64,000 nt of DNA, from contig NZ_FOZK01000002.1 of the NCBI RefSeq assembly GCF_900114435.1, positions 682,001-746,000 of the forward strand, in the 5' to 3' direction. Every line of letters begins with the position of its first letter. The stretch's first letter is position 1. The notes beneath the pieces were generated by a model, which saw only the letters and a program-made list of their open reading frames with translations, did no database searches and was not told the origin of the DNA. The DNA comes from Halomicrobium zhouii. Lineage in GTDB: Archaea; Halobacteriota; Halobacteria; Halobacteriales; Haloarculaceae. The translations under genes were made by a program, and so were the position numbers. Positions 1 to 64,000 of the stretch are shown here, piece by piece.

Positions 1-1
1 T

Positions 2-469
2 GCCGGCGGATTGACGGCCGCCCACGCCCGCGTCTCCGGCGCGACGACGCGGACCTACCTCAGTCCCTGGTGGGGGTATCCCCCGGCGACGAGCGGCCCG
101 CTCCCGTCGCTCCTCGCGAAGATTCCCGCCGACGCGAAGGTCCTTCCCAGCGGGATGGCGGGGCCGCACCTCCTCGGGGAGTACGCCACCGAGCGGCAGG
201 TCGCCGCGACGCCAGACCGCGTCTCGCCCCGCTTTTTGCGGGCGACGCGCGAGGCCCACGACCGACTCCCCGCTATCGACGACGACGCCGTCGTCTTCTG
301 CTCGCTCTCGGACCGCGTTGTCTCGACGCGCGCCATCGGCGACCGCGTCGACTCTGACCACGTCGTCCTCTACGACGGCGGCCACGAACTGTTCTCGTCC
401 GTCTCGCGGGATGACCACCTGGAGACGTTGCTTGGTGTGCTTGGCCAAGGCCCTGATGCGCTCGATTGA
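2..469 (+). CDS. Alpha/beta hydrolase, C-terminal part (5' end outside window)
   Basis: The reading frame is open from the first bases of the window (AGGL before the first possible TTG start at 11), so the gene begins upstream. The visible 155 residues end with DSDHVVLYDGGHELFSSV, where the GGHE segment fits the catalytic His loop of alpha/beta hydrolases, and VFCSLSDRVVS fits the preceding Asp-bearing strand. It is probably an esterase or lysophospholipase-like enzyme. The nucleophile region is not visible, so the substrate and exact family are unknown. Confidence 0.6.
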   Translation, partial: AGGLTAAHARVSGATTRTYLSPWWGYPPATSGPLPSLLAKIPADAKVLPSGMAGPHLLGEYATERQVAATPDRVSPRFLRATREAHDRLPAIDDDAVVFCSLSDRVVSTRAIGDRVDSDHVVLYDGGHELFSSVSRDDHLETLLGVLGQGPDALD

Positions 470-483
470 TTGTACCATGCTAT

Positions 484-700
484 GCGGTCAGGAAGCGTGA
501 TTCTCGCCGAACGGCGCGAATCCGGGGAGGTATGGTGGTGTAACCGCGAGCGCCTCCGTGGCGCGAGCTATACGGTGCCTGGTGGACTGAAAGGGCGAGG
601 GCGGTTCCGGGAACGCGGGCGATGCAAGCACCGAACGAAGTGAGGAGCGCAGCGAGCCCCCGGACCGGAACCGCCCGAGGGCTTTCGGGTTCGTGCCGTT
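484..700 (+). repeat. Composite repeat element, partial copy A
   Basis: The gap between the hydrolase and ncsA holds a partial copy of an element found complete at 25.06-25.60 and 33.80-34.35 kb. Recognisable landmarks are GCGGTCAGGAAGCGTGA (484), CCTGGTGGACTGAAAGGGCG (578), the CACCGAACGAAGTGAGGAGC segment (around 630) and GAGGGCTTTCGGG near 690. Only the right arm and part of the core are present. No convincing reading frame runs through it. Confidence 0.75.
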
Positions 701-778
701 CCTTACTGTCCAGCGATCGATCGGTGATCCACATCCAGAACGAAACCCTCACCCTCGCGCGTTCACAACCACACGCCA

Positions 779-1810
779 ATGGAGTGCGACAAGTGCGGCG
801 ACTCGGCGGCGGTCCACGCCGAATACAGCGGCCTCCACCTCTGCGAGGGCCACCTGTGCCAGGCCGTCGACAAGCGGGTCCGCCGCCGGGTTCGCGAGGA
901 CGGGCTCGTACCCGACGACGCGACGCCGGAGGACCCCGACACCTGGGTCGTCGGGCTCTCCGGCGGGAAGGACAGCGTCGTCCTCACGCAGATCCTCCAC
1001 GAGACGTTCGCCGAGGACCCCCGCATCGAACTCGTCGCGCTGTCGATCCACGAGGGGATCGAGGGGTACCGCGACGAGAGCCTGGAGGCCTGCGTCGAAC
1101 TCACCGAGGACCTGGGGATTCGCCACGAGGTGGTCCACTACGAGGACGAGTTCGACGTCCGGATGGACGACGTCGTCGAGGACGACCCGGAGAACATGGC
1201 CGCCTGCGCGTACTGCGGCGTCTTTCGGCGAGACATCCTCTCCCGCTACGCCGAGGAACTCGGGGCCGACAAACTGCTGACGGGCCACAACCTCGACGAC
1301 GAGGCCGAGACGGCGCTGATGAACTTCCTCGAGGGCGACGTCGGCCAGATGGCCAAGCACTTCGAGGCGTCGCTGGGCCCCTTCGACGACGAGTCGCGGG
1401 GTGACGGCGAGGACGGCGCTGGCGACGGCGACGCCGCCACGGACCACGCCCGCGAAGACCAGGACCACCACGTTCCCCGGGCCAAACCCCTCCGCGACGT
1501 TCCCGAGAAGGAGGTCGCCCTCTACGCGCGCTTCCGGGACCTGCCGGCCCACATCACGGAGTGTCCCCACGCCGAGGAGGCCTACCGCGGCGAAATCCAG
1601 CAGTTGATGCTCAAGCTGGAGGAGAACCACCCCGGAACGCGCCACTCGATCATGGCCGGCTACGAGGAACTCGCGTCGCTGGCCTCCAGCGCCCAGGACC
1701 CCGACGACGAAGACACGCCGGACTTCGGCGAGTGCGAGCGCTGCGGCGCGCCGACGGCCCGCGACGTGTGCCGGAAGTGCGGGCTGCTCGACGCGCTGGA
1801 AGCGGTGTAG
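779..1810 (+). CDS. ncsA: tRNA-5-methyluridine/uridine 2-sulfurtransferase-type PP-loop enzyme (NcsA/TtuA family)
   Basis: 343 residues. The N-terminus carries a zinc motif (CDKC at 3-6, then C22, H25, C27), followed by the PP-loop ATP-pyrophosphatase motif SGGKDS at 61-66. A CAYC pair lies at 143-146, a GHNLDDEAET segment after it, and a second zinc ribbon near the C-terminus (CERCG...CRKCG). This order is characteristic of the TtuA/NcsA/Ctu1 family, which adenylates a tRNA uridine and thiolates it with sulfur passed on by a ubiquitin-like carrier (SAMP in haloarchaea). A haloarchaeal acidic insert (around 205-230) separates the core from the C-terminal part. It stands alone, with the repeat element upstream. 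Confidence 0.88.
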   Translation: MECDKCGDSAAVHAEYSGLHLCEGHLCQAVDKRVRRRVREDGLVPDDATPEDPDTWVVGLSGGKDSVVLTQILHETFAEDPRIELVALSIHEGIEGYRDESLEACVELTEDLGIRHEVVHYEDEFDVRMDDVVEDDPENMAACAYCGVFRRDILSRYAEELGADKLLTGHNLDDEAETALMNFLEGDVGQMAKHFEASLGPFDDESRGDGEDGAGDGDAATDHAREDQDHHVPRAKPLRDVPEKEVALYARFRDLPAHITECPHAEEAYRGEIQQLMLKLEENHPGTRHSIMAGYEELASLASSAQDPDDEDTPDFGECERCGAPTARDVCRKCGLLDALEAV

Positions 1811-1832
1811 TCGAAAAGCAGCGGAGAGTTTG

Positions 1833-3176
1833 TCAGCCTGCGGTCTGGTTCGTGTGCTCCTGCGTGAGCCACGGGTCGAAGTGAACGCCGCTGGAGACGG
1901 GCGCGCCGTCACCGTCGGCGGCCGCACCCGTTATCGGGTCACTCACGTTCTCACCGGTCGGACTCGACGGCCCGTTCTCGGCGCCCCAGTAGTTGTTCGT
2001 CGCGGCGAGGAGTCCGTCGTCCTCGTTCAGGACGGCGTAAGTCCGTCCGTCCCCGCCGTCGGCCGTGAAGTTGTTCGCGCGAACGTCGACGGCCGCGGCG
2101 CCGCTCTGGCGGCGCAGGCAGAGTTCCATCTCGGCGACCCGGGCGCCGTAGATCGCGTCGATGTCGTTGTGCTGAACGTCGACCGAACGCGCGGCACTCT
2201 CGATGTACACGCCGTGGACGCCGTCGAGTGTGTTCGACGCAACGCGGTGATCTCCGCCGGCGAGGCGGAGTGCACCACCGCTTCGCTCGATACCGTCACC
2301 GCCACTGAGGTCGTTGTTCACGACGGTATGGTCGTCCCCGCGTGCGGTGACCGCCCACTCTTCGCTCGGACTGACGTCGTTGTTCTCGATACTCGTCTGC
2401 GTCCCGGAGACGTTGATCCCGGTGCCGGCGGTGGCGATCGTGTTGTCGCTCACTCGATTCGCGTGCCCGCTGACGTCGATACCGACCTGTGGGCGGTCCC
2501 GGATCGTGTTGTTCGAAATCACGTTGTCGGCACCACGGTCGACGTCGACCGGGTAGTCGACGCCGCTGAACTCGTTCCCGGACACCGTGGACTGGGTCAT
2601 CAGCTCGGCGTCGATCGACCGTACACCGCCCGTAAACGCGTTGTTCGAGACGGTCAGGAATTTCGAGTCCCGAATCCGAATCGCCGGGCCCCCGAAACTC
2701 CCACCAGCGAGGTCGCTCGATCGAACCTCGATTCGGTCTGCGTCTATCACGGCGACCCCAGCGCCGGTAGAGTCAGGGCCCTGACTCGTCACGTTCGACA
2801 GCTGTCCGTCGCTCACGTTCTCGAACCGGACGTTCGTCACGCTCTCTCGGACCGTGAGGTCGACGACGCTGACGTTCTCGATGGCCGTCGTACCGGCCGT
2901 GCCGACGCCCGTCCCGTAGCCGTTGCCGTCGACGGTATGCCCGTCGCCGTCGAGGACGACGTCGCTCGATCGGATCTCGATACACGCGCTCTCGGTCTCG
3001 CCAGGCTGATCGACGTCCTGCGTCAGGACGTAGTGGCCCGGTTCGTCGATGACTGTACACGAATCGATGGAGGTCGCCTGGGCAGACGCCGGCCCAGAAG
3101 CGAGGACCGCAGTACCGGCCGCGCCCACCGCGAGCGCGACCAGTAACACGGCCACCTGTGGTAGTCTTCTGCTCAT
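1833..3176 (-). CDS. Secreted right-handed parallel beta-helix (NosD/pectate-lyase-like) protein
   Basis: 447 residues from the ATG at 3176, which directly precedes a Sec signal peptide (MSRRLPQVAVLLVALAVGAA, cleavage near ASAQA). A longer frame upstream lacks a plausible signal sequence, so this start was chosen. The body is a series of about 22-residue coils rich in Asn and Val/Ile steps (VSNNAF, ISNNTI, VSDNTI, IENNDV, VVNNDL), typical of periplasmic copper-binding NosD-like and carbohydrate-sulfhydrolase beta-helices. No C-terminal sorting motif or anchor is seen, so it is probably released or loosely cell-associated. Its substrate is unknown. It is read in the same direction as ftsZ2, after a T-run and hairpin. 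Confidence 0.7.
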   Translation of the reverse strand: MSRRLPQVAVLLVALAVGAAGTAVLASGPASAQATSIDSCTVIDEPGHYVLTQDVDQPGETESACIEIRSSDVVLDGDGHTVDGNGYGTGVGTAGTTAIENVSVVDLTVRESVTNVRFENVSDGQLSNVTSQGPDSTGAGVAVIDADRIEVRSSDLAGGSFGGPAIRIRDSKFLTVSNNAFTGGVRSIDAELMTQSTVSGNEFSGVDYPVDVDRGADNVISNNTIRDRPQVGIDVSGHANRVSDNTIATAGTGINVSGTQTSIENNDVSPSEEWAVTARGDDHTVVNNDLSGGDGIERSGGALRLAGGDHRVASNTLDGVHGVYIESAARSVDVQHNDIDAIYGARVAEMELCLRRQSGAAAVDVRANNFTADGGDGRTYAVLNEDDGLLAATNNYWGAENGPSSPTGENVSDPITGAAADGDGAPVSSGVHFDPWLTQEHTNQTAG

Positions 3177-3261
3177 AGGGCTGCCGGCCGAGCGAACACT
3201 GGGGTGCGTGTTTATTACGGACCAGATAAGGTGGCCCAATTCCGTATTATCGGCGCACGCG

Positions 3262-3299
3262 ACGACGCTCTCGCTCACCGGTCGAGCGTCGTGCAAAAA
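3262..3299 (-). terminator. Hairpin plus T-run downstream of ftsZ2
   Basis: On the minus strand the end of ftsZ2 is followed by a T5 run (3295-3299). A perfect 9-bp inverted repeat then follows (ACGACGCTC at 3262-3270 against GAGCGTCGT at 3284-3292). Archaeal termination mainly uses the T-run, so the hairpin may instead be a processing or regulatory site of the downstream beta-helix gene. Confidence 0.4.
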
Positions 3300-3344
3300 G
3301 CGAGATAACCGTGTTCGAGAACTCCGGGCGTGGAGTGCCGGGAG

Positions 3345-4538
3345 TTACTGGTTCGTCCGGACGACGTCGAGACCGTTGTTCTTCTCGTGAGAGTCCTGGC
3401 CGCCGTCGGTGTGGCCGAACTCCTGGGAGGACTCGACGTTCTGGCTGGCGTCGAAGGACATGTCGTCGTCGTCGACGCCCTCGATGGCCTGCCGGGACTT
3501 GTCGGCCTGCTTCTGCGTGCTCGGGCCGAGCACCTGCGCCGACTGGACACCGGTCATGATGGCCATGACGCGGACCTTGCCCTTGTACTCCTCCTGGATG
3601 CGGGCGCCCCAGATGACGTTGGCGCTCGCTTCCAGGCGTTCGGTGATGTTCTGGGCGATGCCCTCGGCCTCTTTCAGCGTGAGGTCGGGGCCGCCGGTGA
3701 TGTGGACGAGTCCACCGCTGGCGCCGCGGTAGTCGACGTCGAGCAGCGGGTGGTTCATCGCGTCCTTCACCACTTCCTCGGTCTTGTTCTTGTCCTGGGT
3801 CTCGCCGACCAGCATGACGGCGACGCCGCCCTGGTTCATGATCGATGTCATGTCGGCGTAGTCCAGGTTGATCAGGGACGGCTGGGTAATCGTCTCCGAG
3901 ATGCCCTTGACGGTCTCGGCGATGATCTGGTCCATCACCGAGAACGCCTTGCCGATGGGCAGGTTGGGGACGTAGTCCAGCAGTCGGTTGTTGTCCAGGA
4001 CGATGATGGAGTCGGCCTCGTTACGGAGCCGTTCGAGGCCCTCCTCGGCCTTGACCGTCCGGGCACGCTCGACGTTGAACGGCGTCGAGACCATGCCCAC
4101 GACGATGGCGCCCTGTTCCTTGGCGATCTTGGAGACGACCGGCGCCGCGCCGGTGCCCGTACCGCCGCCCATGCCTGCAGTCACGAAGACGAGGTCGGCG
4201 TCGCCGAGCACTTCCTTGACCGTGCCCTGGGCCATCTCGGTGGCGCGCTCGCCCATGTTGGGGTCGCCGCCGGCGCCGAGCCCGTTGGTCAGGGACTTGC
4301 CGACGAGGATCTTCGTGTCGGCCTCGATCATCTTGAGGTGCTGCTTGTCCGTGTTGATGGCGACGGTGTCGGCGCCCTCGACGCCGATGTTGTAGAGACG
4401 GTTGACGGTGTTGTTGCCGGCACCACCACAGCCGACGATGACGATCCGCGGATCGCCGAACCCGTCGACGCTCTCGTCGCTCATCTTCTCCTGCTCCGCT
4501 TCGTCACGCTCGAGCGCTTCCTTGACGATGTCCTGCAT
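3345..4538 (-). CDS. ftsZ2: Cell division protein FtsZ, type 2
   Basis: 397 residues, full length. The nucleotide-binding GCGGAGNNT segment is at 37-44, the tubulin signature GGGTGTG at 124-130, and the catalytic NLDYADM (T7 loop) region follows in the middle. The acidic C-terminal linker ends with GLDVVRTNQ, a conserved tail peptide. The MQDIVKEA N-terminus is that of FtsZ2, not FtsZ1. FtsZ2 is a GTP-hydrolysing tubulin homologue of the mid-cell ring and is needed for constriction in haloarchaea. It lies 2 bp downstream of cdrS, in one transcription unit. Confidence 0.95.
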
Positions 4539-4540
4539 CG

Positions 4541-4729
4541 TTATGCCCTCGCCCAGGTGCGCCGCTTGCGTTTCTCTGATGGCCGTTCCTGAGATGGTTC
4601 CTGCTCGGAGAGCATCTCACGCACAGCGGAGCGGATAGCCTCGCTGCGGTTGGGGTATTCCCCCGTCTCGACCATTCGTTCGACCTCTTCTATCTGCTGC
4701 TTCGGAATCCGTAGTGTCACACGCTCCAT
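4541..4729 (-). CDS. cdrS: Ribbon-helix-helix cell division regulator CdrS
   Basis: 62 residues. The N-terminal [20 protein letters not shown] gives the DNA-binding beta-strand and first helix, and [16 protein letters not shown] the second helix of a MetJ/Arc/CopG fold. A short basic tail (KRKRR) follows. It precedes ftsZ2 by 2 bp. Published work in Halobacterium and Haloferax describes this gene pair as the cdrS-ftsZ2 operon, in which CdrS controls division genes. Autoregulation is likely because a palindrome sits at the predicted transcription start (4833-4850). Confidence 0.9.
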
Positions 4730-5309
4730 TGTTATTCGTTCCCCGGTAAGACGGATGGCGTTTACACGCCGACGAGTGTGTCACACAGCGAAACCCCCAG
4801 ACGGCAACGCCGTCCGCGCTGATTCGCACTGTGTAAGACAACCGTCTTACGCGTACCTCACAACAAACTATGGCATAATAAAGGTTACGACGGTGTATGA
4901 CACTGGCACGTTTACGACTCTAAACGGTGCCTAAACGGTGTTTACAGGCCTCTCGGCCGAGCAAACGGCTCCTGCCGTCGCGGCCGTTCGACCCCGGCGA
5001 CGAGGGGTCGAAAGCCGGGCTTGAAATCCCGCGTTCCGTCTGGCGCCCGTTCTCGCGGCAGGTGTGTAAACGCGAATATCGGGCGTTTCGAGCCGTAACT
5101 GGACGATCGAGGAGATCACAGGACCCGTTTACACGCACCGTTCGGAGCACCACTCGACGTCTGCAAACAACCGCTGAGACGGTCGAATTCGGCGCCATTC
5201 GGTTCGTCGTATGGGTCACCGGCGGACTATATCAAGTTTCCTCTCCGACCCCCCTGTCACGCGGAATGATAACCGTTAAGTCCGGCAACGGCGCTACCAT
5301 TGAGTACGC
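4730..5309. other. Long intergenic control region upstream of cdrS
   Basis: No gene is supported in these 580 bp. Besides the promoter and palindrome, it holds a direct repeat CTAAACGGTG at 4920-4929 and 4931-4940, and is less GC-rich around 4850-4930. Reading frames here are short, Arg-rich and unlike haloarchaeal proteins. The tRNA-Tyr promoter must lie at its right end (AT-rich stretch around 5225-5275). Confidence 0.5.
4833..4883 (-). promoter_or_regulatory. cdrS-ftsZ2 promoter with palindromic operator
   Basis: Reading the minus strand, a TATA-like TTTATTAT (4875-4882) lies about 30 bp before a perfect 7-bp inverted repeat GTAAGAC-AACC-GTCTTAC (4833-4850), so the palindrome overlaps the expected start site. 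A second GTAAGAC half-site occurs at 4746-4752, close to the cdrS start. The 5' leader would be about 120 nt. Confidence 0.5.
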
Positions 5310-5383
5310 CCGCCCTTAGCTCAGACTGGTAGAGCAGTCGACTGTAGATCGACTTGTCCCCCGTTCAAATCGGGGAGGGCGGA
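5310..5383 (+). tRNA. tRNA-Tyr (anticodon GTA)
   Basis: 74 nt fold into a complete cloverleaf. The acceptor stem is CCGCCCT/AGGGCGG with discriminator A5383, and the D-arm is TAGCTCAGACTGGTAGAGCA. The anticodon stem GTCGA/TCGAC encloses CTGTAGA with anticodon GTA, and the T-arm CCCCG/CGGGG encloses TTCAAAT. No intron is present and CCA is not encoded. Its 3' part is duplicated twice downstream (5493-5516 and 5594-5614). Confidence 0.97.
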
Positions 5384-5386
5384 TTT
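5363..5386 (+). repeat. attB-like segment: 3' end of tRNA-Tyr (first copy)
   Basis: The T-loop, T-stem, acceptor strand and three following T residues (24 nt, GTTCAAATCGGGG through GGATTT) are repeated exactly at 5493-5516. tRNA 3' ends are the usual integration sites of archaeal tyrosine-integrase elements, and integration leaves such direct repeats. Confidence 0.65.
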
Positions 5387-5492
5387 CTCCTGCGAACGAC
5401 CGTGAGCAGTGAGAAGTCTCTCCTGACCCGATTTGAGCCTGGAAGTCCCAGCTCCGCACAGGGAGCGCAGCGATGCGAGCACGTCTCACAGT

Positions 5493-5516
5493 GTTCAAAT
5501 CGGGGAGGGCGGATTT
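5493..5516 (+). repeat. Duplicated tRNA-Tyr 3' end (att-like direct repeat)
   Basis: This is an exact 24-nt copy of 5363-5386, 130 bp downstream of the original. The 106 bp between the copies encode nothing recognisable, so any element that inserted here has been lost or reduced to a scar. Confidence 0.65.
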
Positions 5517-5593
5517 GCGCACAAATCCGGCCGAGTCGATTTCGTACTCGGCAGTCGCAGTCCGCGAGCGTAGCGAGCGGAACCGTTTACAGT

Positions 5594-5614
5594 CGTTCAA
5601 ACCGGGGAGAGCGG
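5594..5614 (+). repeat. Degenerate third copy of the tRNA-Tyr 3' end
   Basis: GTTCAAACCGGGGAGAGCGG differs from the tRNA segment at a few positions. Together with the two exact copies it suggests at least two past insertion events at this tRNA. The stretch 5384-5695 contains no other supported feature. Confidence 0.5.
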
Positions 5615-5695
5615 CCTGAATTTGTGCCGACCCCGACCAGAGGAAGCCAGCGGCGGCTAACCAGCTGACGCCCGAGTCGAAACCGAGCGGTAGCG

Positions 5696-7096
5696 TCACC
5701 GGCCGCGTTCGGTGTCCCGAGTTCGGTCGCTGTCCACGTCGCTGCCGGTTCGGTCGTCGGAGGGGTGCTCCGACTGGGGTCCCCACGGTCCTTCGCCGCC
5801 ATCGATGCTCGTCCACTCTGGAATCGATTCCTGAGGCGTCGCCAGTGGCGTGAGCAATCGCTCCAGGATGCTCAAATCGTCTGGGTTCGGTTTCTGGACG
5901 GTCTCGTACTCGACGACGACGTCGCCGTCCGCCTCCGAGATGCACACGTAGTTCAGGCGGTACGAGGGGTAGAACACGTCCGGGAGCAACCCGAGCACCA
6001 CCGATCGCCGGTGGAGTCGCCGCAGCCACGTCCCCGTGTTTACGACGACGCGGTCGGCAACCTCCGTGACGGAGGCGCGGTGGGTGTGTCCGTAGAGGAA
6101 CACCGCGACCTCGGGGTGTTCGTCGAACACCGTCCGGGCCACGTCGACGTACCTGTCGTTGACGTCTTCCGGGTCGTCGCCGCCGACCAGACCGAACCGG
6201 GTGAGCGTCTTTCGGACGTCCCGGGCGAGGAAGAAGGCCGGTATCGCGAGGAGGGCGAGAATGGCGATGACGACGACGTTCACGACGAGGACGAGGTCGA
6301 TGAGCGAACCGACGATACTCAACCGGGTGAGCGCGAACGACACCGCCTCCGCCGGCAGCGACCAGACGCCGAGGACGTCGAGCACCACGGCCAGGAGGTA
6401 GAGCAAACTCACCTGGAACAGCAGGAGGAACGGCACCGCGGTGTAGCGAAGCAGCGGGCTCATCTCCCGGTAGAAATACTGGGAGATCATCCAGTCGGGA
6501 ATCCGCGTCATCGGCGTCACCGACTGGATGTCCTTCAGCCAGTTGAACCGCCCGCGCTCAGAGAGGCGTCCGGCCTTGCTCGTCACGTGTCGGTTCACGT
6601 GGTAGCCTGGGGGATTCGCGTAGGGATTGCCGAAGTCGGGACTCTTGTTGTTCGGGTCGCGCTGTTGGCCGTGTTCGATCCAGACCACGCGGTCGGCGAC
6701 TTCGCGAGTGATGACGACCTCCTGTTCGAGGGTGACGTTGTACTCCGCCAGCCGCTCGACGTACTCGGGGTGACACGCGAGTTCGTAGTCGTGATTCCCC
6801 GGGATGACGGTTGTCGGGACCTGCTCGCCGGTCGCCCGGAGCTGCTCGAACAGTTCGGGATACAGCTCGAGCAGCGCGTCGAACTTCTCCATCCCCTCCA
6901 GTTCGGTGAACTCCCAGAGCCCGAACAGGTCGCCGTTGACGATGAGTTCCGCGTCCTCGTCGCGTTCCGGTAATTCGCGGAGGAACGCGAGGAATTCGTC
7001 CATGAACTCGACCTCCTGGAGCGTCTCGTCGCCCCCGATGTGGAGGTCGCTGACGAAGTAGTACCGCGTCGAGTCCCGGTCCGACTCCCCGTTCAT
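5696..7096 (-). CDS. Membrane metallophosphoesterase (calcineurin-like) with internal transmembrane domain
   Basis: 466 residues from the ATG at 7096. The upstream extension is Arg/Gly-rich and unlike the family, so it was excluded. Metal-binding motifs are SDLHIGG (16-22), NGDLFG (54-59), GNHDYE (100-105), EHG (141-143) and YGHTH (around 331-335). They match the LpxH/UDP-diacylglucosamine-type branch of metallophosphoesterases. About 200 residues with two or three hydrophobic helices (around 205-290) are inserted between EHG and YGHTH, so the enzyme should be membrane-bound with a cytoplasmic catalytic site. The substrate is unknown; a lipid-linked phosphodiester is possible. The acidic C-terminus is disordered. 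Confidence 0.75.
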   Translation of the reverse strand: MNGESDRDSTRYYFVSDLHIGGDETLQEVEFMDEFLAFLRELPERDEDAELIVNGDLFGLWEFTELEGMEKFDALLELYPELFEQLRATGEQVPTTVIPGNHDYELACHPEYVERLAEYNVTLEQEVVITREVADRVVWIEHGQQRDPNNKSPDFGNPYANPPGYHVNRHVTSKAGRLSERGRFNWLKDIQSVTPMTRIPDWMISQYFYREMSPLLRYTAVPFLLLFQVSLLYLLAVVLDVLGVWSLPAEAVSFALTRLSIVGSLIDLVLVVNVVVIAILALLAIPAFFLARDVRKTLTRFGLVGGDDPEDVNDRYVDVARTVFDEHPEVAVFLYGHTHRASVTEVADRVVVNTGTWLRRLHRRSVVLGLLPDVFYPSYRLNYVCISEADGDVVVEYETVQKPNPDDLSILERLLTPLATPQESIPEWTSIDGGEGPWGPQSEHPSDDRTGSDVDSDRTRDTERGR

Positions 7097-7282
7097 GCTC
7101 CGTGACGGTTCGCCGAGGTGCGTCTCGGTCGCTCTCTCGCGTCCGGTCGACGAACGGTCTCGACGGGAGCGGTGACGTCGTCCGGCGCCGTGTCGTGACG
7201 GTCCCGGGCCAGGAGAATCGTCGGCGGGAGTACGAGCACGTCTCCCCATTCGACCGACGACTCAATGAATGTTGCCGAAGTG

Positions 7283-7700
7283 TCAGTTCTCCGTCTCAGA
7301 CCCGCGGCGGTAGCCTGGGGACCCCCACTCCCCCTGGAACGTCGCCGTTTCCGAGACCTGTTCGTCGAGAAACGCGACGCGGACCGTCAGGTCGACGCCT
7401 GTCGCCTCTGTCAGGCGGTCGTCGAGGCGCTGGGCGAGATCAGGGGGGACCGACGCCCCTCGCTCGACGCCGACGGAGATCTCGACCTCGTAGTCCGTCC
7501 CGAGGGCGTACTGGACGTAGCTGAAGTCGGTGGCGACTCCATCGTAGTTCAGGCCCTGGTATCCCGGTTGCTCGAGCAGCGCTCGCGTCCCCTCGGCCGG
7601 TCTCCTCGCAGACCGCGTCGTCGATGGCCTCCTCGTCGAGCACCGCTTCACCGCTGCAGGCCCGGACGCGGTCGGGAGCTGATCCGCCGACGACCCACCG
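7283..7700 (-). pseudogene. Broken gene, possible C-terminal remnant of a DUF389-type membrane protein
   Basis: The frame ending at 7283 encodes a good haloarchaeal segment (ALGTDYEVEISVGVERG, then LDDRLTEATGVDLTVRV). Its 5' part is Arg-rich nonsense, while sensible coding (AVLDEEAIDDAVCEE) continues upstream in another frame near 7570-7640. This indicates a frameshift. No start or membrane domain is found further upstream. The TGxDxTVxVxF pattern resembles the tail of DUF389/TIGR00341-like proteins, but this is a weak resemblance. Confidence 0.4.
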
Positions 7701-8125
7701 GAGATGGCTCAGTCCTTCGCTTTCTCGCCGAGAGGGATGACTGGCATCTCGTCGAACCTTCGACGACCCTTTCCCCGGTACTCACGGGTCGATCATCTCT
7801 CCACCCGTCCCGGCCGATTGTCGGAAGCCGTCACACCGACAGGCTCGCTCGGGTTCGGCCGGCGCCGAATCGAGTTCGGACGCATTCGCTTTCGGCGTAC
7901 GTCCAACTTTTTCCGACTCGCGTGCGCGCGCGAGCACGCCAACAGGGTCTTACGAACGGAACGACCGACGCTGAACTGGTCTCGTAGGAGTACGACGTGC
8001 ACCTGACCGGTTATCTATCAGTACCATTCGTTCAAACGTCAGTGACTGGGTAGCTACTGGCGAAAACGACGTGAACGATAGGCCCGCTTTTTAACTACCT
8101 GTGTGGTACCTCTGGTGTGGTCGCA
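7701..8125. other. Intergenic stretch without a supported gene
   Basis: Only short Arg-rich frames occur here. The right end (8000-8100) becomes AT-richer and holds the promoter of the small zinc-finger gene: CTTTTTAA at 8087-8094, about 32 bp before its ATG, which suggests a leaderless transcript. Confidence 0.4.
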
Positions 8126-8287
8126 ATGGGAGTCTTCACCGGAGCGAACGACGCATCGCGCCCCGGGAACCTCGATGGCCGTCCGTACATCTGCATGGGG
8201 TGTGAGGCGACCTTCGAGGTCCAGTACCACTCGTGTCCGTCCTGTGGCGGGTTCGACGTCCGACGGGCCGAGTGGCTCGGCGAGTGA
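8126..8287 (+). CDS. Small zinc-finger protein (53 aa)
   Basis: The 53 residues contain CMGC (23-26) and CPSC (37-40), a rubredoxin/zinc-ribbon-like knuckle pair 10 residues apart, flanked by aromatic residues (YICMGC, VQYHSC). The ATG at 8126 is preceded at the correct leaderless distance by a TATA-like CTTTTTAA. Haloarchaea encode many such one-domain CxxC proteins of mostly unknown role; some affect motility or adaptation. No partner gene is obvious, since the next gene is separated by 168 bp. Confidence 0.7.
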   Translation: MGVFTGANDASRPGNLDGRPYICMGCEATFEVQYHSCPSCGGFDVRRAEWLGE

Positions 8288-8455
8288 CTCCCGGCGTCCA
8301 CGAAACGGCACGTCCTGTCCGAGTGGGTCCGTGACCCACCGAACCGACGACAGCGGCAGTCCGGACCGACGTTTCTGTCATCGGTCCGTTTCGACAGTCC
8401 CGCGTGACGGCCCGTTTTGCACATATCCAAGTGTGATCGGTGCATAGATTCGGGT

Positions 8456-9445
8456 ATGCAGCGACGAGAACTTGGTACGACTGGCTGGAACGTCACTGAG
8501 GTCGGCCTGGGCACCTGGAACATCGGCGGAAGCTGGGGCGACGTGAGCGACGAAGACGGTCGCGACGTCGTCCGCACTGCGCTCGACGCCGGCATCGACT
8601 TCATCGACACGGCGGACGTCTACGGCGACGGCCGGAGCGAGAAGCACGTCGCGCACGTCCTCGACGAGCGCGAGGCCAGGGACGACGTCGTCGTCGCGAC
8701 CAAGGCCGGCCGTCGGCTCGAAGAGCACACTGCCGAGAACTACGACTACGAGCACCTCTCCGAGTTCGTCGACCGTTCGCGGGAGTACCTCGGCCAGGAC
8801 ACGCTGGAACTCGTCCAGCTTCACTGCCCGCCCAACGACGCGTACTACCAGCCCGAGACGTTCGAGGCGCTCGACCGGCTGAAGGAAGAAGGCAAGATTG
8901 CCCACTACGGCGTCAGCGTCGAGAAGGTCGAGCAGGCGCTGAAGGCCATCGAGTACCCCGGCGTCGAGACGGTGCAGATCATCTTCAACATGTTCCGCCA
9001 GCGCCCGGCCGAACTGTTCTTCGAAGAGGCCGAGCGTCGCGACGTCGGCGTCATCGTCCGCGTGCCGCTGGCCTCCGGGCTCCTCACCGGGAAGCTCTCC
9101 CGGGACGACGAGTTCCCGGAGAACGACCACCGGAACTTCAACCGCGAGGGCGAGGCTTTCGACCGCGGCGAGACCTTCGCCGGACTCCCCTTCGAGCGTG
9201 GCCTGGACGCCGTCGACGAACTCGAAACCCACCTCCCCGAGGACCTGACGACGGCCCAGGCCGCCCTGCGCTGGATCCTCGACTTCGACGCGGTGTCGAC
9301 GGTCATCCCGGGGTCGACGTCGCCGGACCACATCCGCGACAACGTCGCCGCCAGCGAGGCCGACCCGCTCAGTCACCAGACCCACGGCGCCGTCCGCGAC
9401 GTCTACGAGGAGTACGTCTTCGACGACGTGCACCACCGCTGGTGA
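8456..9445 (+). CDS. Aldo/keto reductase
   Basis: 329 residues. The catalytic tetrad of the AKR superfamily is visible: D51, Y56 (IDTADVYGDG), K83 (VVVATKAG) and H123 (LVQLHCPP). C-terminal GSTSPDHIRDNVAA binds the NADP phosphate. The start at 8456 (MQRRELGTTGWNV) matches the conserved AKR N-terminus, and an in-frame upstream ATG would add 13 unconserved residues. It reduces aldehydes or ketones with NAD(P)H, but the substrate cannot be read from the sequence. It is a single gene. Confidence 0.88.
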   Translation: MQRRELGTTGWNVTEVGLGTWNIGGSWGDVSDEDGRDVVRTALDAGIDFIDTADVYGDGRSEKHVAHVLDEREARDDVVVATKAGRRLEEHTAENYDYEHLSEFVDRSREYLGQDTLELVQLHCPPNDAYYQPETFEALDRLKEEGKIAHYGVSVEKVEQALKAIEYPGVETVQIIFNMFRQRPAELFFEEAERRDVGVIVRVPLASGLLTGKLSRDDEFPENDHRNFNREGEAFDRGETFAGLPFERGLDAVDELETHLPEDLTTAQAALRWILDFDAVSTVIPGSTSPDHIRDNVAASEADPLSHQTHGAVRDVYEEYVFDDVHHRW

Positions 9446-9848
9446 CTATCAATCTTCCCGAAGATGATTTGCATTTAAGATTCTGAGTCTGTAATTACTT
9501 TTCTTTCGCCGTTTCGGGTAGCGACAGCGCCGTGTTCCGGAGTTGCATCAAAGAGTGGAAAATACGATGACAAAACCGTATGTTGCTATATCAAATACTC
9601 GTCGCGAAGCCGGGAACTCCCGGGCTGGTTGTGGAAAATTTACGGTTCTGTACGAGAATTAAACTCCACTTTGGTATCTCTGGCCTCGTTCCTGCTGATA
9701 CCTGTTACAACAGTGGTTTCCACGCGATCATCGCCGAAATCGAGAGGCGTCGTCTGTCCGCAGGGACCGGCTGGTGGGACGGCGAGTGGACGCTCGTCGC
9801 GTCTCGAGAATGTGAATTTTTATTACTCGATGCCGTCTTCGTTAATAC
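9446..9848. other. AT-rich intergenic region with nikR promoter
   Basis: No gene is supported. The composition is clearly AT-richer than the flanks. At its right end a TATA-like TTTTATTA (9817-9824) stands 25 bp before the nikR ATG, implying a leaderless transcript. A short dyad (CGGGAACTCCCG, around 9610) has no assigned role. Confidence 0.45.
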
Positions 9849-10268
9849 ATGGGCGTCGTCAGCATCTCGATGCCGGACGAACTGGAGCACAGGATCGACG
9901 AGTTCGCGGAGGATCACGGCTACACGGGCCGGTCGGAGATCGTCCGCGAGGCCGTGCGCAATCTGATGAGCGAGTTCGAGGACAAGCGCCTCGAGGACCG
10001 CGAGCTGATGGCCATCGTCACCGTCCTCTTCGACTACGAGACCACCGCCGTCGAGGAGAAGATGATGCACCTTCGCCACGACCACGAGGACCTCGTCGCG
10101 TCGAACTTCCACAGTCACGTCGGCGACCGCTACTGCATGGAGCTGTTCGTCCTCGAAGGGCAACTGGAGGACATCTCGTCGTTCGTCGGTCGGGTTCGCG
10201 CGACGAAGGACACGCTGTCTGTCGATTACTCGGTACTGCCGGTCGACGACATCGCGTCGATCACCTGA
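9849..10268 (+). CDS. nikR: NikR-type metal-responsive transcription regulator
   Basis: 139 residues. An N-terminal ribbon-helix-helix ([31 protein letters not shown]) is joined to an ACT-like metal-sensing domain. The four high-affinity nickel ligands of E. coli NikR (H76, H87, H89, C95) correspond to H77, H88, H90 and C96. The protein should bind DNA when loaded with Ni(II) or a similar ion. It lies directly upstream of the HAD-cbiB-cobS-cobY genes, so control of cobalt/corrinoid genes is an attractive inference. No nickel transporter is in the window. Confidence 0.85.
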
Positions 10269-10326
10269 ACCTGTCCCGCTCGACCTGACCGCACTGTTCA
10301 AGTGCGATTGCAGTAATCACAGGTGT

Positions 10327-10950
10327 GTGGCAGTATCGTTCGACTGCTTCGGGACGCTCGTAACTGCAGACCGGCCCGCCGAGCCGTGGGTAGCTGTCGC
10401 GGCCGAGCTCCGCGAGCGGGACGTCGCGGTCCCGGACGACTGGGAGGCGGCGTACCGTTCGTCCCACCGCGAGTACGACCGTGGCGCGGAGGCCCCCCTC
10501 GACGAGCACGTTCGACTGGCGCTGGCCAGCCGCGGCGTCGAGCTATCGGCGGCGACGGCTCACGACGTAACGCTGGCGGCCTTCGACGGCGACGTCTCGG
10601 TCCGCGACGGGGCTCACGAGGCGCTCTCGGCCGCCCGCGATCAGAGCACCGTCGCCGTCTGCTCGAACTGCAGCGTGCCGGGGCTCGTCGAGCGGACGCT
10701 CGACCGGGCGGACCTCTCCGTCGACGCCGTCGTCACGAGCGTCGACTGCGGCTGGCGCAAGCCTCACCCCAAAATATTCGAGGCGACCGCGGCGGCGCTG
10801 GAGTGCCCGCTCGACGCGCTCGTCCACGTGGGCGACGACGCCCGAACCGACGGCGGCGCTGAGCGGGCCGGCGCGACGTCGGTGCTCGTCGCGGACGTCC
10901 CGCTCACCGAGTTCCCGGCGTGGCTCGACGCGGAGGGATCGCCGTGCTGA
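10327..10950 (+). CDS. HAD-superfamily hydrolase in the cobalamin operon
   Basis: 207 residues from a GTG start. Motif I is FDCFGTL (nucleophile D6), motif II is VCSNCS, and a Lys (GWRKPHPKIF) and the HVGDDARTD motif IV follow: a complete HAD subfamily I protein. Residue 8, at the Asp+2 position used as general acid by phosphatases, is Phe, as in haloacid-dehalogenase-type members. Its stop overlaps the cbiB start by one base, so it is translated with the cobinamide genes. A role as alpha-ribazole-5'-phosphate phosphatase is possible by context, but the Phe argues for caution. Confidence 0.75.
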   Translation: MAVSFDCFGTLVTADRPAEPWVAVAAELRERDVAVPDDWEAAYRSSHREYDRGAEAPLDEHVRLALASRGVELSAATAHDVTLAAFDGDVSVRDGAHEALSAARDQSTVAVCSNCSVPGLVERTLDRADLSVDAVVTSVDCGWRKPHPKIFEATAAALECPLDALVHVGDDARTDGGAERAGATSVLVADVPLTEFPAWLDAEGSPC

Positions 10951-11894
10951 TGGCCGCCACCGTCGGCGCCGTCGTCGTCGCGGGCGCGCTCGAAGCGGCG
11001 CTCGGCGAACCACCGCAACGGCTCCACCCCGTTGCCTGGCTGGGCCGCCTCGTCGCCCCGTTCGATCGCCAGTGGTCGCACCCCCGAGTCGTCGGGCTGG
11101 TCGCAGCGCTCGTCTTGCCGCTGGGCGCCGCGACGCTCGTCGGGACTGTGGTCGCCCTGGCGGCGACGGTCCACATCTGGCTCGGTGTCCTCCTCGCCGG
11201 CGTCGCGCTCTTCGTCACGACGAGCCTGCGGCTGCTCTTGACCGAGGCCGGGGGAGTCGCGACGACGACGGACGCCGACCTCTCGCGGGCGCGCGAACGG
11301 CTCCGGTCCCTCGCTGGGCGGGACGCCGCCGACCTCTCGGCCGGCCAGGTCCGCAGCGCGGCCGTCGAGAGCGCGGCGGAGAACCTCGCCGACGGACTGG
11401 TCGCGCCGCTCGGCGCGTTTACCGTCGTCGCCGCACTGGCCGGCGCGCTCGCTCCGACCGCACAGCTCGGGCTCGCGGCCGGCGCGGCCGCGTGGGTAAA
11501 ATCCGTGAACACCCTCGACTCGATGCTGGGCTACCGGTCGAAGCCCGTCGGCTGGGCGCCGGCTCGTCTCGACGACGCCGTGATGTGGCTGCCCGCCCGC
11601 ACGAGCGCCGTTCTCCTCGCCGTCGCAAGCGGACGACCGGACGCCCTTCCGGCAGCACGCGCGTGGCTCGACCGGGTTCCCTCCCCGAACTCCGGGTGGC
11701 CGATGGGTGTCCTGGCCGCGACGGCCAGCGTCCGACTCGAAAAGCCCGGCGCGTACGTGCTGAACCCGGACGCGCCGCTGCCGACGACCGCGGTGGCGCG
11801 GTCGGCGGTCCGGACCGTCGGCGTCGCCGGGGTGCTCACCTACGCGCTCGCCGCCGGAACGCTCGCACTGACGGAGGTGGTCGCGTGGTCCTGA
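10950..11894 (+). CDS. cbiB: Adenosylcobinamide-phosphate synthase CbiB
   Basis: 314 residues, an integral membrane protein with several hydrophobic helices. Conserved CbiB segments are GEPPQRLHPVAWLGR near the start, ESAAENLADG, KSVNTLDSMLGY and DRVPSPNSGWPMG. It joins (R)-1-aminopropan-2-ol phosphate to adenosylcobyric acid. The start is the ATG overlapping the HAD stop (TGATG); a GTG two codons upstream is the alternative. It overlaps cobS by 10 bp, indicating translational coupling. Confidence 0.92.
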   Translation: MAATVGAVVVAGALEAALGEPPQRLHPVAWLGRLVAPFDRQWSHPRVVGLVAALVLPLGAATLVGTVVALAATVHIWLGVLLAGVALFVTTSLRLLLTEAGGVATTTDADLSRARERLRSLAGRDAADLSAGQVRSAAVESAAENLADGLVAPLGAFTVVAALAGALAPTAQLGLAAGAAAWVKSVNTLDSMLGYRSKPVGWAPARLDDAVMWLPARTSAVLLAVASGRPDALPAARAWLDRVPSPNSGWPMGVLAATASVRLEKPGAYVLNPDAPLPTTAVARSAVRTVGVAGVLTYALAAGTLALTEVVAWS

Positions 11895-12631
11895 GAGCCA
11901 TTCGGGGTGCACTGGGATTCCTGACTCGGCTCCCGGTCGGCCGCGACGAGGCGGCGCTCGACGCGTTCCAGCACAGGCCGGTCGCGTTTCCGCTGGCGGG
12001 CTACGTCGTCGGCGCGCTACTCGCACTCCCGTTCGTACTCGGCCTCCCGGCGACGGCGACGGCCTTCCTGTTTCTCGCCTGGGTCGTCCTGATTACGGGC
12101 GTGAACCACGCCGACGGCCTCGCCGACCTGGGCGACGCGGCGGTCGTCCACGGCGACGCGGCGGACCGGCGGGACGTGATGAAAGACACCACCGTCGGCG
12201 TCGGCGCGGTGCTCGCGGTGGGGACCGGCCTCCTCGGGCTGGCGCTCGCCGGACTCGGACTCGCCGAACTGCCGGTGCTGACCGCCGTGGGCGTCGTCGT
12301 CGCCGCGGAAGTCGGCGCCAAACTCGCAGTCGCACTCCTGGTCGTTACGGGAGAGCCGAGCCACGAGGGGTTCGGTTCCCGGTTCGTCGACCGCGCCGCG
12401 AGCGGTGATCGGCCGCTGCTCGCACTCGTCGCGCTGCCGGCACTGCTCGCGCCCGGATCGATTCCAGTCGGCGTCGCCTGCCTCTCGGCGGCCCTCGCCG
12501 TCTCCGTGCTCGTCCACCGGTGGGCCGACCGCCGGCTCGGCGGCGTCGGCGGCGACGTCTTCGGCGCGACGAACGAACTCGCTCGCGTCGTCGCGCTGCA
12601 CGCGGGGGTGGTCGCGTGGACGCTCTGGTGA
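11885..12631 (+). CDS. cobS: Adenosylcobinamide-GDP ribazoletransferase (cobalamin synthase) CobS
   Basis: 248 residues from a GTG start inside the end of cbiB. The N-terminal GALGFLTRLPVG and the metal-binding NHADGLADLGDA are diagnostic for CobS, and about six membrane helices follow. It condenses adenosylcobinamide-GDP with alpha-ribazole (phosphate) on the membrane, closing the nucleotide loop. It overlaps cobY by 16 bp. Confidence 0.92.
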   Translation: MVLRAIRGALGFLTRLPVGRDEAALDAFQHRPVAFPLAGYVVGALLALPFVLGLPATATAFLFLAWVVLITGVNHADGLADLGDAAVVHGDAADRRDVMKDTTVGVGAVLAVGTGLLGLALAGLGLAELPVLTAVGVVVAAEVGAKLAVALLVVTGEPSHEGFGSRFVDRAASGDRPLLALVALPALLAPGSIPVGVACLSAALAVSVLVHRWADRRLGGVGGDVFGATNELARVVALHAGVVAWTLW

Positions 12632-13170
12632 TGTGCGGCGGCCTGGGCTCCCGGCTCGACGGCGACGTCGAGAAGCCCCTCGTCGAGGTTGATAGTGTTC
12701 CGATGGTCGACCGCGTCGTCGCTGCGCTGGCTGGCAGTCCCGTCGACGACGTCTACGCCGTCACCTCGCCGAACGCGCCCGCGACGGCGGCCCACGTCGA
12801 CGTCCCCGTCATCGAGACCGCTGGCGAGGGGTACGTCGCCGACCTGCAGGCGGCCCTCGCCGACTCGCGGATCGAGGGGCCGGTCCTCACCGTCGCCGCG
12901 GACCTCCCGTTGCTGACGCCGGAATCGGTGACGGCCGTCCTGGATCGCTGGGACGCAGGATCGCTGACGGTCGCGGTCCCCGTCGCGTTCAAGCGCGACC
13001 TCGGTGCGAGTGTCGACTCGTCGTTCACGCACGAGGGCCGCGAGGTCGCGCCGTCGGGTCTCAACGTGGTCGGCGGGGAGCCCGGGCGCGTGCTCGTCCG
13101 CGAGGACGATCGACTCGCGGTCAACGTCAACCGTCCCGCGGACCTGACCCTCGCCCGGCGACTGGCGTGA
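12616..13170 (+). CDS. cobY: Adenosylcobinamide-phosphate guanylyltransferase CobY
   Basis: 184 residues from a GTG start that overlaps cobS. The nucleotidyltransferase core is visible: MCGGLGSRL near the N-terminus, KPLVEV, and TVAADLPLLTPE. It lacks the kinase of bacterial CobU and is the archaeal non-orthologous replacement. It transfers GMP from GTP to adenosylcobinamide phosphate and supplies the substrate of CobS. Confidence 0.9.
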   Translation: MDALVMCGGLGSRLDGDVEKPLVEVDSVPMVDRVVAALAGSPVDDVYAVTSPNAPATAAHVDVPVIETAGEGYVADLQAALADSRIEGPVLTVAADLPLLTPESVTAVLDRWDAGSLTVAVPVAFKRDLGASVDSSFTHEGREVAPSGLNVVGGEPGRVLVREDDRLAVNVNRPADLTLARRLA

Positions 13171-13315
13171 GGCCGGAACCGCTCGGGCCATGGCCGTCGT
13201 CGTAGGACTGGCTTACACCTTCCCTCGGCGGGCCTCGCGACCGGTCGACAGTCACCGTATCGGTGACCTAAGCGGTTCCTTACAATGTCACGAAGCGGTG
13301 TACCCCTCGGTACTG

Positions 13316-14140
13316 ATGTCACAGACGACCGATCGTCTTCGGGACTGCCTCATCGCCGAGGAACCGTTACAGGGCGTCTACGCTGCGACGCTCTCGGACG
13401 AGAGCGCGCCGAAGGAGGTGTCCGTCGGCGTGACCGACCGACGGTTGGTCTGCCTCGCCGACGACGGGACCTTCCTCGACGTGGGCTACGACGCCATCTG
13501 TGCGATCCGGAGCCGTCCCGAGTCGACGTTCACCTACCGCGGTAACGACTATCGCCTGGTGCTCGGGGCCGGTGCAGGACTCTCGGTTCTCGGATTCGTC
13601 GCGCTGGCGGCGTTCTCGTCGAACCCCGCCGTCCCCGTCCTCGCGCTCACAACCGTCGTCGCGCTCGTCGCGACTGTCCTCTTCCGCTGGAACGACCAGG
13701 TCGCCGAACTGGTGACGCTGGAGGCCCTCGACGAGCGGACCGCCACCGACTTCGACGGCGTGGCAGCGCTCCGCCGCGTCGAGCGAGCCCTGCCGGCCGG
13801 GGCCGACGGCCGCCGCGTCCTGCTCTCGGTGAGTGCGTTCCTCACCGTCGTGTGCTTCGCCGGCACCGTCGCGCTGACGGCGAACCCGCTGGTGCTGCTG
13901 AGCTTCCTCCCGATGCTCGCCGGCATCGGACTCGTCGAGTACGCGCGCCGCCACGTCGACGAGTTCGACGGTATCGAGATACGCCGAGAACGCGCTCGTA
14001 ACGTCCGGATCAGCACGGCGGACGGCCGGACGGTCTCGCTGGCGGTCGACCCGTCGGCGGAGATCGACCGCGAGCTCGGCCGGCTCACCGCCGTCACCGC
14101 CCGCGACGACGCCGTCTCGACCATCTCGTCGCGGGCCTGA
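13316..14140 (+). CDS. Membrane protein with PH-like domain, unknown function
   Basis: 274 residues, started at the ATG at 13316 (MSQTTDRLRDCL); the longer upstream frame is not protein-like. The N-terminal 75 residues (VSVGVTDRRLVCLADDGTFL, YDAICAIRSR) have the strand pattern of bacterial PH-like domains. Two hydrophobic hairpins follow (around 85-125 and 165-205), and then a second domain of beta-strands (IEIRRERARNVRISTADGRT). It lies between cobY and cobD but has its own 145-bp upstream gap, so a corrinoid role is not indicated. Confidence 0.65.
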   Translation: MSQTTDRLRDCLIAEEPLQGVYAATLSDESAPKEVSVGVTDRRLVCLADDGTFLDVGYDAICAIRSRPESTFTYRGNDYRLVLGAGAGLSVLGFVALAAFSSNPAVPVLALTTVVALVATVLFRWNDQVAELVTLEALDERTATDFDGVAALRRVERALPAGADGRRVLLSVSAFLTVVCFAGTVALTANPLVLLSFLPMLAGIGLVEYARRHVDEFDGIEIRRERARNVRISTADGRTVSLAVDPSAEIDRELGRLTAVTARDDAVSTISSRA

Positions 14141-14318
14141 TAGTGGCGGTTGTAAATCTGGCCCCCTTCGACTTGCCGGTGCCGGCGAACGCCCGAAAAA
14201 AGGTGCAACCACCACTCTGAAGCGGTCCGTTCCCAGTCTCGTCACAGCCTGTTCCCCCGTCCGTCCCCGATTCTGCGCCCGCGAAAGTATTATCCGCCGG
14301 TGCGACGGACGGGCGGAC

Positions 14319-15362
14319 ATGCACCCGGAGGCAGTCGACACGCTCCGCTCGGGGGCCGAGGACGCCATCGACGCGGCCGGCCGCGTTCCCCACGGGAGTT
14401 CCGACGACCCCGACGTTCTCGATTTCAGCGCCAACGTCAACCCGCGGGTCCCCGACGGCGCCGAGAGCGTCTTCCGGAGGTCGTTCGACGCCGCTCGCAG
14501 CTACCCGGACGACGCCTACCCGGAGTTCCGCCGTGTAGCGGCGTCCTACGTCGACTGCGACCCCGGCGCGGTCGTGCCGACGGCTGGCGGTCTCGCCGCG
14601 ATTCGGCTCGCGATGCAGATGGCCGTCAGCCCTGGCGACTCGGTTCTCGTCCCGTTCCCCAGCTTCGGCGAGTACGCCCGCGAGGTCCGCCTGCAGGGCG
14701 CCGAGCCCGACTTCGTCGTTCACGACGAACTGCTCGACGCCGCTCTCGAGGACCACGCGATGGCCGTCGTCTGCAACCCGAACAACCCGACGGGCGAGGC
14801 CGTCGAGGCCGACGCGCTCGAACGTTTCGCCGGCCGGTGTCGGGACGCGAATACGACGCTGCTCGTCGACGAGGCGTTCCTGGGCTTCACGGACCGTCCC
14901 TCCATCGCCGGCGCCGAGGGGGTGGTCGTCGCGCGCTCGCTGACCAAACTGTTCGGCCTGCCCGGCCTCCGCGCCGGCTTTGCCGTGGCCACGGGCGACC
15001 ACCGCGCCCGCCTCGAAACAGCGCGGATGCCCTGGTCGCTGGGGACGCCCGCCGCCGCGACGGGGGCGTACTGCATGCGACAGGAGTCGTTCGTCGACGA
15101 TACCCGATCGCGGGTCGATCGGGAGCGTGCTCGCATGCGCGAACGACTGGAAACCCGTTACTCGGTGTCGCCGTCGGACGCACCCTTCCTGCTGTTCGAT
15201 TGCGGGTCCTCGGCGGCGGTCGAGGACCTGCTGGAGCGCGCGGCCGACCACTCCATCGCCGTCCGGGATGCCCGGACCTTCCGCGGGCTGGATTCGCACG
15301 TCCGCGTCGCGGTCAGGCTTCCCGAGGAGAACGACCGCCTGCTGGAGGCCGTCGGTGTTTGA
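14319..15362 (+). CDS. cobD: Threonine-phosphate decarboxylase (aminotransferase fold) CobD
   Basis: 347 residues, PLP fold type I. Visible are DFSANVNPRVP near the N-terminus (the CobD/HisC N-terminal substrate loop), CNPNNPTG, LVDEAFLGF, and the PLP lysine K210 in SLTKLFGLPGLR. It makes (R)-1-aminopropan-2-ol O-phosphate from threonine phosphate for CbiB. HisC is the main alternative. The overlap with cbiZ and the cobalamin setting favour CobD. A TATA-like GTATTATCC lies 24 bp upstream of the ATG. Confidence 0.85.
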   Translation: MHPEAVDTLRSGAEDAIDAAGRVPHGSSDDPDVLDFSANVNPRVPDGAESVFRRSFDAARSYPDDAYPEFRRVAASYVDCDPGAVVPTAGGLAAIRLAMQMAVSPGDSVLVPFPSFGEYAREVRLQGAEPDFVVHDELLDAALEDHAMAVVCNPNNPTGEAVEADALERFAGRCRDANTTLLVDEAFLGFTDRPSIAGAEGVVVARSLTKLFGLPGLRAGFAVATGDHRARLETARMPWSLGTPAAATGAYCMRQESFVDDTRSRVDRERARMRERLETRYSVSPSDAPFLLFDCGSSAAVEDLLERAADHSIAVRDARTFRGLDSHVRVAVRLPEENDRLLEAVGV

Positions 15363-16083
15363 CGCGACGGTCCGCGACGGCGTCTGTCAGTGCCGGCACG
15401 CGGGCGCCCGCTGGCTGGTCACCGGCTGGGACGGTGGGTACCGCGACGCCGACGCGGCGTACAACGTCACCGTGCCCGACGGCTTCGACCGGACCGACCT
15501 GGCCGACTTTCGCGACGAACGACTCCGGGCCGTGGGCTTCGAGGATCCGGGGCCAGCGCTGCTCACCGGCGTCTCGATGGCCCACGCCCGCTGTGCGAGC
15601 GCCGGCCCGGTGACGGCGCTGGCGACGGCGGGCGTCTCGAACCCCGCGGCGCTCCCGGTGGATCCGGCATCGTCCGAATCCCCGGCGGCGGGGCGCGCTG
15701 ACGACTGCCCGTCCGACTGGCGACCAGGCACCGTCAACCTCGTCGTCGGGGCGGAGCGGGCGCTCGCCGACGGGACGCTGGCCGAACTGCTGGCGACCTG
15801 CGTCGAGGCGAAGGCCGCGACGCTCTCGGACCTGGCCGGCGTCCCGGGCACGACGAGCGACGCCGTCGCCGTCGGCTGCGTTCCCGACGCCGACCCGGTC
15901 GATTTCGCCGGAAGCGCGACCGACGTGGGGGGCCGGGCGCGGGCCTGCGTCAGGGACGCGGTCCGGGCGAGTTTCGCGTCGCGGTACGCGGAAGCGGAAC
16001 CGCCCAACTCGGTCGCCGACGCGGAGTACGGCGTGGTGACCGACCGGGAAACCGACGTCTGGAACCCGGCCGACGCGGACTGA
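15355..16083 (+). CDS. cbiZ: Adenosylcobinamide amidohydrolase CbiZ
   Basis: 242 residues, starting with GTG 8 bp inside the end of cobD. Conserved features are NVTVPDGFDR, the GVSMAHARC stretch, TAGVSNPAA, GTVNLVVGAERALADG and EAKAATLSDL. CbiZ cleaves the aminopropanol side chain of adenosylcobinamide or pseudocobalamin to give cobyric acid. This lets imported corrinoids be rebuilt by CbiB-CobY-CobS. Its presence points to salvage in addition to synthesis. Confidence 0.88.
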   Translation: MFDATVRDGVCQCRHAGARWLVTGWDGGYRDADAAYNVTVPDGFDRTDLADFRDERLRAVGFEDPGPALLTGVSMAHARCASAGPVTALATAGVSNPAALPVDPASSESPAAGRADDCPSDWRPGTVNLVVGAERALADGTLAELLATCVEAKAATLSDLAGVPGTTSDAVAVGCVPDADPVDFAGSATDVGGRARACVRDAVRASFASRYAEAEPPNSVADAEYGVVTDRETDVWNPADAD

Positions 16084-16159
16084 ACTCGCTCGCCCGGGCT
16101 GCTGTCGCTGGCTCTACAGGTGTCCCTCGCGAGAGAGACCGCGGGGAGTGCGCCGATGA

Positions 16160-16357
16160 CTACGGGAGATGCGAGAGACCGATCCAGACGAGGCCGCAAC
16201 CCATGATCCGGTGGAGCCAGAGATCGGTCCTGGTCGGCTCCGACGACTCCCCTCGCAGGAAATCGAATCCCGTGCTGTACATCCTGCGTGGAGCAGCGAC
16301 GTACGCGAGTCCGAGAAGGACGGTGCCGACGGCGGCGATTCGAACGAGCGCGTCCAT
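16160..16357 (-). CDS. Small membrane protein (65 aa)
   Basis: Two hydrophobic helices (VRIAAVGTVLLGLAYVAA and the C-terminal IMGCGLVWIGLSHL) are joined by a polar loop containing FLRGESSEPTRTD. It starts 4 bp after the next small membrane gene ends, so the two are probably co-transcribed. Function is unknown. Confidence 0.6.
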   Translation of the reverse strand: MDALVRIAAVGTVLLGLAYVAAPRRMYSTGFDFLRGESSEPTRTDLWLHRIMGCGLVWIGLSHLP

Positions 16358-16360
16358 GGA

Positions 16361-16582
16361 TTATCGTTGCCACACGTAGACGGCGAGTGCGAGGAACCCG
16401 CCGAAAAATGTCAGGTAGGTCAGGCCGCCGACGGCGAGCGCCCACAGCGCGCCGTCGTCGTCGCCGCGTGCTTCGGCGTCCGTGTACACCCAGTAGGACA
16501 TCGCGAACGGAACGACCAGGAAGAACACGCCGACGATAAGCAATTCTGTCGCACCGGGGAGGCCGAACTGGAGGGGGACCAT
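16361..16582 (-). CDS. Small membrane protein (73 aa)
   Basis: Started at the ATG at 16582 (MVPLQFGLPGATELLIVG); the longer frame is not protein-like. It has two transmembrane helices separated by YTDAEARGDDDGALWA. The YTDAexRG pattern is common in small haloarchaeal and bacterial phospholipase_D-nuclease-like or membrane proteins of unknown role. Confidence 0.65.
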   Translation of the reverse strand: MVPLQFGLPGATELLIVGVFFLVVPFAMSYWVYTDAEARGDDDGALWALAVGGLTYLTFFGGFLALAVYVWQR

Positions 16583-16634
16583 CGGTTTCACACGTCGACT
16601 GGCAGCAATTAAAACCACCGGACCCGTCGCCGGC

Positions 16635-18152
16635 TCACTCCTCGTCGCGTTCGTCCCCGCCGCGGTTACGGGCCCGCAGTGACGCCCCGCCGCCGAGACC
16701 GGCCAGAGCGGCGGCGACGCCGAACCCGGGACCGACCGCATCCGTCCCCTCGTCGCCAGCGCCGGTCGTCCCGGGCGCCGTCGTCGCCGTTTCGGAGCGG
16801 GTCGCCGTCTCGGTCGGGGATTCGGTCGCCGTGTCGGTCGGCCGGTCGACGTCCAGGGACTGGTCGGCGTGGCGGTAGCCGTCGTGGTGGCCGAGGGTCC
16901 CGAGCGTGACGCGCGTCCCCTCGCTCGACGCGTCGACGCCGGCGTCTATGGCCACCAGTCTGCCACCGTTTTCGTCGTCGTCGGCGTCCCAGTGCCCGAC
17001 GAAGACGGTGCCGTCGACGACCGTCGGCGAGGACAGTACCTCGGCACCGGCGGGCGCGCGCCAGCGCTCCTCGCCCGACTGGGCGTCGATGGCCCGGAGC
17101 GTCCCCTCGCTCTCGCTCACGTCGCGTGCATCTATCGCGTTCGTCCCGACGAACACCGTCCCACCGGCGACCGTCGGCGACGAGAAGACGACCTCGTCGA
17201 CGCCGGCGCGCCACTGCTCCTCGCCGCTCGCGGCGTCGACGGCCCAGACGTCGCCCCCGTCGTCGCTGGTCTGGGTCCCGACGAAGACGGTGCCGTCGGC
17301 CACCGTCGGCGAGGAGCCGACGTCGTGACCGGTGTCGAATCGCCACGCCTCCTCGCCGCTCTCGACCGCGAGCGCGTAGACGGACACCGCCTCGTCCCCA
17401 CTGAACGTCCCAACGAAGAGGCGCCCGTCGGCCACCGTCGGCGACGAGTAGGAGACGTCGCCGATCTCGCGGTGCCAGCGCTCCTCGCCGCTCTCGCCGT
17501 CGACGGCGACGACCCCGGCGTCGGTGCCGAGGTAGACGGTGTCGTCGACGACCGTGGGTGAGGAGAACGTGAACTCGCCCGCGTCGACGCGCCACCGCTC
17601 GTCGCCGGTCGCGGCGTCCAGCGCGTACAGGATGGCGCCGGCGCTGCCGACGAAGACGGTGCCGTGGACCACCGTGGGCGAGGAGTGCGGGTTGTTTATC
17701 TCGCCGCCGACCACCGCTTCGGCGCGCCATAGCTCGCGGCCCGTCGGGGCGTCGAGGGCGAACACGCCGGCGCCGCTGTCGAGGAATACGACGTCGTCGA
17801 CGACCATCGGCGCGGCGTTCACTGCCCTGCGGCCGGCGGCGTCGACCTCGAAGCGCCACCGTTCGTCGCCCGACGCTGCGTCGACGGCGTGGACCGTCCC
17901 GCCGGCGCTGCCGACGTAGGCGGTGCCGTCGACGACCGTCGGCGAGGACAGCGCGTCAAACGGGAGGTCGACCGCCCAGCGCCTCTCGCCGGCGTCGGTC
18001 TCCTGGGTGCCGGTCTCCTGTGCGGCGGCGGATCCGACCCCGCCGAGGCCGGCGACCGACGCGAGACCGGTCGCCACGGTCGCCCGGAGGAAGCGCCGGC
18101 GGTCGGACGCCGGCGTCGCGCTCGCTGTGTTACCTGGGACCGTCTCGTTCAT
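16635..18152 (-). CDS. Tat-exported PQQ-type beta-propeller with PGF-CTERM anchor
   Basis: 505 residues. The Tat signal is SDRRRFLRAT with cleavage near SAAAQ. Eight or so repeats of the form SSPTVVDGTVFVGS...YALDAASGEERWR form a PQQ-like beta-propeller. After a Thr-rich (glycosylatable) linker comes AVGPGFGVAAALAGLGGG and a basic tail, a PGF-CTERM signal processed by an archaeosortase with lipid attachment. The propeller contains no obvious PQQ-dehydrogenase active site, so it is likely a binding or scaffold protein at the cell surface. It is located next to the corrinoid-binding genes. Confidence 0.85.
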   Translation of the reverse strand: MNETVPGNTASATPASDRRRFLRATVATGLASVAGLGGVGSAAAQETGTQETDAGERRWAVDLPFDALSSPTVVDGTAYVGSAGGTVHAVDAASGDERWRFEVDAAGRRAVNAAPMVVDDVVFLDSGAGVFALDAPTGRELWRAEAVVGGEINNPHSSPTVVHGTVFVGSAGAILYALDAATGDERWRVDAGEFTFSSPTVVDDTVYLGTDAGVVAVDGESGEERWHREIGDVSYSSPTVADGRLFVGTFSGDEAVSVYALAVESGEEAWRFDTGHDVGSSPTVADGTVFVGTQTSDDGGDVWAVDAASGEEQWRAGVDEVVFSSPTVAGGTVFVGTNAIDARDVSESEGTLRAIDAQSGEERWRAPAGAEVLSSPTVVDGTVFVGHWDADDDENGGRLVAIDAGVDASSEGTRVTLGTLGHHDGYRHADQSLDVDRPTDTATESPTETATRSETATTAPGTTGAGDEGTDAVGPGFGVAAALAGLGGGASLRARNRGGDERDEE

Positions 18153-18230
18153 GTCGGTACCAATTACAGACCAGTTGAAAGTTCTTGTGTGACGCGGCCG
18201 GCCGCGCCGGAGAACCGGCCGTCGGGGACG

Positions 18231-19148
18231 TCACTCGCCGAGCGGCTCGGCCAGCGGTTCCCCCTCGAACAGCTCCGGATGCAGCACGGTCGCGATGCGC
18301 TGGCACTCGCCGGCCAGCCGGGGCGTCCAGCGGTTGAGCGCCTTGCCGTCCAGCACGTAGACACGGTCGTTTCGGACGGCGGGAAGCTCCTCCCACCCCG
18401 GCCGCTCCGTCAGTTCCTCGATCGAGGCGAAGGAGTCGTCCAGCGTGTAGCTGCACGGTGCAACGATGATCACGTCGGGGGCGGTTGCGCGGACGTCGTC
18501 CCAGTCGACCTTCACCGAGCGGTCGCCGGGGTCCGCGAGCGGGTACTCGCCGCCGGCGTGCTCGACGACCTCCGGGACCCAGTTCGCGGCGAGGTGGAGC
18601 GGGTCGAGCCACTCGAAGACGGCGACGGTAGGGCGCTCGCCGGCGTCGGCGGCGACCCCCTCGTCGATGATCGACTCGACGGTCGCGAAGCAGTCTTCGA
18701 GCTGGTCGATCAGTCGGGCGGCCCGCTCCTCGCGGCCCACGGCCGCGCCGACGGTCTCGATGGTGTCGAACAGGCTTCCGAGGTCGCTGGCTTCCATCCC
18801 GAGCACCTCGGGGTCGGCGGGTTCGCCGGCGAGGATCTCGCGGACGCGGCCCTCGTCGACGGCACAGACGCCACAGACCGACTGGGTGAGGATCAGGTCC
18901 GGTTCGACCTCCCGGAGCAGTTCCTCGTCGACGTCGTACACCTCGTGCGAGGAGGTGGCCTGGCCGTCGCGCTCCGAGCTGGTTTCGCCATCGACGCGGG
19001 AGCGGTCCAGCCGCGGCCGGTCGGCGACCGACGGCGGGTGGTCGCAGGACCCGGAGACGACCGCTGGCTCGACGCCGAGGGCGCAGAGTATCTCCGTGCC
19101 CGACGGCGACGTCGAGACGACCGTGGGGTCGGTCGACCGGTCGGTCAT
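18231..19148 (-). CDS. BtuF-like corrinoid-binding protein without signal peptide
   Basis: 305 residues with the helical-backbone (PF01497) binding fold: VVSTSPSGTEILCALG, the helix-spanning middle, and APDVIIVAPCSYTLDD. The N-terminus MTDRSTDPTVVSTSPS lacks any signal sequence or lipobox, and the start lies 2 bp beyond the end of the exported btuF. A TQSVCGVCAVD motif brings two cysteines together. It may bind corrinoids in the cytoplasm. Known bacterial and archaeal homologues share the CGVCAVD motif, but their function is unsettled. Confidence 0.75.
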   Translation of the reverse strand: MTDRSTDPTVVSTSPSGTEILCALGVEPAVVSGSCDHPPSVADRPRLDRSRVDGETSSERDGQATSSHEVYDVDEELLREVEPDLILTQSVCGVCAVDEGRVREILAGEPADPEVLGMEASDLGSLFDTIETVGAAVGREERAARLIDQLEDCFATVESIIDEGVAADAGERPTVAVFEWLDPLHLAANWVPEVVEHAGGEYPLADPGDRSVKVDWDDVRATAPDVIIVAPCSYTLDDSFASIEELTERPGWEELPAVRNDRVYVLDGKALNRWTPRLAGECQRIATVLHPELFEGEPLAEPLGE

Positions 19149-19150
19149 CG

Positions 19151-20305
19151 TCAGGTCCCTCGGCGGCCCGCCAGGAGCGAGAGGGAGACGAGCGCGACCA
19201 GCGCACCGACGGCGGTGAAGCCGGGGCCGCTGGCGCCGGTACCGGGCCCGTCTTCGGTCACTTCGGTGGGCGACGGCGTCGACGACTCGGTCGTCGCGTC
19301 GGTCGGCGACGCGGTGTCGGTGTCCGTCGCCGTCGCCGTGGCCGACTCGGTCGCGTTCGCTTCGGCGTACGCCTCCGGATGCATCGCTTTCGTCATCGCG
19401 ACGAGCGGGTAGATCACCCGCGGCGCGGGTCGGTTCAGCTGGTTGTAGTTGACGACGACGATCTGGTCCTCCTGAACGGCGGTCGTCCCGTTGTAGGCCG
19501 CCGTCTTCGGCACCTGGTCGTTGTCGCTGTTGCGCAGTATCCAGTCGGGGTCCTCGTCGACGAGCACCTCGTCGTTGAGCTCCTGGTAGCTTTCGATGCC
19601 GGCCTCGGCGGCGACGTTCCTCGCCCCGGCGCGCTCGATGAGGTTCCCGATGAACGTCCCGTTGCCGGCGGTCCAGCCGAAGAAGGTGTAGATCATCCCG
19701 GGTCGCTCCTGGCCTTCGACGGCCGCGTCCACCGTCGCGAGTTCGGCGTCCATCCAGTCGACGGTCTCCTCGGCGCCCGCGCATTCGCCGGTGAGCTCAC
19801 CGATGATCCGCGTCTTCTCCTGGATGCCCGCGATCGACCCGGCCTCGCCGAAGTGGTAGACGGTCAGGCCCGCGTCGCGGAGCGACTGGACCGTCTCGTT
19901 GTCGATGGTGTTCGGCGCGAGGACGAGGTCCGGCTCCAGGCCGACGACCTTCTCGTTACTGATGGTCTGGCCGCCCGCGGAGATGTTGGTCTTCGCCTCG
20001 GCGCCCTCCAGGTTCATGGCGTGTTTCGTCACGCCGACGACCTTGTCCTTGGCGCCGATCTCCCACATCGTCTGGGCCGCGCTGGGGTTCAGCGTCACGA
20101 CGCGCGAGGGTTCTTCCTCGACGGTCACGTTCGTCCCAGACTGGTCGGTCAGTTCGACCGGGAACGAGCACTCCGATCCCTGTGCTGCCGCGTCGGCCGC
20201 CGGCGCGGTCGGTGCGGTGGCCGTCGCCGGTGCGACGGTCGCAGTCGCCGGGGCCGTCGCTGCCAGCACGAGCAACAGGACTCCAAAAAGTGGTGCGTAT
20301 CGCAT
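19151..20305 (-). CDS. btuF: Corrinoid ABC transporter substrate-binding protein, PGF-CTERM anchored
   Basis: 384 residues from the ATG at 20305. A Sec signal peptide (MRYAPLFGVLLLVLAA) is followed by a BtuF/FhuD-type domain (RVVTLNPSAAQTMWEIG, GLEPDLVLAPNTI, IYTFFGWTAGNGTFIGNLI), a Thr/Ser-rich stalk and GPGFTAVGALVALVSLSLL with a basic end, i.e. PGF-CTERM. It captures cobalamin or cobinamide outside the cell. Iron-siderophore binding is the alternative, but the neighbours argue for corrinoids. BtuC and BtuD are not in the window. The minus-strand promoter has an AATATTTATT box near 20329-20340. Confidence 0.8.
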   Translation of the reverse strand: MRYAPLFGVLLLVLAATAPATATVAPATATAPTAPAADAAAQGSECSFPVELTDQSGTNVTVEEEPSRVVTLNPSAAQTMWEIGAKDKVVGVTKHAMNLEGAEAKTNISAGGQTISNEKVVGLEPDLVLAPNTIDNETVQSLRDAGLTVYHFGEAGSIAGIQEKTRIIGELTGECAGAEETVDWMDAELATVDAAVEGQERPGMIYTFFGWTAGNGTFIGNLIERAGARNVAAEAGIESYQELNDEVLVDEDPDWILRNSDNDQVPKTAAYNGTTAVQEDQIVVVNYNQLNRPAPRVIYPLVAMTKAMHPEAYAEANATESATATATDTDTASPTDATTESSTPSPTEVTEDGPGTGASGPGFTAVGALVALVSLSLLAGRRGT

Positions 20306-20402
20306 TCTGCTAGGCACTCCATCGGCACCCAATAAATATTTGTCTACCCCAACTGAGTTTTCATTCCATGCGACCAGTGCCAGCCGCTTGCGGAGGGGTG
20401 AC
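20306..20402. promoter_or_regulatory. Divergent promoter region btuF / cbiE
   Basis: 97 bp separate the two oppositely directed units. An AT-rich AATAAATATTTGTC (20331-20344) can serve as the TATA box of btuF on the minus strand, and AGTTTTCATT (20357-20366) is the likely element for cbiE. No cobalamin riboswitch fold was recognised. Confidence 0.45.
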
Positions 20403-21188
20403 GTGACCGACCCGGAGGCGGCGGACTCGGGTTCGACGGATCCGGCGACGTTCGCGTCTCGCGAAGCGGAGTCGACCGCGGAGCCGGTCGTCCACGCCGT
20501 CGGCGTCGGTCCCGGGGCGCCGGCGTTTCTCACCGGGCGCGCTCGCGACCTGCTCGCCGAAGCCGACGTCGTCGCCGGGTTCGAGACGGTCGTCGACTTC
20601 GCTCGCGCGGCCATCGACGACGCCGACACCGACTGTCTCACCTGCGGCTACGCCGACGAGGGCGAGACGCTCTCGGCCTTCGCCGACCGCGTCGCCGCCG
20701 GCGAGCGCGGCGTCGCGCTGCTAATGGGCGACCCGAACGTCTCGGGCTACCAGTTCCTCGGCAAGGTCGAACGAGCCGTCGACGGGCCGGTCCGCGTCGT
20801 CCCGGGCATCTCGTCCATCCAGGTCGCTGCCAGTCGCGCGCGGACGCCGATGGAGGACACCGCGTTCCAGACGCTGCACGTCCGCGGCGACGTGACCGGG
20901 GCGCTGGACCGTCTCGCCGACGACGCCGGCGAGCGCCACCTGATCGTCATCCCGCGGCCCTACGACTGGATGCCCGAGGACGTGGCGCAGTTCCTGCTTG
21001 ACCGCGGCGCGCCCGGCGAGTCGACGGCGCTCGTCTTCGAGCGCCTTACCCACGACGGCAAATCGCGAACCGAGACCACCCTGGCCGACCTGGCGGCCGA
21101 CGCCGGCGGCGACGACCCGGACGACACCGCGTTCTCGGACCTCTCGATACTCGTGGTCCGTGCGCCGACCGACACTGACCTACCATGA
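20403..21188 (+). CDS. cbiE: Cobalt-precorrin-7 (C5)-methyltransferase CbiE
   Basis: 261 residues from a GTG start (VTDPEAADSG). The SAM-dependent tetrapyrrole methylase fold shows GVGPGAPAFLT (near the substrate loop), LMGDPNVSGY, and VVPGISSIQVAASRA. The last is the CbiE-type SAM-binding strand. A 35-residue acidic N-terminal extension precedes the fold. Stop and start of the next gene overlap as ATGA, so it is coupled to cobA. Confidence 0.85.
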   Translation: MTDPEAADSGSTDPATFASREAESTAEPVVHAVGVGPGAPAFLTGRARDLLAEADVVAGFETVVDFARAAIDDADTDCLTCGYADEGETLSAFADRVAAGERGVALLMGDPNVSGYQFLGKVERAVDGPVRVVPGISSIQVAASRARTPMEDTAFQTLHVRGDVTGALDRLADDAGERHLIVIPRPYDWMPEDVAQFLLDRGAPGESTALVFERLTHDGKSRTETTLADLAADAGGDDPDDTAFSDLSILVVRAPTDTDLP

Positions 21189-21856
21189 CCGACGACACCA
21201 CCGACGACGCCGCTACCGCCGAATCGCCCACCGACCACGCTATCGAACCCAGCGCGCCCGAGGAGTTCGGCCTCGTCCAGGTGTGGTGGGGCGACGGCAA
21301 GGGCAAGACCACCGCCTCGCTCGGCATGGGGATGCGCGCGGCCGGCCACGGCTACCGCGTCCACCTGCTCCAGTTCATGAAGGGCGGCACCGCCTCCGTC
21401 GAGAACGTCCGCGGTGAGTACAACGCCATCGCCGCCCTCCCCGGATTCTCCTACGAGAACGCCGGCCACTTCGGCTGGCACGGCTTCATGGACGGCTCCG
21501 ACGACGACGAGCACGCGGCCCGGGCCGAGGGAGCGCTCGCCCGCGCTCAGGAAATCGTCGAGGGGTCGGCCGACGCCGACCTCGAATCGCCGCTGGACCC
21601 CGATGGCACCCCGGACGAGGGCGTCCACATGCTGATCATCGACGAGATCGTCTACGCCGCCAACCGGGACCTGCTCGATCCCGAGGACGTGGTCGACCTC
21701 GTCGAGTCGAAGCCCGAGAACCTGGAACTCGTCCTCACCGGCGGCCACGAGCGTCCGGAGTACCTGTTCGACCACGCAGACCTCGTCTCGAACGTCCGCA
21801 AGGAGAAACACCCCCTGGAGGACGGCCACCCCGCACGGAAGGGGACCGAGTACTAG
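21185..21856 (+). CDS. cobA: Cob(I)yrinic acid a,c-diamide adenosyltransferase (CobA/BtuR type)
   Basis: 223 residues. The atypical P-loop GDGKGKTTASLGMGMRA (around 37-53), LLQFMKGG, and the Walker B-like LIIDEIVYA identify the CobA/CobO/BtuR adenosyltransferase. It transfers the 5'-deoxyadenosyl group of ATP to Co(I) corrinoids. The acidic N-terminus (first 28 residues) is a halophilic addition. Confidence 0.93.
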   Translation: MTDDTTDDAATAESPTDHAIEPSAPEEFGLVQVWWGDGKGKTTASLGMGMRAAGHGYRVHLLQFMKGGTASVENVRGEYNAIAALPGFSYENAGHFGWHGFMDGSDDDEHAARAEGALARAQEIVEGSADADLESPLDPDGTPDEGVHMLIIDEIVYAANRDLLDPEDVVDLVESKPENLELVLTGGHERPEYLFDHADLVSNVRKEKHPLEDGHPARKGTEY

Positions 21857-22131
21857 TCGAAGCGAGCGCGAGCGTCCGAGAGTCGCTCCCGCGCGGCCGC
21901 GACGTGTTCGTCGGCTCGCTCGTCGCCCGTCTCTTCGACCTCCCCGAGAAGCTTCTCGATAGTCGCGAGTCGATCGGCCACCACGTCGGCCGGGAGGTCG
22001 CTCTCGCGCAGGTCCGCGGCGAGCGCTTCGGCCTCCCCGAGCCACCTGCTGGCCGACCGCTCGACGGGCAACTCGCCGGTCGCGGCGAGGTGGTCGTGGA
22101 GCGCCGCCAGGTCCCCGGCGTCGTCGGTCAC
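21853..22131 (-). CDS. Small acidic helical protein (92 aa), unknown
   Basis: From a GTG at 22131. It is predicted to be almost wholly helical (WLGEAEALAADLRESDLP, LATIEKLLGEVEE, HVAAARERLSDARARF) and could form a coiled coil. Its 3' end overlaps cobA tail to tail by 4 bp. No family is recognised. Composition and codon use fit a real gene. Confidence 0.55.
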   Translation of the reverse strand: MTDDAGDLAALHDHLAATGELPVERSASRWLGEAEALAADLRESDLPADVVADRLATIEKLLGEVEETGDERADEHVAAARERLSDARARFD

Positions 22132-22208
22132 GGCTGGTCGCAGGAGCGCCGGCGGGAAAGGTGGCCGGGAGTCTCGCGGTCCGGCCCGCGGGCCGGAAAC
22201 TATCACGC

Positions 22209-22667
22209 TCAGCCCGGGACTCCGACTACCCGGGCGAGTGCGACGCCGTAGACGAGCGAGTAGGTGACGTTGGCGACGCTGCCGGTGAGGTAGTAGGTCG
22301 TGTTGCCGCTGGAGATGTCCTGGTAGCGGACGATGGACTTCGCGGTGAAGACCAGGCCCAGCGCCGTGTACGCGCCCAGGAGCGCCAGCGTCAGGATGAG
22401 GACGTTCTCGACTTTCCCGACCGCCCGCCCGGTGTCTGCCTCCTCTTCGCCGACGTCGGCGCCCGCGAAGCGGAGCGACCCGGCGACGACGTAGCCGCTG
22501 GTCGCCACGAGCAGGCCGTAGCCCGCGGCGAGCGTCAGGAGCGCCGTCCCGCTGTCCGCGACGACGGTCGGTGCGGGCGTCAGCCAGAGCAGGACGGCGG
22601 CCGACGCCGCCGCGAGACCGATCGACGCGACCCGTCGGAGCACGCTGCGATACCCGTCCCCGATCAC
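22209..22667 (-). CDS. Four-helix membrane protein paired with the SatD-like gene
   Basis: 152 residues with four hydrophobic helices (SIGLAAASAAVLLWL, LLTLAAGYGLLVATSGYVVA, VLILTLALLGAYTALGLVF, YSLVYGVALARVVGV). It overlaps the SatD-like gene by 4 bp (ATGA), so the two proteins should act together. In bacteria SatD proteins are often encoded beside a membrane protein. Whether this one is homologous to those could not be decided. Confidence 0.7.
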   Translation of the reverse strand: MIGDGYRSVLRRVASIGLAAASAAVLLWLTPAPTVVADSGTALLTLAAGYGLLVATSGYVVAGSLRFAGADVGEEEADTGRAVGKVENVLILTLALLGAYTALGLVFTAKSIVRYQDISSGNTTYYLTGSVANVTYSLVYGVALARVVGVPG

Positions 22668-23314
22668 GCCAGGTCACCCCACAGTTCCGTCATGGCTGTC
22701 TGGAGGTCCCGCTCCATCCCCATAATCGTCACGGCGTCGGCCCTGGCCAGCGTCTGCGAGACCGACTGGATGGAGACCTCGAGGCGGTCTGCCACCGCCG
22801 CCATCTCCCCGAAGTCACGGTACAGTCTCGCGACCTCCATCTGCCTGGCGGTCCACCCGGCCTTCCACATGCAGACGAGGTCGATCTGGTTGGTCAGCAG
22901 GTCGACGAGCCACTCGTCGGTCCCGTCGACGGACAGGCCGACGTACCGGTCACCTCGTTCGACCTCCGCGAGCAGGTCGTCGGCCTCGTGGAACGCCGGG
23001 CCGTCCATCCTGGCGACGTCGTCGGCGTCGGCGCCCACGTCGACGTCCCCCCAGACGACGGCGAACCGGATCCCCGTCGGGTGGACCGCGTCGGTCAGTT
23101 CCCGCACCGCGTGGTAGGCCCGCCCCGGGTCCGTCAGGACGCCACCTACCTCGTCGACGCCTTTCAGCGTCGTGAAGGGGGCGACGAGTCGGTCGCCGAC
23201 GGCGTCGTTCGCCCGCTCCATGCCGGCTTCGAGGCTGTCGTGGAGCGCCTCTCTGTCCTCGACCGCGCGCGAGTCGACGACGTCCCCGACGATCACGCAT
23301 CGACGCCTGGTCAT
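22664..23314 (-). CDS. SatD-like protein with C-terminal helix-turn-helix
   Basis: 216 residues. The N-terminal CVIVGDVVDSRAVEDREAL and the following TTLKGVDEVGGVL match the SatD family pattern of a nucleotide-binding-like alpha/beta domain, whose molecular function is not established. Residues around 155-192 (RQMEVARLYRDFGEMAAVAD, then RLEVSIQSVSQTL) form a helix-turn-helix. It is divergent from cbiP, and the shared 180-bp region carries two palindromes, consistent with autoregulation. It probably senses something through the N-domain and controls its own membrane partner. Confidence 0.7.
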   Translation of the reverse strand: MTRRRCVIVGDVVDSRAVEDREALHDSLEAGMERANDAVGDRLVAPFTTLKGVDEVGGVLTDPGRAYHAVRELTDAVHPTGIRFAVVWGDVDVGADADDVARMDGPAFHEADDLLAEVERGDRYVGLSVDGTDEWLVDLLTNQIDLVCMWKAGWTARQMEVARLYRDFGEMAAVADRLEVSIQSVSQTLARADAVTIMGMERDLQTAMTELWGDLA

Positions 23315-23493
23315 TGCCCGATGTTCAATCTATACCGGTTTAACAGTTGTGGGTAAACCGAATTTGGTTTACTCACTACCGCGTTGGTAAATCAAAACTG
23401 GTTGAATACTAGCATATCAACCGGTTGTGTTTGATAATCGCCGGGAGAGCAGTGGCGAAAGACACGTGGCCCCGCGCGTCGCAGGTACGGCCG
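23315..23493. promoter_or_regulatory. Divergent promoter satD-like / cbiP with palindromic operators
   Basis: An AT-rich 180-bp region. A near-perfect 20-bp palindrome GTAAACCGAATTTGGTTTAC lies at 23353-23372, 39 bp before the satD-like start, and a perfect CAACCGGTTG at 23418-23427. Related half-sites (ACCGGTTTA at 23336, AAACTGGTT near 23396) lie between. Such clustered dyads suggest cooperative binding of the helix-turn-helix protein encoded next to it. Confidence 0.5.
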
Positions 23494-25041
23494 ATGACCC
23501 GGACCGTCCTCGTCGCCGGCACGGCGAGCCACGTGGGAAAGAGCACCGTCGCCGCTGGGCTCTGTCGCCACCTGGCGAACGAGGGACGGTCGGTCGCGCC
23601 GTTCAAGGCCCAGAACATGTCCAACAACGCCCGCGTCGTGCCGCGGGCCGATGGGAGGGCGGGCGACGGATCCCCGGACGACGAATCCCCGGACGACGAA
23701 TCCCTGGACGAGGATCCCTGGGGCGAAATCGGCGTGTCCCAGTACGTCCAGGCCCGCGCCGCCCGAATCCCGGCGACGACGGACCACAACCCCGTCCTGC
23801 TCAAGCCCCGCGGCGACGGCGAGTCCCAGTTGATAGTCGACGGCCGCGCCGCCGGCCACTTCGCGGCGGGGACCTACTACGACGACCACTGGGACGACGC
23901 CCTGTCGGCGGCCCGGGCCGCCCACGACCGCCTCGCCCGCGAGCACGACGTCGTCGTCGCCGAGGGCGCGGGCTCTATCGCGGAGATCAACCTCCACGAC
24001 CGCGACCTGGCGAACGTGGAGACGGCCCGGTTCAGCGACGCAGACATTCTCCTCGTCGCCGACGTCGAACGCGGCGGCGTCTTCGCTTCCCTCGTGGGCA
24101 CGCTCGAACTGATGCCCGACGACCTCCGCGAGCAGGTGGTGGGCTGCGTGATCACGAAGTTCCGCGGCGACCGATCGATCCTCGATCCCGGCGTCGAGCA
24201 GTTCGAGGACCGGACGGGCGTGCCAGTGCTGGGTGTCCTTCCCTACGACGACCCCGGCCTCCCAGAGGAGGACAGCGTCGCCCTCCCGGCGGCCGACGAG
24301 CGGTCGGTTCGCGGGGCGGCCGACGGCGTACCGGCGGACCGGACCGTCACCGTCGCGGTGCCCCGACTTCCCCGAATCTCGAACGCGACTGACCTGGAAC
24401 CACTCGCCGCGGAACCCGGCGTCCGGGTGGCGTACGTCCCGCTCGACGGATCGCTGGCCGACGTCGGCGCCGACGCCGTCGTGATCCCGGGGACGAAGAA
24501 CACCGTCGACGACCTGCTCGAACTTCGGGACGCGGGGATGCACGAGGAACTGCGACGTTTCGACGGCCCCGTCGTCGGCCTCTGCGGCGGGTATCAGATG
24601 ATCGGTGAGGAGATCACGAACGCTTCTCTCGAAGGCACTGGCGAGGACGAGCGCGTCGAGGGCGTCGGCCTGCTTCCGATCACGACCCGGTTCGACCCCG
24701 AGAAGACGCTAGAGGCGGTCACTCGGGATATCTCCGGCGTGGGTCCGCTCGCCGAGGCCGACGGCGAGGTTTCCGGCTACGAGATCCACGCCGGAGAGAC
24801 CGAAGTCGTCGGTGAGGTGCGGCGGCCGTTCGCCGACGAAGGCGCGGCGACCGACCGCGTCCTCGGTACCTACCTCCACGGCCTCTTCGAGAACGAGGTC
24901 GCGTTGGATGGGTTCGTCGAGAGAGTGTTCGAGGTGGCAGGACGTGAGCGACCCGATGGTGATTCCGTGGAGTCTGATCCCTACGAGCGCGCCGCCTCGC
25001 TCGTCGAGGAGTATGTCGATCTGTCTCCGATTCTCGGGTAG
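23494..25041 (+). CDS. cbiP: Cobyric acid synthase CbiP (CobQ)
   Basis: 515 residues from the ATG at 23494. The N-terminal synthetase domain has [19 protein letters not shown] (P-loop), [13 protein letters not shown], and [12 protein letters not shown]. The C-terminal glutamine amidotransferase domain has the nucleophile C364 in GLCGGYQM and the His in YLHGLFENE. It amidates four carboxylates of adenosylcobyrinic acid a,c-diamide. Between MSNNARV and [11 protein letters not shown] an acidic insert of about 25 residues is made of repeated SPDDE units (15-bp tandem repeats at about 23670-23715). Confidence 0.93.
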
Positions 25042-25668
25042 TGGTTGGTGCTACGAGGAATACCGACAACAACCAGAAAGCCCTCGGCGCGCTCGACCAC
25101 CGAAAGACTCGCTTCGCTCGTCTTTCGAGCTCTCGTTCGCTCCGCTCACGAGAATCGCGCGCCTCGTTGCGCGCCTCACTGCGTTCGGTGCTTACTTCGG
25201 CGTGCTTCGTCGACCTCGCCTCGCCCTTTCATTCCTCCAGGATCAACCTTGCTCGCGCGGCCTCACTCTGTTCGGCACGCGCTCGCGATTGACTCCACCA
25301 CCCCTCCCCTGATTCGCGGCGTCCGCCGCGAATCACGCGTCCTGACCGCTCAGCAACCGCCCGGCCGGGAGCGCGTTTCATCGCGCGACCAGGGGAAGGG
25401 AAGGCTGCGGTTACCTGGTGGACTGAAAGGGCGAGGCGCGGTCCGGGAACCCGGGCGCCGATAGCACCGCAGCGCAGCGAGGAGCGCAGCAAGCCCCGGG
25501 ACCGGAGCGCGCCGAGGGCTTTCTGGTTGTTGGCGGTCGCAGTACCGGTTTCAGAGAGCGCGCCGAGGGCTTTCCGGGCGTTGACGGTCGTTCTGCCGAC
25601 ACCTGGCGACCCACCACCTCCCCAGAGATCCACACCTTTTAATCAGAACACGAAGACACCGTAAGATA
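25042..25668. other. Intergenic region occupied by composite repeat element B
   Basis: The 627 bp between cbiP and the MinD gene contain no credible protein gene. Nearly all of it is the composite element described at 25063-25600. The minD-type promoter must lie in the last 70 bp, where CTTTTAATC (25635-25643) is a TATA candidate about 25 bp before the ATG. Confidence 0.6.
25063..25600 (+). repeat. Composite inverted-repeat element, full copy B
   Basis: The left end CAACAACCAGAAAGCCCTCG (25066-25085) is answered by the inverted right end CGAGGGCTTTCTGGTTGTTG (25513-25532), giving terminal inverted repeats of about 30 bp. Longer imperfect arms follow, with CCTCGCCCTTTCATTCCTCC left and CCTGGTGGACTGAAAGGGCG right. 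The unique core holds CGCGTTTCATCGCGCGACCA and GACCGCTCAGCAACC. The right terminus is duplicated just outside (GCGCGCCGAGGGCTTTCCGG near 25558). It encodes no transposase. MITE, structured RNA gene or recombination site are the candidates. Confidence 0.75.
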
Positions 25669-26436
25669 ATGGTCGAGGCGTTCGCTGTGGCGAGCGGGAA
25701 AGGCGGGACGGGGAAGACGACGAGCACGCTCGCGCTCGGGATGGCGCTGGCGGAGTCCCACGACGTGACCGTCGTCGACGCCGACACGGGGATGGCGAAC
25801 CTGCTCTTTCACGCCGGGCTCTCGGAGGCGGAGACGACGCTGCACGACGTGCTCTCCGGCGACGTGCCGGTCGAGGAGTCCTGTTACGAGCGGTTCGGAA
25901 TGACAGTCGTCCCCTGTGGCACGAGCCTGGATGGATTCCGCGACGCAGACCCGGCGCAGTTGCGAGAGGTCGTCGCCGAACTCGCCGCCGACACCGACGT
26001 CATCCTGCTCGACTCCGCGGCGGCCCTGTCGAGTCGGTCCGCCATCTTGCCGGTCGTCCTGGCCGACCGGGTCGTCGTGGTGCTCCAGCCCACGATCCCG
26101 TCGCTGTCGGACGGGATCAAGGTCCAGGAGTACGCGAGTTCCTACGGCACCGGCGTCGCCGGGCTGGTGTTCAACAAGGTGCGGGACGACGACGCCATCG
26201 GTCGGATCGCCGAGAAGTCCGAGCGGTACTTCGACGGGCCGACGCTGGCGACGGTGCCGGCCAGCGAGGCCGCCCGCGAGGCCCGCCGGGCGGGCAGGCC
26301 GCTGCTGGCCCACGCCCCGGATTCGGACGCCGCGGCGGCGTTCGAGGAGGCGGCGGCTGCCATCGAGGTCCGCGACGGGGGCTCGGAGGCCGTGGCCGAC
26401 CGCTTCCGTAGCGCCGTCATCCCGGACCCGCCATGA
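25669..26436 (+). CDS. minD2: MinD/ParA-family ATPase (MinD2-like)
   Basis: 255 residues. The deviant Walker A motif SGKGGTGKTT (9-18, signature K11) and DADTGMANL, LLDSAAALSS and VFNKV are those of MinD ATPases. A C-terminal amphipathic segment (EAVADRFRSAVIPD) may touch the membrane. The gene overlaps its downstream partner by 4 bp. In Haloferax, MinD2 in this genomic setting influences cell shape and placement of surface machines. The assignment to MinD2 rests on context and is less certain than the family. Confidence 0.75.
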   Translation: MVEAFAVASGKGGTGKTTSTLALGMALAESHDVTVVDADTGMANLLFHAGLSEAETTLHDVLSGDVPVEESCYERFGMTVVPCGTSLDGFRDADPAQLREVVAELAADTDVILLDSAAALSSRSAILPVVLADRVVVVLQPTIPSLSDGIKVQEYASSYGTGVAGLVFNKVRDDDAIGRIAEKSERYFDGPTLATVPASEAAREARRAGRPLLAHAPDSDAAAAFEEAAAAIEVRDGGSEAVADRFRSAVIPDPP

Positions 26437-27014
26437 ACCTCCCCGACGGTCGGCTCCTGAAGTCCCGCGTCGTGAGCGACCCGCGCTACCCGCTCGCGGA
26501 GGCGCTGGACCGGAGCCTCACCGGTTACGCCGTCCTCGAACCGCAGGAGACGCTCCTGCTCGAGGGCGAGGGGCGCGGCGTCGTCACCTTCCGCGAGGGC
26601 GTCCCGGAACTGACCTACGCAACCGGCACCGAGCGGGGCGGTCCGGCGGCGCTGGGCGACCTGGCGATGCCCGGGCCGTACCACGTCGAACTGTACGAAC
26701 TGCCCGACGACGCCTTCGACGCGCTCGACGACGCCGCGGCGTTCCGGGTGCCGCCGGGGATGCCCGCCGAGCGACTGGCCGGCGACCCCGCCCTGGCCGC
26801 CAGCACGCGACGCGCCGCCCCGGACGAGCGAATCGACGCTGGAACCTGTAGCGGCGACGCGTCTGATACCGATAGCGACGGGGCGGAGAGCCAGGCACCG
26901 GAGGACCGCAGCGCCGTCGAGGCCTTCCTCGACGACGAGGAGAAGATCGAGGCGATCCGCGAGCAGGCCCGCAGAGAGGCCGAGGCCCGCGCCGAGGAGT
27001 GGGGCTTCGACTGA
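26433..27014 (+). CDS. Partner protein of the MinD-type ATPase, unknown fold
   Basis: 193 residues starting within the ATGA overlap. The N-terminal 110 residues look like a compact mixed domain (SRVVSDPRYPLAEALDRSLTGYAVL, GRGVVTFREGVPELTYATG). A disordered acidic linker (around 125-155) and a charged C-terminal helix (DDEEKIEAIREQARREAEAR) follow. The overlap with the ATPase gene implies a joint function, perhaps as regulator or adaptor. I recognise no named domain. Confidence 0.6.
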   Translation: MNLPDGRLLKSRVVSDPRYPLAEALDRSLTGYAVLEPQETLLLEGEGRGVVTFREGVPELTYATGTERGGPAALGDLAMPGPYHVELYELPDDAFDALDDAAAFRVPPGMPAERLAGDPALAASTRRAAPDERIDAGTCSGDASDTDSDGAESQAPEDRSAVEAFLDDEEKIEAIREQARREAEARAEEWGFD

Positions 27015-27136
27015 GCGTTCGCCTCCACACGGGCGGACTAACTGCCCGTGTGGAATGGTCCCATTCCGCTCCCGTCTTTCGATAATTAGGCCGAACGTAT
27101 ATCGGGCGAACTCGGATTTATCCTGACGACACAGCG

Positions 27137-28288
27137 ATGAGCAAACGAGCACTCGTACTGACGATAGTCGTATTACTCGCGGCGGTGGCACCGGCCACGG
27201 TCGCTGCAGACGCCCAGGACGGGAGTGCGTACGCCGGTTCCCACGTGACGTTCGACGCGACGGGCGACGCGCTGGTCGATTACAGCGTGGACGGCCAGAC
27301 AGTGATGGAGTCGGTCCGCGTCCAGTCCCAGAGCGACGCGGAGAGTAGCCTGGGCGTCGGCGCCTCGGTGAGCGCGTCGGCCGTGACCGACATCGTGGGT
27401 GCGGCCCTCTCCCTCGACACCTCGGTGAAGACGGCCGCGACGGTCCAGTCCGAGAGCGGTGCGACGCTCCGGGCCCACGACAACGGGCACGGCTCGCTGG
27501 TCGTCTCGGCCGACGACGAGGCCCAGTACGTCGAGGTCGGGCTGGGCGGCGAGGCCTCGGCCGACCAGTCGAGCGACGACAGGCTGGTCGTCACGACGGC
27601 CAACGGGACGGAACAGGCCTACGTCGTGGCGGGCGAGGGCAACGTCACGCTGAACGACGAGGGCAACGTCACCGCTGCCCTCGAACGGGACAGCCGACTC
27701 GTCGTCCGGTCGTACCCGAACGAGCGGTCGAGCGACGACGAGGAACAGGAGCGCATGATAGCGAACGGCACCGCGGCCGCCAGCGTCTACCTGCTGCAGG
27801 ACGGTGAAGAGGCGGTCACCGACACCGTCGACTACGGCCAGGACACCACCGTCGAAGTCTCCGAACGGAGCGCGAACCGCGTGAACATGACGGTCTCCCG
27901 CGCCGAGAGCGAGGGCAAGGTCGTCATCGTCTCTGCTTCGGAGGCGGCGTTCGACGCCGCTGACGACGTCGAGGTCAGCGTCGACGGCGAAGCGGCCGCC
28001 GAGGCGTCCTCCTACGCCGAACTGCGACGGGCCGCGAACGGCGAGTCGGACGGCTCCCGCTACATGGTGACGCAGTCGAGTTCCGCCGAGGCCGCCGCGG
28101 ACGTGGCCATCGCGGTCGACCACTTCTCGGAGCGCGACGTGACGATGTCGTCCGGGTCGGACTCGACCACCGACGGTGCGAACGAGGACGACGGCTCGAC
28201 CTCGGCGATCGGTCCCGGATTCGGTATCCTCGCCGCGCTGTCTGCACTCGCCGGCGTGGTCGGCGTCCGCGTCTGGAACGAGAACTGA
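27137..28288 (+). CDS. Secreted surface protein with PGF-CTERM anchor
   Basis: 383 residues. A Sec signal peptide (ALVLTIVVLLAAVAPATVAA) precedes a beta-rich ectodomain with N-glycosylation sequons (NGT, NVT). A Ser/Thr/Asp-rich stalk and AIGPGFGILAALSALAGVVG with VWNEN end follow. This is an archaeosortase-processed surface protein. The ectodomain is similar in feel to haloarchaeal proteins of unknown role. It has its own promoter region (AATTAGGCCG... upstream). Confidence 0.8.
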   Translation: MSKRALVLTIVVLLAAVAPATVAADAQDGSAYAGSHVTFDATGDALVDYSVDGQTVMESVRVQSQSDAESSLGVGASVSASAVTDIVGAALSLDTSVKTAATVQSESGATLRAHDNGHGSLVVSADDEAQYVEVGLGGEASADQSSDDRLVVTTANGTEQAYVVAGEGNVTLNDEGNVTAALERDSRLVVRSYPNERSSDDEEQERMIANGTAAASVYLLQDGEEAVTDTVDYGQDTTVEVSERSANRVNMTVSRAESEGKVVIVSASEAAFDAADDVEVSVDGEAAAEASSYAELRRAANGESDGSRYMVTQSSSAEAAADVAIAVDHFSERDVTMSSGSDSTTDGANEDDGSTSAIGPGFGILAALSALAGVVGVRVWNEN

Positions 28289-28411
28289 GCAAAGAGACCG
28301 AACGCGACAGATCTGCAGGCTCTCTTTCTCACGCGTCGCGTTCACGAGTCCAGGCGCCACGTCCGCCCGGACAGCGAAAGCCTATTTGCCCGCCTGGACC
28401 CACGAGTTCGC

Positions 28412-29371
28412 ATGGTACGACCTGCACTCGTTTTGCCGCCGTATCCCGACGAGCGATGGGAACTCGCCAAACAGATGGGCGTCACCGACGCCGTCATCCA
28501 CCCCCTGGAGATCGGCGACGACAAGACCCAGTGGACCTACGACGAACTCCGCGGGCTGCAAAACTACCTGGAGGGCGCCGACCTGCGCTTTTCCGTCCTG
28601 GAGGGGAGCGTCCCCATCTCGGACCGGATCCGCCTCGGACTGGAAGGCCGCGACGAGGACATCGAGGTGTTCAAGGAGTTCCTCCGGCACTGTGGCGACC
28701 TCGGAATTCCGGTCGTCTGCTACGACTGGATGGCCGGCGTCCGCTGGGCACGCACCGAGGCCCACAACGAGCTCCGGGGAGGCTCCCTCGCGACGGGCTA
28801 CGACAACGCCAAGATGCAGGGCGGCCCCGCCGTCGAGGCGGCGGCAAAGAGTCACGAAGACGTCTTCGAGGCGCTGGCGTACTTCCTCGAAGAGGTCGTC
28901 CCCGTCGCCGAGGAGGCGGGCGTCAAACTCGGCCTGCACCCCGACGACCCGCCGCGCGAGGAACTGCGCGGCGTCCCCCGCGTCGTCACGAGCGTGGAGA
29001 ACTACGACCGCATCCTCGACGTCTACGACAGCGAGTACAACGGCGTCACCTTCTGCCAGGGCAACTTCGCCGCGATGGGCGCGGACATCCCCGAAGCCAT
29101 CCGCCACTTCGGCGGGAAGATCAACTTCGTCCACTTCCGCGACGTCGACGGCGACGCCGACCGCTTCGTCGAGACGTGGCACGACGAGGGACCGACCGAC
29201 ATGCACGCCGCGATGGAAGCTTACGTCGAATGGGTCGACGACGACGTCCCGATCCGACCCGACCACGTCCCGACGATGGCCGGCGAGGACAACTCGAATC
29301 CCGGCTACCACACGAAGGGTCGGCTGTGGGCCATCGGCTACATGCGCGGGCTCCTGGACTCGCTGGAGTAA
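28412..29371 (+). CDS. uxuA: Mannonate dehydratase, UxuA type
   Basis: 319 residues. UxuA hallmarks are VKLGLHPDDPP, GVTFCQGNFAAMG, INFVHFRDVDG and IRPDHVPTMAGED, which provide the His, Cys, His and Asp/His that bind Mn/Fe in the TIM barrel. The enzyme dehydrates D-mannonate to 2-keto-3-deoxygluconate, the entry of hexuronates into the semi-phosphorylative Entner-Doudoroff route. It is somewhat shorter than bacterial UxuA. Its presence together with GH4 and GH10 genes 14-19 kb away suggests growth on glucuronoxylan or pectin sugars. Confidence 0.85.
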   Translation: MVRPALVLPPYPDERWELAKQMGVTDAVIHPLEIGDDKTQWTYDELRGLQNYLEGADLRFSVLEGSVPISDRIRLGLEGRDEDIEVFKEFLRHCGDLGIPVVCYDWMAGVRWARTEAHNELRGGSLATGYDNAKMQGGPAVEAAAKSHEDVFEALAYFLEEVVPVAEEAGVKLGLHPDDPPREELRGVPRVVTSVENYDRILDVYDSEYNGVTFCQGNFAAMGADIPEAIRHFGGKINFVHFRDVDGDADRFVETWHDEGPTDMHAAMEAYVEWVDDDVPIRPDHVPTMAGEDNSNPGYHTKGRLWAIGYMRGLLDSLE

Positions 29372-29424
29372 GTTCCACCACTGATTCTCGTAGCGCCGGT
29401 CGTTCGTCGACGGCCGGTCAGTCC

Positions 29425-29446
29425 GCGTCTGACAGGCGTCAGACGC
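29425..29446 (+). terminator. Hairpin downstream of the mannonate dehydratase gene
   Basis: A perfect 8-bp stem GCGTCTGA/TCAGACGC encloses a 6-nt loop (CAGGCG), 54 bp after the uxuA stop. No long T-run follows, so it may protect the mRNA 3' end and not necessarily stop transcription. Confidence 0.35.
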
Positions 29447-29616
29447 CTCTCCCACGGTTTCGGCTGGAAATCGACTGCGCTGGGAGCCCGCGGACGCCGC
29501 GGTAGCGGTGCTACGTCGGGGAGAGAGGCGCGTCCACGCGACTGGCGACCGGCGTCGCGTTTCACTTCCGCTCCGGTTGGCTGGCGTATATACTCGTCTG
29601 GGTCGAAGCCGGGGAT

Positions 29617-29763
29617 ATGATCGAACGCCTGCAGCGAGCACTGGACCGGCGGACCAGTGCCACCGAGTACGGCGAATGCAGACAGTGCGGGACGACCGTC
29701 GACACCGATACCGCGCGGTGCCCCGACTGCGGGTCGGCCGAGATCGCGAGCTACACGTTCTGA
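29617..29763 (+). CDS. Small zinc-ribbon protein (48 aa)
   Basis: MIERLQRALDRRTSATEYG forms a helix, followed by CRQCG (21-25) and CPDCG (35-39), a classic C4 zinc ribbon. The C-terminus ends SAEIASYTF. Spacing CxxC-N10-CxxC is normal. An AT-rich segment (GCGTATATACTC, 29584-29595) lies 23 bp upstream as a promoter for a near-leaderless transcript. Function is unknown; similar mini-proteins are widespread in haloarchaea. Confidence 0.75.
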   Translation: MIERLQRALDRRTSATEYGECRQCGTTVDTDTARCPDCGSAEIASYTF

Positions 29764-29835
29764 GTCGAGGAGGTTTCGGCCGCTCTCCAGTTCACACGGA
29801 GAAAATACTTACCACAGCCCGGGAACGGCTCGCCT

Positions 29836-30651
29836 ATGGACCGCCGTCGATTCCTGACAGCCCTCCCGCTCGCGGCCGGACTCGCTGGATGCGTGAGCGA
29901 GCCCGGCACGGACGATACGACCACCCCATCGACCGGGACCAGTTCGGCCACGGACACGGCTACGTCTACGGAACGCCCTGCGCCAGACGTGCGGCTCCGG
30001 TCGTCGTTCAGGTACGGGATCAACGACGACGGCATCGGCGTAGAGGCGCCCGAGCACGACCAGTTCGCGTTCGTTCGACCGACCGGCTCGAGCGGGGACC
30101 CGTCGCCGACCGACTTCTCGCTCGTGCTCGGTGACGAACAGTACACGCCGGCGTCGTCGGTGCGGGGGTTCCGCGCCTGGACCCCCGGCGTCGAGTCGGT
30201 CTATACCGCGGACGGCAGGTCGGGGTGGCTCAAGTTCGACGTCCCGGCGGTCGAGACGGACAGTGTGGCGCTCGTCCGCGACGGAACGAGCCAGCCGCTC
30301 TCCGAGGCGGACCGCGCTCGACTCGCCACGGCACCCGAACTCCGGCTGGAATCCGTCGACGTCCCCGAATCCGTCGCATCCGGTGACCCCATCCAGCTCG
30401 GCGTGACGGTCGCGAACGAGGGCGAGGTGACCGGCACCTTCCTCGCGGGGTTCCGCACCGGCGGCTACCCCAAGACGTTGGACGTCAGGGTCGCGCCGGG
30501 AGAGACGGCGTCGGGGTCCGTCAGTTACCGGGAGATATCCGACGACGGCGCGCACTTCGCCTTCGATTACCCCGGCGGCGACAGGAGCTACGAAGTCGAC
30601 GTGACGACCGAGCGAGCGACCGGGACTGCGACGAGCACCGACGCGGCGTGA
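29836..30651 (+). CDS. Tat lipoprotein, unknown function
   Basis: 271 residues. A twin-arginine signal (MDRRRFLTALPL) and lipobox LAGC with C19 mark a lipid-anchored protein, followed by a Thr-rich stalk. The ectodomain has an N-terminal beta domain and a C-terminal CARDB-like immunoglobulin fold (LESVDVPESVASGDPIQLGV, VANEGEVTGTF, VAPGETASGSVSY). No enzyme motif is seen. Confidence 0.75.
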   Translation: MDRRRFLTALPLAAGLAGCVSEPGTDDTTTPSTGTSSATDTATSTERPAPDVRLRSSFRYGINDDGIGVEAPEHDQFAFVRPTGSSGDPSPTDFSLVLGDEQYTPASSVRGFRAWTPGVESVYTADGRSGWLKFDVPAVETDSVALVRDGTSQPLSEADRARLATAPELRLESVDVPESVASGDPIQLGVTVANEGEVTGTFLAGFRTGGYPKTLDVRVAPGETASGSVSYREISDDGAHFAFDYPGGDRSYEVDVTTERATGTATSTDAA

Positions 30652-30764
30652 CGGATTTCGACGACGACCGTCCGTCCCGATCGCCGAGTAGGGGCCCGTC
30701 CAACGTTCAAACTCGATTTTGACCGTAGGGAAGCTTAACTGACCGTCCCGGTGAACGACCGGGT

Positions 30765-31574
30765 ATGAACCGACGAGAACTGATCGTCGCGTCCGGAGGT
30801 ATCGCTGCGACCGCGCTGTCTGGCTGTCTCGGCCTCGGTAGCGGGAACGCCGACGTCCCCGCCCAGCAGTCCTCGCCCACCGTCGAGGAGCGGACTGGGC
30901 AAACCGTCATCGTCAGCAACACCGGCGAAGTCCAGGGCGAGCCCGACCTGGCGATCCTCGACGTCGGTGTGGAGGCGAGCGGCGACTCCGCCGGCGCCGT
31001 CCGGTCCGAACTCGCGACCCGATCGGAGGAACTGCGGACGGCGCTGCTCGAGTTCGGCCTCGACGAGGACGCCGTGACGACCAGCCGGTTCCACATCAGC
31101 GACCGGGTCGACCGCCGCCGGATGGAGGAGGAGGGCGTCCGGCCCGACTCGCCCGAGGCCGAGGAGTACGTCTACTACGAGGGGACCCACGCCTTCTCCG
31201 TCGAGGTCGCGGCCATCGACGACGTCGGTGGGGTGATCGACGCCGCCGTCGACGGCGGCGCCGACCGGGTCGGCCGGGTGACCTTCACGCTCTCGGACGA
31301 GCGCCGGACCGAGTTGCGCGAGGAAGCCCTCCGGAAGGCCATCCAGGGCGCCCGCACGGAGGCGGAGGCCATCGCCGACGAGGTCGGCACGTCCATCGCC
31401 GAGACCACCGTCGTCGACGCCTCCGACGGGCGCGTCTCCCCGGTCCACCGCGAGGTCGCCTTCGAGGCGGCCGCCACCGCGACCGAGACGGCCGGCGACG
31501 GCGCCGCGACCGGCGTCCATCCCGGCGACGTGACCGTCACCGCCGACGTGCGGATCCAGTACCGGATGGCGTGA
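30765..31574 (+). CDS. SIMPL-domain (DUF541) lipoprotein
   Basis: 269 residues. The Tat-like signal MNRRELIVASGG leads to the lipobox ALSGC (C21). The SIMPL domain begins at about residue 48 (VIVSNTGEVQGEPDLAIL) and continues through GVEASGDSAGAVRSELA to the helix EEALRKAIQGARTEAEAIAD and the closing VTVTADVRIQYRM. DUF541 proteins are oligomeric periplasmic/surface proteins linked to stress in bacteria, with no defined activity. A TATA-like AGCTTAACTG lies about 30 bp upstream. Confidence 0.85.
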   Translation: MNRRELIVASGGIAATALSGCLGLGSGNADVPAQQSSPTVEERTGQTVIVSNTGEVQGEPDLAILDVGVEASGDSAGAVRSELATRSEELRTALLEFGLDEDAVTTSRFHISDRVDRRRMEEEGVRPDSPEAEEYVYYEGTHAFSVEVAAIDDVGGVIDAAVDGGADRVGRVTFTLSDERRTELREEALRKAIQGARTEAEAIADEVGTSIAETTVVDASDGRVSPVHREVAFEAAATATETAGDGAATGVHPGDVTVTADVRIQYRMA

Positions 31575-31620
31575 CGTAGCCCCCTGCCGACCACTGGCGT
31601 CCTGACTGCGACAGCCCCGC

Positions 31621-32628
31621 TCACTCGAACGCCGGCAGCACGTCCTCGGCCATCACGTCGCAGAAGGCGGCCTGGTCGGGGCTGGAGCTCTGGAAGACGA
31701 CTTCGTCGAAGCCGACGTCGACGTAGGTCTGCGTGACCTCGACCAGGTCCTGCGGATCCGACGTGACGACGAACGCCTCCCGCAGGCGCTCGTCGGAGAC
31801 GTCCTCGCCCATCTTCTGGAGCTCGCGGGGGTCGGCCGAATCCGACGACCAGACGTCGTCGAGCAGCGTGAGTCCCCAGGGGCGGATCTCCTCCAGGGCG
31901 GCCTGCTCGTCCTCGTCGTAGGCGCAGTGGACGTGGACGGTGCGGTGGACGTCGTCGAGCGAGTCGTTGCGCGCGGACTTCTCGACGCCGTCGCGGGCCG
32001 CGGGGAACAGTTCCTCGCGGACGCGTTCGGGCGGCTCGTACACCGTGACCAGCCCGTCGCCGAGGTCGCCGGCCATCCGCGCGGAGGTGGGGCCGCTCGC
32101 GGCGACGTGGATCGGCGGGGCCTCGTCGGGTCCGGTGTAGAGGTTCGCGCCGTCGAGCGTCCAGAACTGGCCCTCGTGGTCGACGAACTCCTCCGCGAAC
32201 AGCCGGCGGATCATGCGGATCGCCTCGGCGGTGCGGCGGGCGCGCTCGCCGTAGTCGGGCAGCGGGTTGCCCAGCGGCACCTCGTTGAGCGACTCGCCGG
32301 TGCCGATGCCGAGGAAGACGCGGTCGGGGTACAGCTCTGCCAGCGTGGCCAGCCGGTGGGCGACGTTGGCGGGGTGGTAGCGGTTGATGACCGCCGTCAC
32401 GCCGGTGCCGATGTCGACGTCCTCGGTCCGGTCCAGCGCGGCGGGCAGCCACGTCCAGCAGTTGCCGCCGTGGGCCGGTGAGCCGTCGGCGAGGTGGTCG
32501 AACCAGGGGTGGAAGTGGTCGTTCACCCAGACGCTGTCGAAGCCCGCGGCCTCGGCGAGTTCGACCTGGTCGAGGCAGGCGGCCGGCGAGAACTCCTCCA
32601 GCGAGGCGAAGTAGCCGAATCTGACCAT
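31621..32628 (-). CDS. F420-dependent LLM-class oxidoreductase
   Basis: 335 residues from the ATG at 32628 (MVRFGYFASLEEFSP); the longer frame is repetitive DNA. A bacterial-luciferase-like TIM barrel: FDSVWVNDHFHPW, VDIGTGVTAVINRYHPANVA, RVFLGIGTGESLNEV and PPIHVAASGP are the cofactor F420-contacting loops of the F420-dependent glucose-6-phosphate dehydrogenase/Mer-like group (TIGR03557). It probably oxidises an alcohol or sugar with F420; the substrate is unknown. It is divergent from the SMP-30 gene. Confidence 0.85.
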   Translation of the reverse strand: MVRFGYFASLEEFSPAACLDQVELAEAAGFDSVWVNDHFHPWFDHLADGSPAHGGNCWTWLPAALDRTEDVDIGTGVTAVINRYHPANVAHRLATLAELYPDRVFLGIGTGESLNEVPLGNPLPDYGERARRTAEAIRMIRRLFAEEFVDHEGQFWTLDGANLYTGPDEAPPIHVAASGPTSARMAGDLGDGLVTVYEPPERVREELFPAARDGVEKSARNDSLDDVHRTVHVHCAYDEDEQAALEEIRPWGLTLLDDVWSSDSADPRELQKMGEDVSDERLREAFVVTSDPQDLVEVTQTYVDVGFDEVVFQSSSPDQAAFCDVMAEDVLPAFE

Positions 32629-32683
32629 GCCGACAAGACGGGCGAGGTCGGAATAAGCGTCGGGGTCGCTGCGGGGCGCGAGC

Positions 32684-32761
32684 GCGTCGCCGAGCGACCG
32701 ACCGCGGCCGCGTCGCCGAGCGACCAACCGCGGCCGCGTCGCCGGACGACCGACCGCGACC
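32684..32761. repeat. Three tandem 26-bp repeats between divergent genes
   Basis: Units start with GCGTCGCCGAGCGACC and end with GACCGCGGCC, at 32684-32709, 32710-32735 and 32736-32761, with one to four changes between copies. They occupy most of the spacer between the F420 enzyme and the SMP-30 gene. They are a local amplification, possibly carrying regulator sites (CGACCGACCGCG). Confidence 0.7.
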
Positions 32762-32802
32762 GTTCTGGTGGACTTAAGGCCCGTTCGGTCGTGTGTCCGT
32801 TC

Positions 32803-33669
32803 ATGACACGGTACGAGCGCGTCGCGGACTACCGCTCACACACCGGCGAGGGACCGCTGTGGCACCCCGACGAGGAACGGCTCTACTGGGTCGACATCCC
32901 GAACGGCGACCTGTTCCGGTACGACCCGGCGACGGACGAACACGAGCAGTGTTTCGATCGAGACGTCGTCGGCGGGTTCACCATCCAGGACGACGGCTCG
33001 CTCCTGCTGTTCGAGGACGGCGGCCGCATCGAGCGCTGGGTCGAGGGCGCGGGGACGACCACCGTCGTCGACGGCATCGAGGGCGAGGCCGACTCTCGGT
33101 TCAACGACGTGATAGCCGACCCTCGCGGCCGGGTGTTCTGCGGGACGATGCCCACCGACGACCGGTCCGGGCGACTGTACCGCCTGGACACCGACGGCTC
33201 GGTGACGACGGTGCTCGAGGAAGTGGGACTCCCCAACGGCATGGGGTTCACCCTCGACCGCCGACGGTTCTACTTCACCGACTCCGGCAACGGCCGCATC
33301 GACCGCTACGACTACGACCAGGCGACCGGCGCCATCTCGAACCCCGAGACGGTCGTCGAGGTGGACGAGGGCGAGGCGATTCCGGACGGGATGGCCGTCG
33401 ACGCCGAGGGGTACCTCTGGTCGGCCCGCTGGGACGGCGGCTGTCTCGTCCGCCACGACCCGACGGGCGCCGAAGTCGCGCGGATCGAGTTCCCGGCGCG
33501 GAAGGTGTCCTCGGTGACGTTCGCCGGCCCGGACCTGTCGACGGGCTACGTAACGACCGCGCTAACTGACAATTCGAGGGACGAGGAGGGCGACGGCGCG
33601 GGCGCGCTGTTCCGGTTCGACCCAGACGCGGTGGGGGTTCCGGAGTTCCGGTCGCGCGTCCAGATCTGA
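32803..33669 (+). CDS. SMP-30/gluconolactonase/LRE-family lactonase
   Basis: 288 residues. A six-bladed propeller with the metal site residues visible: Glu of GEGPLWHPDE, Asn of RFNDVIAD, Asn of LPNGMGFTLD and Asp of IPDGMAVD. These Ca/Zn-dependent enzymes open sugar lactones (gluconolactone, xylonolactone). A xylono- or galactonolactonase role is a reasonable guess beside xylose and uronate genes, because the xylose dehydrogenase in this window would produce xylonolactone. Confidence 0.85.
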   Translation: MTRYERVADYRSHTGEGPLWHPDEERLYWVDIPNGDLFRYDPATDEHEQCFDRDVVGGFTIQDDGSLLLFEDGGRIERWVEGAGTTTVVDGIEGEADSRFNDVIADPRGRVFCGTMPTDDRSGRLYRLDTDGSVTTVLEEVGLPNGMGFTLDRRRFYFTDSGNGRIDRYDYDQATGAISNPETVVEVDEGEAIPDGMAVDAEGYLWSARWDGGCLVRHDPTGAEVARIEFPARKVSSVTFAGPDLSTGYVTTALTDNSRDEEGDGAGALFRFDPDAVGVPEFRSRVQI

Positions 33670-33796
33670 GGGAGTCGGTGGAGGCGGTAGCGAACGGTCG
33701 ACTGGGGACTGGTTTCGGGCTGTCTGCCGACGAACTGGCTGTTGGGTAGGGATGTTTATGGAACGGGTGATTCTCGGTTGTGTTGGTGAAATGAAC

Positions 33797-34350
33797 ACCG
33801 ACAGCAAGAACCAGAAAGCCCTCGGCGCGCTCGGGTCGCGGGGCTCGCTGCGGTCCTCGCCTTCGGCTGCGGTCCTTGCATCGCCCGGCTTCCCCGAGCC
33901 CGCCTCGCCCTTTCAGTCCTCCAGGGACCGCAGCCCTGCCCTCCCCCTGGTCGCGCGATGAAACGCGCTCTCACGGCTTCGCCGTTCAAGCAAACGCGGT
34001 CGCTTCGCGCCCGCTCCGCTCCCGGCCGACCGCCGCGCGGTTGCGGAGCGGTCAGGAAGCGTGACCCGGAGCGGACGCGACGGGTCCGGGGAGGGTTAGT
34101 GGACTCAATCGCGAGCGCAGGGAGGCGACGACCGAAGGGAGGGGCCTCCGAACGAGCGAACGGGGAGCGAAGCGACTCGTGAGCGCGTGCCGAACACAGT
34201 GAGGCCGCGCGAGCAAAGCTGGTCCTGGTGGACTGAAAGGGCGAGGTGCGGTCGGCGAAGCACGGACCCGCAAGCACCGAACGAAGTGAGGCGCGCAGCG
34301 TGGTCCGCGCGAGGCGAGCGCGCCGAGGGCTTTCGAGGTGTTTGCGTCTG
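33797..34350 (-). repeat. Composite inverted-repeat element, full copy C (core inverted relative to copy B)
   Basis: The left end GAACCAGAAAGCCCTCGGCG and right end CGCCGAGGGCTTTCGAGG form inverted termini. The inner boxes CCTCGCCCTTTCAGTCCTCC (left) and CCTGGTGGACTGAAAGGGCG (right) mirror each other. The core, read on the minus strand, matches copy B: GGACTCAATCGCGAGCG, GGAGCGGTCAGGAAGCGTGA and CCTGGTCGCGCGATGAAACG on plus correspond to copy B minus. It contains an extra segment of about 45 bp (TCACGGCTTCGCCGTTCAAG). No coding sequence is credible. Confidence 0.75.
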
Positions 34351-34518
34351 TGATCGCAGCGAGAAGTACGAACCCACCGATCGTTCAGTCTCTTACCTGT
34401 ATTGACCGATTGTGGGTTACTAATTTCAACCGAGGAGTATTAAATTGACTGTACACTATGGGTGCAATAATAACATGCCAACCCCAAGGCATAGGTGATG
34501 ACGTATTGTCGTCAAATC
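34351..34518. other. AT-rich junction after element C
   Basis: Together with element C this fills the 849 bp between the SMP-30 gene and the small membrane gene. The stretch 34380-34500 has a far lower GC content than the rest of the window (ATTTCAACCGAGGAGTATTA, GTGCAATAATAACATG). Promoter-like TATTAAATTG (34438-34447) may drive the next gene. Confidence 0.45.
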
Positions 34519-34731
34519 ATGACTTCGCTGGAAGAGTATCTTGGCATTACTGGAGTCCCTCGAAGAGCTGCATACCTGTTATTCCTGTTGGTGGCACTCT
34601 ATTTTATAGCGACTTTTAGTATCAGCTGGGGCCCATCCGGACTACCAATTGCGATTTTTGCGTCGTATCTCGCTGTTTATATAGCCTTGAGACAGGTTGA
34701 GGGAGTTGTCGAAGATAAACTCGATCGCTGA
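34519..34731 (+). CDS. Small two-helix membrane protein (70 aa)
   Basis: From the ATG at 34519 (MTSLEEYLGITGVPRRAAYL); an upstream ATG at 34495 is also in frame. Two hydrophobic helices (YLLFLLVALYFIATFSI and LPIAIFASYLAVYIALRQV) are followed by a charged tail. Its AT-rich codon use differs from neighbours, which suggests recent acquisition along with the flanking AT-rich DNA. Function is unknown. Confidence 0.5.
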   Translation: MTSLEEYLGITGVPRRAAYLLFLLVALYFIATFSISWGPSGLPIAIFASYLAVYIALRQVEGVVEDKLDR

Positions 34732-34825
34732 CCCGTAGGCTAAGCGTTACATCTAATCCCTGTACTGACCGGGACAGCGGTACTGATGGACGACGTCTCC
34801 CACCCACAGCTCCGACCAGAATCCA

Positions 34826-35059
34826 TCAGTCCATCCGGACCGGGATCCACCAGACGCGACTGCGCCCACCGACCTTCTTGCTCGTGACGTCGGTGCTCTC
34901 CTGCAGGTCGTGGAGTTTGTTCAGTGCGGTCCGGCGCGAACAGCCCAGCAACTCGGCCACCTCCGACGCCGTCAGCGGTTCGGCGTAGTCCGAGCGGTCC
35001 TTGAAGACCTGGATGACGTCGGATTCGGAGTACTCGACCTCTCGTCCAGGTGGTGACAT
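34826..35059 (-). CDS. Winged helix-turn-helix regulator (77 aa)
   Basis: From the ATG at 35059 (MSPPGREVEYSES); the longer frame is not protein-like. EPLTASEVAELLGCSRRTAL and NKLHDLQ form the HTH recognition helices, followed by the wing VTSKKVGGRSRVWWIPV. It is a one-domain haloarchaeal wHTH (MarR/DeoR-like). The target is unknown; it is divergent from the membrane protein gene at 35263. Confidence 0.75.
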   Translation of the reverse strand: MSPPGREVEYSESDVIQVFKDRSDYAEPLTASEVAELLGCSRRTALNKLHDLQESTDVTSKKVGGRSRVWWIPVRMD

Positions 35060-35262
35060 GGGTCGCGCTAGGGTGTCGAGGTACTTAGCGGTTCGTGCCA
35101 CCGCCGTCCCCGAATTTTCGCGGTCGGGACGCCTGTGTCTCGGGGGTGAACCGGCCCGGAAGGCGAGAGACGACGGGCAGACGAGGGGCCGGTCGAATCG
35201 GCCGCCGTCGGCCACCTGGGGGAGTGCAAGATATTTCCACGTCCGCGCCTACGGTCCAGTAG

Positions 35263-36459
35263 ATGCGGTACCGCCGGTCTCTCGCCGTCGCCGTCCTGGT
35301 CGTCCTCGTCACGACGGCAGTCGTCGTCGCCGCAGAGTTGAACAGCGACCCGCGGGTCGGGCCCGGACCGGACGACGTCCGCCTCGTCGACATGGAGACG
35401 GGCGACGACCGCCTCTGGCCCTACACCAGCCGACACGCGGACTTCGCCTCGCGGACGCTGGCGATCAACCTCATCGTCTACGACGACCCCGAGGTCGTCC
35501 GCTATCGGCTCGAACGGCGCTCGAACGCGACCTGGACCGAACTCAACGAGTCCGAGGAGACGGCGAACTTCAGCGTCGAACTGACCGAGGAACGGGTCGG
35601 GTTCGACTGGCACTCGGCCCACGGCGCGATGCGCTACACCTACGTCGAGCGCGACGGGCGGGGCCGGTGGCTCCCCCAGCGCTACCAGTTGCACGCCGGC
35701 ACCTACCTCGGGACTCGCTCGCACGTCAGGGTGTACGCCCCCGGCGGAGACAGCGAGTGGAGCGCCATCCAGGCCCACAGCGAGTACTGGGACTGGTTCC
35801 GCATGCGTCACGGCGTCACCGACGTCTGGGGCACGAGCCGACAACTGGAGGAGGACTTCGCCGACCAGCCCCTCGTCTCCGACGTCGAGCGGGCCTACGC
35901 GACCGAACGGGGTCCGATGTCCGAGGGCATCTCCGTGATCCACGTCGCGACACTGCTGCTCGCGGTGTCGGTGCCCGCGGTCCGCCGGCGAGTCACCGCG
36001 GTGGCCGACGAAGCCGGACTGGCGACGCCGACCCGACGCCGCTCGGTCGCACTGTTCGGCTTCGCGCTGGCCGTCCCACTCGTCGTCCGGGGCGCCGGCA
36101 TCGGGCTGGAACAGGCGCTCCCGTGGCTCCCGCCGAAACTGATCGCCGCGCCGCTGTACGTCGTCCTCGTCGCCGGGCTCCCCGTCGGCGTCTACCGGCT
36201 GAGCGAGGACGTTCCGACCGAGCGGGCCGTCGCCCTCGCCGTGATGGGGTTCCTTGCCGGCATCACGCTGGACGCCGTGGCCATGGACGTCACGGCGACG
36301 GTGATGGCCCGGTTCGCCTGGCATCGCCTGGCCCTGGCTACCGGTCTCGGCGCGATCGCTGGCGGGACGCGAGAACCGGGTCGGTCGCGCACGTTGCTCA
36401 CCGCGGGATTCTGTCTCTGGTCGGCCGCGGTACTGGCCGCCGCACTCGACGTGATCTGA
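35263..36459 (+). CDS. Exported-domain/multi-helix membrane protein, unknown
   Basis: 398 residues. One N-terminal helix (SLAVAVLVVLVTTAVVVAAE) precedes an extracytoplasmic beta-rich domain with NAT and NFS glycosylation sequons (around 85-110). Five or six C-terminal membrane helices follow (from ISVIHVATLLLAVSVPAV onwards). No family is recognised. A TATA-like AAGATATTT (35228-35236) lies about 27 bp upstream of the start. Confidence 0.65.
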   Translation: MRYRRSLAVAVLVVLVTTAVVVAAELNSDPRVGPGPDDVRLVDMETGDDRLWPYTSRHADFASRTLAINLIVYDDPEVVRYRLERRSNATWTELNESEETANFSVELTEERVGFDWHSAHGAMRYTYVERDGRGRWLPQRYQLHAGTYLGTRSHVRVYAPGGDSEWSAIQAHSEYWDWFRMRHGVTDVWGTSRQLEEDFADQPLVSDVERAYATERGPMSEGISVIHVATLLLAVSVPAVRRRVTAVADEAGLATPTRRRSVALFGFALAVPLVVRGAGIGLEQALPWLPPKLIAAPLYVVLVAGLPVGVYRLSEDVPTERAVALAVMGFLAGITLDAVAMDVTATVMARFAWHRLALATGLGAIAGGTREPGRSRTLLTAGFCLWSAAVLAAALDVI

Positions 36460-36511
36460 CCCCGCTCGACAACGGAGGACTGTTATGGCATCGACGTAAA
36501 TATTCAGGTCG

Positions 36512-38290
36512 ATGACTCCGCCGGTCGACCGCCCCTCCACGACAGCGACCCGGCGAGCCGTACTGGCAGGTGTCGCTGGCAGTATGGCCGCCACGAGCGG
36601 TTGCGTCAGCCGTCTTCGGACGGTGATGGGCCGCGAGCGCCCGGACCCGGTGACCGTGACGATCAAGACCGTCCCCGCGGACGACGACCCCTACGCCCTG
36701 TTGATCGCCCGCCAGCTATCCGAGTGGCTTCGCGCCGCGGGGATCAACGCCAACGTCCTCCCGATGGCGAGCGAGGAACTGCTCCGGCAAGTGCTGGTCA
36801 ACCACGAGTACGACCTGTTCGTCGGCCGCTATCCGGACTCGACCCTCGACGCCGACTCGCTGTACTCGCTGTTGCACTCCCAGTTCGCCACGGAGCCGGG
36901 CTGGCAGAATCCCTTCGGCTACGCCAACCTCTCGGTCGACGACCTGCTGGCGCGCCAGCGAACCACCGACGGTGACGAACGGCGCCAGGCGGTCGCCGAC
37001 CTCCAGTCGACCGTCGCCCGCGAGAACCCCTTCACGGTGCTGGCCTTCCCGGACGTCATCCGCGCCGCCCGGAACGACCGGTACTCACGATTCGGGACGG
37101 CCAGGAGCGACGAGGCGCTGGGCATGCTCCAGTTGCACCGCGTCGACGACGACGCCGACGCGCTCCGCGTGACGACGACCGACGAGCGCGTCACCAGTAC
37201 CCTCAACCCGCTACTGGCCTCGGTCGGCCGGGTCGGGACCGTCACCGACCTGATCTACGACCCGCTTGTCCGACGCTACCGGGGCGAGCGCTACCCCTGG
37301 CTCGCCGAGTCGACGACGTGGGTCGAAGACGGCGTCCTCGAAGCGACGCTCAGGCCCGACCTCTCCTTCCACGACGGCGAGGCGCTGACCGCCGACGACG
37401 TCGTCTTCTCGTACAGATTCCTCCGCGACACCGCAAGCGGCGAGCGAAACCAGGCGGCGCCGACCATGCGCTTTCGCGGCCGGTCGACGCTGGTCGAATC
37501 GGCCACCGCGCCCGACCGGCGAACGGTCAGACTCGCGTTCGGCGAGGAGACGGACTCGGTCGCGAAACGCGCGCTGACCGTCCCGATCCTCCCGCGCCAC
37601 GTGTGGACGGAGCGGACCGGCGAGCCCAGGGTCGGCGGCCTCGACCTGGGCGGCGGGACGACGGAGGCGCTCGTCACCGCCAACATTCCACCGGTCGGGA
37701 GCGGGCCGCTCGCGTTCGTCAGCGCGACGCGCAACGACCGGCTCGTCCTGGAGCGGTTCGCGGACCACTTCCTCGAGACGGCGGACACGCCGGAGTTACC
37801 CGACGCGGTGGCCGACGGCGCCGCCTTCGAGGAGCTCGTGATGAAACACGTCGGGTCGGACTCCTCCGCCGTCGACCTGGTCGACTCCGGTGACGCGGAC
37901 CTGACGCTCGCCGGGCTCGGCCCCGGCGTCCTGCGACGCATCGGGCAGGCCGAGGAGCTGGACCTGCTCGTCGACCGCTCACAGTCGTTTTACTTCCTGG
38001 GGTTCAACACCCGGCGGGCGCCGTACGCGAACCCCCGCTTTCGCCAGTTGATCGCACAGCTCGTCGACCGACGCCACCTTGTGCAGTCGGTCTTCTCGAC
38101 GTTCGCCGCCCCCGCCATCTCGCCGCTGGCACGCACCGACTGGGTAACCGACGACCTGGCCTGGCGCGGCCGGGACCCGATCACCCCGTTCATCGGGGCC
38201 GCGGGGGAAGTCGACGAGGCCCAGGCCCGGGCGGCGTTCCGCGAGGCCGGCTACCAGTACGACGACCAGGGCCGACTGCTGGGGGTCTGA
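36512..38290 (+). CDS. Family-5 (dipeptide/oligopeptide-type) solute-binding lipoprotein, orphan
   Basis: 592 residues. The signal with RR (TATRRAVLAG) ends at the lipobox-like TSGC (C31). The PF00496 signature DLIYDPLVRRYRGERYPWLA and SFHDGEALTADDVVFSYRFL is clear in the middle. The N-terminal 200 residues form an extra lobe (LLIARQLSEWLRAAGINANV) resembling a duplicated half of the domain. No permease gene adjoins. Instead, the PAP2 gene starts 1 bp after its stop. It may bind peptides, lipids or sugars. Confidence 0.8.
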   Translation: MTPPVDRPSTTATRRAVLAGVAGSMAATSGCVSRLRTVMGRERPDPVTVTIKTVPADDDPYALLIARQLSEWLRAAGINANVLPMASEELLRQVLVNHEYDLFVGRYPDSTLDADSLYSLLHSQFATEPGWQNPFGYANLSVDDLLARQRTTDGDERRQAVADLQSTVARENPFTVLAFPDVIRAARNDRYSRFGTARSDEALGMLQLHRVDDDADALRVTTTDERVTSTLNPLLASVGRVGTVTDLIYDPLVRRYRGERYPWLAESTTWVEDGVLEATLRPDLSFHDGEALTADDVVFSYRFLRDTASGERNQAAPTMRFRGRSTLVESATAPDRRTVRLAFGEETDSVAKRALTVPILPRHVWTERTGEPRVGGLDLGGGTTEALVTANIPPVGSGPLAFVSATRNDRLVLERFADHFLETADTPELPDAVADGAAFEELVMKHVGSDSSAVDLVDSGDADLTLAGLGPGVLRRIGQAEELDLLVDRSQSFYFLGFNTRRAPYANPRFRQLIAQLVDRRHLVQSVFSTFAAPAISPLARTDWVTDDLAWRGRDPITPFIGAAGEVDEAQARAAFREAGYQYDDQGRLLGV

Positions 38291-38291
38291 G

Positions 38292-39080
38292 ATGGGGCTG
38301 CTGGCCGTCGTCGTGGAGGTCGTGACCGCCGTCGGCCTGTTGCTGGCGACGACTGCCGCCGTCGTCGTCGGCCCGGACCGCCTCCGACAGCTCCGTCGAT
38401 CACTTCGCGACCGGGTGCGCGCCGCCCTCGGACCGATCGTCGCGCTCGCGGTGGTCCTCGCGATCAACGCCGTCGTCCGCGACGTCGGCCTGGAACTGTC
38501 CTGGCTCGTCGGCGTCAACGTCACGGCGGCCATCTACGCCGTCGAGGGCGAGTTCGTCGCGTGGCTCCAGTCGCTCGGGACACCCGCCGTCACGACGGTG
38601 CTCGGGTACGTCTACGTCTACGGCTACGCCTTCCTCGTCACCTTCCCGCTGGTGGCGTATCTGGCCCTGGAGGACCAGCGATATCTCCGCGCGACTGCGA
38701 CGGCCTACGTCGTCAACTACGGCATCGGGCTGATCTGCTACGTACTCTTTATCGCCTACGGCCCCCGGAACTACATGCCCGACATGGTCCAGTCGCTGCT
38801 GTACGACGCGTTGCCGCGGTTCCAGCTGCTGACGAGCGAGATCAATACGAACACGAACGTCTTTCCTTCGCTGCACACCTCGCTGTCGGCGACCGTCGCG
38901 TTGCTGGCCGTCCGGACGCGCGATATCTACCCGCGCTGGCTGCCGGTAGCATCGGTTCTCGCCGTGCTCGTCGCGCTCGCGACGATGTACCTCGGCATCC
39001 ACTGGGCGACCGACGTGGTCGCTGGACTCGTCCTCGCCGCGGGCGCCGTCGCCGTCGCCTCGCGAGTCCACTCCATCTAG
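38292..39080 (+). CDS. PAP2-superfamily membrane phosphatase/transferase (AUR1-like)
   Basis: 262 residues with about six helices. The PAP2 motifs C2 and C3 are seen as NVFPSLHTSLSATVALLA and YLGIHWATDVVAGLVLAAG. Motif C1 is weak (the Lys/Arg-rich first motif is not clear), as in inositol-phosphorylceramide-synthase-like members. It likely hydrolyses or transfers a lipid phosphate on the outer face of the membrane. It is tightly coupled to the solute-binding gene and overlaps the next gene tail to tail by 4 bp. Confidence 0.8.
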   Translation: MGLLAVVVEVVTAVGLLLATTAAVVVGPDRLRQLRRSLRDRVRAALGPIVALAVVLAINAVVRDVGLELSWLVGVNVTAAIYAVEGEFVAWLQSLGTPAVTTVLGYVYVYGYAFLVTFPLVAYLALEDQRYLRATATAYVVNYGIGLICYVLFIAYGPRNYMPDMVQSLLYDALPRFQLLTSEINTNTNVFPSLHTSLSATVALLAVRTRDIYPRWLPVASVLAVLVALATMYLGIHWATDVVAGLVLAAGAVAVASRVHSI

Positions 39081-40681
39081 CCGTCGCCGTTCCCGGTAGC
39101 ACCACTGCCACCCGCACCACTGCCACCGTCGCCGACGTCGCGAACCCGGAAGACGACGACGCCCTCGTTCTCGAACACCGGCTCGTACCGGTCGCGATTG
39201 GCGAGGGACCGGTCGAGCGTGCCGAAGTTCGCCTGGTCGAAGCCGCGGACGGTGTAGTGGCCCTTCGGGACGTAGAGGTAGTCCGGCTCCTGTTCGAGGC
39301 TGGGGGTCCACCGTTCCACGCAGCCGGCAGACTGGCACGTCGACGCGTTCACGTACGCGCCGAGGTGGCGCTCGTAGGTGGCCGGCTCGCGCCACTCCAT
39401 CCCCCACGGGCCGAGCAGGATGGTCCGGTCGGCCACCACCGGGAACCACTCTGCCGCGTCGCCGAGGACGACGAACGTGGCCTCCGGCGACGTCTCCGTG
39501 CCGGCCCACTCCATCGCCTGGACGTCCGCGTCGTCGACGAACGCCGGCGTCGTGTCGCCCGTTCGCTCGTCGAACTCGTAGCCGACGGTGCCGACGCCGG
39601 CCGTCGCGACGACGACGAGCGCGGCCATCGCCAGTTTCCGGCGGTGTTCTCCGACTGCCGGCCACCACGAGCGACTCCTGTCGACGAGGACGACCGCCGC
39701 GCCGACGAACGCGAACGCGCCCACGGTGTAGGCGAAGCGGGGCTGTGCGAAGAGGAACTCGGCGGCGAGGAGCCAGACTCCGATCACTCGCCAGCCGCCG
39801 AGGACGGCGACGGCACCCGCGGCGAGGACGAGGAGCGACCACACCGAGACGCCCGAAAGCACGGCGAACAGGCCGCCACCGACGCCGCCGTGGGTCCCCG
39901 CGGCGGACGTGAACACGTCGAACCCGAACCGCGAGGCGACGGTCAGCCACCACGGGGCGGTGAGGACGAGGCCGCCGACGCCGACGACGGCGCCGTCCAG
40001 GAGGCCGGAAAGTGAGCGGTCGTAGCCCGCCCAGAACACGAGGTAGGTCACGACGACGAACAGCGCGTAGGTCGGATGGGTCAGCAGGACGAGTGCGAAC
40101 AGCGGGAGTCCGACTGCCACCCACTCCCGGTCGCGGTCGCGGAAGATCCGGAGGGCGGCGTACGCGCCCGACAGCGCGAGCAGGAACGCCGGCGCGCGAA
40201 CCAGCCCGCCGGCGCTGATGTGCCACTCGAGGACCTGCGGGTTCACCGTGACGAGGACCGCCGCGGCCGCTCCCCGGAGACGGCCGTCGAGCAGGTCCCG
40301 GCCCAGCAGGTAGGCGGGGACGAGTGCGAGGACGACGACCAGCGGCGGGACGAACCGTGCCGCCGCGAAGGCACCGGCACCCAGGTCACGCAGGACCGCG
40401 AGCGCGTAGAACGCCAGCGGCGGGTAGGCGAAGGGGACGCCCTCGGCAGTGTAGTGGGGTATCGTCTCCGGCAGTCCGTAGCCCGCCGCGCGGATCTCGT
40501 CGGCCGTGAGCGTGTACAGCCCCGCGCCGTAGGCGGGGTACTCGTTGAGCGCGAGGTAGAGGCCGGCGACGACGAGGCCCACGAGCAGCGCGCCGCCGAG
40601 CCAGGGGCGGTCCCGCCGGTCGAGGGGGATCTGCGGTCGATCGAACCGGTCGGTCGAGCGGGTGAACAGGCGATAGCTCAT
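39077..40681 (-). CDS. Polytopic membrane protein, glycosyltransferase-39/83-like
   Basis: 534 residues from the ATG at 40681. There are eleven or more hydrophobic helices. The first outer loop (NEYPAYGAGLYTLTADEIRA...TAEGVPFAYPPLAFY) resembles that of dolichyl-phosphate-sugar mannosyltransferases and related GT-C enzymes, and a soluble C-terminal domain with cysteines (STCQSAGCVERW) faces outside. It overlaps the upstream arylsulfotransferase-like gene by 4 bp, so they form a pair, perhaps modifying glycolipid or surface glycans. Confidence 0.65.
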   Translation of the reverse strand: MSYRLFTRSTDRFDRPQIPLDRRDRPWLGGALLVGLVVAGLYLALNEYPAYGAGLYTLTADEIRAAGYGLPETIPHYTAEGVPFAYPPLAFYALAVLRDLGAGAFAAARFVPPLVVVLALVPAYLLGRDLLDGRLRGAAAAVLVTVNPQVLEWHISAGGLVRAPAFLLALSGAYAALRIFRDRDREWVAVGLPLFALVLLTHPTYALFVVVTYLVFWAGYDRSLSGLLDGAVVGVGGLVLTAPWWLTVASRFGFDVFTSAAGTHGGVGGGLFAVLSGVSVWSLLVLAAGAVAVLGGWRVIGVWLLAAEFLFAQPRFAYTVGAFAFVGAAVVLVDRSRSWWPAVGEHRRKLAMAALVVVATAGVGTVGYEFDERTGDTTPAFVDDADVQAMEWAGTETSPEATFVVLGDAAEWFPVVADRTILLGPWGMEWREPATYERHLGAYVNASTCQSAGCVERWTPSLEQEPDYLYVPKGHYTVRGFDQANFGTLDRSLANRDRYEPVFENEGVVVFRVRDVGDGGSGAGGSGATGNGDG

Positions 40682-42072
40682 TTTCGGCGGACGTCGAGCG
40701 GGGACTGGACGTCGACCTGCAGGTCGGCCCGGCGCCACTCGTGGCGCGCCCAGAGCGGGACGGCCACGAGCAGGCCGACGACCGCCACGATCTGGAGGGG
40801 GCCGACCCAGGACGGGAGCAGGTAGATGATGCCGTTGACGATGGGTTTCGGCACCAGGTCGACGACGGACTGGGACGCCTGCTCGGTCCCGGAGTCGGCG
40901 GACGGTTCACGACTCGTCAGGTCCAGGCTGGCGGCGCTCTCGCCGCCCGTGCTCTCGTCGCCGGTCCCCAGTCGCTCGGCCTCGTAGGGGAAGCCGACGT
41001 CGACGCTCCAGACGACGCTCCCGTTGGGGGCGACTTCGATCACCCGATTCCCGTTGGAGTCGGTGACGAGCGTGTTGCCGTTCGGCAACCGGTCGGCGTC
41101 GCGAGGCCACTGGAGGCGGCGGTCTTCCCAGGACCAGGACTGCTCCCAGCCCCCGTCTTCGCGCTGGTACTCCAGAACCCGGCCGTTCTCGGAGTCGGCG
41201 ACGACGACGGCTGGCCCGCCACGCTCGGCGGGAATGAAGTCGGGGTTGTGCTGTTCGTACATCGTGTCGTAGTCGTCCTCGCTCCCGAGGGTCCACTCGT
41301 CCATGAGCCCCCGTTCCATATCGACGAAGACGACCTGGTCCTGGTTGCGCAGACTGATCATGACGACGTCCCGGCCGTCGATTTCGACGAGTTCGACGTC
41401 GTTGAGGTGCGTCCAGTCCTCGGGGTAGGGACCGCCGCTGTCGGTGTCGAAGTCGGCCTGGGCGTCCCACTCCCACTCGACCAGCTGGGTCGTGGTGTTG
41501 ACGACGTAGGCCCGGTCGCGGTCGATGTCGGCGACCAGCAGCCGGTGTTCGTCGATCCGGTCGACGTCGTGCCACCGGGTCGAGTGCTTGCCGGGCGTGA
41601 TCCGGCTGTAGACGTGCTCGACGTCGCCGGTCGTGAGGTTGACGCGCTCGACGCCGTTGCGGGTACAGACCGTCTCTGCGTCGCACTCGTCGGCGTCGAG
41701 GTGGTCGGCGTAGACGTACTCCACGGTCGCGTCGGTTCCGGCGACGGGGTCGACGTCCCAGTACCGCGTGTGCGAGTTGTTGTGGTAGTAGATACTCCCG
41801 TCGGGGGCGAGGGCGACCAGTTCGGCCCGCTCGCGGGGGCCGGACCCCTCGCCGGTGACGAACGCCGTCGAGTCCGTCGCGATGACGGTGATGTTCTCGC
41901 GGGGTTCGACGATGGGGTCGCGGTCCCCGGTTTCGAAGGCGCGTTCGAGGCTCGATTCGTCGCGGAGCTCGTCGCCGGTGACCTGGGGCGCCGCGTAACT
42001 CACCAGGAGCGTCGCCGCGAAGACCACGGTAACGACGGCGAACACCAGTCTGACCCTGTCGGAACCGACCAT
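40678..42072 (-). CDS. Arylsulfotransferase (ASST)-like beta-propeller, membrane-anchored at both ends
   Basis: 464 residues. There is an N-terminal helix (LVFAVVTVVFAATLLVSYAA) and a C-terminal helix (LQIVAVVGLLVAVPLWA). Between them is a propeller with WHDVDRIDEHRLLVADIDRD, TTQLVEWEWDA, WTHLNDVELVEIDG and DSNGNRVIEVAPNGSVVW, the pattern of the arylsulfotransferase family. The catalytic His of ASST may correspond to TRWHDVD or DWTHLND. The stop/start overlap with the GT-C-like gene suggests a joint surface-modification function. Confidence 0.75.
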   Translation of the reverse strand: MVGSDRVRLVFAVVTVVFAATLLVSYAAPQVTGDELRDESSLERAFETGDRDPIVEPRENITVIATDSTAFVTGEGSGPRERAELVALAPDGSIYYHNNSHTRYWDVDPVAGTDATVEYVYADHLDADECDAETVCTRNGVERVNLTTGDVEHVYSRITPGKHSTRWHDVDRIDEHRLLVADIDRDRAYVVNTTTQLVEWEWDAQADFDTDSGGPYPEDWTHLNDVELVEIDGRDVVMISLRNQDQVVFVDMERGLMDEWTLGSEDDYDTMYEQHNPDFIPAERGGPAVVVADSENGRVLEYQREDGGWEQSWSWEDRRLQWPRDADRLPNGNTLVTDSNGNRVIEVAPNGSVVWSVDVGFPYEAERLGTGDESTGGESAASLDLTSREPSADSGTEQASQSVVDLVPKPIVNGIIYLLPSWVGPLQIVAVVGLLVAVPLWARHEWRRADLQVDVQSPLDVRRK

Positions 42073-42945
42073 CTATCCGAAAATCGGGGAGAGCGCGAAA
42101 AACTGTTGTGTTTTCTCACTGGTGTGTCGGGCGTCGCTTCGCACGGATGCCGTCGACGTCGAGGCGGCCCGCCCCCTCTCGAACGCCGGTCGTCGATGCG
42201 ACGTCGTCGCCCGGTCATCGAATGCGTTCGAGCGCCGGGACACTCACGCAGGCAGGAGCACTCCAACGTACCAGTTCCAGATACATATACGGAATAGTAT
42301 AGATCGGATGCCGGTACCGCTTCCGTGGGGCACGATGTATCGTCTCGGTGACTCTCCGAACCACGACGCGCGAGCGCTCTTCAGTTGTCGACGAGTGTCG
42401 TCACTCCGCCCGTGACCAGAGGCCCTGACGGCGAGATCGGCCTCACCTCGGAGACTGCACATCCCCGACCAGTTTCAGAGTGGACTGAATACGGTTGCAA
42501 CCGCTATCCTGCGAGCAGTCTGGTCGTTCTCTGGTCAGGCTCTCCGGAGCCGGTTCCTACGTCTGTACGGGCTCGAACGGAGTTGCCATCGTTCGGATCG
42601 AACGCCATCTGTCTGCTGTCCCCGTCACAGATCCTGTCCCGACGTCCCCCGTCGTGGGGTCGCCGACGCACAGCGGTCTGACCACGCAGATCGGTGTTAC
42701 TGAGTTCTGTGACTATTCGAGACACGTAAGTAATCAGTGAATAATTTTTGGCTCCGTCTGCTGCGTTCCCCGTCACCAACGCCGGGGTCCCCATCGCACA
42801 GTCAGTTCACGGACGCCGCGGCCCGTTACAACACTACTGCTGTAATGGCTTTTTGGAGAGTGCGTCGCTGGTAATGGAGACTGGGGATACCGTCCACTCG
42901 CGCCGGCACCACTAATTTTATCCAACTACCGGCGAGAGTAACGCT
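42073..42945. other. Long intergenic region before the xylan cluster
   Basis: 873 bp with no supported gene. Frames are short or Arg/Ser-rich, and the average GC is lower than in neighbours. AT boxes occur at 42276-42300 (ATACATATACGG) and at 42735-42750. The promoter of the GH10 gene is probably the AATTTTATCC at 42914-42923, 23 bp before its ATG, which suggests a leaderless transcript. Confidence 0.45.
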
Positions 42946-43920
42946 ATGCCAGAGAACGACACCCTCAGAACGGTCGGCACGGAACGCGGGTTCGACGTCG
43001 GTGCGGCGGTGAGCGCCGCGCCGCTCCGGAGCGACCCCGGCTACAAGAAGACACTCCGGCGGGAGTTCAACACCATCACCGCCGAGAACGCGCTGAAGAT
43101 GGGGCCGCTGCGGCCGTCGCGACACACCTACGACTTCCACGACGCCGACGCAGTCGTCGACTTTGGCCGGGCCAACGACATGCGGGTCAGGGCGCACACG
43201 CTCGTCTGGCACAACCAGACACCCGAGTGGTTCCAGGAGTGGGACTACACGGACGACCAGCTCGAGGCGTTCCTGCGGGACCACGTCCACACCGTCGCGG
43301 GCCGGTACCGGGACAAAGTCGACACCTGGGACGTGGTCAACGAGGCCGTCGCCGACGACGGGTCGATGCGCGAGACGGTGTGGTACGACGCGATGGGCGA
43401 GGAGTACCTGGACAAAGCGTTCCAGTGGGCCAGCGAAGTCACCGACGCCGACCTGTTCTACAACGACTACGGCGCCGACGGGATCAACGAGAAGTCCGAC
43501 GCCATCTACGATCTCCTGGAGCGGTTGTTGGACCGGGGCGTCCCCATCGACGGCGTCGGCCTCCAGATGCACGCCCTCCACGAGAAACCCGACCCCGAAT
43601 CCGTGGCCGAGAACATCCGCCGCTTTCAGGACCTGGGGCTGGACGTCGAGATAACGGAGATGGACGTCGCGTACCTCCCCGAGGACGACCCCGGCGACGA
43701 GGCCGCGCGCCACGAGTTACAGGCCGAGTTCTACCGCGACGTCGTCGAGGCCTGCCTGGAGACCGGCTGTGACACCGTCGTCGTCTGGGGCGTCCGCGAC
43801 TCGGACTCGTGGATCCCGACGTGGTTCGACGAACTCACGGACGACCCGCTGCTGTTCGACGCCGGCAACGACCCGAAACCCGCCTACGACGCGGTCAAAG
43901 AGGCGCTCGCGAGCGACTGA
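42946..43920 (+). CDS. Endo-1,4-beta-xylanase, GH10, without signal peptide
   Basis: 324 residues covering a complete GH10 TIM barrel. The acid/base is E133 in WDVVNEA and the nucleophile E238 in EITEMDV. Also present are HTLVWHNQTPEWF and the late VVVWGVRDSDSW (aromatic subsite). The N-terminus (MPENDTLRTVGTERGFDVGA) has no export signal, so it should act on xylo-oligosaccharides imported into the cell. It is followed by a convergent sugar dehydrogenase. Confidence 0.93.
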   Translation: MPENDTLRTVGTERGFDVGAAVSAAPLRSDPGYKKTLRREFNTITAENALKMGPLRPSRHTYDFHDADAVVDFGRANDMRVRAHTLVWHNQTPEWFQEWDYTDDQLEAFLRDHVHTVAGRYRDKVDTWDVVNEAVADDGSMRETVWYDAMGEEYLDKAFQWASEVTDADLFYNDYGADGINEKSDAIYDLLERLLDRGVPIDGVGLQMHALHEKPDPESVAENIRRFQDLGLDVEITEMDVAYLPEDDPGDEAARHELQAEFYRDVVEACLETGCDTVVVWGVRDSDSWIPTWFDELTDDPLLFDAGNDPKPAYDAVKEALASD

Positions 43921-43956
43921 AGCGCGCTCGTCGACTGCGACTGGCGCGCGTCTCGA

Positions 43957-45024
43957 CTACAGGTCGACCCGACGGCCCTCGTCGCTGGATTCGTAGACGG
44001 CCTCCGCCACGCGCAGGTCGAGGAGGCCGTGCTCGCCGTCCGGGCCGATGTCGCGCTCGCCCAGGACGGCCGTCGCGAAGAAGTCGAACTCCTCGACCAT
44101 CTCCGGGGGTTCGGCCACGTCGACCGTCGTCTCGCCGTGGTCGCGCGCGATGGTGATCTGTCGGTCGGCGTCGACGTCGAACACCGGGTCGACGGTGATG
44201 CGCCCTTCGGTCCCGACGATGGTCATGTGGTTCGCGCCGCTCGCGCCGTAACTGGCGCTACACTGCGCCGTGACGTCGTCGGGGAACGCCAGCGTGAAGG
44301 CGACGTGCTCGTCGACGCCGTCGAACGCGGGCGGGTTCTCGATGGCCGTCGCGTGAACCGCCACCGGGTCGGCGTCGAGGACGAACCGCGCGGTGTTCAG
44401 CGGGTAGACGCCGACGTCCATCAGCGCGCCGCCACCGGCCAGGTCCGGGTCGAGTCGCCACTGGTCCGGGTCGCCGCCGCCGGCGAGCATGTTGAAGGAG
44501 AACTCGCCGGTGAACTGGACGGGGTCACCGATCACGCCCGCCCGGACCTGCTCGCGGACCCACCGGACGGACCGCGTCGTCTGCATCCGGTAGGCCGTCA
44601 TCAGCTGGACGCCGGCCTCCTCGCAGACCTCGACGACGCGTTCGGCGCGCTCGCCAGTCGCCTCCAGGGGTTTCTCGCAGAGGACGTCCTTGCCGAGACT
44701 CGCTGCCGTCTCCACGTGCGGGAGGTGGAGTGCGTTCGGCGTGACGACGTAGACGGCGTCGTACGCCTCGGCGTGCTCCCCGTCGGCGTACTCCTCGTAG
44801 GTGAGCGCGGCGTCGAGTCCGCGTTCCTCGGCCACCGACGAGGCCTTTTCGGCGGATCCGCTGACGACTGCCGTCGCTTCACAGTACTCGGAGTCTTCGA
44901 TGGCCGGGAGGGCGACGTCTCGGCCGAACCAGCCGAGCCCGACGACGGCGAACCGGACAGGTCCGCCGTCGACGGCTCGCTCCCAGTCTCGTTCGGCGAA
45001 TCGCGTCGGGATTTCCAGATTCAT
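43957..45024 (-). CDS. gfo6: D-xylose 1-dehydrogenase-type Gfo/Idh/MocA oxidoreductase
   Basis: 355 residues from the ATG at 45024. The Rossmann motif FAVVGLGWFGRDVALPAI, the KDVLCEKPLEA catalytic Lys and the GGALMDVGVYPLNTARFVL signature define the family. The N-terminal MNLEIPTRFAERDWE is, as I recall it, typical of the haloarchaeal D-xylose dehydrogenases (first step of oxidative pentose degradation to xylonolactone with NADP). A different aldose substrate cannot be excluded. Its position next to xylanase supports the call. Confidence 0.8.
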   Translation of the reverse strand: MNLEIPTRFAERDWERAVDGGPVRFAVVGLGWFGRDVALPAIEDSEYCEATAVVSGSAEKASSVAEERGLDAALTYEEYADGEHAEAYDAVYVVTPNALHLPHVETAASLGKDVLCEKPLEATGERAERVVEVCEEAGVQLMTAYRMQTTRSVRWVREQVRAGVIGDPVQFTGEFSFNMLAGGGDPDQWRLDPDLAGGGALMDVGVYPLNTARFVLDADPVAVHATAIENPPAFDGVDEHVAFTLAFPDDVTAQCSASYGASGANHMTIVGTEGRITVDPVFDVDADRQITIARDHGETTVDVAEPPEMVEEFDFFATAVLGERDIGPDGEHGLLDLRVAEAVYESSDEGRRVDL

Positions 45025-45734
45025 GCACGGTCCTTTACCGTCCTCCCTCAAATAGGGCGCTGATACGGCGGCTAGCCTCGCGCTCGGCCCGGAGACGAAC
45101 TGTCGTGGAACGACAGTGAAGCGATCCGGGACTCGCAGACCTTACTGATCTTTCCTGACGATCGCTGTTCTCCGTTCCAGAATCTAATTCTCTATGCCTG
45201 GGAAAACCGTGGTATTCCACCGCATGATATGTTCAGTAAAGCGGAACGACGCCGTGGGACTGACGATATGGACAGCGCCCGGCGACGCTGGAACGGTGAG
45301 TCAGGCCCTCAGACGCCGATCGCTGGTCGGCGACCGGATCGCGCTCACAATAACGCCCTTAGGCCCGTTATCCCGATGGCCCTGACTGTCGGCTCATCTT
45401 TCAGATGGATAGATCGTGATACTCAATCTGTGATATCTGGAAGCTATTCACAATTACCGGGTTATACGCCCTCGTGGCGGAATTTCTCCGCGGTCTCCGG
45501 CGCCGAATCTCGGTAGAGAAATTTGGAGTGAGTGCTGGCCGTCGTTCTGCAAAACAGAACGCGAGTCTAGTAGGATGTTGTGCTGTTCTACCTGTTCTCG
45601 AATCCGTTCTCGTTGGTGGAATATCGAAGGAGAGACGACGCCCCTTCGTGGCCACCGACTGGCGGTGCGCGTCGACCGGGCCGTCCGCGACGGCGACCAC
45701 AGCTATTTACGCTCCCGGTCGCCATCGACTGGAC
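45025..45734. other. Intergenic region between the xylose dehydrogenase and GH4 genes
   Basis: 710 bp without a convincing gene; GC is reduced at 45130-45560. It must contain the promoter of the minus-strand dehydrogenase and that of the GH4 gene. A perfect 8-bp inverted repeat, AATTTCTC (45481-45488) with GAGAAATT (45516-45523), could be an operator. Confidence 0.45.
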
Positions 45735-47192
45735 GTGACAATCGAGTCTTTCGACGCGGACGGCGTGCTGGACGGTGACGACCTCACGATCGCGTACGTC
45801 GGGGGCGGAAGCCGGCAGTGGGCCCCCAACCTGATACGGGACCTGGCGCTCTCCGAGTTCGACGGACACGTTCGGCTGTACGACACGAACGAAGAGAGCG
45901 CCCAGCTCAACGCGGAGTTCGGGAACTGGGTCCAGCAAGACGACGACGCCACCGCCGACTGGAGCTACGAGGCAGTCGGCTCGCTTGAGACGGCACTTGC
46001 CGGCGCCGACGTCGTGATCCTCTCGACCCAGTACGACCCCACGGAGACGTTCGTCCACGACCTGTCCATTCCCAGGGAGTACGGCATCTACGGGGCCGTG
46101 TCGGCGACGATCGGTCCGGGCGGCATCTTCCGGGCGATGCGGACCATTCCGGTGTATCGACGGTTCGCGGCCGCGGTCCGCGAGCACTGCCCCGACGCCT
46201 GGGTGTTCAACTACACCAACCCGGTTCACTTCGTCACGCGCGCGTTGTACGACGAGTACCCCGACATCAACGCGCTCGGGCTCTGCCACGAGGTGCTCGG
46301 GACGCGCTGGCACCTCGCCATGCTCGCCCGGGAGGAACTCGGGATGGACGCCGAGCGCGCCGACGTCGACGTGAACGTCAAGGGGATCAACCACTTCACG
46401 TGGATCGACGAGGCTCGCTGCAAGGGCGTCGACCTCTGGCCGCTGCTCGAAGAACTGAAAGACGGCGAGCGCGGGAACCAGCGGTTCACCTGGGAGGACC
46501 TGGCCGACGAGAGTGTGTTCACCGACAACTGGCAGGTCACCTGGGAGCTGTTCCGCCGGTTCGGCGTCCTGCCCGCCGCCGGCGACCGCCACATCGTCGA
46601 GTACGCCACGTCGTTCATCCAGGGCGGCCAGGAGACGCTCAACCGCTGGGGCGTCAAGCGCACCGGTGCCGACTACCGGGCGAAACACTGGACGCCGGCC
46701 GAGTCCGACCAGACCACGGACGTCGAGGCCTGGCTGGAGGGCGAGAAGGAGTTCGAACTCGAGCCCTCCGGCGAGGAGTTCCTCGACATCCTGGGGGGGC
46801 TCACCGGCGACGGCCCGTACGTCACGAACGTCAACCTGCCCAACACCGGCCAGATCTCGGATATCGAGCAGGGTCCGGTCGTCGAGACGAACGCCGTCGT
46901 CCGCGCGGGCCAGGTCAAGCCAGTCGCCGCTGGCGGCTTCCCGCGACCGGTCCGGAGTCTGATCCAGGGCCACGTCGACACCATCGAGACGATCATCGAG
47001 GCCGCACGGGACGGGGACGTCGACAGGGCGTTCGAGGGCTTCTCGATCGACTCCCAGGTCCAGACGCTGACGCCAGACGAGTCGCGTGACCTGTTCGGCG
47101 AACTCGTCGCCGCCGAGGTCGACTACCTGGCGGACTGGCACCTCGAGGAGTCGGACGTGCTCGCCGGGGCCGAGACGTACCCCGGGGCCTGA
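45735..47192 (+). CDS. GH4 glycosidase (alpha-galacturonidase/alpha-glucuronidase-like)
   Basis: 485 residues from the GTG at 45735; a longer frame upstream is not protein-like. GH4 enzymes work by an NAD- and Mn-dependent redox mechanism. Visible are the NAD loop AYVGGGSRQW, the metal-site Asn in VFNYTNPVH, and the metal-binding Cys and His of GLCHEVLG. KGINHFTWI holds the metal His. The HWxPAESDQTTD and the uronate-type architecture suggest an alpha-galacturonidase or alpha-glucuronidase, which would debranch glucuronoxylan or pectin oligomers in the cytoplasm. No export signal is present. Confidence 0.85.
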   Translation: MTIESFDADGVLDGDDLTIAYVGGGSRQWAPNLIRDLALSEFDGHVRLYDTNEESAQLNAEFGNWVQQDDDATADWSYEAVGSLETALAGADVVILSTQYDPTETFVHDLSIPREYGIYGAVSATIGPGGIFRAMRTIPVYRRFAAAVREHCPDAWVFNYTNPVHFVTRALYDEYPDINALGLCHEVLGTRWHLAMLAREELGMDAERADVDVNVKGINHFTWIDEARCKGVDLWPLLEELKDGERGNQRFTWEDLADESVFTDNWQVTWELFRRFGVLPAAGDRHIVEYATSFIQGGQETLNRWGVKRTGADYRAKHWTPAESDQTTDVEAWLEGEKEFELEPSGEEFLDILGGLTGDGPYVTNVNLPNTGQISDIEQGPVVETNAVVRAGQVKPVAAGGFPRPVRSLIQGHVDTIETIIEAARDGDVDRAFEGFSIDSQVQTLTPDESRDLFGELVAAEVDYLADWHLEESDVLAGAETYPGA

Positions 47193-47296
47193 CTCGCGGG
47201 TGGGCCGACCTGACTCGCGGGTGGGCCGACCTGACTCGCGGGTGGGCTGACCTGACTCGCGGGAAGGCAGGACCTGATTCGCGGGAAGGCAGGACC
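47188..47296. repeat. Five tandem 21-22-bp repeats at the end of the GH4 gene
   Basis: Units start CCTGACTCGCGGG. Three carry GTGGGCCGA or GTGGGCTGA and two carry AAGGCAGGA. The first unit contains the GH4 stop codon (TGA at 47190-47192), so the array forms the start of the 3' UTR. It lies between GH4 and the exported GH10. Confidence 0.85.
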
Positions 47297-47450
47297 TGAA
47301 ATCTCAATCCGATCGGCCGCGAGACGGCCGCCGACATCCCCCTTCGATAATCGCCAACACGACCCTCGATCGTGCAATTTTCTCCGCATCCATGCTGCAA
47401 TTATCCAGTACATATTTGGCGTGCTAATAGAAAGAACGGGTGAACCACAG

Positions 47451-49577
47451 ATGACAAACGAACGCGCGGACATCGGCAGCGACCGACGGACGTTCATCGG
47501 TTCGCTCGCGGCGCTGGGCGCACTCGGCGCCCTGCCGGGAGCGGCAAGGGTGGGCGCTGCACAGGAAGACGACTCGATCGACGACTACTATCAGACGCTT
47601 CGACAGATCCTCACTCAGTTCCGGGGCCTCCCCGAGGGTGAGTTCGTCTACGAACCGGACGAGCAGGCGACCATCGAGACCTTCGACAACGTCGGCCCAG
47701 GGGGGAGCAGTTCGTCGTCGTTCACCGTGGACGACGTGAACGTTCCCTTCACGCAGGCCGAACGCGTCGAGATCAACGAGGACCCGGAGAACAACTGGAC
47801 GTACTCCTACCAGGGGATCATCCCCGACGGCCAGTTCGAGGCCGGCGACGTACTTCTGGGCGTAGCTCACGTCCGGAGTGGGAGCAGCGACGCTCAGATA
47901 CAGGCCGGGTTCAAGTACCGCTACGAGAACTCCAGCGGCGAGACGGCCTACGGGGACGAGAACTTCGTCGCCGAAGGGGCGATGGTCGAGCCGACCGGGT
48001 CCTGGGAACGGTACTACTTCCCCATCGAGGTCGGCGAGAAACCCGACGGGTCGAACCACGAGCCGTACATGGAGTTCTGGACCGGTTTCGCACAACAGAA
48101 TCTCGACTTCGGTGGGCTCGCGCTCATCGACTACAGTGCCACGGACGTCGCCGTCGGCGACCTTCCCGTCGGCCGGCACTCGCACCCCATCTTCGACTAC
48201 GACGGCCGGTCCGAGGGTGCCACGTGGCGCGAAGACGCGTACGCGCGTATCGAGGAACTCCGGAAGGCGTCGCTGGACGTCTCCGTCGTCGACGCCGACG
48301 GCAACCCGCTCCCCGGGGCGAGCGTCGACGTCGCGATGCAGGAACACGAGTTCGACTTCGGCAGCGCCGTCTCCGTCGAGCACATCACCGGTGACGCCGA
48401 CGACGACGATGTGTACCGCGCTCGGTTCCTGGAGAACTTCAACAAGGCCGTCGTCGAGAACGGGATGAAGTGGCCGGCCTGGAGCGGTGACTGGGACATC
48501 GACAAGGAGGCCACCAGACAGACCGTCCAGTGGCTCAACGACCAGGAGATTCCGACGCGCGGGCACTACCTGGTGTGGGAGGAGTACGGCGGCGCCAACG
48601 GTGGCGGGATGGCCGTCAGCGAGGACCGTTCGGACGGCGAACTGCAGGAGGAGATCCTCGACAAGATCGAGAGCCACACCGCCGAGTTCGAGGGGCAGGT
48701 CACCGACTGGGACATGCACAACCACCCCATGTGGCAGAGCAACATCCGTGACCGCCTCGGCTGGGACGCGGCTCTCGAGTGGTGGTCGACCGCCGCAGAG
48801 GCGACGGACGCCGGCCTCTACACCAACGAGATGGGCAACGTCGCGGGTGACTTCCTCCGCGACGAGCACTACGAGTTCGTCCAGCGCCTGGTCGACGAGG
48901 GCGCACCCGTCGACGGCGTCGGCTTCATGGGCCACGTCCAGTTCTCCAACGGCAACGTGACCCCGCCCAAGGAGATGCTCTCGACGTTCGACCAGTTCGG
49001 GGAGCTGGATCTGCCGATCCTCATCACGGAGTTCGACATCCAGATCGACAGTCGCGACAACCAGCGACAGGTCGACTGGCAGGCGGATTACCTCAGGGAC
49101 TTCTTGATCGCCTGCTTCAGCCACGATGCCGTCGAGGGCCTCGTGAACTGGGGCTTCTGGGCCGGTGACCACTGGCGACCGACCGGCGCCCTCTTCGACT
49201 CGAACTGGGGGCTTCGACCGCACGGGGAGCAGTTCATGAACCTGGTCTTCGACGAGTGGTGGACCGAGGACAGCGGCGAGACGAACGACGAGGGGACGTA
49301 CTCCTCGTGGGCCTTCAGGGGCGAGTACGAGGTCACCGCGAGCTACGAGGGCGAGGACGCCTCGACGACGGCGACGCTCTCGGACGGCGGGACCACTGTC
49401 GAACTGACGCTCGACGCCGCGCAGTCGACGGCAACGGACGAGGGCGAGTCGGACGAGGGGACGGAGACGGAGTCGACGTCGGCTGTCGGTCCCGGTCTGG
49501 GCGTCGGCTCGGCGGTGGCGGGCGCCGGTGCGCTCGCGGGCTACAAGCTGACTCGCGACGACGACGACGACGCGTAG
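47451..49577 (+). CDS. Tat-exported GH10-domain protein with acid/base Glu replaced by His, PGF-CTERM-like tail
   Basis: 708 residues. Tat signal SDRRTFIGSL; an in-frame upstream GTG at 47421 is the alternative start. The first 250 residues resemble a carbohydrate-binding beta-sandwich (ERYYFPIEVGEKPDGSNHEP, FAQQNLDFGG). The GH10 barrel follows (FDFGSAVSVEHI, VENGMKWPAW, RGHYLVWEEYGG, VGFMGHVQF, nucleophile E527 in LITEFDI). Where active enzymes have WDVVNE, this protein reads WDMHNHP, with H425 in place of the acid/base Glu. The end is AVGPGLGVGSAVAGAGALAG plus basic/acidic tail, a PGF-CTERM variant. It may bind xylan without fast hydrolysis, or use another proton donor. Confidence 0.85.
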   Translation: MTNERADIGSDRRTFIGSLAALGALGALPGAARVGAAQEDDSIDDYYQTLRQILTQFRGLPEGEFVYEPDEQATIETFDNVGPGGSSSSSFTVDDVNVPFTQAERVEINEDPENNWTYSYQGIIPDGQFEAGDVLLGVAHVRSGSSDAQIQAGFKYRYENSSGETAYGDENFVAEGAMVEPTGSWERYYFPIEVGEKPDGSNHEPYMEFWTGFAQQNLDFGGLALIDYSATDVAVGDLPVGRHSHPIFDYDGRSEGATWREDAYARIEELRKASLDVSVVDADGNPLPGASVDVAMQEHEFDFGSAVSVEHITGDADDDDVYRARFLENFNKAVVENGMKWPAWSGDWDIDKEATRQTVQWLNDQEIPTRGHYLVWEEYGGANGGGMAVSEDRSDGELQEEILDKIESHTAEFEGQVTDWDMHNHPMWQSNIRDRLGWDAALEWWSTAAEATDAGLYTNEMGNVAGDFLRDEHYEFVQRLVDEGAPVDGVGFMGHVQFSNGNVTPPKEMLSTFDQFGELDLPILITEFDIQIDSRDNQRQVDWQADYLRDFLIACFSHDAVEGLVNWGFWAGDHWRPTGALFDSNWGLRPHGEQFMNLVFDEWWTEDSGETNDEGTYSSWAFRGEYEVTASYEGEDASTTATLSDGGTTVELTLDAAQSTATDEGESDEGTETESTSAVGPGLGVGSAVAGAGALAGYKLTRDDDDDA

Positions 49578-49598
49578 TCGATCGCAGACCGGATCCCG

Positions 49599-49605
49599 TT
49601 TTTTT
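49599..49605 (+). terminator. T-run terminator after the exported GH10 gene
   Basis: A seven-T run 22 bp after the stop codon, preceded by GC-rich sequence, is a typical archaeal intrinsic terminator. Confidence 0.6.
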
Positions 49606-49702
49606 GACGCTGCGACGGACCACCGAAGCTATCGCGTGGACCATCCGGAGTCGGGTGGACGGGCTCGGTATCTTTTTACGCTCCCCCGGGTGACCAACTG
49701 AC

Positions 49703-49951
49703 ATGAATCAGGAGGCCCGCAGCGGGAACGAGTCGCGCGAGCGGCTGGTGGCGGAACTGTGCGACCGGCAGCACTACTTCGTGGTCCTCTTCGCGTTCGC
49801 GGTGGTGTTCCTGCTGATACAGGTGCCCTACCTGTTCGTCGCCGACAGCGATTCGGCGCTGTACGTGGTAGTCACGATGAACGTGGCCGGGAGCGCGGCG
49901 TTCGCCCTCGGCAGTGGCGTCGTCCTCCGGACCTGTGCCCGGCGGGACTAG
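49703..49951 (+). CDS. Small two-helix membrane protein (82 aa)
   Basis: Two helices (YFVVLFAFAVVFLLIQVPYL and LYVVVTMNVAGSAAFALGSG) separated by FVADSDSA, an N-terminal charged cytoplasmic segment, and RTCARRD at the end. It is convergent with the next gene and overlaps it by 4 bp. Function is unknown. Confidence 0.6.
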   Translation: MNQEARSGNESRERLVAELCDRQHYFVVLFAFAVVFLLIQVPYLFVADSDSALYVVVTMNVAGSAAFALGSGVVLRTCARRD

Positions 49952-50331
49952 AAGGAGTTGAGTTCGGCGTCGAGGTCGGATTCGGGTTCGGTGTCGGCGT
50001 CGGACTCGGTCGACGAATCGGTCTGGATCCGCGCGACGAACTGGTTGAGCCAGAGCGCGCCGTACGCGAGGACGCCGAGGAGGACGACCGTCGCGCCCCA
50101 GACGCCGAACATCCCCGCGAAGACGCCGTGGGCGAGCACGTTCAGCGGGCCGTCGGCCCCGAACAGGAAGCCGGGGCGACCCGAGAGGACTGTGGCGCCG
50201 AATGCCATCATGGCGATGCCGACGAGCACGGCCACGATGGACGTGTTGTTCGCCAGGAAGTAGTACGCGGCGAGCAGGTATCGTTTCGCGCCCGTGGCCT
50301 CCGCGTTCGCCCGTTCGAGTGATCGCTTCAT
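49948..50331 (-). CDS. Three-helix membrane protein (127 aa)
   Basis: The start MKRSLERANAEATGAKRYLL leads to three hydrophobic segments (NTSIVAVLVGIAMMAFGATV, GPLNVLAHGVFAGMFGVWGA, TVVLLGVLAYGALWLNQF) and an acidic, disordered tail. No family is recognised. Confidence 0.65.
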   Translation of the reverse strand: MKRSLERANAEATGAKRYLLAAYYFLANNTSIVAVLVGIAMMAFGATVLSGRPGFLFGADGPLNVLAHGVFAGMFGVWGATVVLLGVLAYGALWLNQFVARIQTDSSTESDADTEPESDLDAELNSF

Positions 50332-50448
50332 CGGTGAGTGCTGCCACGGGAGATTATTTCAAAGTTTGGGTCGTCGGTACCAGTACCGCCGTCAAAGATC
50401 GTGAAAGAATCGGATACCTTTATATAATATTGGCTGAACGTAGGTAGC

Positions 50449-52587
50449 ATGCGGGATACTGACAATAACCGCGAGAAGTTGTCGCGACGACGGTACGCGC
50501 AACTGGTAGCTGGATCGAGTGCGGCAGCACTGGCCGGCTGCCCGGAGTCGGGGTCCGAGGGAACCGAGACCGAACCCTCGACGAGCGAGTCCGACACCGA
50601 CGAGTCGACGACCAGTGACGGGGACTCGACGCCGGATCCGAGCAACCGGATGACCGACACCGTTCGGGTGTTCACCCTGAACACGCCGGACACGTTCGAC
50701 TGGAACCCTCACACGCCCCAGGACAACTCCACTGGCGACCTCTTCATGTCCGAACTGCACGGCATGTCGAACTCCCACGATACGTCCAAGCGGCTCCACG
50801 GCGACGACGCGACGTTCGACGCGCCGTGGGTCCAGGGGCAAGACGAGATCAGCCTCGTCACCTGGATCAAAGACTGGGACGTCGAACCGCCCTACGACCT
50901 GTGGAACACCCACGACGACCGCTCCACGTTCTGGAACGGCGAGCCCAACGACGCCGACACCCGGTACAAGTACGACAAGGTGCGCTACTTCGTCGAGGGC
51001 AACAAGTTCCAGGAGGGCCAGATCCACCGTGCCGAGGCCGAGAGCCAGTGGCGCTACCACTTCTGGCACGCGAGAGCGGAGGTCGAGGGCGCAGACGACG
51101 ACCCGGCGAACGAACCGCTGCTGGCCGACGAGGCGGCGGCGACCGACGGCGACGTGCCGCTCCCGCAGGAGTGGAGCGACCCGTGGCTGCGAGAGTTCGA
51201 CGCCGCCGGGACCCAGGAGCGGTACAACGAGGTCATCAGCAACGTCCGCGGCGACCGCGTCTCGCTGGAACGGCTCGCCGAGAACGGCTGGGGGACGGGT
51301 CCGTACGAACTCCGCTCGACCGACGACATCGGCTCGGACCGGGCCATCCTCCGGATCCGCGACGAGGACGCGGAGTCGCCCCATCCCCACCGCGAGCACA
51401 TCAACATCCCGAAGCTCCAGCTCCAGTTCGGTAACGAGGACCGTGAGCAGACGCTGGCGAACAACGGCGCCATCGACGTCCACGCGGGCTCGATCACGCC
51501 CAACAACACGTGGAACCCGGAGAGCCTCCCGGACCACGTCGACAACATCACCACCTACCTGCGCCCGAACGGCGGGGACTCGTGGTGGTTCAACTGGAAC
51601 AACCCGCACCTCGGGCGCCTGTGGGTCCGACGGGCGCTCGTCACGGCCATCGACTGGAACACCGTGGGCGCGAACGGCTGGGGCGACCAGCGCTCCGTCC
51701 CGCTCGAACACGACACCGGGATGCTCGACGCTCACTCCGAGTCGACGTTCTCGGAGGAGTTCCTGAACAGCCTCCACTCCTGGCCGAAGGGGCCCGACGT
51801 CGAGACCGCCAACGAGTACATGAAGCGGGCGGGCTACACGAAGAACGGCAACATCTGGGTCGACCCCGACGGGAACGACTTCCAGCTCGACGTCCTCATC
51901 ACCTCGAACATCGAGGACTGGATCGGCGCCGGCCAGACCATCCGCCAGGAGCTCAGGAACTTCGGCGTCGACGCGACGTTCACCCAGCAGGACTGGGGGA
52001 CGTGGTCGAACAACCTGGACACGTTCAACAACGAGGGGCCGAACTTCGACACCTCGATCCACTGGTACAACCAGCCGACCCGCTTCGGCTACTACAAGTC
52101 CCAGGCCGCGTGGTGGGACAACGCGTCGCTGCTGGGCGGTGACCCCAACGGCACGGGCTCGGACCGCCGCGCCGTCGACCCGGGCGACGAGTTCACCATC
52201 AAGGGCGAAGTCGTGCAGGCCCACCTGCCGACCGACGCGGGCTCCATCGAGGCCCCCGACCAGGCCGGTCAGCAGCCGGACCTCGAGGGCGTCACCGACT
52301 ACGAGGAGGTGGATATGGCCCAGGTGGTCGAGGACATCCGCAGGCCCACCGACTCCGAGGAGGAACTCCAGAATCTCTTCCGGACCTGCGCCCGTTACTA
52401 CAACTACTACCTGCCGAAGTTCGCGTTCCACCAGTACACCTACGGCGAGTGGGCGAACGTCCGCGACTTCGACTGGCCCGGTGAGGACGACGACGCCCTG
52501 GACTGGGAGCGCAGCTTCAACATCACGGACACCGTGACCCTGGGCGGCATCGCCCAGGCCAGCTACGACGAGGAGATGGACCGCTGA
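50449..52587 (+). CDS. Family-5 solute-binding lipoprotein, large
   Basis: 712 residues. A twin-arginine signal (KLSRRRYAQLVAGSSAAAL) with lipobox ALAGC (C31) and an acidic Ser/Thr stalk. The PF00496 domain is divergent: FDWNPHTPQDN, ENGWGTGPYELRSTDD, NWNNPHLGRLWVRRALV and EYMKRAGYTKNGNIWVD follow its order. Many Trp/Tyr/Asn residues suggest a carbohydrate ligand. It stands between the GH10 genes and a transporter operon of the same type at 60.7 kb, which may import the oligosaccharide it binds. TATA box TTTATATAA at 50419-50427, 22 bp before the ATG. Confidence 0.85.
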   Translation: MRDTDNNREKLSRRRYAQLVAGSSAAALAGCPESGSEGTETEPSTSESDTDESTTSDGDSTPDPSNRMTDTVRVFTLNTPDTFDWNPHTPQDNSTGDLFMSELHGMSNSHDTSKRLHGDDATFDAPWVQGQDEISLVTWIKDWDVEPPYDLWNTHDDRSTFWNGEPNDADTRYKYDKVRYFVEGNKFQEGQIHRAEAESQWRYHFWHARAEVEGADDDPANEPLLADEAAATDGDVPLPQEWSDPWLREFDAAGTQERYNEVISNVRGDRVSLERLAENGWGTGPYELRSTDDIGSDRAILRIRDEDAESPHPHREHINIPKLQLQFGNEDREQTLANNGAIDVHAGSITPNNTWNPESLPDHVDNITTYLRPNGGDSWWFNWNNPHLGRLWVRRALVTAIDWNTVGANGWGDQRSVPLEHDTGMLDAHSESTFSEEFLNSLHSWPKGPDVETANEYMKRAGYTKNGNIWVDPDGNDFQLDVLITSNIEDWIGAGQTIRQELRNFGVDATFTQQDWGTWSNNLDTFNNEGPNFDTSIHWYNQPTRFGYYKSQAAWWDNASLLGGDPNGTGSDRRAVDPGDEFTIKGEVVQAHLPTDAGSIEAPDQAGQQPDLEGVTDYEEVDMAQVVEDIRRPTDSEEELQNLFRTCARYYNYYLPKFAFHQYTYGEWANVRDFDWPGEDDDALDWERSFNITDTVTLGGIAQASYDEEMDR

Positions 52588-52703
52588 GGTCGGTCCTTCC
52601 TTCAGCGGCTCGGCGTTACCTCGGATAGAACGGAACGAACAGGCTGTCACTACCACTGCGATACGCACCGTCGGTCCGGGTGCGACCCGGACTGCCGTAC
52701 TTT

Positions 52704-54488
52704 TTAGCCGTCTCCCGGCCGGACGAGCCCGTGCTTTATCGCGTGGATAGCCGACTGGTTCTCCGGGCCCGCGGTCCGGTAGGCGTCCTCGTCACCGACC
52801 CACTCGAAGTCGCGCGTGTTCCCCCACGTCCCGCTGACGCTCGTCGCGACGTGGATATCTGGCAGGGCGTGGTTCCACCATCGGGCGAACGTGCCCACTG
52901 CGTCGGCCGTCGTCTCGCGGTCGGACTGGCCGCCGAGCCGGTGCCAGAGGTCGACGAGGTTCACCGTCCGCTCGCCGTCGCCGTCCGCCGCCGGAATCGT
53001 GACTTCGACCGGTTTGCCGTGGGCCGACGTCTCGGTCGCCGGGTCGGTGACGCCGTAGCCGAGTGCGGTCGCCCCCGTCGCGGTGACGTCGTAGAGCGTG
53101 TGGGGGCTCCCGTCGCTGGGCCACAGCAACACGTCGAAGTTGTGCGTGTCGACGTCGGTGACCAGCCGCGGAGCCGGGATCTGCGAGAAGTCGACGTCGA
53201 ACCCGAACTCGGTCAGCGCCTGGTCGACGAGTTCGCCGCTGGCCTTCCACTCGGGCCACATGGGCGTGCGGAGGCGGAACCAGACCGACTCGCCGTCGGG
53301 GTCGTACCAGTCGCCGTCCTCGCGCGTGTACCCCGCCGAGCGCATGTACTCCGCCGCGCGCTCGGTTTCGGCCTCGACTGGATACTCGCGGAGGTCGGCC
53401 AGCACGTCCTCGTCGAGCCAGCGCCGTTCCGCTGGCGTCGCCATCCCCGTCTGTCGCGTCGTCGCCTCGCCGAACCCGCCCACGTCGACGACGTCGTCGA
53501 GCGGGAGGGCCGCGAGCAACGCGCGCCGGACCGCCAGCCGACCGAGGTGGGCGTTCCGCCAGTCGAGGGCGAGTTTCGTCCCGCCGGTCGTCGGGTACCG
53601 GGCGATCTGGTCGACGTTGTCCGCGGGCGACCCCTTCAGCCCCGTCAGCAGGCCGCTGCCGCCGTCGAGCGTTCCCTGCTGGACGAACTTGTCGAGGGAC
53701 ACCGACTGGACGACGGGGAACCACAGCGTCGGAATCGAGACGTCGTCGGCCCGGGGGTGGTCCTCGAAGCGTTCGAGCATCAGCCGGTTCATCGACGCCT
53801 CCACGAGCTCGTAGGGCCCACAGCCGACCCCCTTCTCCGCCGCGTCCTCGAGCGAGACGCGCCACTCGTGGAGCTCCGAGACGACGTCCTCGCGGGCCGC
53901 CGCCGTCGACGCACCGTCCAGACGGTCGGCCCACTGTTCGAACAGCCAGGCCGGCGTGTTGACGGCGCCGCCGACGACGTGGGACAGGACCAGGGGTTCG
54001 GCGAGTGCGCGGTCGAACCCGTAGACGAGGGTGTGCTCGTCGCGCAGCGTCACCGCCGGCCGGTCCTCGTCGCTCACGGCCGACTGGATCCGCTCGTACA
54101 CCCACTGGTCCCGCGCCGTCACGGGCTCGCCGTTCCACCAGGAGAACTCGTCGCTGTAGGTGACCGTCGCGGTCGCCCCGTCGATGGCGACGTCCTCGAC
54201 GACGTCGCCCAGTCGACGCTCCCCGCCGGGTCGCTGGACGGACTGGACCTCGAACAGCATCGTGTAGAAGTGCCAGGGGTACGAGCCCGACAGCCACGGG
54301 TTGAGCTGGACGCTCTCGGTGGCGTAGGGGAAGGCGTGGCCGAACACGTCCGAGGCGTGTCTGATGTCGTCCGGGTCGGCCGAGCAACCCGCGAGGCCGC
54401 CCAGGGCGAGCGCGCCGGCGCTCGCCAGGACCTGCCGTCGCGTCGTCGCCCCCGAACCGGATCCGTCGCGTCCGCGGCCGTCTCTCAT
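52704..54488 (-). CDS. Family-5 solute-binding lipoprotein, second
   Basis: 594 residues. Tat signal TTRRQVLASAGAL with lipobox GLAGC (C35). It shares with the 50449 protein the early NPWLSGSYPW and FSWWNGEP segments, GVGCGPYELVEAS, DWRNAHLGRLAVRRALLAAL, and AEYMRSAGYTREDGDWYDPD. They are thus paralogues with different pocket loops. It is convergent with the first. Separate ligands for two related proteins seem likely (for example oligosaccharides of different branching). Confidence 0.85.
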   Translation of the reverse strand: MRDGRGRDGSGSGATTRRQVLASAGALALGGLAGCSADPDDIRHASDVFGHAFPYATESVQLNPWLSGSYPWHFYTMLFEVQSVQRPGGERRLGDVVEDVAIDGATATVTYSDEFSWWNGEPVTARDQWVYERIQSAVSDEDRPAVTLRDEHTLVYGFDRALAEPLVLSHVVGGAVNTPAWLFEQWADRLDGASTAAAREDVVSELHEWRVSLEDAAEKGVGCGPYELVEASMNRLMLERFEDHPRADDVSIPTLWFPVVQSVSLDKFVQQGTLDGGSGLLTGLKGSPADNVDQIARYPTTGGTKLALDWRNAHLGRLAVRRALLAALPLDDVVDVGGFGEATTRQTGMATPAERRWLDEDVLADLREYPVEAETERAAEYMRSAGYTREDGDWYDPDGESVWFRLRTPMWPEWKASGELVDQALTEFGFDVDFSQIPAPRLVTDVDTHNFDVLLWPSDGSPHTLYDVTATGATALGYGVTDPATETSAHGKPVEVTIPAADGDGERTVNLVDLWHRLGGQSDRETTADAVGTFARWWNHALPDIHVATSVSGTWGNTRDFEWVGDEDAYRTAGPENQSAIHAIKHGLVRPGDG

Positions 54489-54588
54489 TGGCGGCTTCGT
54501 TGTGTAGCGGGGTGTATAAACGCTCCGTCGGACTGCCGGAGGGCTGCTCGACGGAGCGCGGCACCGCGAGAAGTGGTGGGGCCGCGGT

Positions 54589-55002
54589 CTACTCGCAGGG
54601 AAGCGATCCGACGTCGTCCTCGCTCGTGTCGCCGACGGCGACGGCGCCGCACATCAGGAAGTGCGTGTCCTGGGCGTCGTGGTAGGAGTAGACGCCGGAA
54701 CTCTGGAACGTGTGGGCGCCGGTCTCGCCGGCCTCGATGGCCAGGTCCAGTTCCCACTCGTTCGAGCCGTCGACTTCGGTGTTGGCGCGGACGGTCCGCC
54801 GCTCGCCGGTCTCGTTGATCCACCTGACGGCCTCGCCCTCTGCGACGTGGACGCGCAGCGGGTCGAAGGCCTCGTCCTCGGTCAGCGTCACCTCCGCGGT
54901 GACTTCGCCCTGTGGTTCGCTGGAGCCGCCGCCGCCGCAGCCGGCCATCGCGATCGCCGATGCTGTCACTGTCGTCGTCGTGAGGAATTGTCGTCGTTTC
55001 AT
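54589..55002 (-). CDS. Cupredoxin-fold lipoprotein with degenerate copper site
   Basis: 137 residues from the ATG at 55002. Tat-like signal (MKRRQFLTTTTV) with lipobox AMAGC (C22). The cupredoxin strand order is clear (DPLRVHVAEGEAVRWINETG, then GETGAHTFQSSGVYSYHDAQ, DTHFLMCGAVAVGD). The usual first His of the HTV motif is Arg (GERRTVRAN), and the blue-copper Cys after YxY is absent. One His and the Met remain, and a Cys follows Met. A functional type-1 copper site is therefore doubtful; a different metal or a structural role is possible. Confidence 0.75.
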   Translation of the reverse strand: MKRRQFLTTTTVTASAIAMAGCGGGGSSEPQGEVTAEVTLTEDEAFDPLRVHVAEGEAVRWINETGERRTVRANTEVDGSNEWELDLAIEAGETGAHTFQSSGVYSYHDAQDTHFLMCGAVAVGDTSEDDVGSLPCE

Positions 55003-55170
55003 AACTCTCTGTCGCCGGGTATATGCGAATAGCTCACACCGTTGGGGAAAATACTTTTCCCCCGGACAGGCCCCGCCGAGGTCGACCAGCGCGGGTCGCC
55101 CGGTGATCGACTGCCAACTGGATGAAAACAATCCGAACAAACATATAACCGGGTGTCAACACATCGGTGT

Positions 55171-56151
55171 ATGGACTACGTGTCACGCGACACGGCGCGA
55201 GTCGTTGCTATCGGGGTGGTGAGCATCGTAGCCATCGCGATGGGTGCGGCGACCATCCAGACCACCGTCGAGTTCGGGACCGGCACCGCGTCGGGCGGCT
55301 TCGAAATCGGCGAATCGGGTGGCCAGGCCGGTGGCCTGAACGACTCGACGTCGGAGACCAACACCAGCATCGACATGGAGGAGGGCGAGAGCTCGGACGG
55401 GTTCATCGCCCAGACCTCGACCTGCGTGGAACCGCTCTCGAAGTGGTACGGCGGACTCGGCTACTTCGGCTTCTTCGCCCTCGTCCTGTACGGGATCAAG
55501 CGTCGCTACTCGCTCGGAGCGTCTTTCCTCGGAATGTACGCGATCGCGCCGGTGGCGCTGACGGCGTACTTCCTCACGACCGACTGTACGGCGGCCCTCG
55601 ACGGCCAGAACGGCCAGTCGGGCGTCGTAGAGGGGATCGGCGACGCGGCCGGACAGGGCGTCGTCTCGACGGACGTCTCGCCGATGGTCGTCGGTGGCGT
55701 GTTCGCCCTCGCGCTGGTCGCGACGGCCGTGGTGCTCTACCGCGCATCGAGCGACCAGACGGTCGCGATGGTCGAGGAGGACGACGAGGAGGAACTCGGC
55801 AAGCCGGACGTCGGCGACCTGGCGGCCGCCGCGGCCGCCGCGGCCGACCGACTGGAGGAGCGCAACGCCGACGTGGACAACGAGGTCTACGCCGCGTGGC
55901 GCGACATGACCGCGCTGCTCCGGGTGTCGAAACCCGAGAGCTCCACGCCCGGAGAGTTCGCCGAGGCGGCTATCGAAGCGGGCCTCGACGAGGACGACGT
56001 CGGCCAGCTCACGCAGCTGTTCGAGGAGGTCCGCTACGGCAAGCGCGACCCCGAGTCCCGCGAGGAGCGGGCCATCGAGGTCTTCCGCTCCATCGAGACG
56101 GCCTACGGGACGGGCGACGACGCTGGCGCAGACGAGGGAGGTGAACGATGA
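55171..56151 (+). CDS. DUF4129-type membrane protein of the MoxR/DUF58 cluster
   Basis: 326 residues from the ATG at 55171. One N-terminal helix, an extracellular acidic linker, two to three further helices (YGGLGYFGFFALVLYGIK, SLGASFLGMYAIAPVALTAY, VVGGVFALALVATAVVLY) and a cytoplasmic C-terminal domain (VYAAWRDMTALLRVSKPESS, TPGEFAEAA, YGKRDPESREERAIEVF) with the DUF4129 pattern. It overlaps the DUF58 gene by 4 bp. TATA-like ACATATAACC at 55141-55150. Confidence 0.8.
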   Translation: MDYVSRDTARVVAIGVVSIVAIAMGAATIQTTVEFGTGTASGGFEIGESGGQAGGLNDSTSETNTSIDMEEGESSDGFIAQTSTCVEPLSKWYGGLGYFGFFALVLYGIKRRYSLGASFLGMYAIAPVALTAYFLTTDCTAALDGQNGQSGVVEGIGDAAGQGVVSTDVSPMVVGGVFALALVATAVVLYRASSDQTVAMVEEDDEEELGKPDVGDLAAAAAAAADRLEERNADVDNEVYAAWRDMTALLRVSKPESSTPGEFAEAAIEAGLDEDDVGQLTQLFEEVRYGKRDPESREERAIEVFRSIETAYGTGDDAGADEGGER

Positions 56152-58139
56152 ACGTCGACGAGATACTGAAGCGGCTGATCGTCGGAATCGGCCTGCTGTT
56201 CGTCGTCGTCGGCGTCGCGCTGATCGCCGTCCCGGACCCGTTCCCGTTCGGGGCAGAGGTCATCTTCGCCGCCGGCGTCGCCGCGCTCCTGGCCGCGGCG
56301 CTGACGGTCCGCGGCCGACTCCAGGGCGAGATAACCGAGACGGTGATGCCCGACCCCGAGCGACCGGCGGACAACCAGCGCCCCGGCGACGAGGTCGACC
56401 GGATGCTCTACGAGATGACCGAACTCCGCCAGGGCGTCGCGGAGAACAGCGAACACCTCGAAGAGCGCATGGATCGCCTCGGGGTCGCCATCGTCCAGGA
56501 CCGCGAGGACTGCTCGGTCGCGGAGGCCAGGACGGTCCTCGAGTCCGGCGACTGGACCGACGACCCCGACGCCGCCGCGTTCTTCCAGGGCGAGCGGACC
56601 GAGGCCGACGAGGCCGGATTCACGGGGCTCGTCCAGGGCGGCGACGACGGCGGCTTCGAGACCGAGTTCCGCGCGGCCGTCGAGGCGCTGCTCGACTACG
56701 GCGAGATCGAGGTCGACCCCATCGAGACCGAGGAACCGCCGAGCCGGTTCGAGCGGATCTTCGGCCGGTCCGGTGACGACGACGCCGACGCGGGCGTCGA
56801 GACGAACTGGAACGAGGCGGACTCCTCGATCCCGGACTTCGACACGAACGGGCCGCTGGAGGACGTCTCGCTCCACCACACCAACCGGTGGCTCGGCGTC
56901 ACCGCCTTCGGGCTGTTCGCCGTCGGCGTCGGCGTCGTCACCTTCTCCCCGGCGCTGATGATGGCCGGGACGGTCGGCATCGCCTACACCATCTACGGTC
57001 GCGTCTCGGCTGTCCCACGCGTCGAGTCCCTCGCCGTCGAGCGCGAACTCGAGGCCGACGACCCACAGCCCGGTGACGAGGTCGCGGTGACCGTCACCGT
57101 CCGCAACGAGGGTGACTCGATACTGCCCGACTTGCGGCTGGTCGACGCCGTCCCGGACGCCTTCGTCGTCACCGACGGCGTCCCGCGGCTCCACACCGCG
57201 CTGCGCCCCGGGTCGAGCGCGACGTTCTCCTACGTCGCCCGGGTCGAGCGCGGCGAGTACCGCTGGCCGGTGGTCTGCGTCTCGCGGGACTTCAGCGGCG
57301 GGGCCGAGCGGACGTCGCTGCTGACGCCCGAGACGGAACTGACCTGCGTGCCGTCGCTGAAAGTCACCAACGACGTTCCCGTCCGGGCCCAGACGACCCA
57401 GTACTCCGGCGACGTGAACACGCAGAAGGGTGGCTCCGGCCTGGAGTTCCATTCGGTCAGGGACTACCTGCCGGGCGACCCGATGAACCGGATCAACTGG
57501 AAGCAGGTCGCCCGGACCGGCGACCTGGCGACCATCGACTTCCGCCAGGAGCGGGCTGCGACGGTGACGTTGCTGTTCGACACGCGCCAGCGCGCTTACG
57601 TCGCCTCCGAGCCGGGCAAACCCCACGCCGTCGACAGCGCCGTCCACGCGGCCAGCGACGTGTTCGGCGCGCTGTTCGACCAGGGGAACCTCGTCGGCAT
57701 CGCGGCGTTCGACACCGTCCCGTGCTGGTACGACGCCGGCGCGGGCAGCGAGCACCGCGAGCACGCCCGGATGCTGTTCGCCCAGCACCCGGCGCTGTCG
57801 CCGCGGCCGCCGGACCGCCAGGACACCGAGGGCGGCTACATCGACCCGATGACGCACGTCCTCCGGCGGCTCTCGAGCAACTCCCAGATATTCCTCTTCA
57901 CGCCGCTGGCAGACGACTACGCGATGGAGGTCGCCAGTCGGCTGGACTCGAAGGGGCACCTGGTGACGGTGCTGAGCCCCGACGTGACGAACGACCAGAC
58001 GGTGGGCCAGCGCCTCACCCGCGCGGAGCGGACGGCGCGCGTCCGCAACCTCAGGCAGCGTGGCATCCGCGTCATCGACTGGAATCCGGACGACAAACTG
58101 CGACTGCAGATCGATCGAGCCAAAGCGAGGTGGGCATGA
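56148..58139 (+). CDS. DUF58-domain membrane protein
   Basis: 663 residues. Two N-terminal helices (LIVGIGLLFVVVGVALIAV and VIFAAGVAALLAAALTV), a cytoplasmic acidic region, and a second helix pair (around 250-285) followed by an Ig-like CARDB segment (PQPGDEVAVTVTVRNEGDS). The DUF58 signature FHSVRDYLPGDPMNRINWKQ is at around 430-450, and a VWA-like domain (TVTLLFDTRQ) comes next. DUF58 proteins associate with MoxR ATPases, which act on them as chaperones. The functional outcome in archaea is unknown. It overlaps the next gene by 4 bp. Confidence 0.85.
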   Translation: MNVDEILKRLIVGIGLLFVVVGVALIAVPDPFPFGAEVIFAAGVAALLAAALTVRGRLQGEITETVMPDPERPADNQRPGDEVDRMLYEMTELRQGVAENSEHLEERMDRLGVAIVQDREDCSVAEARTVLESGDWTDDPDAAAFFQGERTEADEAGFTGLVQGGDDGGFETEFRAAVEALLDYGEIEVDPIETEEPPSRFERIFGRSGDDDADAGVETNWNEADSSIPDFDTNGPLEDVSLHHTNRWLGVTAFGLFAVGVGVVTFSPALMMAGTVGIAYTIYGRVSAVPRVESLAVERELEADDPQPGDEVAVTVTVRNEGDSILPDLRLVDAVPDAFVVTDGVPRLHTALRPGSSATFSYVARVERGEYRWPVVCVSRDFSGGAERTSLLTPETELTCVPSLKVTNDVPVRAQTTQYSGDVNTQKGGSGLEFHSVRDYLPGDPMNRINWKQVARTGDLATIDFRQERAATVTLLFDTRQRAYVASEPGKPHAVDSAVHAASDVFGALFDQGNLVGIAAFDTVPCWYDAGAGSEHREHARMLFAQHPALSPRPPDRQDTEGGYIDPMTHVLRRLSSNSQIFLFTPLADDYAMEVASRLDSKGHLVTVLSPDVTNDQTVGQRLTRAERTARVRNLRQRGIRVIDWNPDDKLRLQIDRAKARWA

Positions 58140-58699
58140 TGAGTTCAGAACGAGTCAACGGCAGTATGGCGGGTTCGGAACAGGGCGACGAGACGGTACG
58201 GGCGGTCGAGGTAACGCACTCCCCGGCGACGGTGAGCAGTGTCCTGGCGGTCGTGGCGGCACTGGTGGCGGTCGTCGCCAGTGCCACGTCGCTGCTGGCG
58301 ATGGCGGTCAGCGCCTTCGGCCTGGTCGGCGTCGTCGCGGGCCTGTTCGCGTTCGAGTCCGAGCGTGCCGTCGCCATCGGGACGGGCATCGTCTTCGTCG
58401 GCGTCGTCCTGAGCGGCGTGTTCGGCAACTCGCTGCCGCTGCTGGTGCTCGGCTCGCTGGCGACGGTGCTGTCGTTCGACTACGGACAGAACGCCTTCAG
58501 CGTCGGCTCGCAGCTCTCTGACCAGACCGATACCATCAGGGGCGAGGTCGTCCACGCCGCGGCGAGCGTCGTGGTCGGCATCCTCATTGTCGGCGTCGCC
58601 TACGGCGTGTACGCGGTCGCCGTCGAGGGCCTGTCCTACGGCGCGCTCGCGTTCCTGCTGTTCGGCGGGTTGCTCCTGGTCTGGGGCATCAGGTCCTGA
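58136..58699 (+). CDS. Four-helix membrane protein (187 aa) in the MoxR cluster
   Basis: Two adjacent ATG codons (58136, 58139) overlap the DUF58 stop. Helices VSSVLAVVAALVAVVASATS, LLAMAVSAFGLVGVVAGLF, AIGTGIVFVGVVLSGVFGN, LPLLVLGSLATVLSFDYGQN and AASVVVGILIVGVAYGVYAV are predicted. It is a haloarchaeal partner of DUF58 with no assigned activity. Confidence 0.75.
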   Translation: MMSSERVNGSMAGSEQGDETVRAVEVTHSPATVSSVLAVVAALVAVVASATSLLAMAVSAFGLVGVVAGLFAFESERAVAIGTGIVFVGVVLSGVFGNSLPLLVLGSLATVLSFDYGQNAFSVGSQLSDQTDTIRGEVVHAAASVVVGILIVGVAYGVYAVAVEGLSYGALAFLLFGGLLLVWGIRS

Positions 58700-58841
58700 C
58701 CGGTTCGCCCCGGAACTTCGTTCTCGACGCGCCGCGCGGTCGCTCCCGGGTCACGGAGTGGCGACGACGCCGCACGGTCCGTGGTATCGTGAGGTGCGAG
58801 ACACCGTCACAATTAAGGTGACCTGTCTGCCCATCCATACT

Positions 58842-59813
58842 ATGGCGTCAGAGTTATCGATCCAGGCGGCAAGTGAAGAGATTGACCTGGTAGTCGACGA
58901 GATACGATCGTCGGTTATCATCGAGGAGGAGTTCCTCGAGACGGTCCTGGTGGGACTGCTCTCCCAGGGCCACGTCCTCCTCGAGGACGTGCCGGGGACG
59001 GGGAAGACGCTGACGGCGAACAGCTTCGCCGAGGCGCTCGGCCTCTCCTTCTCCCGGATCCAGTTCACGCCGGACCTGCTCCCCAACGACGTCACGGGGA
59101 CCTACATCTACAACGAGCAGAAAGGCGAGTTCGAGTTCAACGAGGGCCCCATCTTCGCCAACGTCATCCTGGCCGACGAGATCAACCGCGCGCCGCCGAA
59201 GACCCAGGCCGCCCTGCTCGAGGCGATGGGTGAGGGCCAGGTCACCACCGAGGGTGACACTCGCCAGCTGCCCGAGCCGTTCTTCGTCATCGCGACGCAG
59301 AACCCCGTCGAGCAGGAGGGGACCTTCCCGCTCCCCGAGGCGCAGGTCGACCGATTCAACATCAAGTCCAGTATCGGCTACCCCGACAACGATGGCGAGG
59401 TCGAACTCCTGCGTCGCCGGAACGACCGCTCGGCGCCGACGCCGACGGTCGAGCAGGTGCTGGACCACGACCGCGTCACGGCGCTCCAGGAGGTCCCCGA
59501 GACCGTCACCGTCACGGAGGACATGCTGGAGTACATCGCGGCCATCTCCCGGGCGACCAGGGAGGACCACCGCGTCCAGGTCGGCATGAGCCCCCGCGGG
59601 ACCCAGCGTCTCTACGAGGCCGTCCGCGCCCAGGCGGTCGTCGAGGGGCGCAACTACGTGACGCCGGACGACGTCAAGACCGTCTCGCGGGCGACGATGG
59701 CCCACCGCATGGTCCTGACCGCCGAGTCACAGGTCCAGGACGTCGACCGCAACGACATCATCGAGGACGTCCTCGAAGAGATTCCGGTACCGACCGTCGA
59801 GGCGCCGGCCTGA
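58842..59813 (+). CDS. MoxR-family AAA+ ATPase
   Basis: 323 residues. Walker A is EDVPGTGKTLTAN (GTGKT at 52-56), Walker B VILADEINRAPPKTQAALLE, and sensor residues lie in ATQNPVEQEGTFPLPEAQVD with the Arg finger region DRFNIK. C-terminal lid (VGMSPRGTQRLYEAVRAQAV). It is transcribed in the same direction as the DUF4129-DUF58 genes, with its own possible promoter (CACAATTAAGGTG near 58808). MoxR ATPases mature or remodel partner complexes; the DUF58 protein is the likely partner. Confidence 0.92.
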   Translation: MASELSIQAASEEIDLVVDEIRSSVIIEEEFLETVLVGLLSQGHVLLEDVPGTGKTLTANSFAEALGLSFSRIQFTPDLLPNDVTGTYIYNEQKGEFEFNEGPIFANVILADEINRAPPKTQAALLEAMGEGQVTTEGDTRQLPEPFFVIATQNPVEQEGTFPLPEAQVDRFNIKSSIGYPDNDGEVELLRRRNDRSAPTPTVEQVLDHDRVTALQEVPETVTVTEDMLEYIAAISRATREDHRVQVGMSPRGTQRLYEAVRAQAVVEGRNYVTPDDVKTVSRATMAHRMVLTAESQVQDVDRNDIIEDVLEEIPVPTVEAPA

Positions 59814-59825
59814 CATCTCAGTACA

Positions 59826-60548
59826 ATGGCTATCTCACAGGCGGTTCGAAACCCGCGATCGTACCTGAGTCGGACGCTCGGGATGTACCGGACGCTGCTG
59901 ACCGACCCCGGGACGTTCTACGACGAGTACGTCGGCACCCGCGGGCTCCGGGTCGAGATACTGCTGGTGCTGGTCGTCGGCGCCGTCGGCTTCGTCGGGA
60001 ACGTCTACGCGCTCCTCCAGGTCGAGGAACTGTTCGCACAGATAGAGGTGCCCCTGGGCCCGGACGTCGCCTTCGCGATGTGGGGTGAGGTCGTCGCGCC
60101 GCTGGTCGGCGCCGTCCTCCTGTGGGTGGGACTGACGACGGCACTGTACGTCGTCAGCTGGCTCTACTCCGCGGTCGGTGAGTACTACGTGCTCCTGAAG
60201 TGGACGGCGTGGGCGCTGGTGCCGCTGGCGTTCGCGAACCTGATCCACTCGGCCGCGATGGCGTACGCCGCCTTCTCGCTGTCGGCTTCCGACGTGGCGA
60301 CCTCGGAGATTCCGCGGCGTCCGGCGGACCGTGCGGCGTTCGTGTGGGACGTGGTGGCCGGCGAACTCGCCGTCCTCGCCGCCGTCGTCGTCGGCATCGC
60401 CTTCGCCGTCTGGGCGGGCTACATCGGCGCGTACGCCGTCCGCGGCGTCCGTGACATCGAGACCGACGAGGCCTACCGGGTCGCTGCCGTCCCGACCGTG
60501 GGCTACGTGCTGTACGTGGTCTACGAAGTGGCCACGACGGGGCTGTAG
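59826..60548 (+). CDS. Yip1-domain membrane protein
   Basis: 240 residues. MYRTLLTDPGTFYDEYV before the first helix is the Yip1-type entry segment. Five helices follow, with the conserved Yip1-like YYVLLKWTAWALVPLAFANL. It starts 12 bp after the MoxR gene and should be in its operon. No biochemical role is known in archaea. Confidence 0.75.
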   Translation: MAISQAVRNPRSYLSRTLGMYRTLLTDPGTFYDEYVGTRGLRVEILLVLVVGAVGFVGNVYALLQVEELFAQIEVPLGPDVAFAMWGEVVAPLVGAVLLWVGLTTALYVVSWLYSAVGEYYVLLKWTAWALVPLAFANLIHSAAMAYAAFSLSASDVATSEIPRRPADRAAFVWDVVAGELAVLAAVVVGIAFAVWAGYIGAYAVRGVRDIETDEAYRVAAVPTVGYVLYVVYEVATTGL

Positions 60549-60713
60549 ACCGGGCGAACCGATCAGGGCGAGCGAGCGGTCGTCGCGGCCGAAGCCGCGG
60601 TCGGCGACCGCGACGGTGTCGACTCGAACGTCACCGAACGCACACGAGGCCGCTCTGGACCGGCCCGATTCACCCGACCAGCCTGTGGCCCGTCCCGTGA
60701 ATTGCTCATCATT

Positions 60714-60751
60714 GTTGACGGAAGATATAAGGGGTGCTGGGTTGCGTCAAC
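60714..60751 (+). promoter_or_regulatory. Promoter/operator of the ABC transporter operon
   Basis: A perfect 7-bp inverted repeat GTTGACG (60714-60720) and CGTCAAC (60745-60751) brackets a TATA-like GATATAAGG (60724-60732) and ends 4 bp before the ATG at 60756. A dimeric regulator bound here would cover the promoter. Confidence 0.5.
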
Positions 60752-60755
60752 ATAC

Positions 60756-61775
60756 ATGCGATACTATGTCAGACGCATAGCGCAGTCAGTGTTTACCCTG
60801 TTGTCGGGACTGTTCCTGACGTACGCCCTCTATCGCCTCATCCCGGGGAGTCCGCTGAAGGCGATCATGGCCGACCTCATCGCCCAGCAGCAACGCAGGG
60901 GCGAGGTGGACACCGAACAGGTCGCGAGGATGGCGGAGCAGATGACGGGGATCAACCCGGACGAACCGATCATCGTCGGCTTCTTCAACTACGTCAGCGG
61001 GATCGTCCTGCGCGGGGACTTCGGGACCTCGATCATCTACCAGGACCCGGTGTTCGACATCCTCTTCCGGGCGATGCCGTGGTCCATCTTCCTCAGCGTC
61101 TACGGCATCATGCTGGGGTTCACGGCGAGCGTCCTCGTCGGCGTGTTGATGGCCTGGCACGAGGGCTCGAAGCTCGACTCCGGGCTGACGGTCCTCGTCC
61201 TCTCGGTGAACGCCATCCCGTACTACGTCGGCGCGATCGTCTTCCTCTCCGTCCTGGCGTTCCAGTGGGGACTGTTCCCGACCGGTGGCCGGGCGCCGCG
61301 GGCCGTCGAGCCGGGATTCAGCCTCCAGTTCATGCTGGGGATACTCCATCACGGGGCCTTACCCATCCTGTCGACCTTCCTCCTCGGGTTCGGCGCGGGT
61401 TCACTCGGGATGCGGGCCAACACCGTCCGCATCGTCGGCTCGGACTACCTCCGGTCGGCGCGCCTGCGGGGGGTGAGCACCAACCGCATCCTCACCCGGT
61501 ACCTGACCCGGAACGCGATACTGCCGCTGTACACGGGTCTGGTGGTCGGTATCGGTGCGCTGTTCGCCTCGAACGTGATCACCGAACAGATATTCCAGTA
61601 CCAGGGAGCCGGCTGGTTCCTGTTCGAGTCCGCGACGAAGCAGGACTACCCGCTGGTGATGGGGTCGTTCCTCTTCTTCGGAACGGTGACGGTGACCGGC
61701 ATCCTGATCGCCGACCTCACCTACGGTCTCATCGACCCGCGCGCTGAATCCGGTTCGACGAGGGATACCTTCTAA
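60756..61775 (+). CDS. Oligopeptide-type ABC transporter permease (DppB/OppB family)
   Basis: 339 residues from the ATG at 60756. The N-terminus MRYYVRRIAQSVFTLLSGLF and RLIPGSP are OppB-like, the permease has six helices, and the EAA loop reads RANTVRIVGSDYLRSARLRG. It pairs with the permease that starts 1 bp after its stop. Substrate may be peptide or oligosaccharide; many haloarchaeal systems of this class sit beside glycosidases. Confidence 0.9.
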   Translation: MRYYVRRIAQSVFTLLSGLFLTYALYRLIPGSPLKAIMADLIAQQQRRGEVDTEQVARMAEQMTGINPDEPIIVGFFNYVSGIVLRGDFGTSIIYQDPVFDILFRAMPWSIFLSVYGIMLGFTASVLVGVLMAWHEGSKLDSGLTVLVLSVNAIPYYVGAIVFLSVLAFQWGLFPTGGRAPRAVEPGFSLQFMLGILHHGALPILSTFLLGFGAGSLGMRANTVRIVGSDYLRSARLRGVSTNRILTRYLTRNAILPLYTGLVVGIGALFASNVITEQIFQYQGAGWFLFESATKQDYPLVMGSFLFFGTVTVTGILIADLTYGLIDPRAESGSTRDTF

Positions 61776-61776
61776 C

Positions 61777-62793
61777 ATGTCACGAGACGACCTCGAGACG
61801 GACGGCGGCGTCACGCAGGAGAGCATCTTCGGGACCGGCGACGACGAGCGGCGTAGCCGGTCCTCGCCGAAGGAGCGCTTCGGCAGGGGGTTCGACTCCT
61901 ACGTGCGAACGCCCTTCCGGATCGCCTGGAACGACTGGCGGACGCGCATCGGCGGCATCGGCATCCTGATCTACCTCCTGATGGGCACGGTCGGCGTCCT
62001 CCTCGTGCCGGAGCCGACGCTCAACGAGGGGCCACGCTACCTCCAGCCGTTCCAGGACTGGACGATCCCGTTCGGCACCGACAACCTCGGTCGCGGCATC
62101 TTCAAACAGCTCATCCACTCGACGCCCGCGATGCTGAAGATGGCCCTGGCCGGTCTCGTCTTCGCCGTCGGCGTCGCGATCCTCTTCGGGATGATCGCCG
62201 GCTACAAGGGCGGCGTCCTCGACACCGTGCTGATGACCATCACGGACATCTTCTTCGTGCTCCCGGGACTCCCGCTGATCATCGTCCTGTCGGCCATCTT
62301 CACGCCGCGGGACCCCTTCATCGTCGGCGCCATCCTCTCTATCTCCGTCTGGCCCAGGCTCGCCAGGGAGTTACGCTCGCAGGTCCTCTCGTTACGGACG
62401 GAGGACTACGTCGAGGCCTCGCGCTCGATGGGGCTGTCGACGCCGACCATCATCGGCCAGGAACTCATGCCGAAGCTGGCCCCCTACATCCTCATCCGCG
62501 GGTCGGGCTCCGCGGTGCGGATCATCAGGGACTCCGTGGCGCTGTACTTCCTGGGCATCCTGCCGTTCAGCACGACCAACTGGGGCGTGATGATGCAGTT
62601 CGCCTACAGCACGGGGAACGCCATCTCGACGCCGAGCCACCTCTACTGGCTGGTCGTCCCCCTCGTCGCGCTGGCGGGGATGGGCTTTTCGCTGATCCTG
62701 TTCTCGCAGGGCCTCGACCGGGTGTTCAACCCGCGACTCCGGGCCCGGAACACGGAACACGGTGCCGACGAAGACGGGACGGGGGTGATGTGA
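61777..62793 (+). CDS. Oligopeptide-type ABC transporter permease (DppC/OppC family)
   Basis: 338 residues. An acidic N-terminal extension precedes the OppC features: PFGTDNLGRGIFKQLIHSTP, the periplasmic loop, LRTEDYVEASRSMGLSTPTI (EAA motif) and a C-terminal helix. Transcribed with the genes on both sides with 1-bp spacers. Confidence 0.92.
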   Translation: MSRDDLETDGGVTQESIFGTGDDERRSRSSPKERFGRGFDSYVRTPFRIAWNDWRTRIGGIGILIYLLMGTVGVLLVPEPTLNEGPRYLQPFQDWTIPFGTDNLGRGIFKQLIHSTPAMLKMALAGLVFAVGVAILFGMIAGYKGGVLDTVLMTITDIFFVLPGLPLIIVLSAIFTPRDPFIVGAILSISVWPRLARELRSQVLSLRTEDYVEASRSMGLSTPTIIGQELMPKLAPYILIRGSGSAVRIIRDSVALYFLGILPFSTTNWGVMMQFAYSTGNAISTPSHLYWLVVPLVALAGMGFSLILFSQGLDRVFNPRLRARNTEHGADEDGTGVM

Positions 62794-62794
62794 G

Positions 62795-63922
62795 ATGGCG
62801 ATAGACCAGTCGGGAACGACCGGCACGCCCGACGCAGACGAGGACGAACCGGAAGATATCGTCATGTCGGTCCGCGACGCGCGGGTGTCCTTTGACATGG
62901 CCCGCGGGCAGGCGTGGGTGCTCAACGACGTCGACCTCGACGTCCGGCGCAACGAGATTCTCGCCGTCGTCGGCGAGTCCGGGTCGGGCAAGTCGATGTT
63001 CGCCTCGGCGCTGCTGGACGCCGTCGAGGACCCGGGACGGCTAGCCGGCGACGTCACCTACTACCCGGACGAGGCGGCCGGGGAGAGCCAGACCATCGGC
63101 TCGTTCGACGAGGGACTCGACGACTCCGTGGACGTGCTGGACCTGGACCCGGACGAACTGCAGGCGTTCCGGTGGGAGAAGGTCTCGATGGTGTTCCAGG
63201 GGGCGATGAACTCGTTCAACCCCACGATGAAGATCAAGGCCCACTTCCACGAGACCATCCAGGCCCACAACGCGGTCCTCGAAGAGCGGATGGACCACGT
63301 CCGGAAGCTCTTCGACGCGCTGTACATCGACTTCGACCGCGTGATGACGTCCTATCCACACGAGCTCTCCGGCGGGATCAAACAGCGGACGCTCATCGCG
63401 CTGGCGCTGGTGCTGGAACCCGAGGTGCTCGTGATGGACGAGCCGACCGCCGCGCTGGATCTTTTGATGCAGCGCTCTATCATCTCGATGCTGCGGAACC
63501 TCCGCGACGAGTTCGACCTCACCATCGTGTTCATCACCCACGACCTGCCGCTGGTCGGCGGCCTCGCGGACCGCATCGCCGTGATGTACGCCTTCGAGTT
63601 CGTGGAGGTCGGTGCGACGCGGGATCTCATGAAGAACGCCGCCCATCCCTACACCCGCTCGCTGTTACGGTCGGTGCCGAGCATCACCTCGGACGTCGAC
63701 GAGATGGAACCGATCGAGGGGGCGCGGCCGGACCCGGTCAACATCCCGACCGGCTGTTCGTTCCACCCGCGCTGTCCCGTCGCCGACGACCGCTGTGAGA
63801 TCGAGGACCCGGACCTGGCCGCCGTCGAGGACGACCTCCAGGCGGCGTGTTTCTACACCGACCAGGCGCGCGAACAGATCGACTACACGCTGGAAGACGA
63901 ATCCACGGGGGACGACAGATGA
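62795..63922 (+). CDS. Oligopeptide-type ABC transporter ATP-binding protein (DppD/OppD family)
   Basis: 375 residues. Walker A GESGSGKSMF (around 59-68), an insert of about 30 acidic residues (FDEGLDDSVDVLDLDPDEL), Q-loop MVFQGAMNSFNP, signature LSGGIKQRTLI, Walker B VLVMDEPTAALDLL and switch His ITHD. The C-terminal oligopeptide-type Cys cluster CSFHPRCPVADDRC would hold a [4Fe-4S] or metal site. The gene overlaps the next by 4 bp. Confidence 0.93.
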   Translation: MAIDQSGTTGTPDADEDEPEDIVMSVRDARVSFDMARGQAWVLNDVDLDVRRNEILAVVGESGSGKSMFASALLDAVEDPGRLAGDVTYYPDEAAGESQTIGSFDEGLDDSVDVLDLDPDELQAFRWEKVSMVFQGAMNSFNPTMKIKAHFHETIQAHNAVLEERMDHVRKLFDALYIDFDRVMTSYPHELSGGIKQRTLIALALVLEPEVLVMDEPTAALDLLMQRSIISMLRNLRDEFDLTIVFITHDLPLVGGLADRIAVMYAFEFVEVGATRDLMKNAAHPYTRSLLRSVPSITSDVDEMEPIEGARPDPVNIPTGCSFHPRCPVADDRCEIEDPDLAAVEDDLQAACFYTDQAREQIDYTLEDESTGDDR

Positions 63923-64000
63923 GCACCGACGACGCGACCGACGGGGAACAGCACGACGAGGAAGCCGGGCGCGCCGACGAACCCCTCCTGGCGCTGGAGG
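63919..64000 (+). CDS. Second ABC transporter ATP-binding protein (OppF/DppF type), N-terminal fragment
   Basis: Only the first 27 codons are in the window. MSTDDATDGEQHDEEAG is an acidic haloarchaeal leader, followed by EPLLALE, which is how OppF-type ATPases begin. The start overlaps the previous gene (ATG inside its stop). The gene runs past the right edge. Confidence 0.7.
   Translation, partial: MSTDDATDGEQHDEEAGRADEPLLALE

Follow-up and report, generated by a model that had tools for sequence, protein, structure and literature searches.

A haloarchaeal GH10 protein with histidine at the acid/base position belongs to a conserved clade found in archaea and bacteria

GH10 is a retaining glycosidase family in which a β7 Glu attacks and a β4 Glu serves as acid and then as base. 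P0002, an exported 708-aa GH10 protein encoded at 47451–49577 (plus strand) of the 64,000-nucleotide stretch of Halomicrobium zhouii DNA analyzed here (the window), carries His425 at this acid/base position. Among 94 non-redundant GH10 domains compared residue by residue (41 His-type and 53 Glu-type), His occupies the position in 41, each time within an N-H-P motif and alongside a retained nucleophile, β6 His, and β7 Asp. The conserved clade that the original prediction had proposed to look for by alignment thus exists. Because the His substitution is fixed in a related group common to haloarchaea and bacteria, P0002 looks like a maintained enzyme variant.

The window lies in a 4.25-Mb haloarchaeal genome and includes a second GH10 gene, P0001 (42946–43920, plus strand). 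This encodes an intracellular xylanase of 324 aa that matches PF00331 (E=1.5e-100), with canonical WDVVNE (Glu133) and ITEMD (Glu238) motifs and no signal peptide, as had been predicted. The two GH10 genes are non-adjacent, with a D-xylose 1-dehydrogenase gene, Gfo6 (43957–45024, minus strand; NF041392, 462.8 bits against a cut-off of 350), and a GH4 glycosidase gene of the uronidase type (45747–47192, plus strand; PF02056/PF11975) in between. The GH4 start codon is provisional, the frame being open from 45474. The best solved relative of its product is the LplD α-galacturonidase 3fef (2.7e-90), its NCBIfam scores fall under the cut-offs, and it may be a glucuronoxylan α-glucuronidase. Farther along the window, a long protein encoded at 50449–52587 is exported, bears a lipoprotein-like signal, and matches nothing in Pfam or NCBIfam. 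It adjoins a family 5 solute-binding protein (52704–54488), and a dipeptide-type ABC transporter lies in the same region (60756–63922). These three probably form an oligosaccharide uptake system.

P0002 starts at ATG 47451, in agreement with the residue numbers H425 and E527, and its predicted structure has a pLDDT of 91.5. A twin-arginine signal region (RRTFIGSLAALGALGALPGAARVGA; 47451–47558, plus strand), recognized by eye from the motif SDRRTFIG, is followed by an N-terminal β-sandwich with a CBM4/CBM22-like fold (47559–48197, plus strand; pLDDT 89.4). Foldseek matches the modeled sandwich to xylanase CBM4-2 and CBM22 (prob 1.00, TMt 0.57–0.68); a Pfam search of this domain returned no match. 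The GH10 (β/α)8 barrel covers residues 298–588 (48342–49214, plus strand), as delimited by the PF00331 match. An acidic tail and hydrophobic C-terminus (49350–49577, plus strand) weakly match the C-terminal end of TIGR04281 (E=0.018), possibly representing a PGF-CTERM-like anchor. In the Glu-type GH10 paralogues L037, L036, and L055, the P0002-type N-terminal sandwich is tandemly repeated, in two or three copies.

PF00331 is the sole glycosidase family found in P0002 (113.2 bits, curated cut-off 22.1; E=1.9e-32), which places the protein outside GH3, GH117, and GH156. The best fold match of the model is the GH10 xylanase 7d88 (TMt 0.88), also the closest solved relative, and WDMHNHP of P0002 aligns with WDVNNE of 7d88. 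This alignment puts His425 (codon 48723–48725, plus strand) at the acid/base Glu position, while ITEFD retains the nucleophile Glu527 (codon 49029–49031, plus strand; 41/41 His proteins). The original prediction, which had called the Tat signal, the β-sandwich, the nucleophile, and the replacement of Glu by His, is borne out on each of these points. P0002 has the family profile, the β7 nucleophile Glu, the -2 subsite E-N-x-x-K, the β6 His, and the β4 Asn of GH10, and lacks the acid/base Glu on β4 (N-E), where His425 stands. The name "xylanase" is therefore unearned; public annotation labels His-type proteins as endo-1,4-beta-xylanase.

The H. zhouii genome contains eight GH10 genes, three with WDMHNHP and five with Glu. 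About ten close relatives were recovered from 194 Halobacteria genomes, all with WDMHNHP, and an orthologue of P0002 in "Halobacteria archaeon HArc-gm2" is 94% identical. The strain HArc-gm2 is described as a Halomicrobium close to H. zhouii, with xylan and arabinoxylan as growth substrates (PMC9726719). A wider scan of one genome per species (84,980 species) added Natrinema, Saliphagus, Halosimplex, Halocatena, Halobacterium, Halobonum, and Halomarina, as well as a Salinarchaeum MAG and a Lentisphaeria MAG. Searching with a DNA pattern for W-D-x-x-N-H-P located the motif in a GH10 context in 17 of 391 Halobacteria genomes, in 10 of 388 genomes from the phylum of the Lentisphaeria MAG, and in 3 of 299 from that of an Oscillospiraceae MAG. 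The reversed-pattern control gave a handful of matches per search, and the recurrence of NHP in GH10 is more than chance. All His proteins scanned against Pfam scored above the GH10 cut-off, and the His form spans haloarchaea, Verrucomicrobiota/Lentisphaeria, and a few other bacteria. The literature searched yielded no paper on a natural Glu-to-His substitution at the GH10 acid/base position; the natural variant appears to be new, the family and laboratory E→H mutants being known.

Residues invariant in the His group comprise Trp420, Asp421, Asn424, His425, Pro426, Asn459, Glu460, His495, Glu527, Asp529, and Asp550. Glu336-Asn337-x-x-Lys340 is nearly so, with Lys340 present in every row having a letter there. 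This invariance of catalytic-site residues indicates that the site is constrained with His in place. At the end of β5, Glu460 (codon 48828–48830, plus strand) is found in 41/41 His proteins, whereas Asp occupies the position in 42/53 Glu-type proteins. Glu also occurs there in 10 Glu-type proteins, so Glu460 is not specific to the His form and was rejected as its mark. Met493 (codon 48927–48929, plus strand) replaces the canonical β6 Gln in 34/41 His proteins and 0/53 Glu proteins; strict coupling of His to this change is ruled out by seven bacterial His proteins that retain Gln. Among Glu-type proteins, L047 and L055 have Glu in place of the β6 Gln (GMECHF), and the very divergent Opitutae GH10 protein L059 combines WDSYNE with His at the β5 position (VLNHYK).

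Three orthologue pairs gave dN/dS values of 0.20, 0.15, and 0.16, which indicate purifying selection. The values of 0.15–0.20, the three paralogues, and the orthologues in many genera rule out sequencing error or lone decay. The original prediction had allowed for the true acid/base Glu lying elsewhere in the loop; no acid is conserved in residues 426–442 (β4-α4 loop) of the His clade, which eliminates such a misalignment. Its suggestion that His reflects adaptation to salt or pH found no support, and salt adaptation was rejected, given the five Glu-type paralogues in the same genome and the presence of the His form in several bacterial groups.

Gene neighborhoods of His-type genes include GH67 in 5/16 cases and GH4 in 7/16. 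In haloarchaea, glucuronoxylan-type neighbors comprise GH4, GH67 α-glucuronidase, GH11, intracellular GH10, and Gfo6, accompanied by dipeptide-type ABC transporters, IclR regulators, glucuronate isomerase, and mannonate dehydratase. One H. zhouii paralogue (C1:981k; L153, G000:C1:975000-992000; WDMHNHPIW) is directly preceded by GH67 and followed by GH11, GH11, and a Glu-type GH10, and a Halorussus His-type gene has uxaC and mannonate dehydratase alongside. These contexts point to haloarchaeal His-type genes often residing in glucuronoxylan loci. The C1:981k region makes up a compact xylan cluster within the P0002 genome. The third paralogue (C2:944k) and the bacterial members lie outside xylan loci. 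In three Verrucomicrobiota genomes (L148, L155, and L156), mreB adjoins the His-type GH10 gene, and HMM searches of the L155 neighborhood also identified mreC and a PBP2-like transpeptidase gene. The Verrucomicrobiota proteins may act in the cell envelope and not in xylan use.

On a GH10 tree built without the trait columns, a single change suffices for the Glu/His trait. The sequences fit a single origin of the His proteins; two origins are possible, as the node joining the two His groups is weakly supported (47). The haloarchaeal and bacterial His proteins adjoin each other, an arrangement suggestive of gene transfer between the two domains.

We infer, with somewhat less than even confidence, that P0002 functions as a retaining enzyme with His425 as acid/base, maybe paired with Glu460, on decorated xylan. 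As an exported enzyme equipped with a CBM, it would represent a distinct His subfamily of GH10 in which the retaining machinery is kept and Glu527 attacks the anomeric carbon. The His495/Asp529 network around the nucleophile is unchanged, as are the xylose-holding residues of the -1/-2 subsites (Glu336, Asn337, Lys340, His372, Trp376, and Asn424). His425, in the place of Glu, would protonate the leaving group and then activate the acceptor. Its tuning probably comes from Glu460, invariant where the following strand ends, much as in the His/Asp dyads of other glycosidases; conservation suggests this pairing. In haloarchaea, the most likely role of P0002 is to cleave or transfer chains of glucuronoxylan at the cell surface, and uronidases, the intracellular GH10, and xylose dehydrogenase would complete the breakdown inside the cell. 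Laboratory E→H mutants are slow enough for intermediates to be crystallized, and His alone may therefore not give useful turnover.

Ranked second, and in our judgment unlikely, is a non-hydrolytic surface receptor or trap for xylan, in which the barrel, lacking the acid/base Glu, would still bind tightly and might form a long-lived covalent glycosyl-enzyme through Glu527. Kuno et al. 1999, listed in PMC10905567, reports in its title significantly enhanced pNP-xylobioside binding for an E128H GH10 mutant, and mutants of the E→H type trap intermediates. The N-terminal domain of P0002 is CBM-like, and the five Glu-type GH10 genes and GH11 enzymes of the genome can supply hydrolysis. However, a mere binder should not retain the nucleophile, the His/Asp network, and the specific His-Pro in 41/41 proteins across phyla, nor does it account well for three paralogues each under purifying selection. 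Among the options named in the original prediction (a xylan-binding receptor, a transglycosylase, or an enzyme with a different mechanism), the otherwise complete set of catalytic residues favors an enzyme.

It is quite improbable that the acid/base function has moved to Glu460, with His425 only binding substrate or tuning pKa. Glu460 is one of few invariant acids at C-terminal strand ends besides Glu527/Asp529 and Asp421, at a position held by Asp in most Glu-type proteins, yet in 10 proteins Glu here co-occurs with an intact acid/base Glu and so exists without a donor role. Moreover, it follows Asn459, whose position in GH10 directs its side chain into the active site, so that the Glu460 side chain may point away. 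Decidedly improbable is a transferase or phosphorylase in which His favors a non-water acceptor (sugar or phosphate), as argued for GH3 NagZ-type enzymes. A title cited in PMC11574756 (Macdonald et al. 2015) connects phosphorylase activity in GH3 N-acetylglucosaminidases with their His acid/base, but P0002 is exported into surroundings that are poor in phosphate and do not retain products, and no phosphate site was identified in it. A hydrolase dispensing with a strong acid, through a good leaving group or a substrate-borne acid such as a uronate carboxylate beside the scissile bond, would suit the glucuronoxylan gene context but is speculative and highly improbable, as bacterial members lie outside such loci.

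A further reading, less likely than not, is that a natural GH10 subfamily across domains exchanged the universal acid/base Glu for His-Pro and a Glu partner and gained new chemistry, with His driving the transfer or cleavage of uronate-decorated xylan or of a Verrucomicrobiota envelope glycan. In GH10 the Glu/Glu pair is taken as invariable, and the His change escapes annotation pipelines; xylanase counts for haloarchaeal genomes include proteins whose activity is only predicted. The natural clade supplies many proteins in which to ask if a His acid/base can sustain a retaining clan-A glycosidase, and it makes the laboratory mutant an evolutionary outcome.

Among known systems, XynA of the Bacillus sp. 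KW1 / B. safensis type (PDB 7d88, 7d89) is the best sequence and structure match, sharing with P0002 the GH10 fold and extra N- and C-terminal elements; it differs in having its own acid/base Glu182, with Asp at the β5 and Gln at the β6 positions. The haloarchaeal Glu-type GH10 paralogues (WEVHNE, WDVVNE) share genomes and domain order with P0002, and some share its N-terminal module, but they keep the acid/base Glu and form a separate tree branch. Glycosidases of GH117, GH3 NagZ, and GH156 use a His general acid with an Asp partner, as computed or proposed (PMC11574756). They resemble the arrangement proposed for P0002 in that a carboxylate would tune the His, and differ in belonging to other families, in their Asp partner, and in being exo-acting.

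The Streptomyces olivaceoviridis E-86 mutants E128H and N127S/E128H (PDB 2D20, 2D22, 2D24, 5gqd) have His at the same GH10 acid/base position as P0002. Crystals of Xyn10A N127S/E128H captured Michaelis complexes and a covalent intermediate (PMC5811086 Table 1), and 5gqd is the covalent intermediate of T82A/N127S/E128H. A GH10 barrel with His can therefore bind substrate and become glycosylated, though slowly enough for trapping. Unlike P0002, these proteins are laboratory-made and place His in an Asp/Gln environment in contrast to Glu460/Met493; Asn127 is also altered in the crystallized forms, whereas the P0002 clade retains Asn424.
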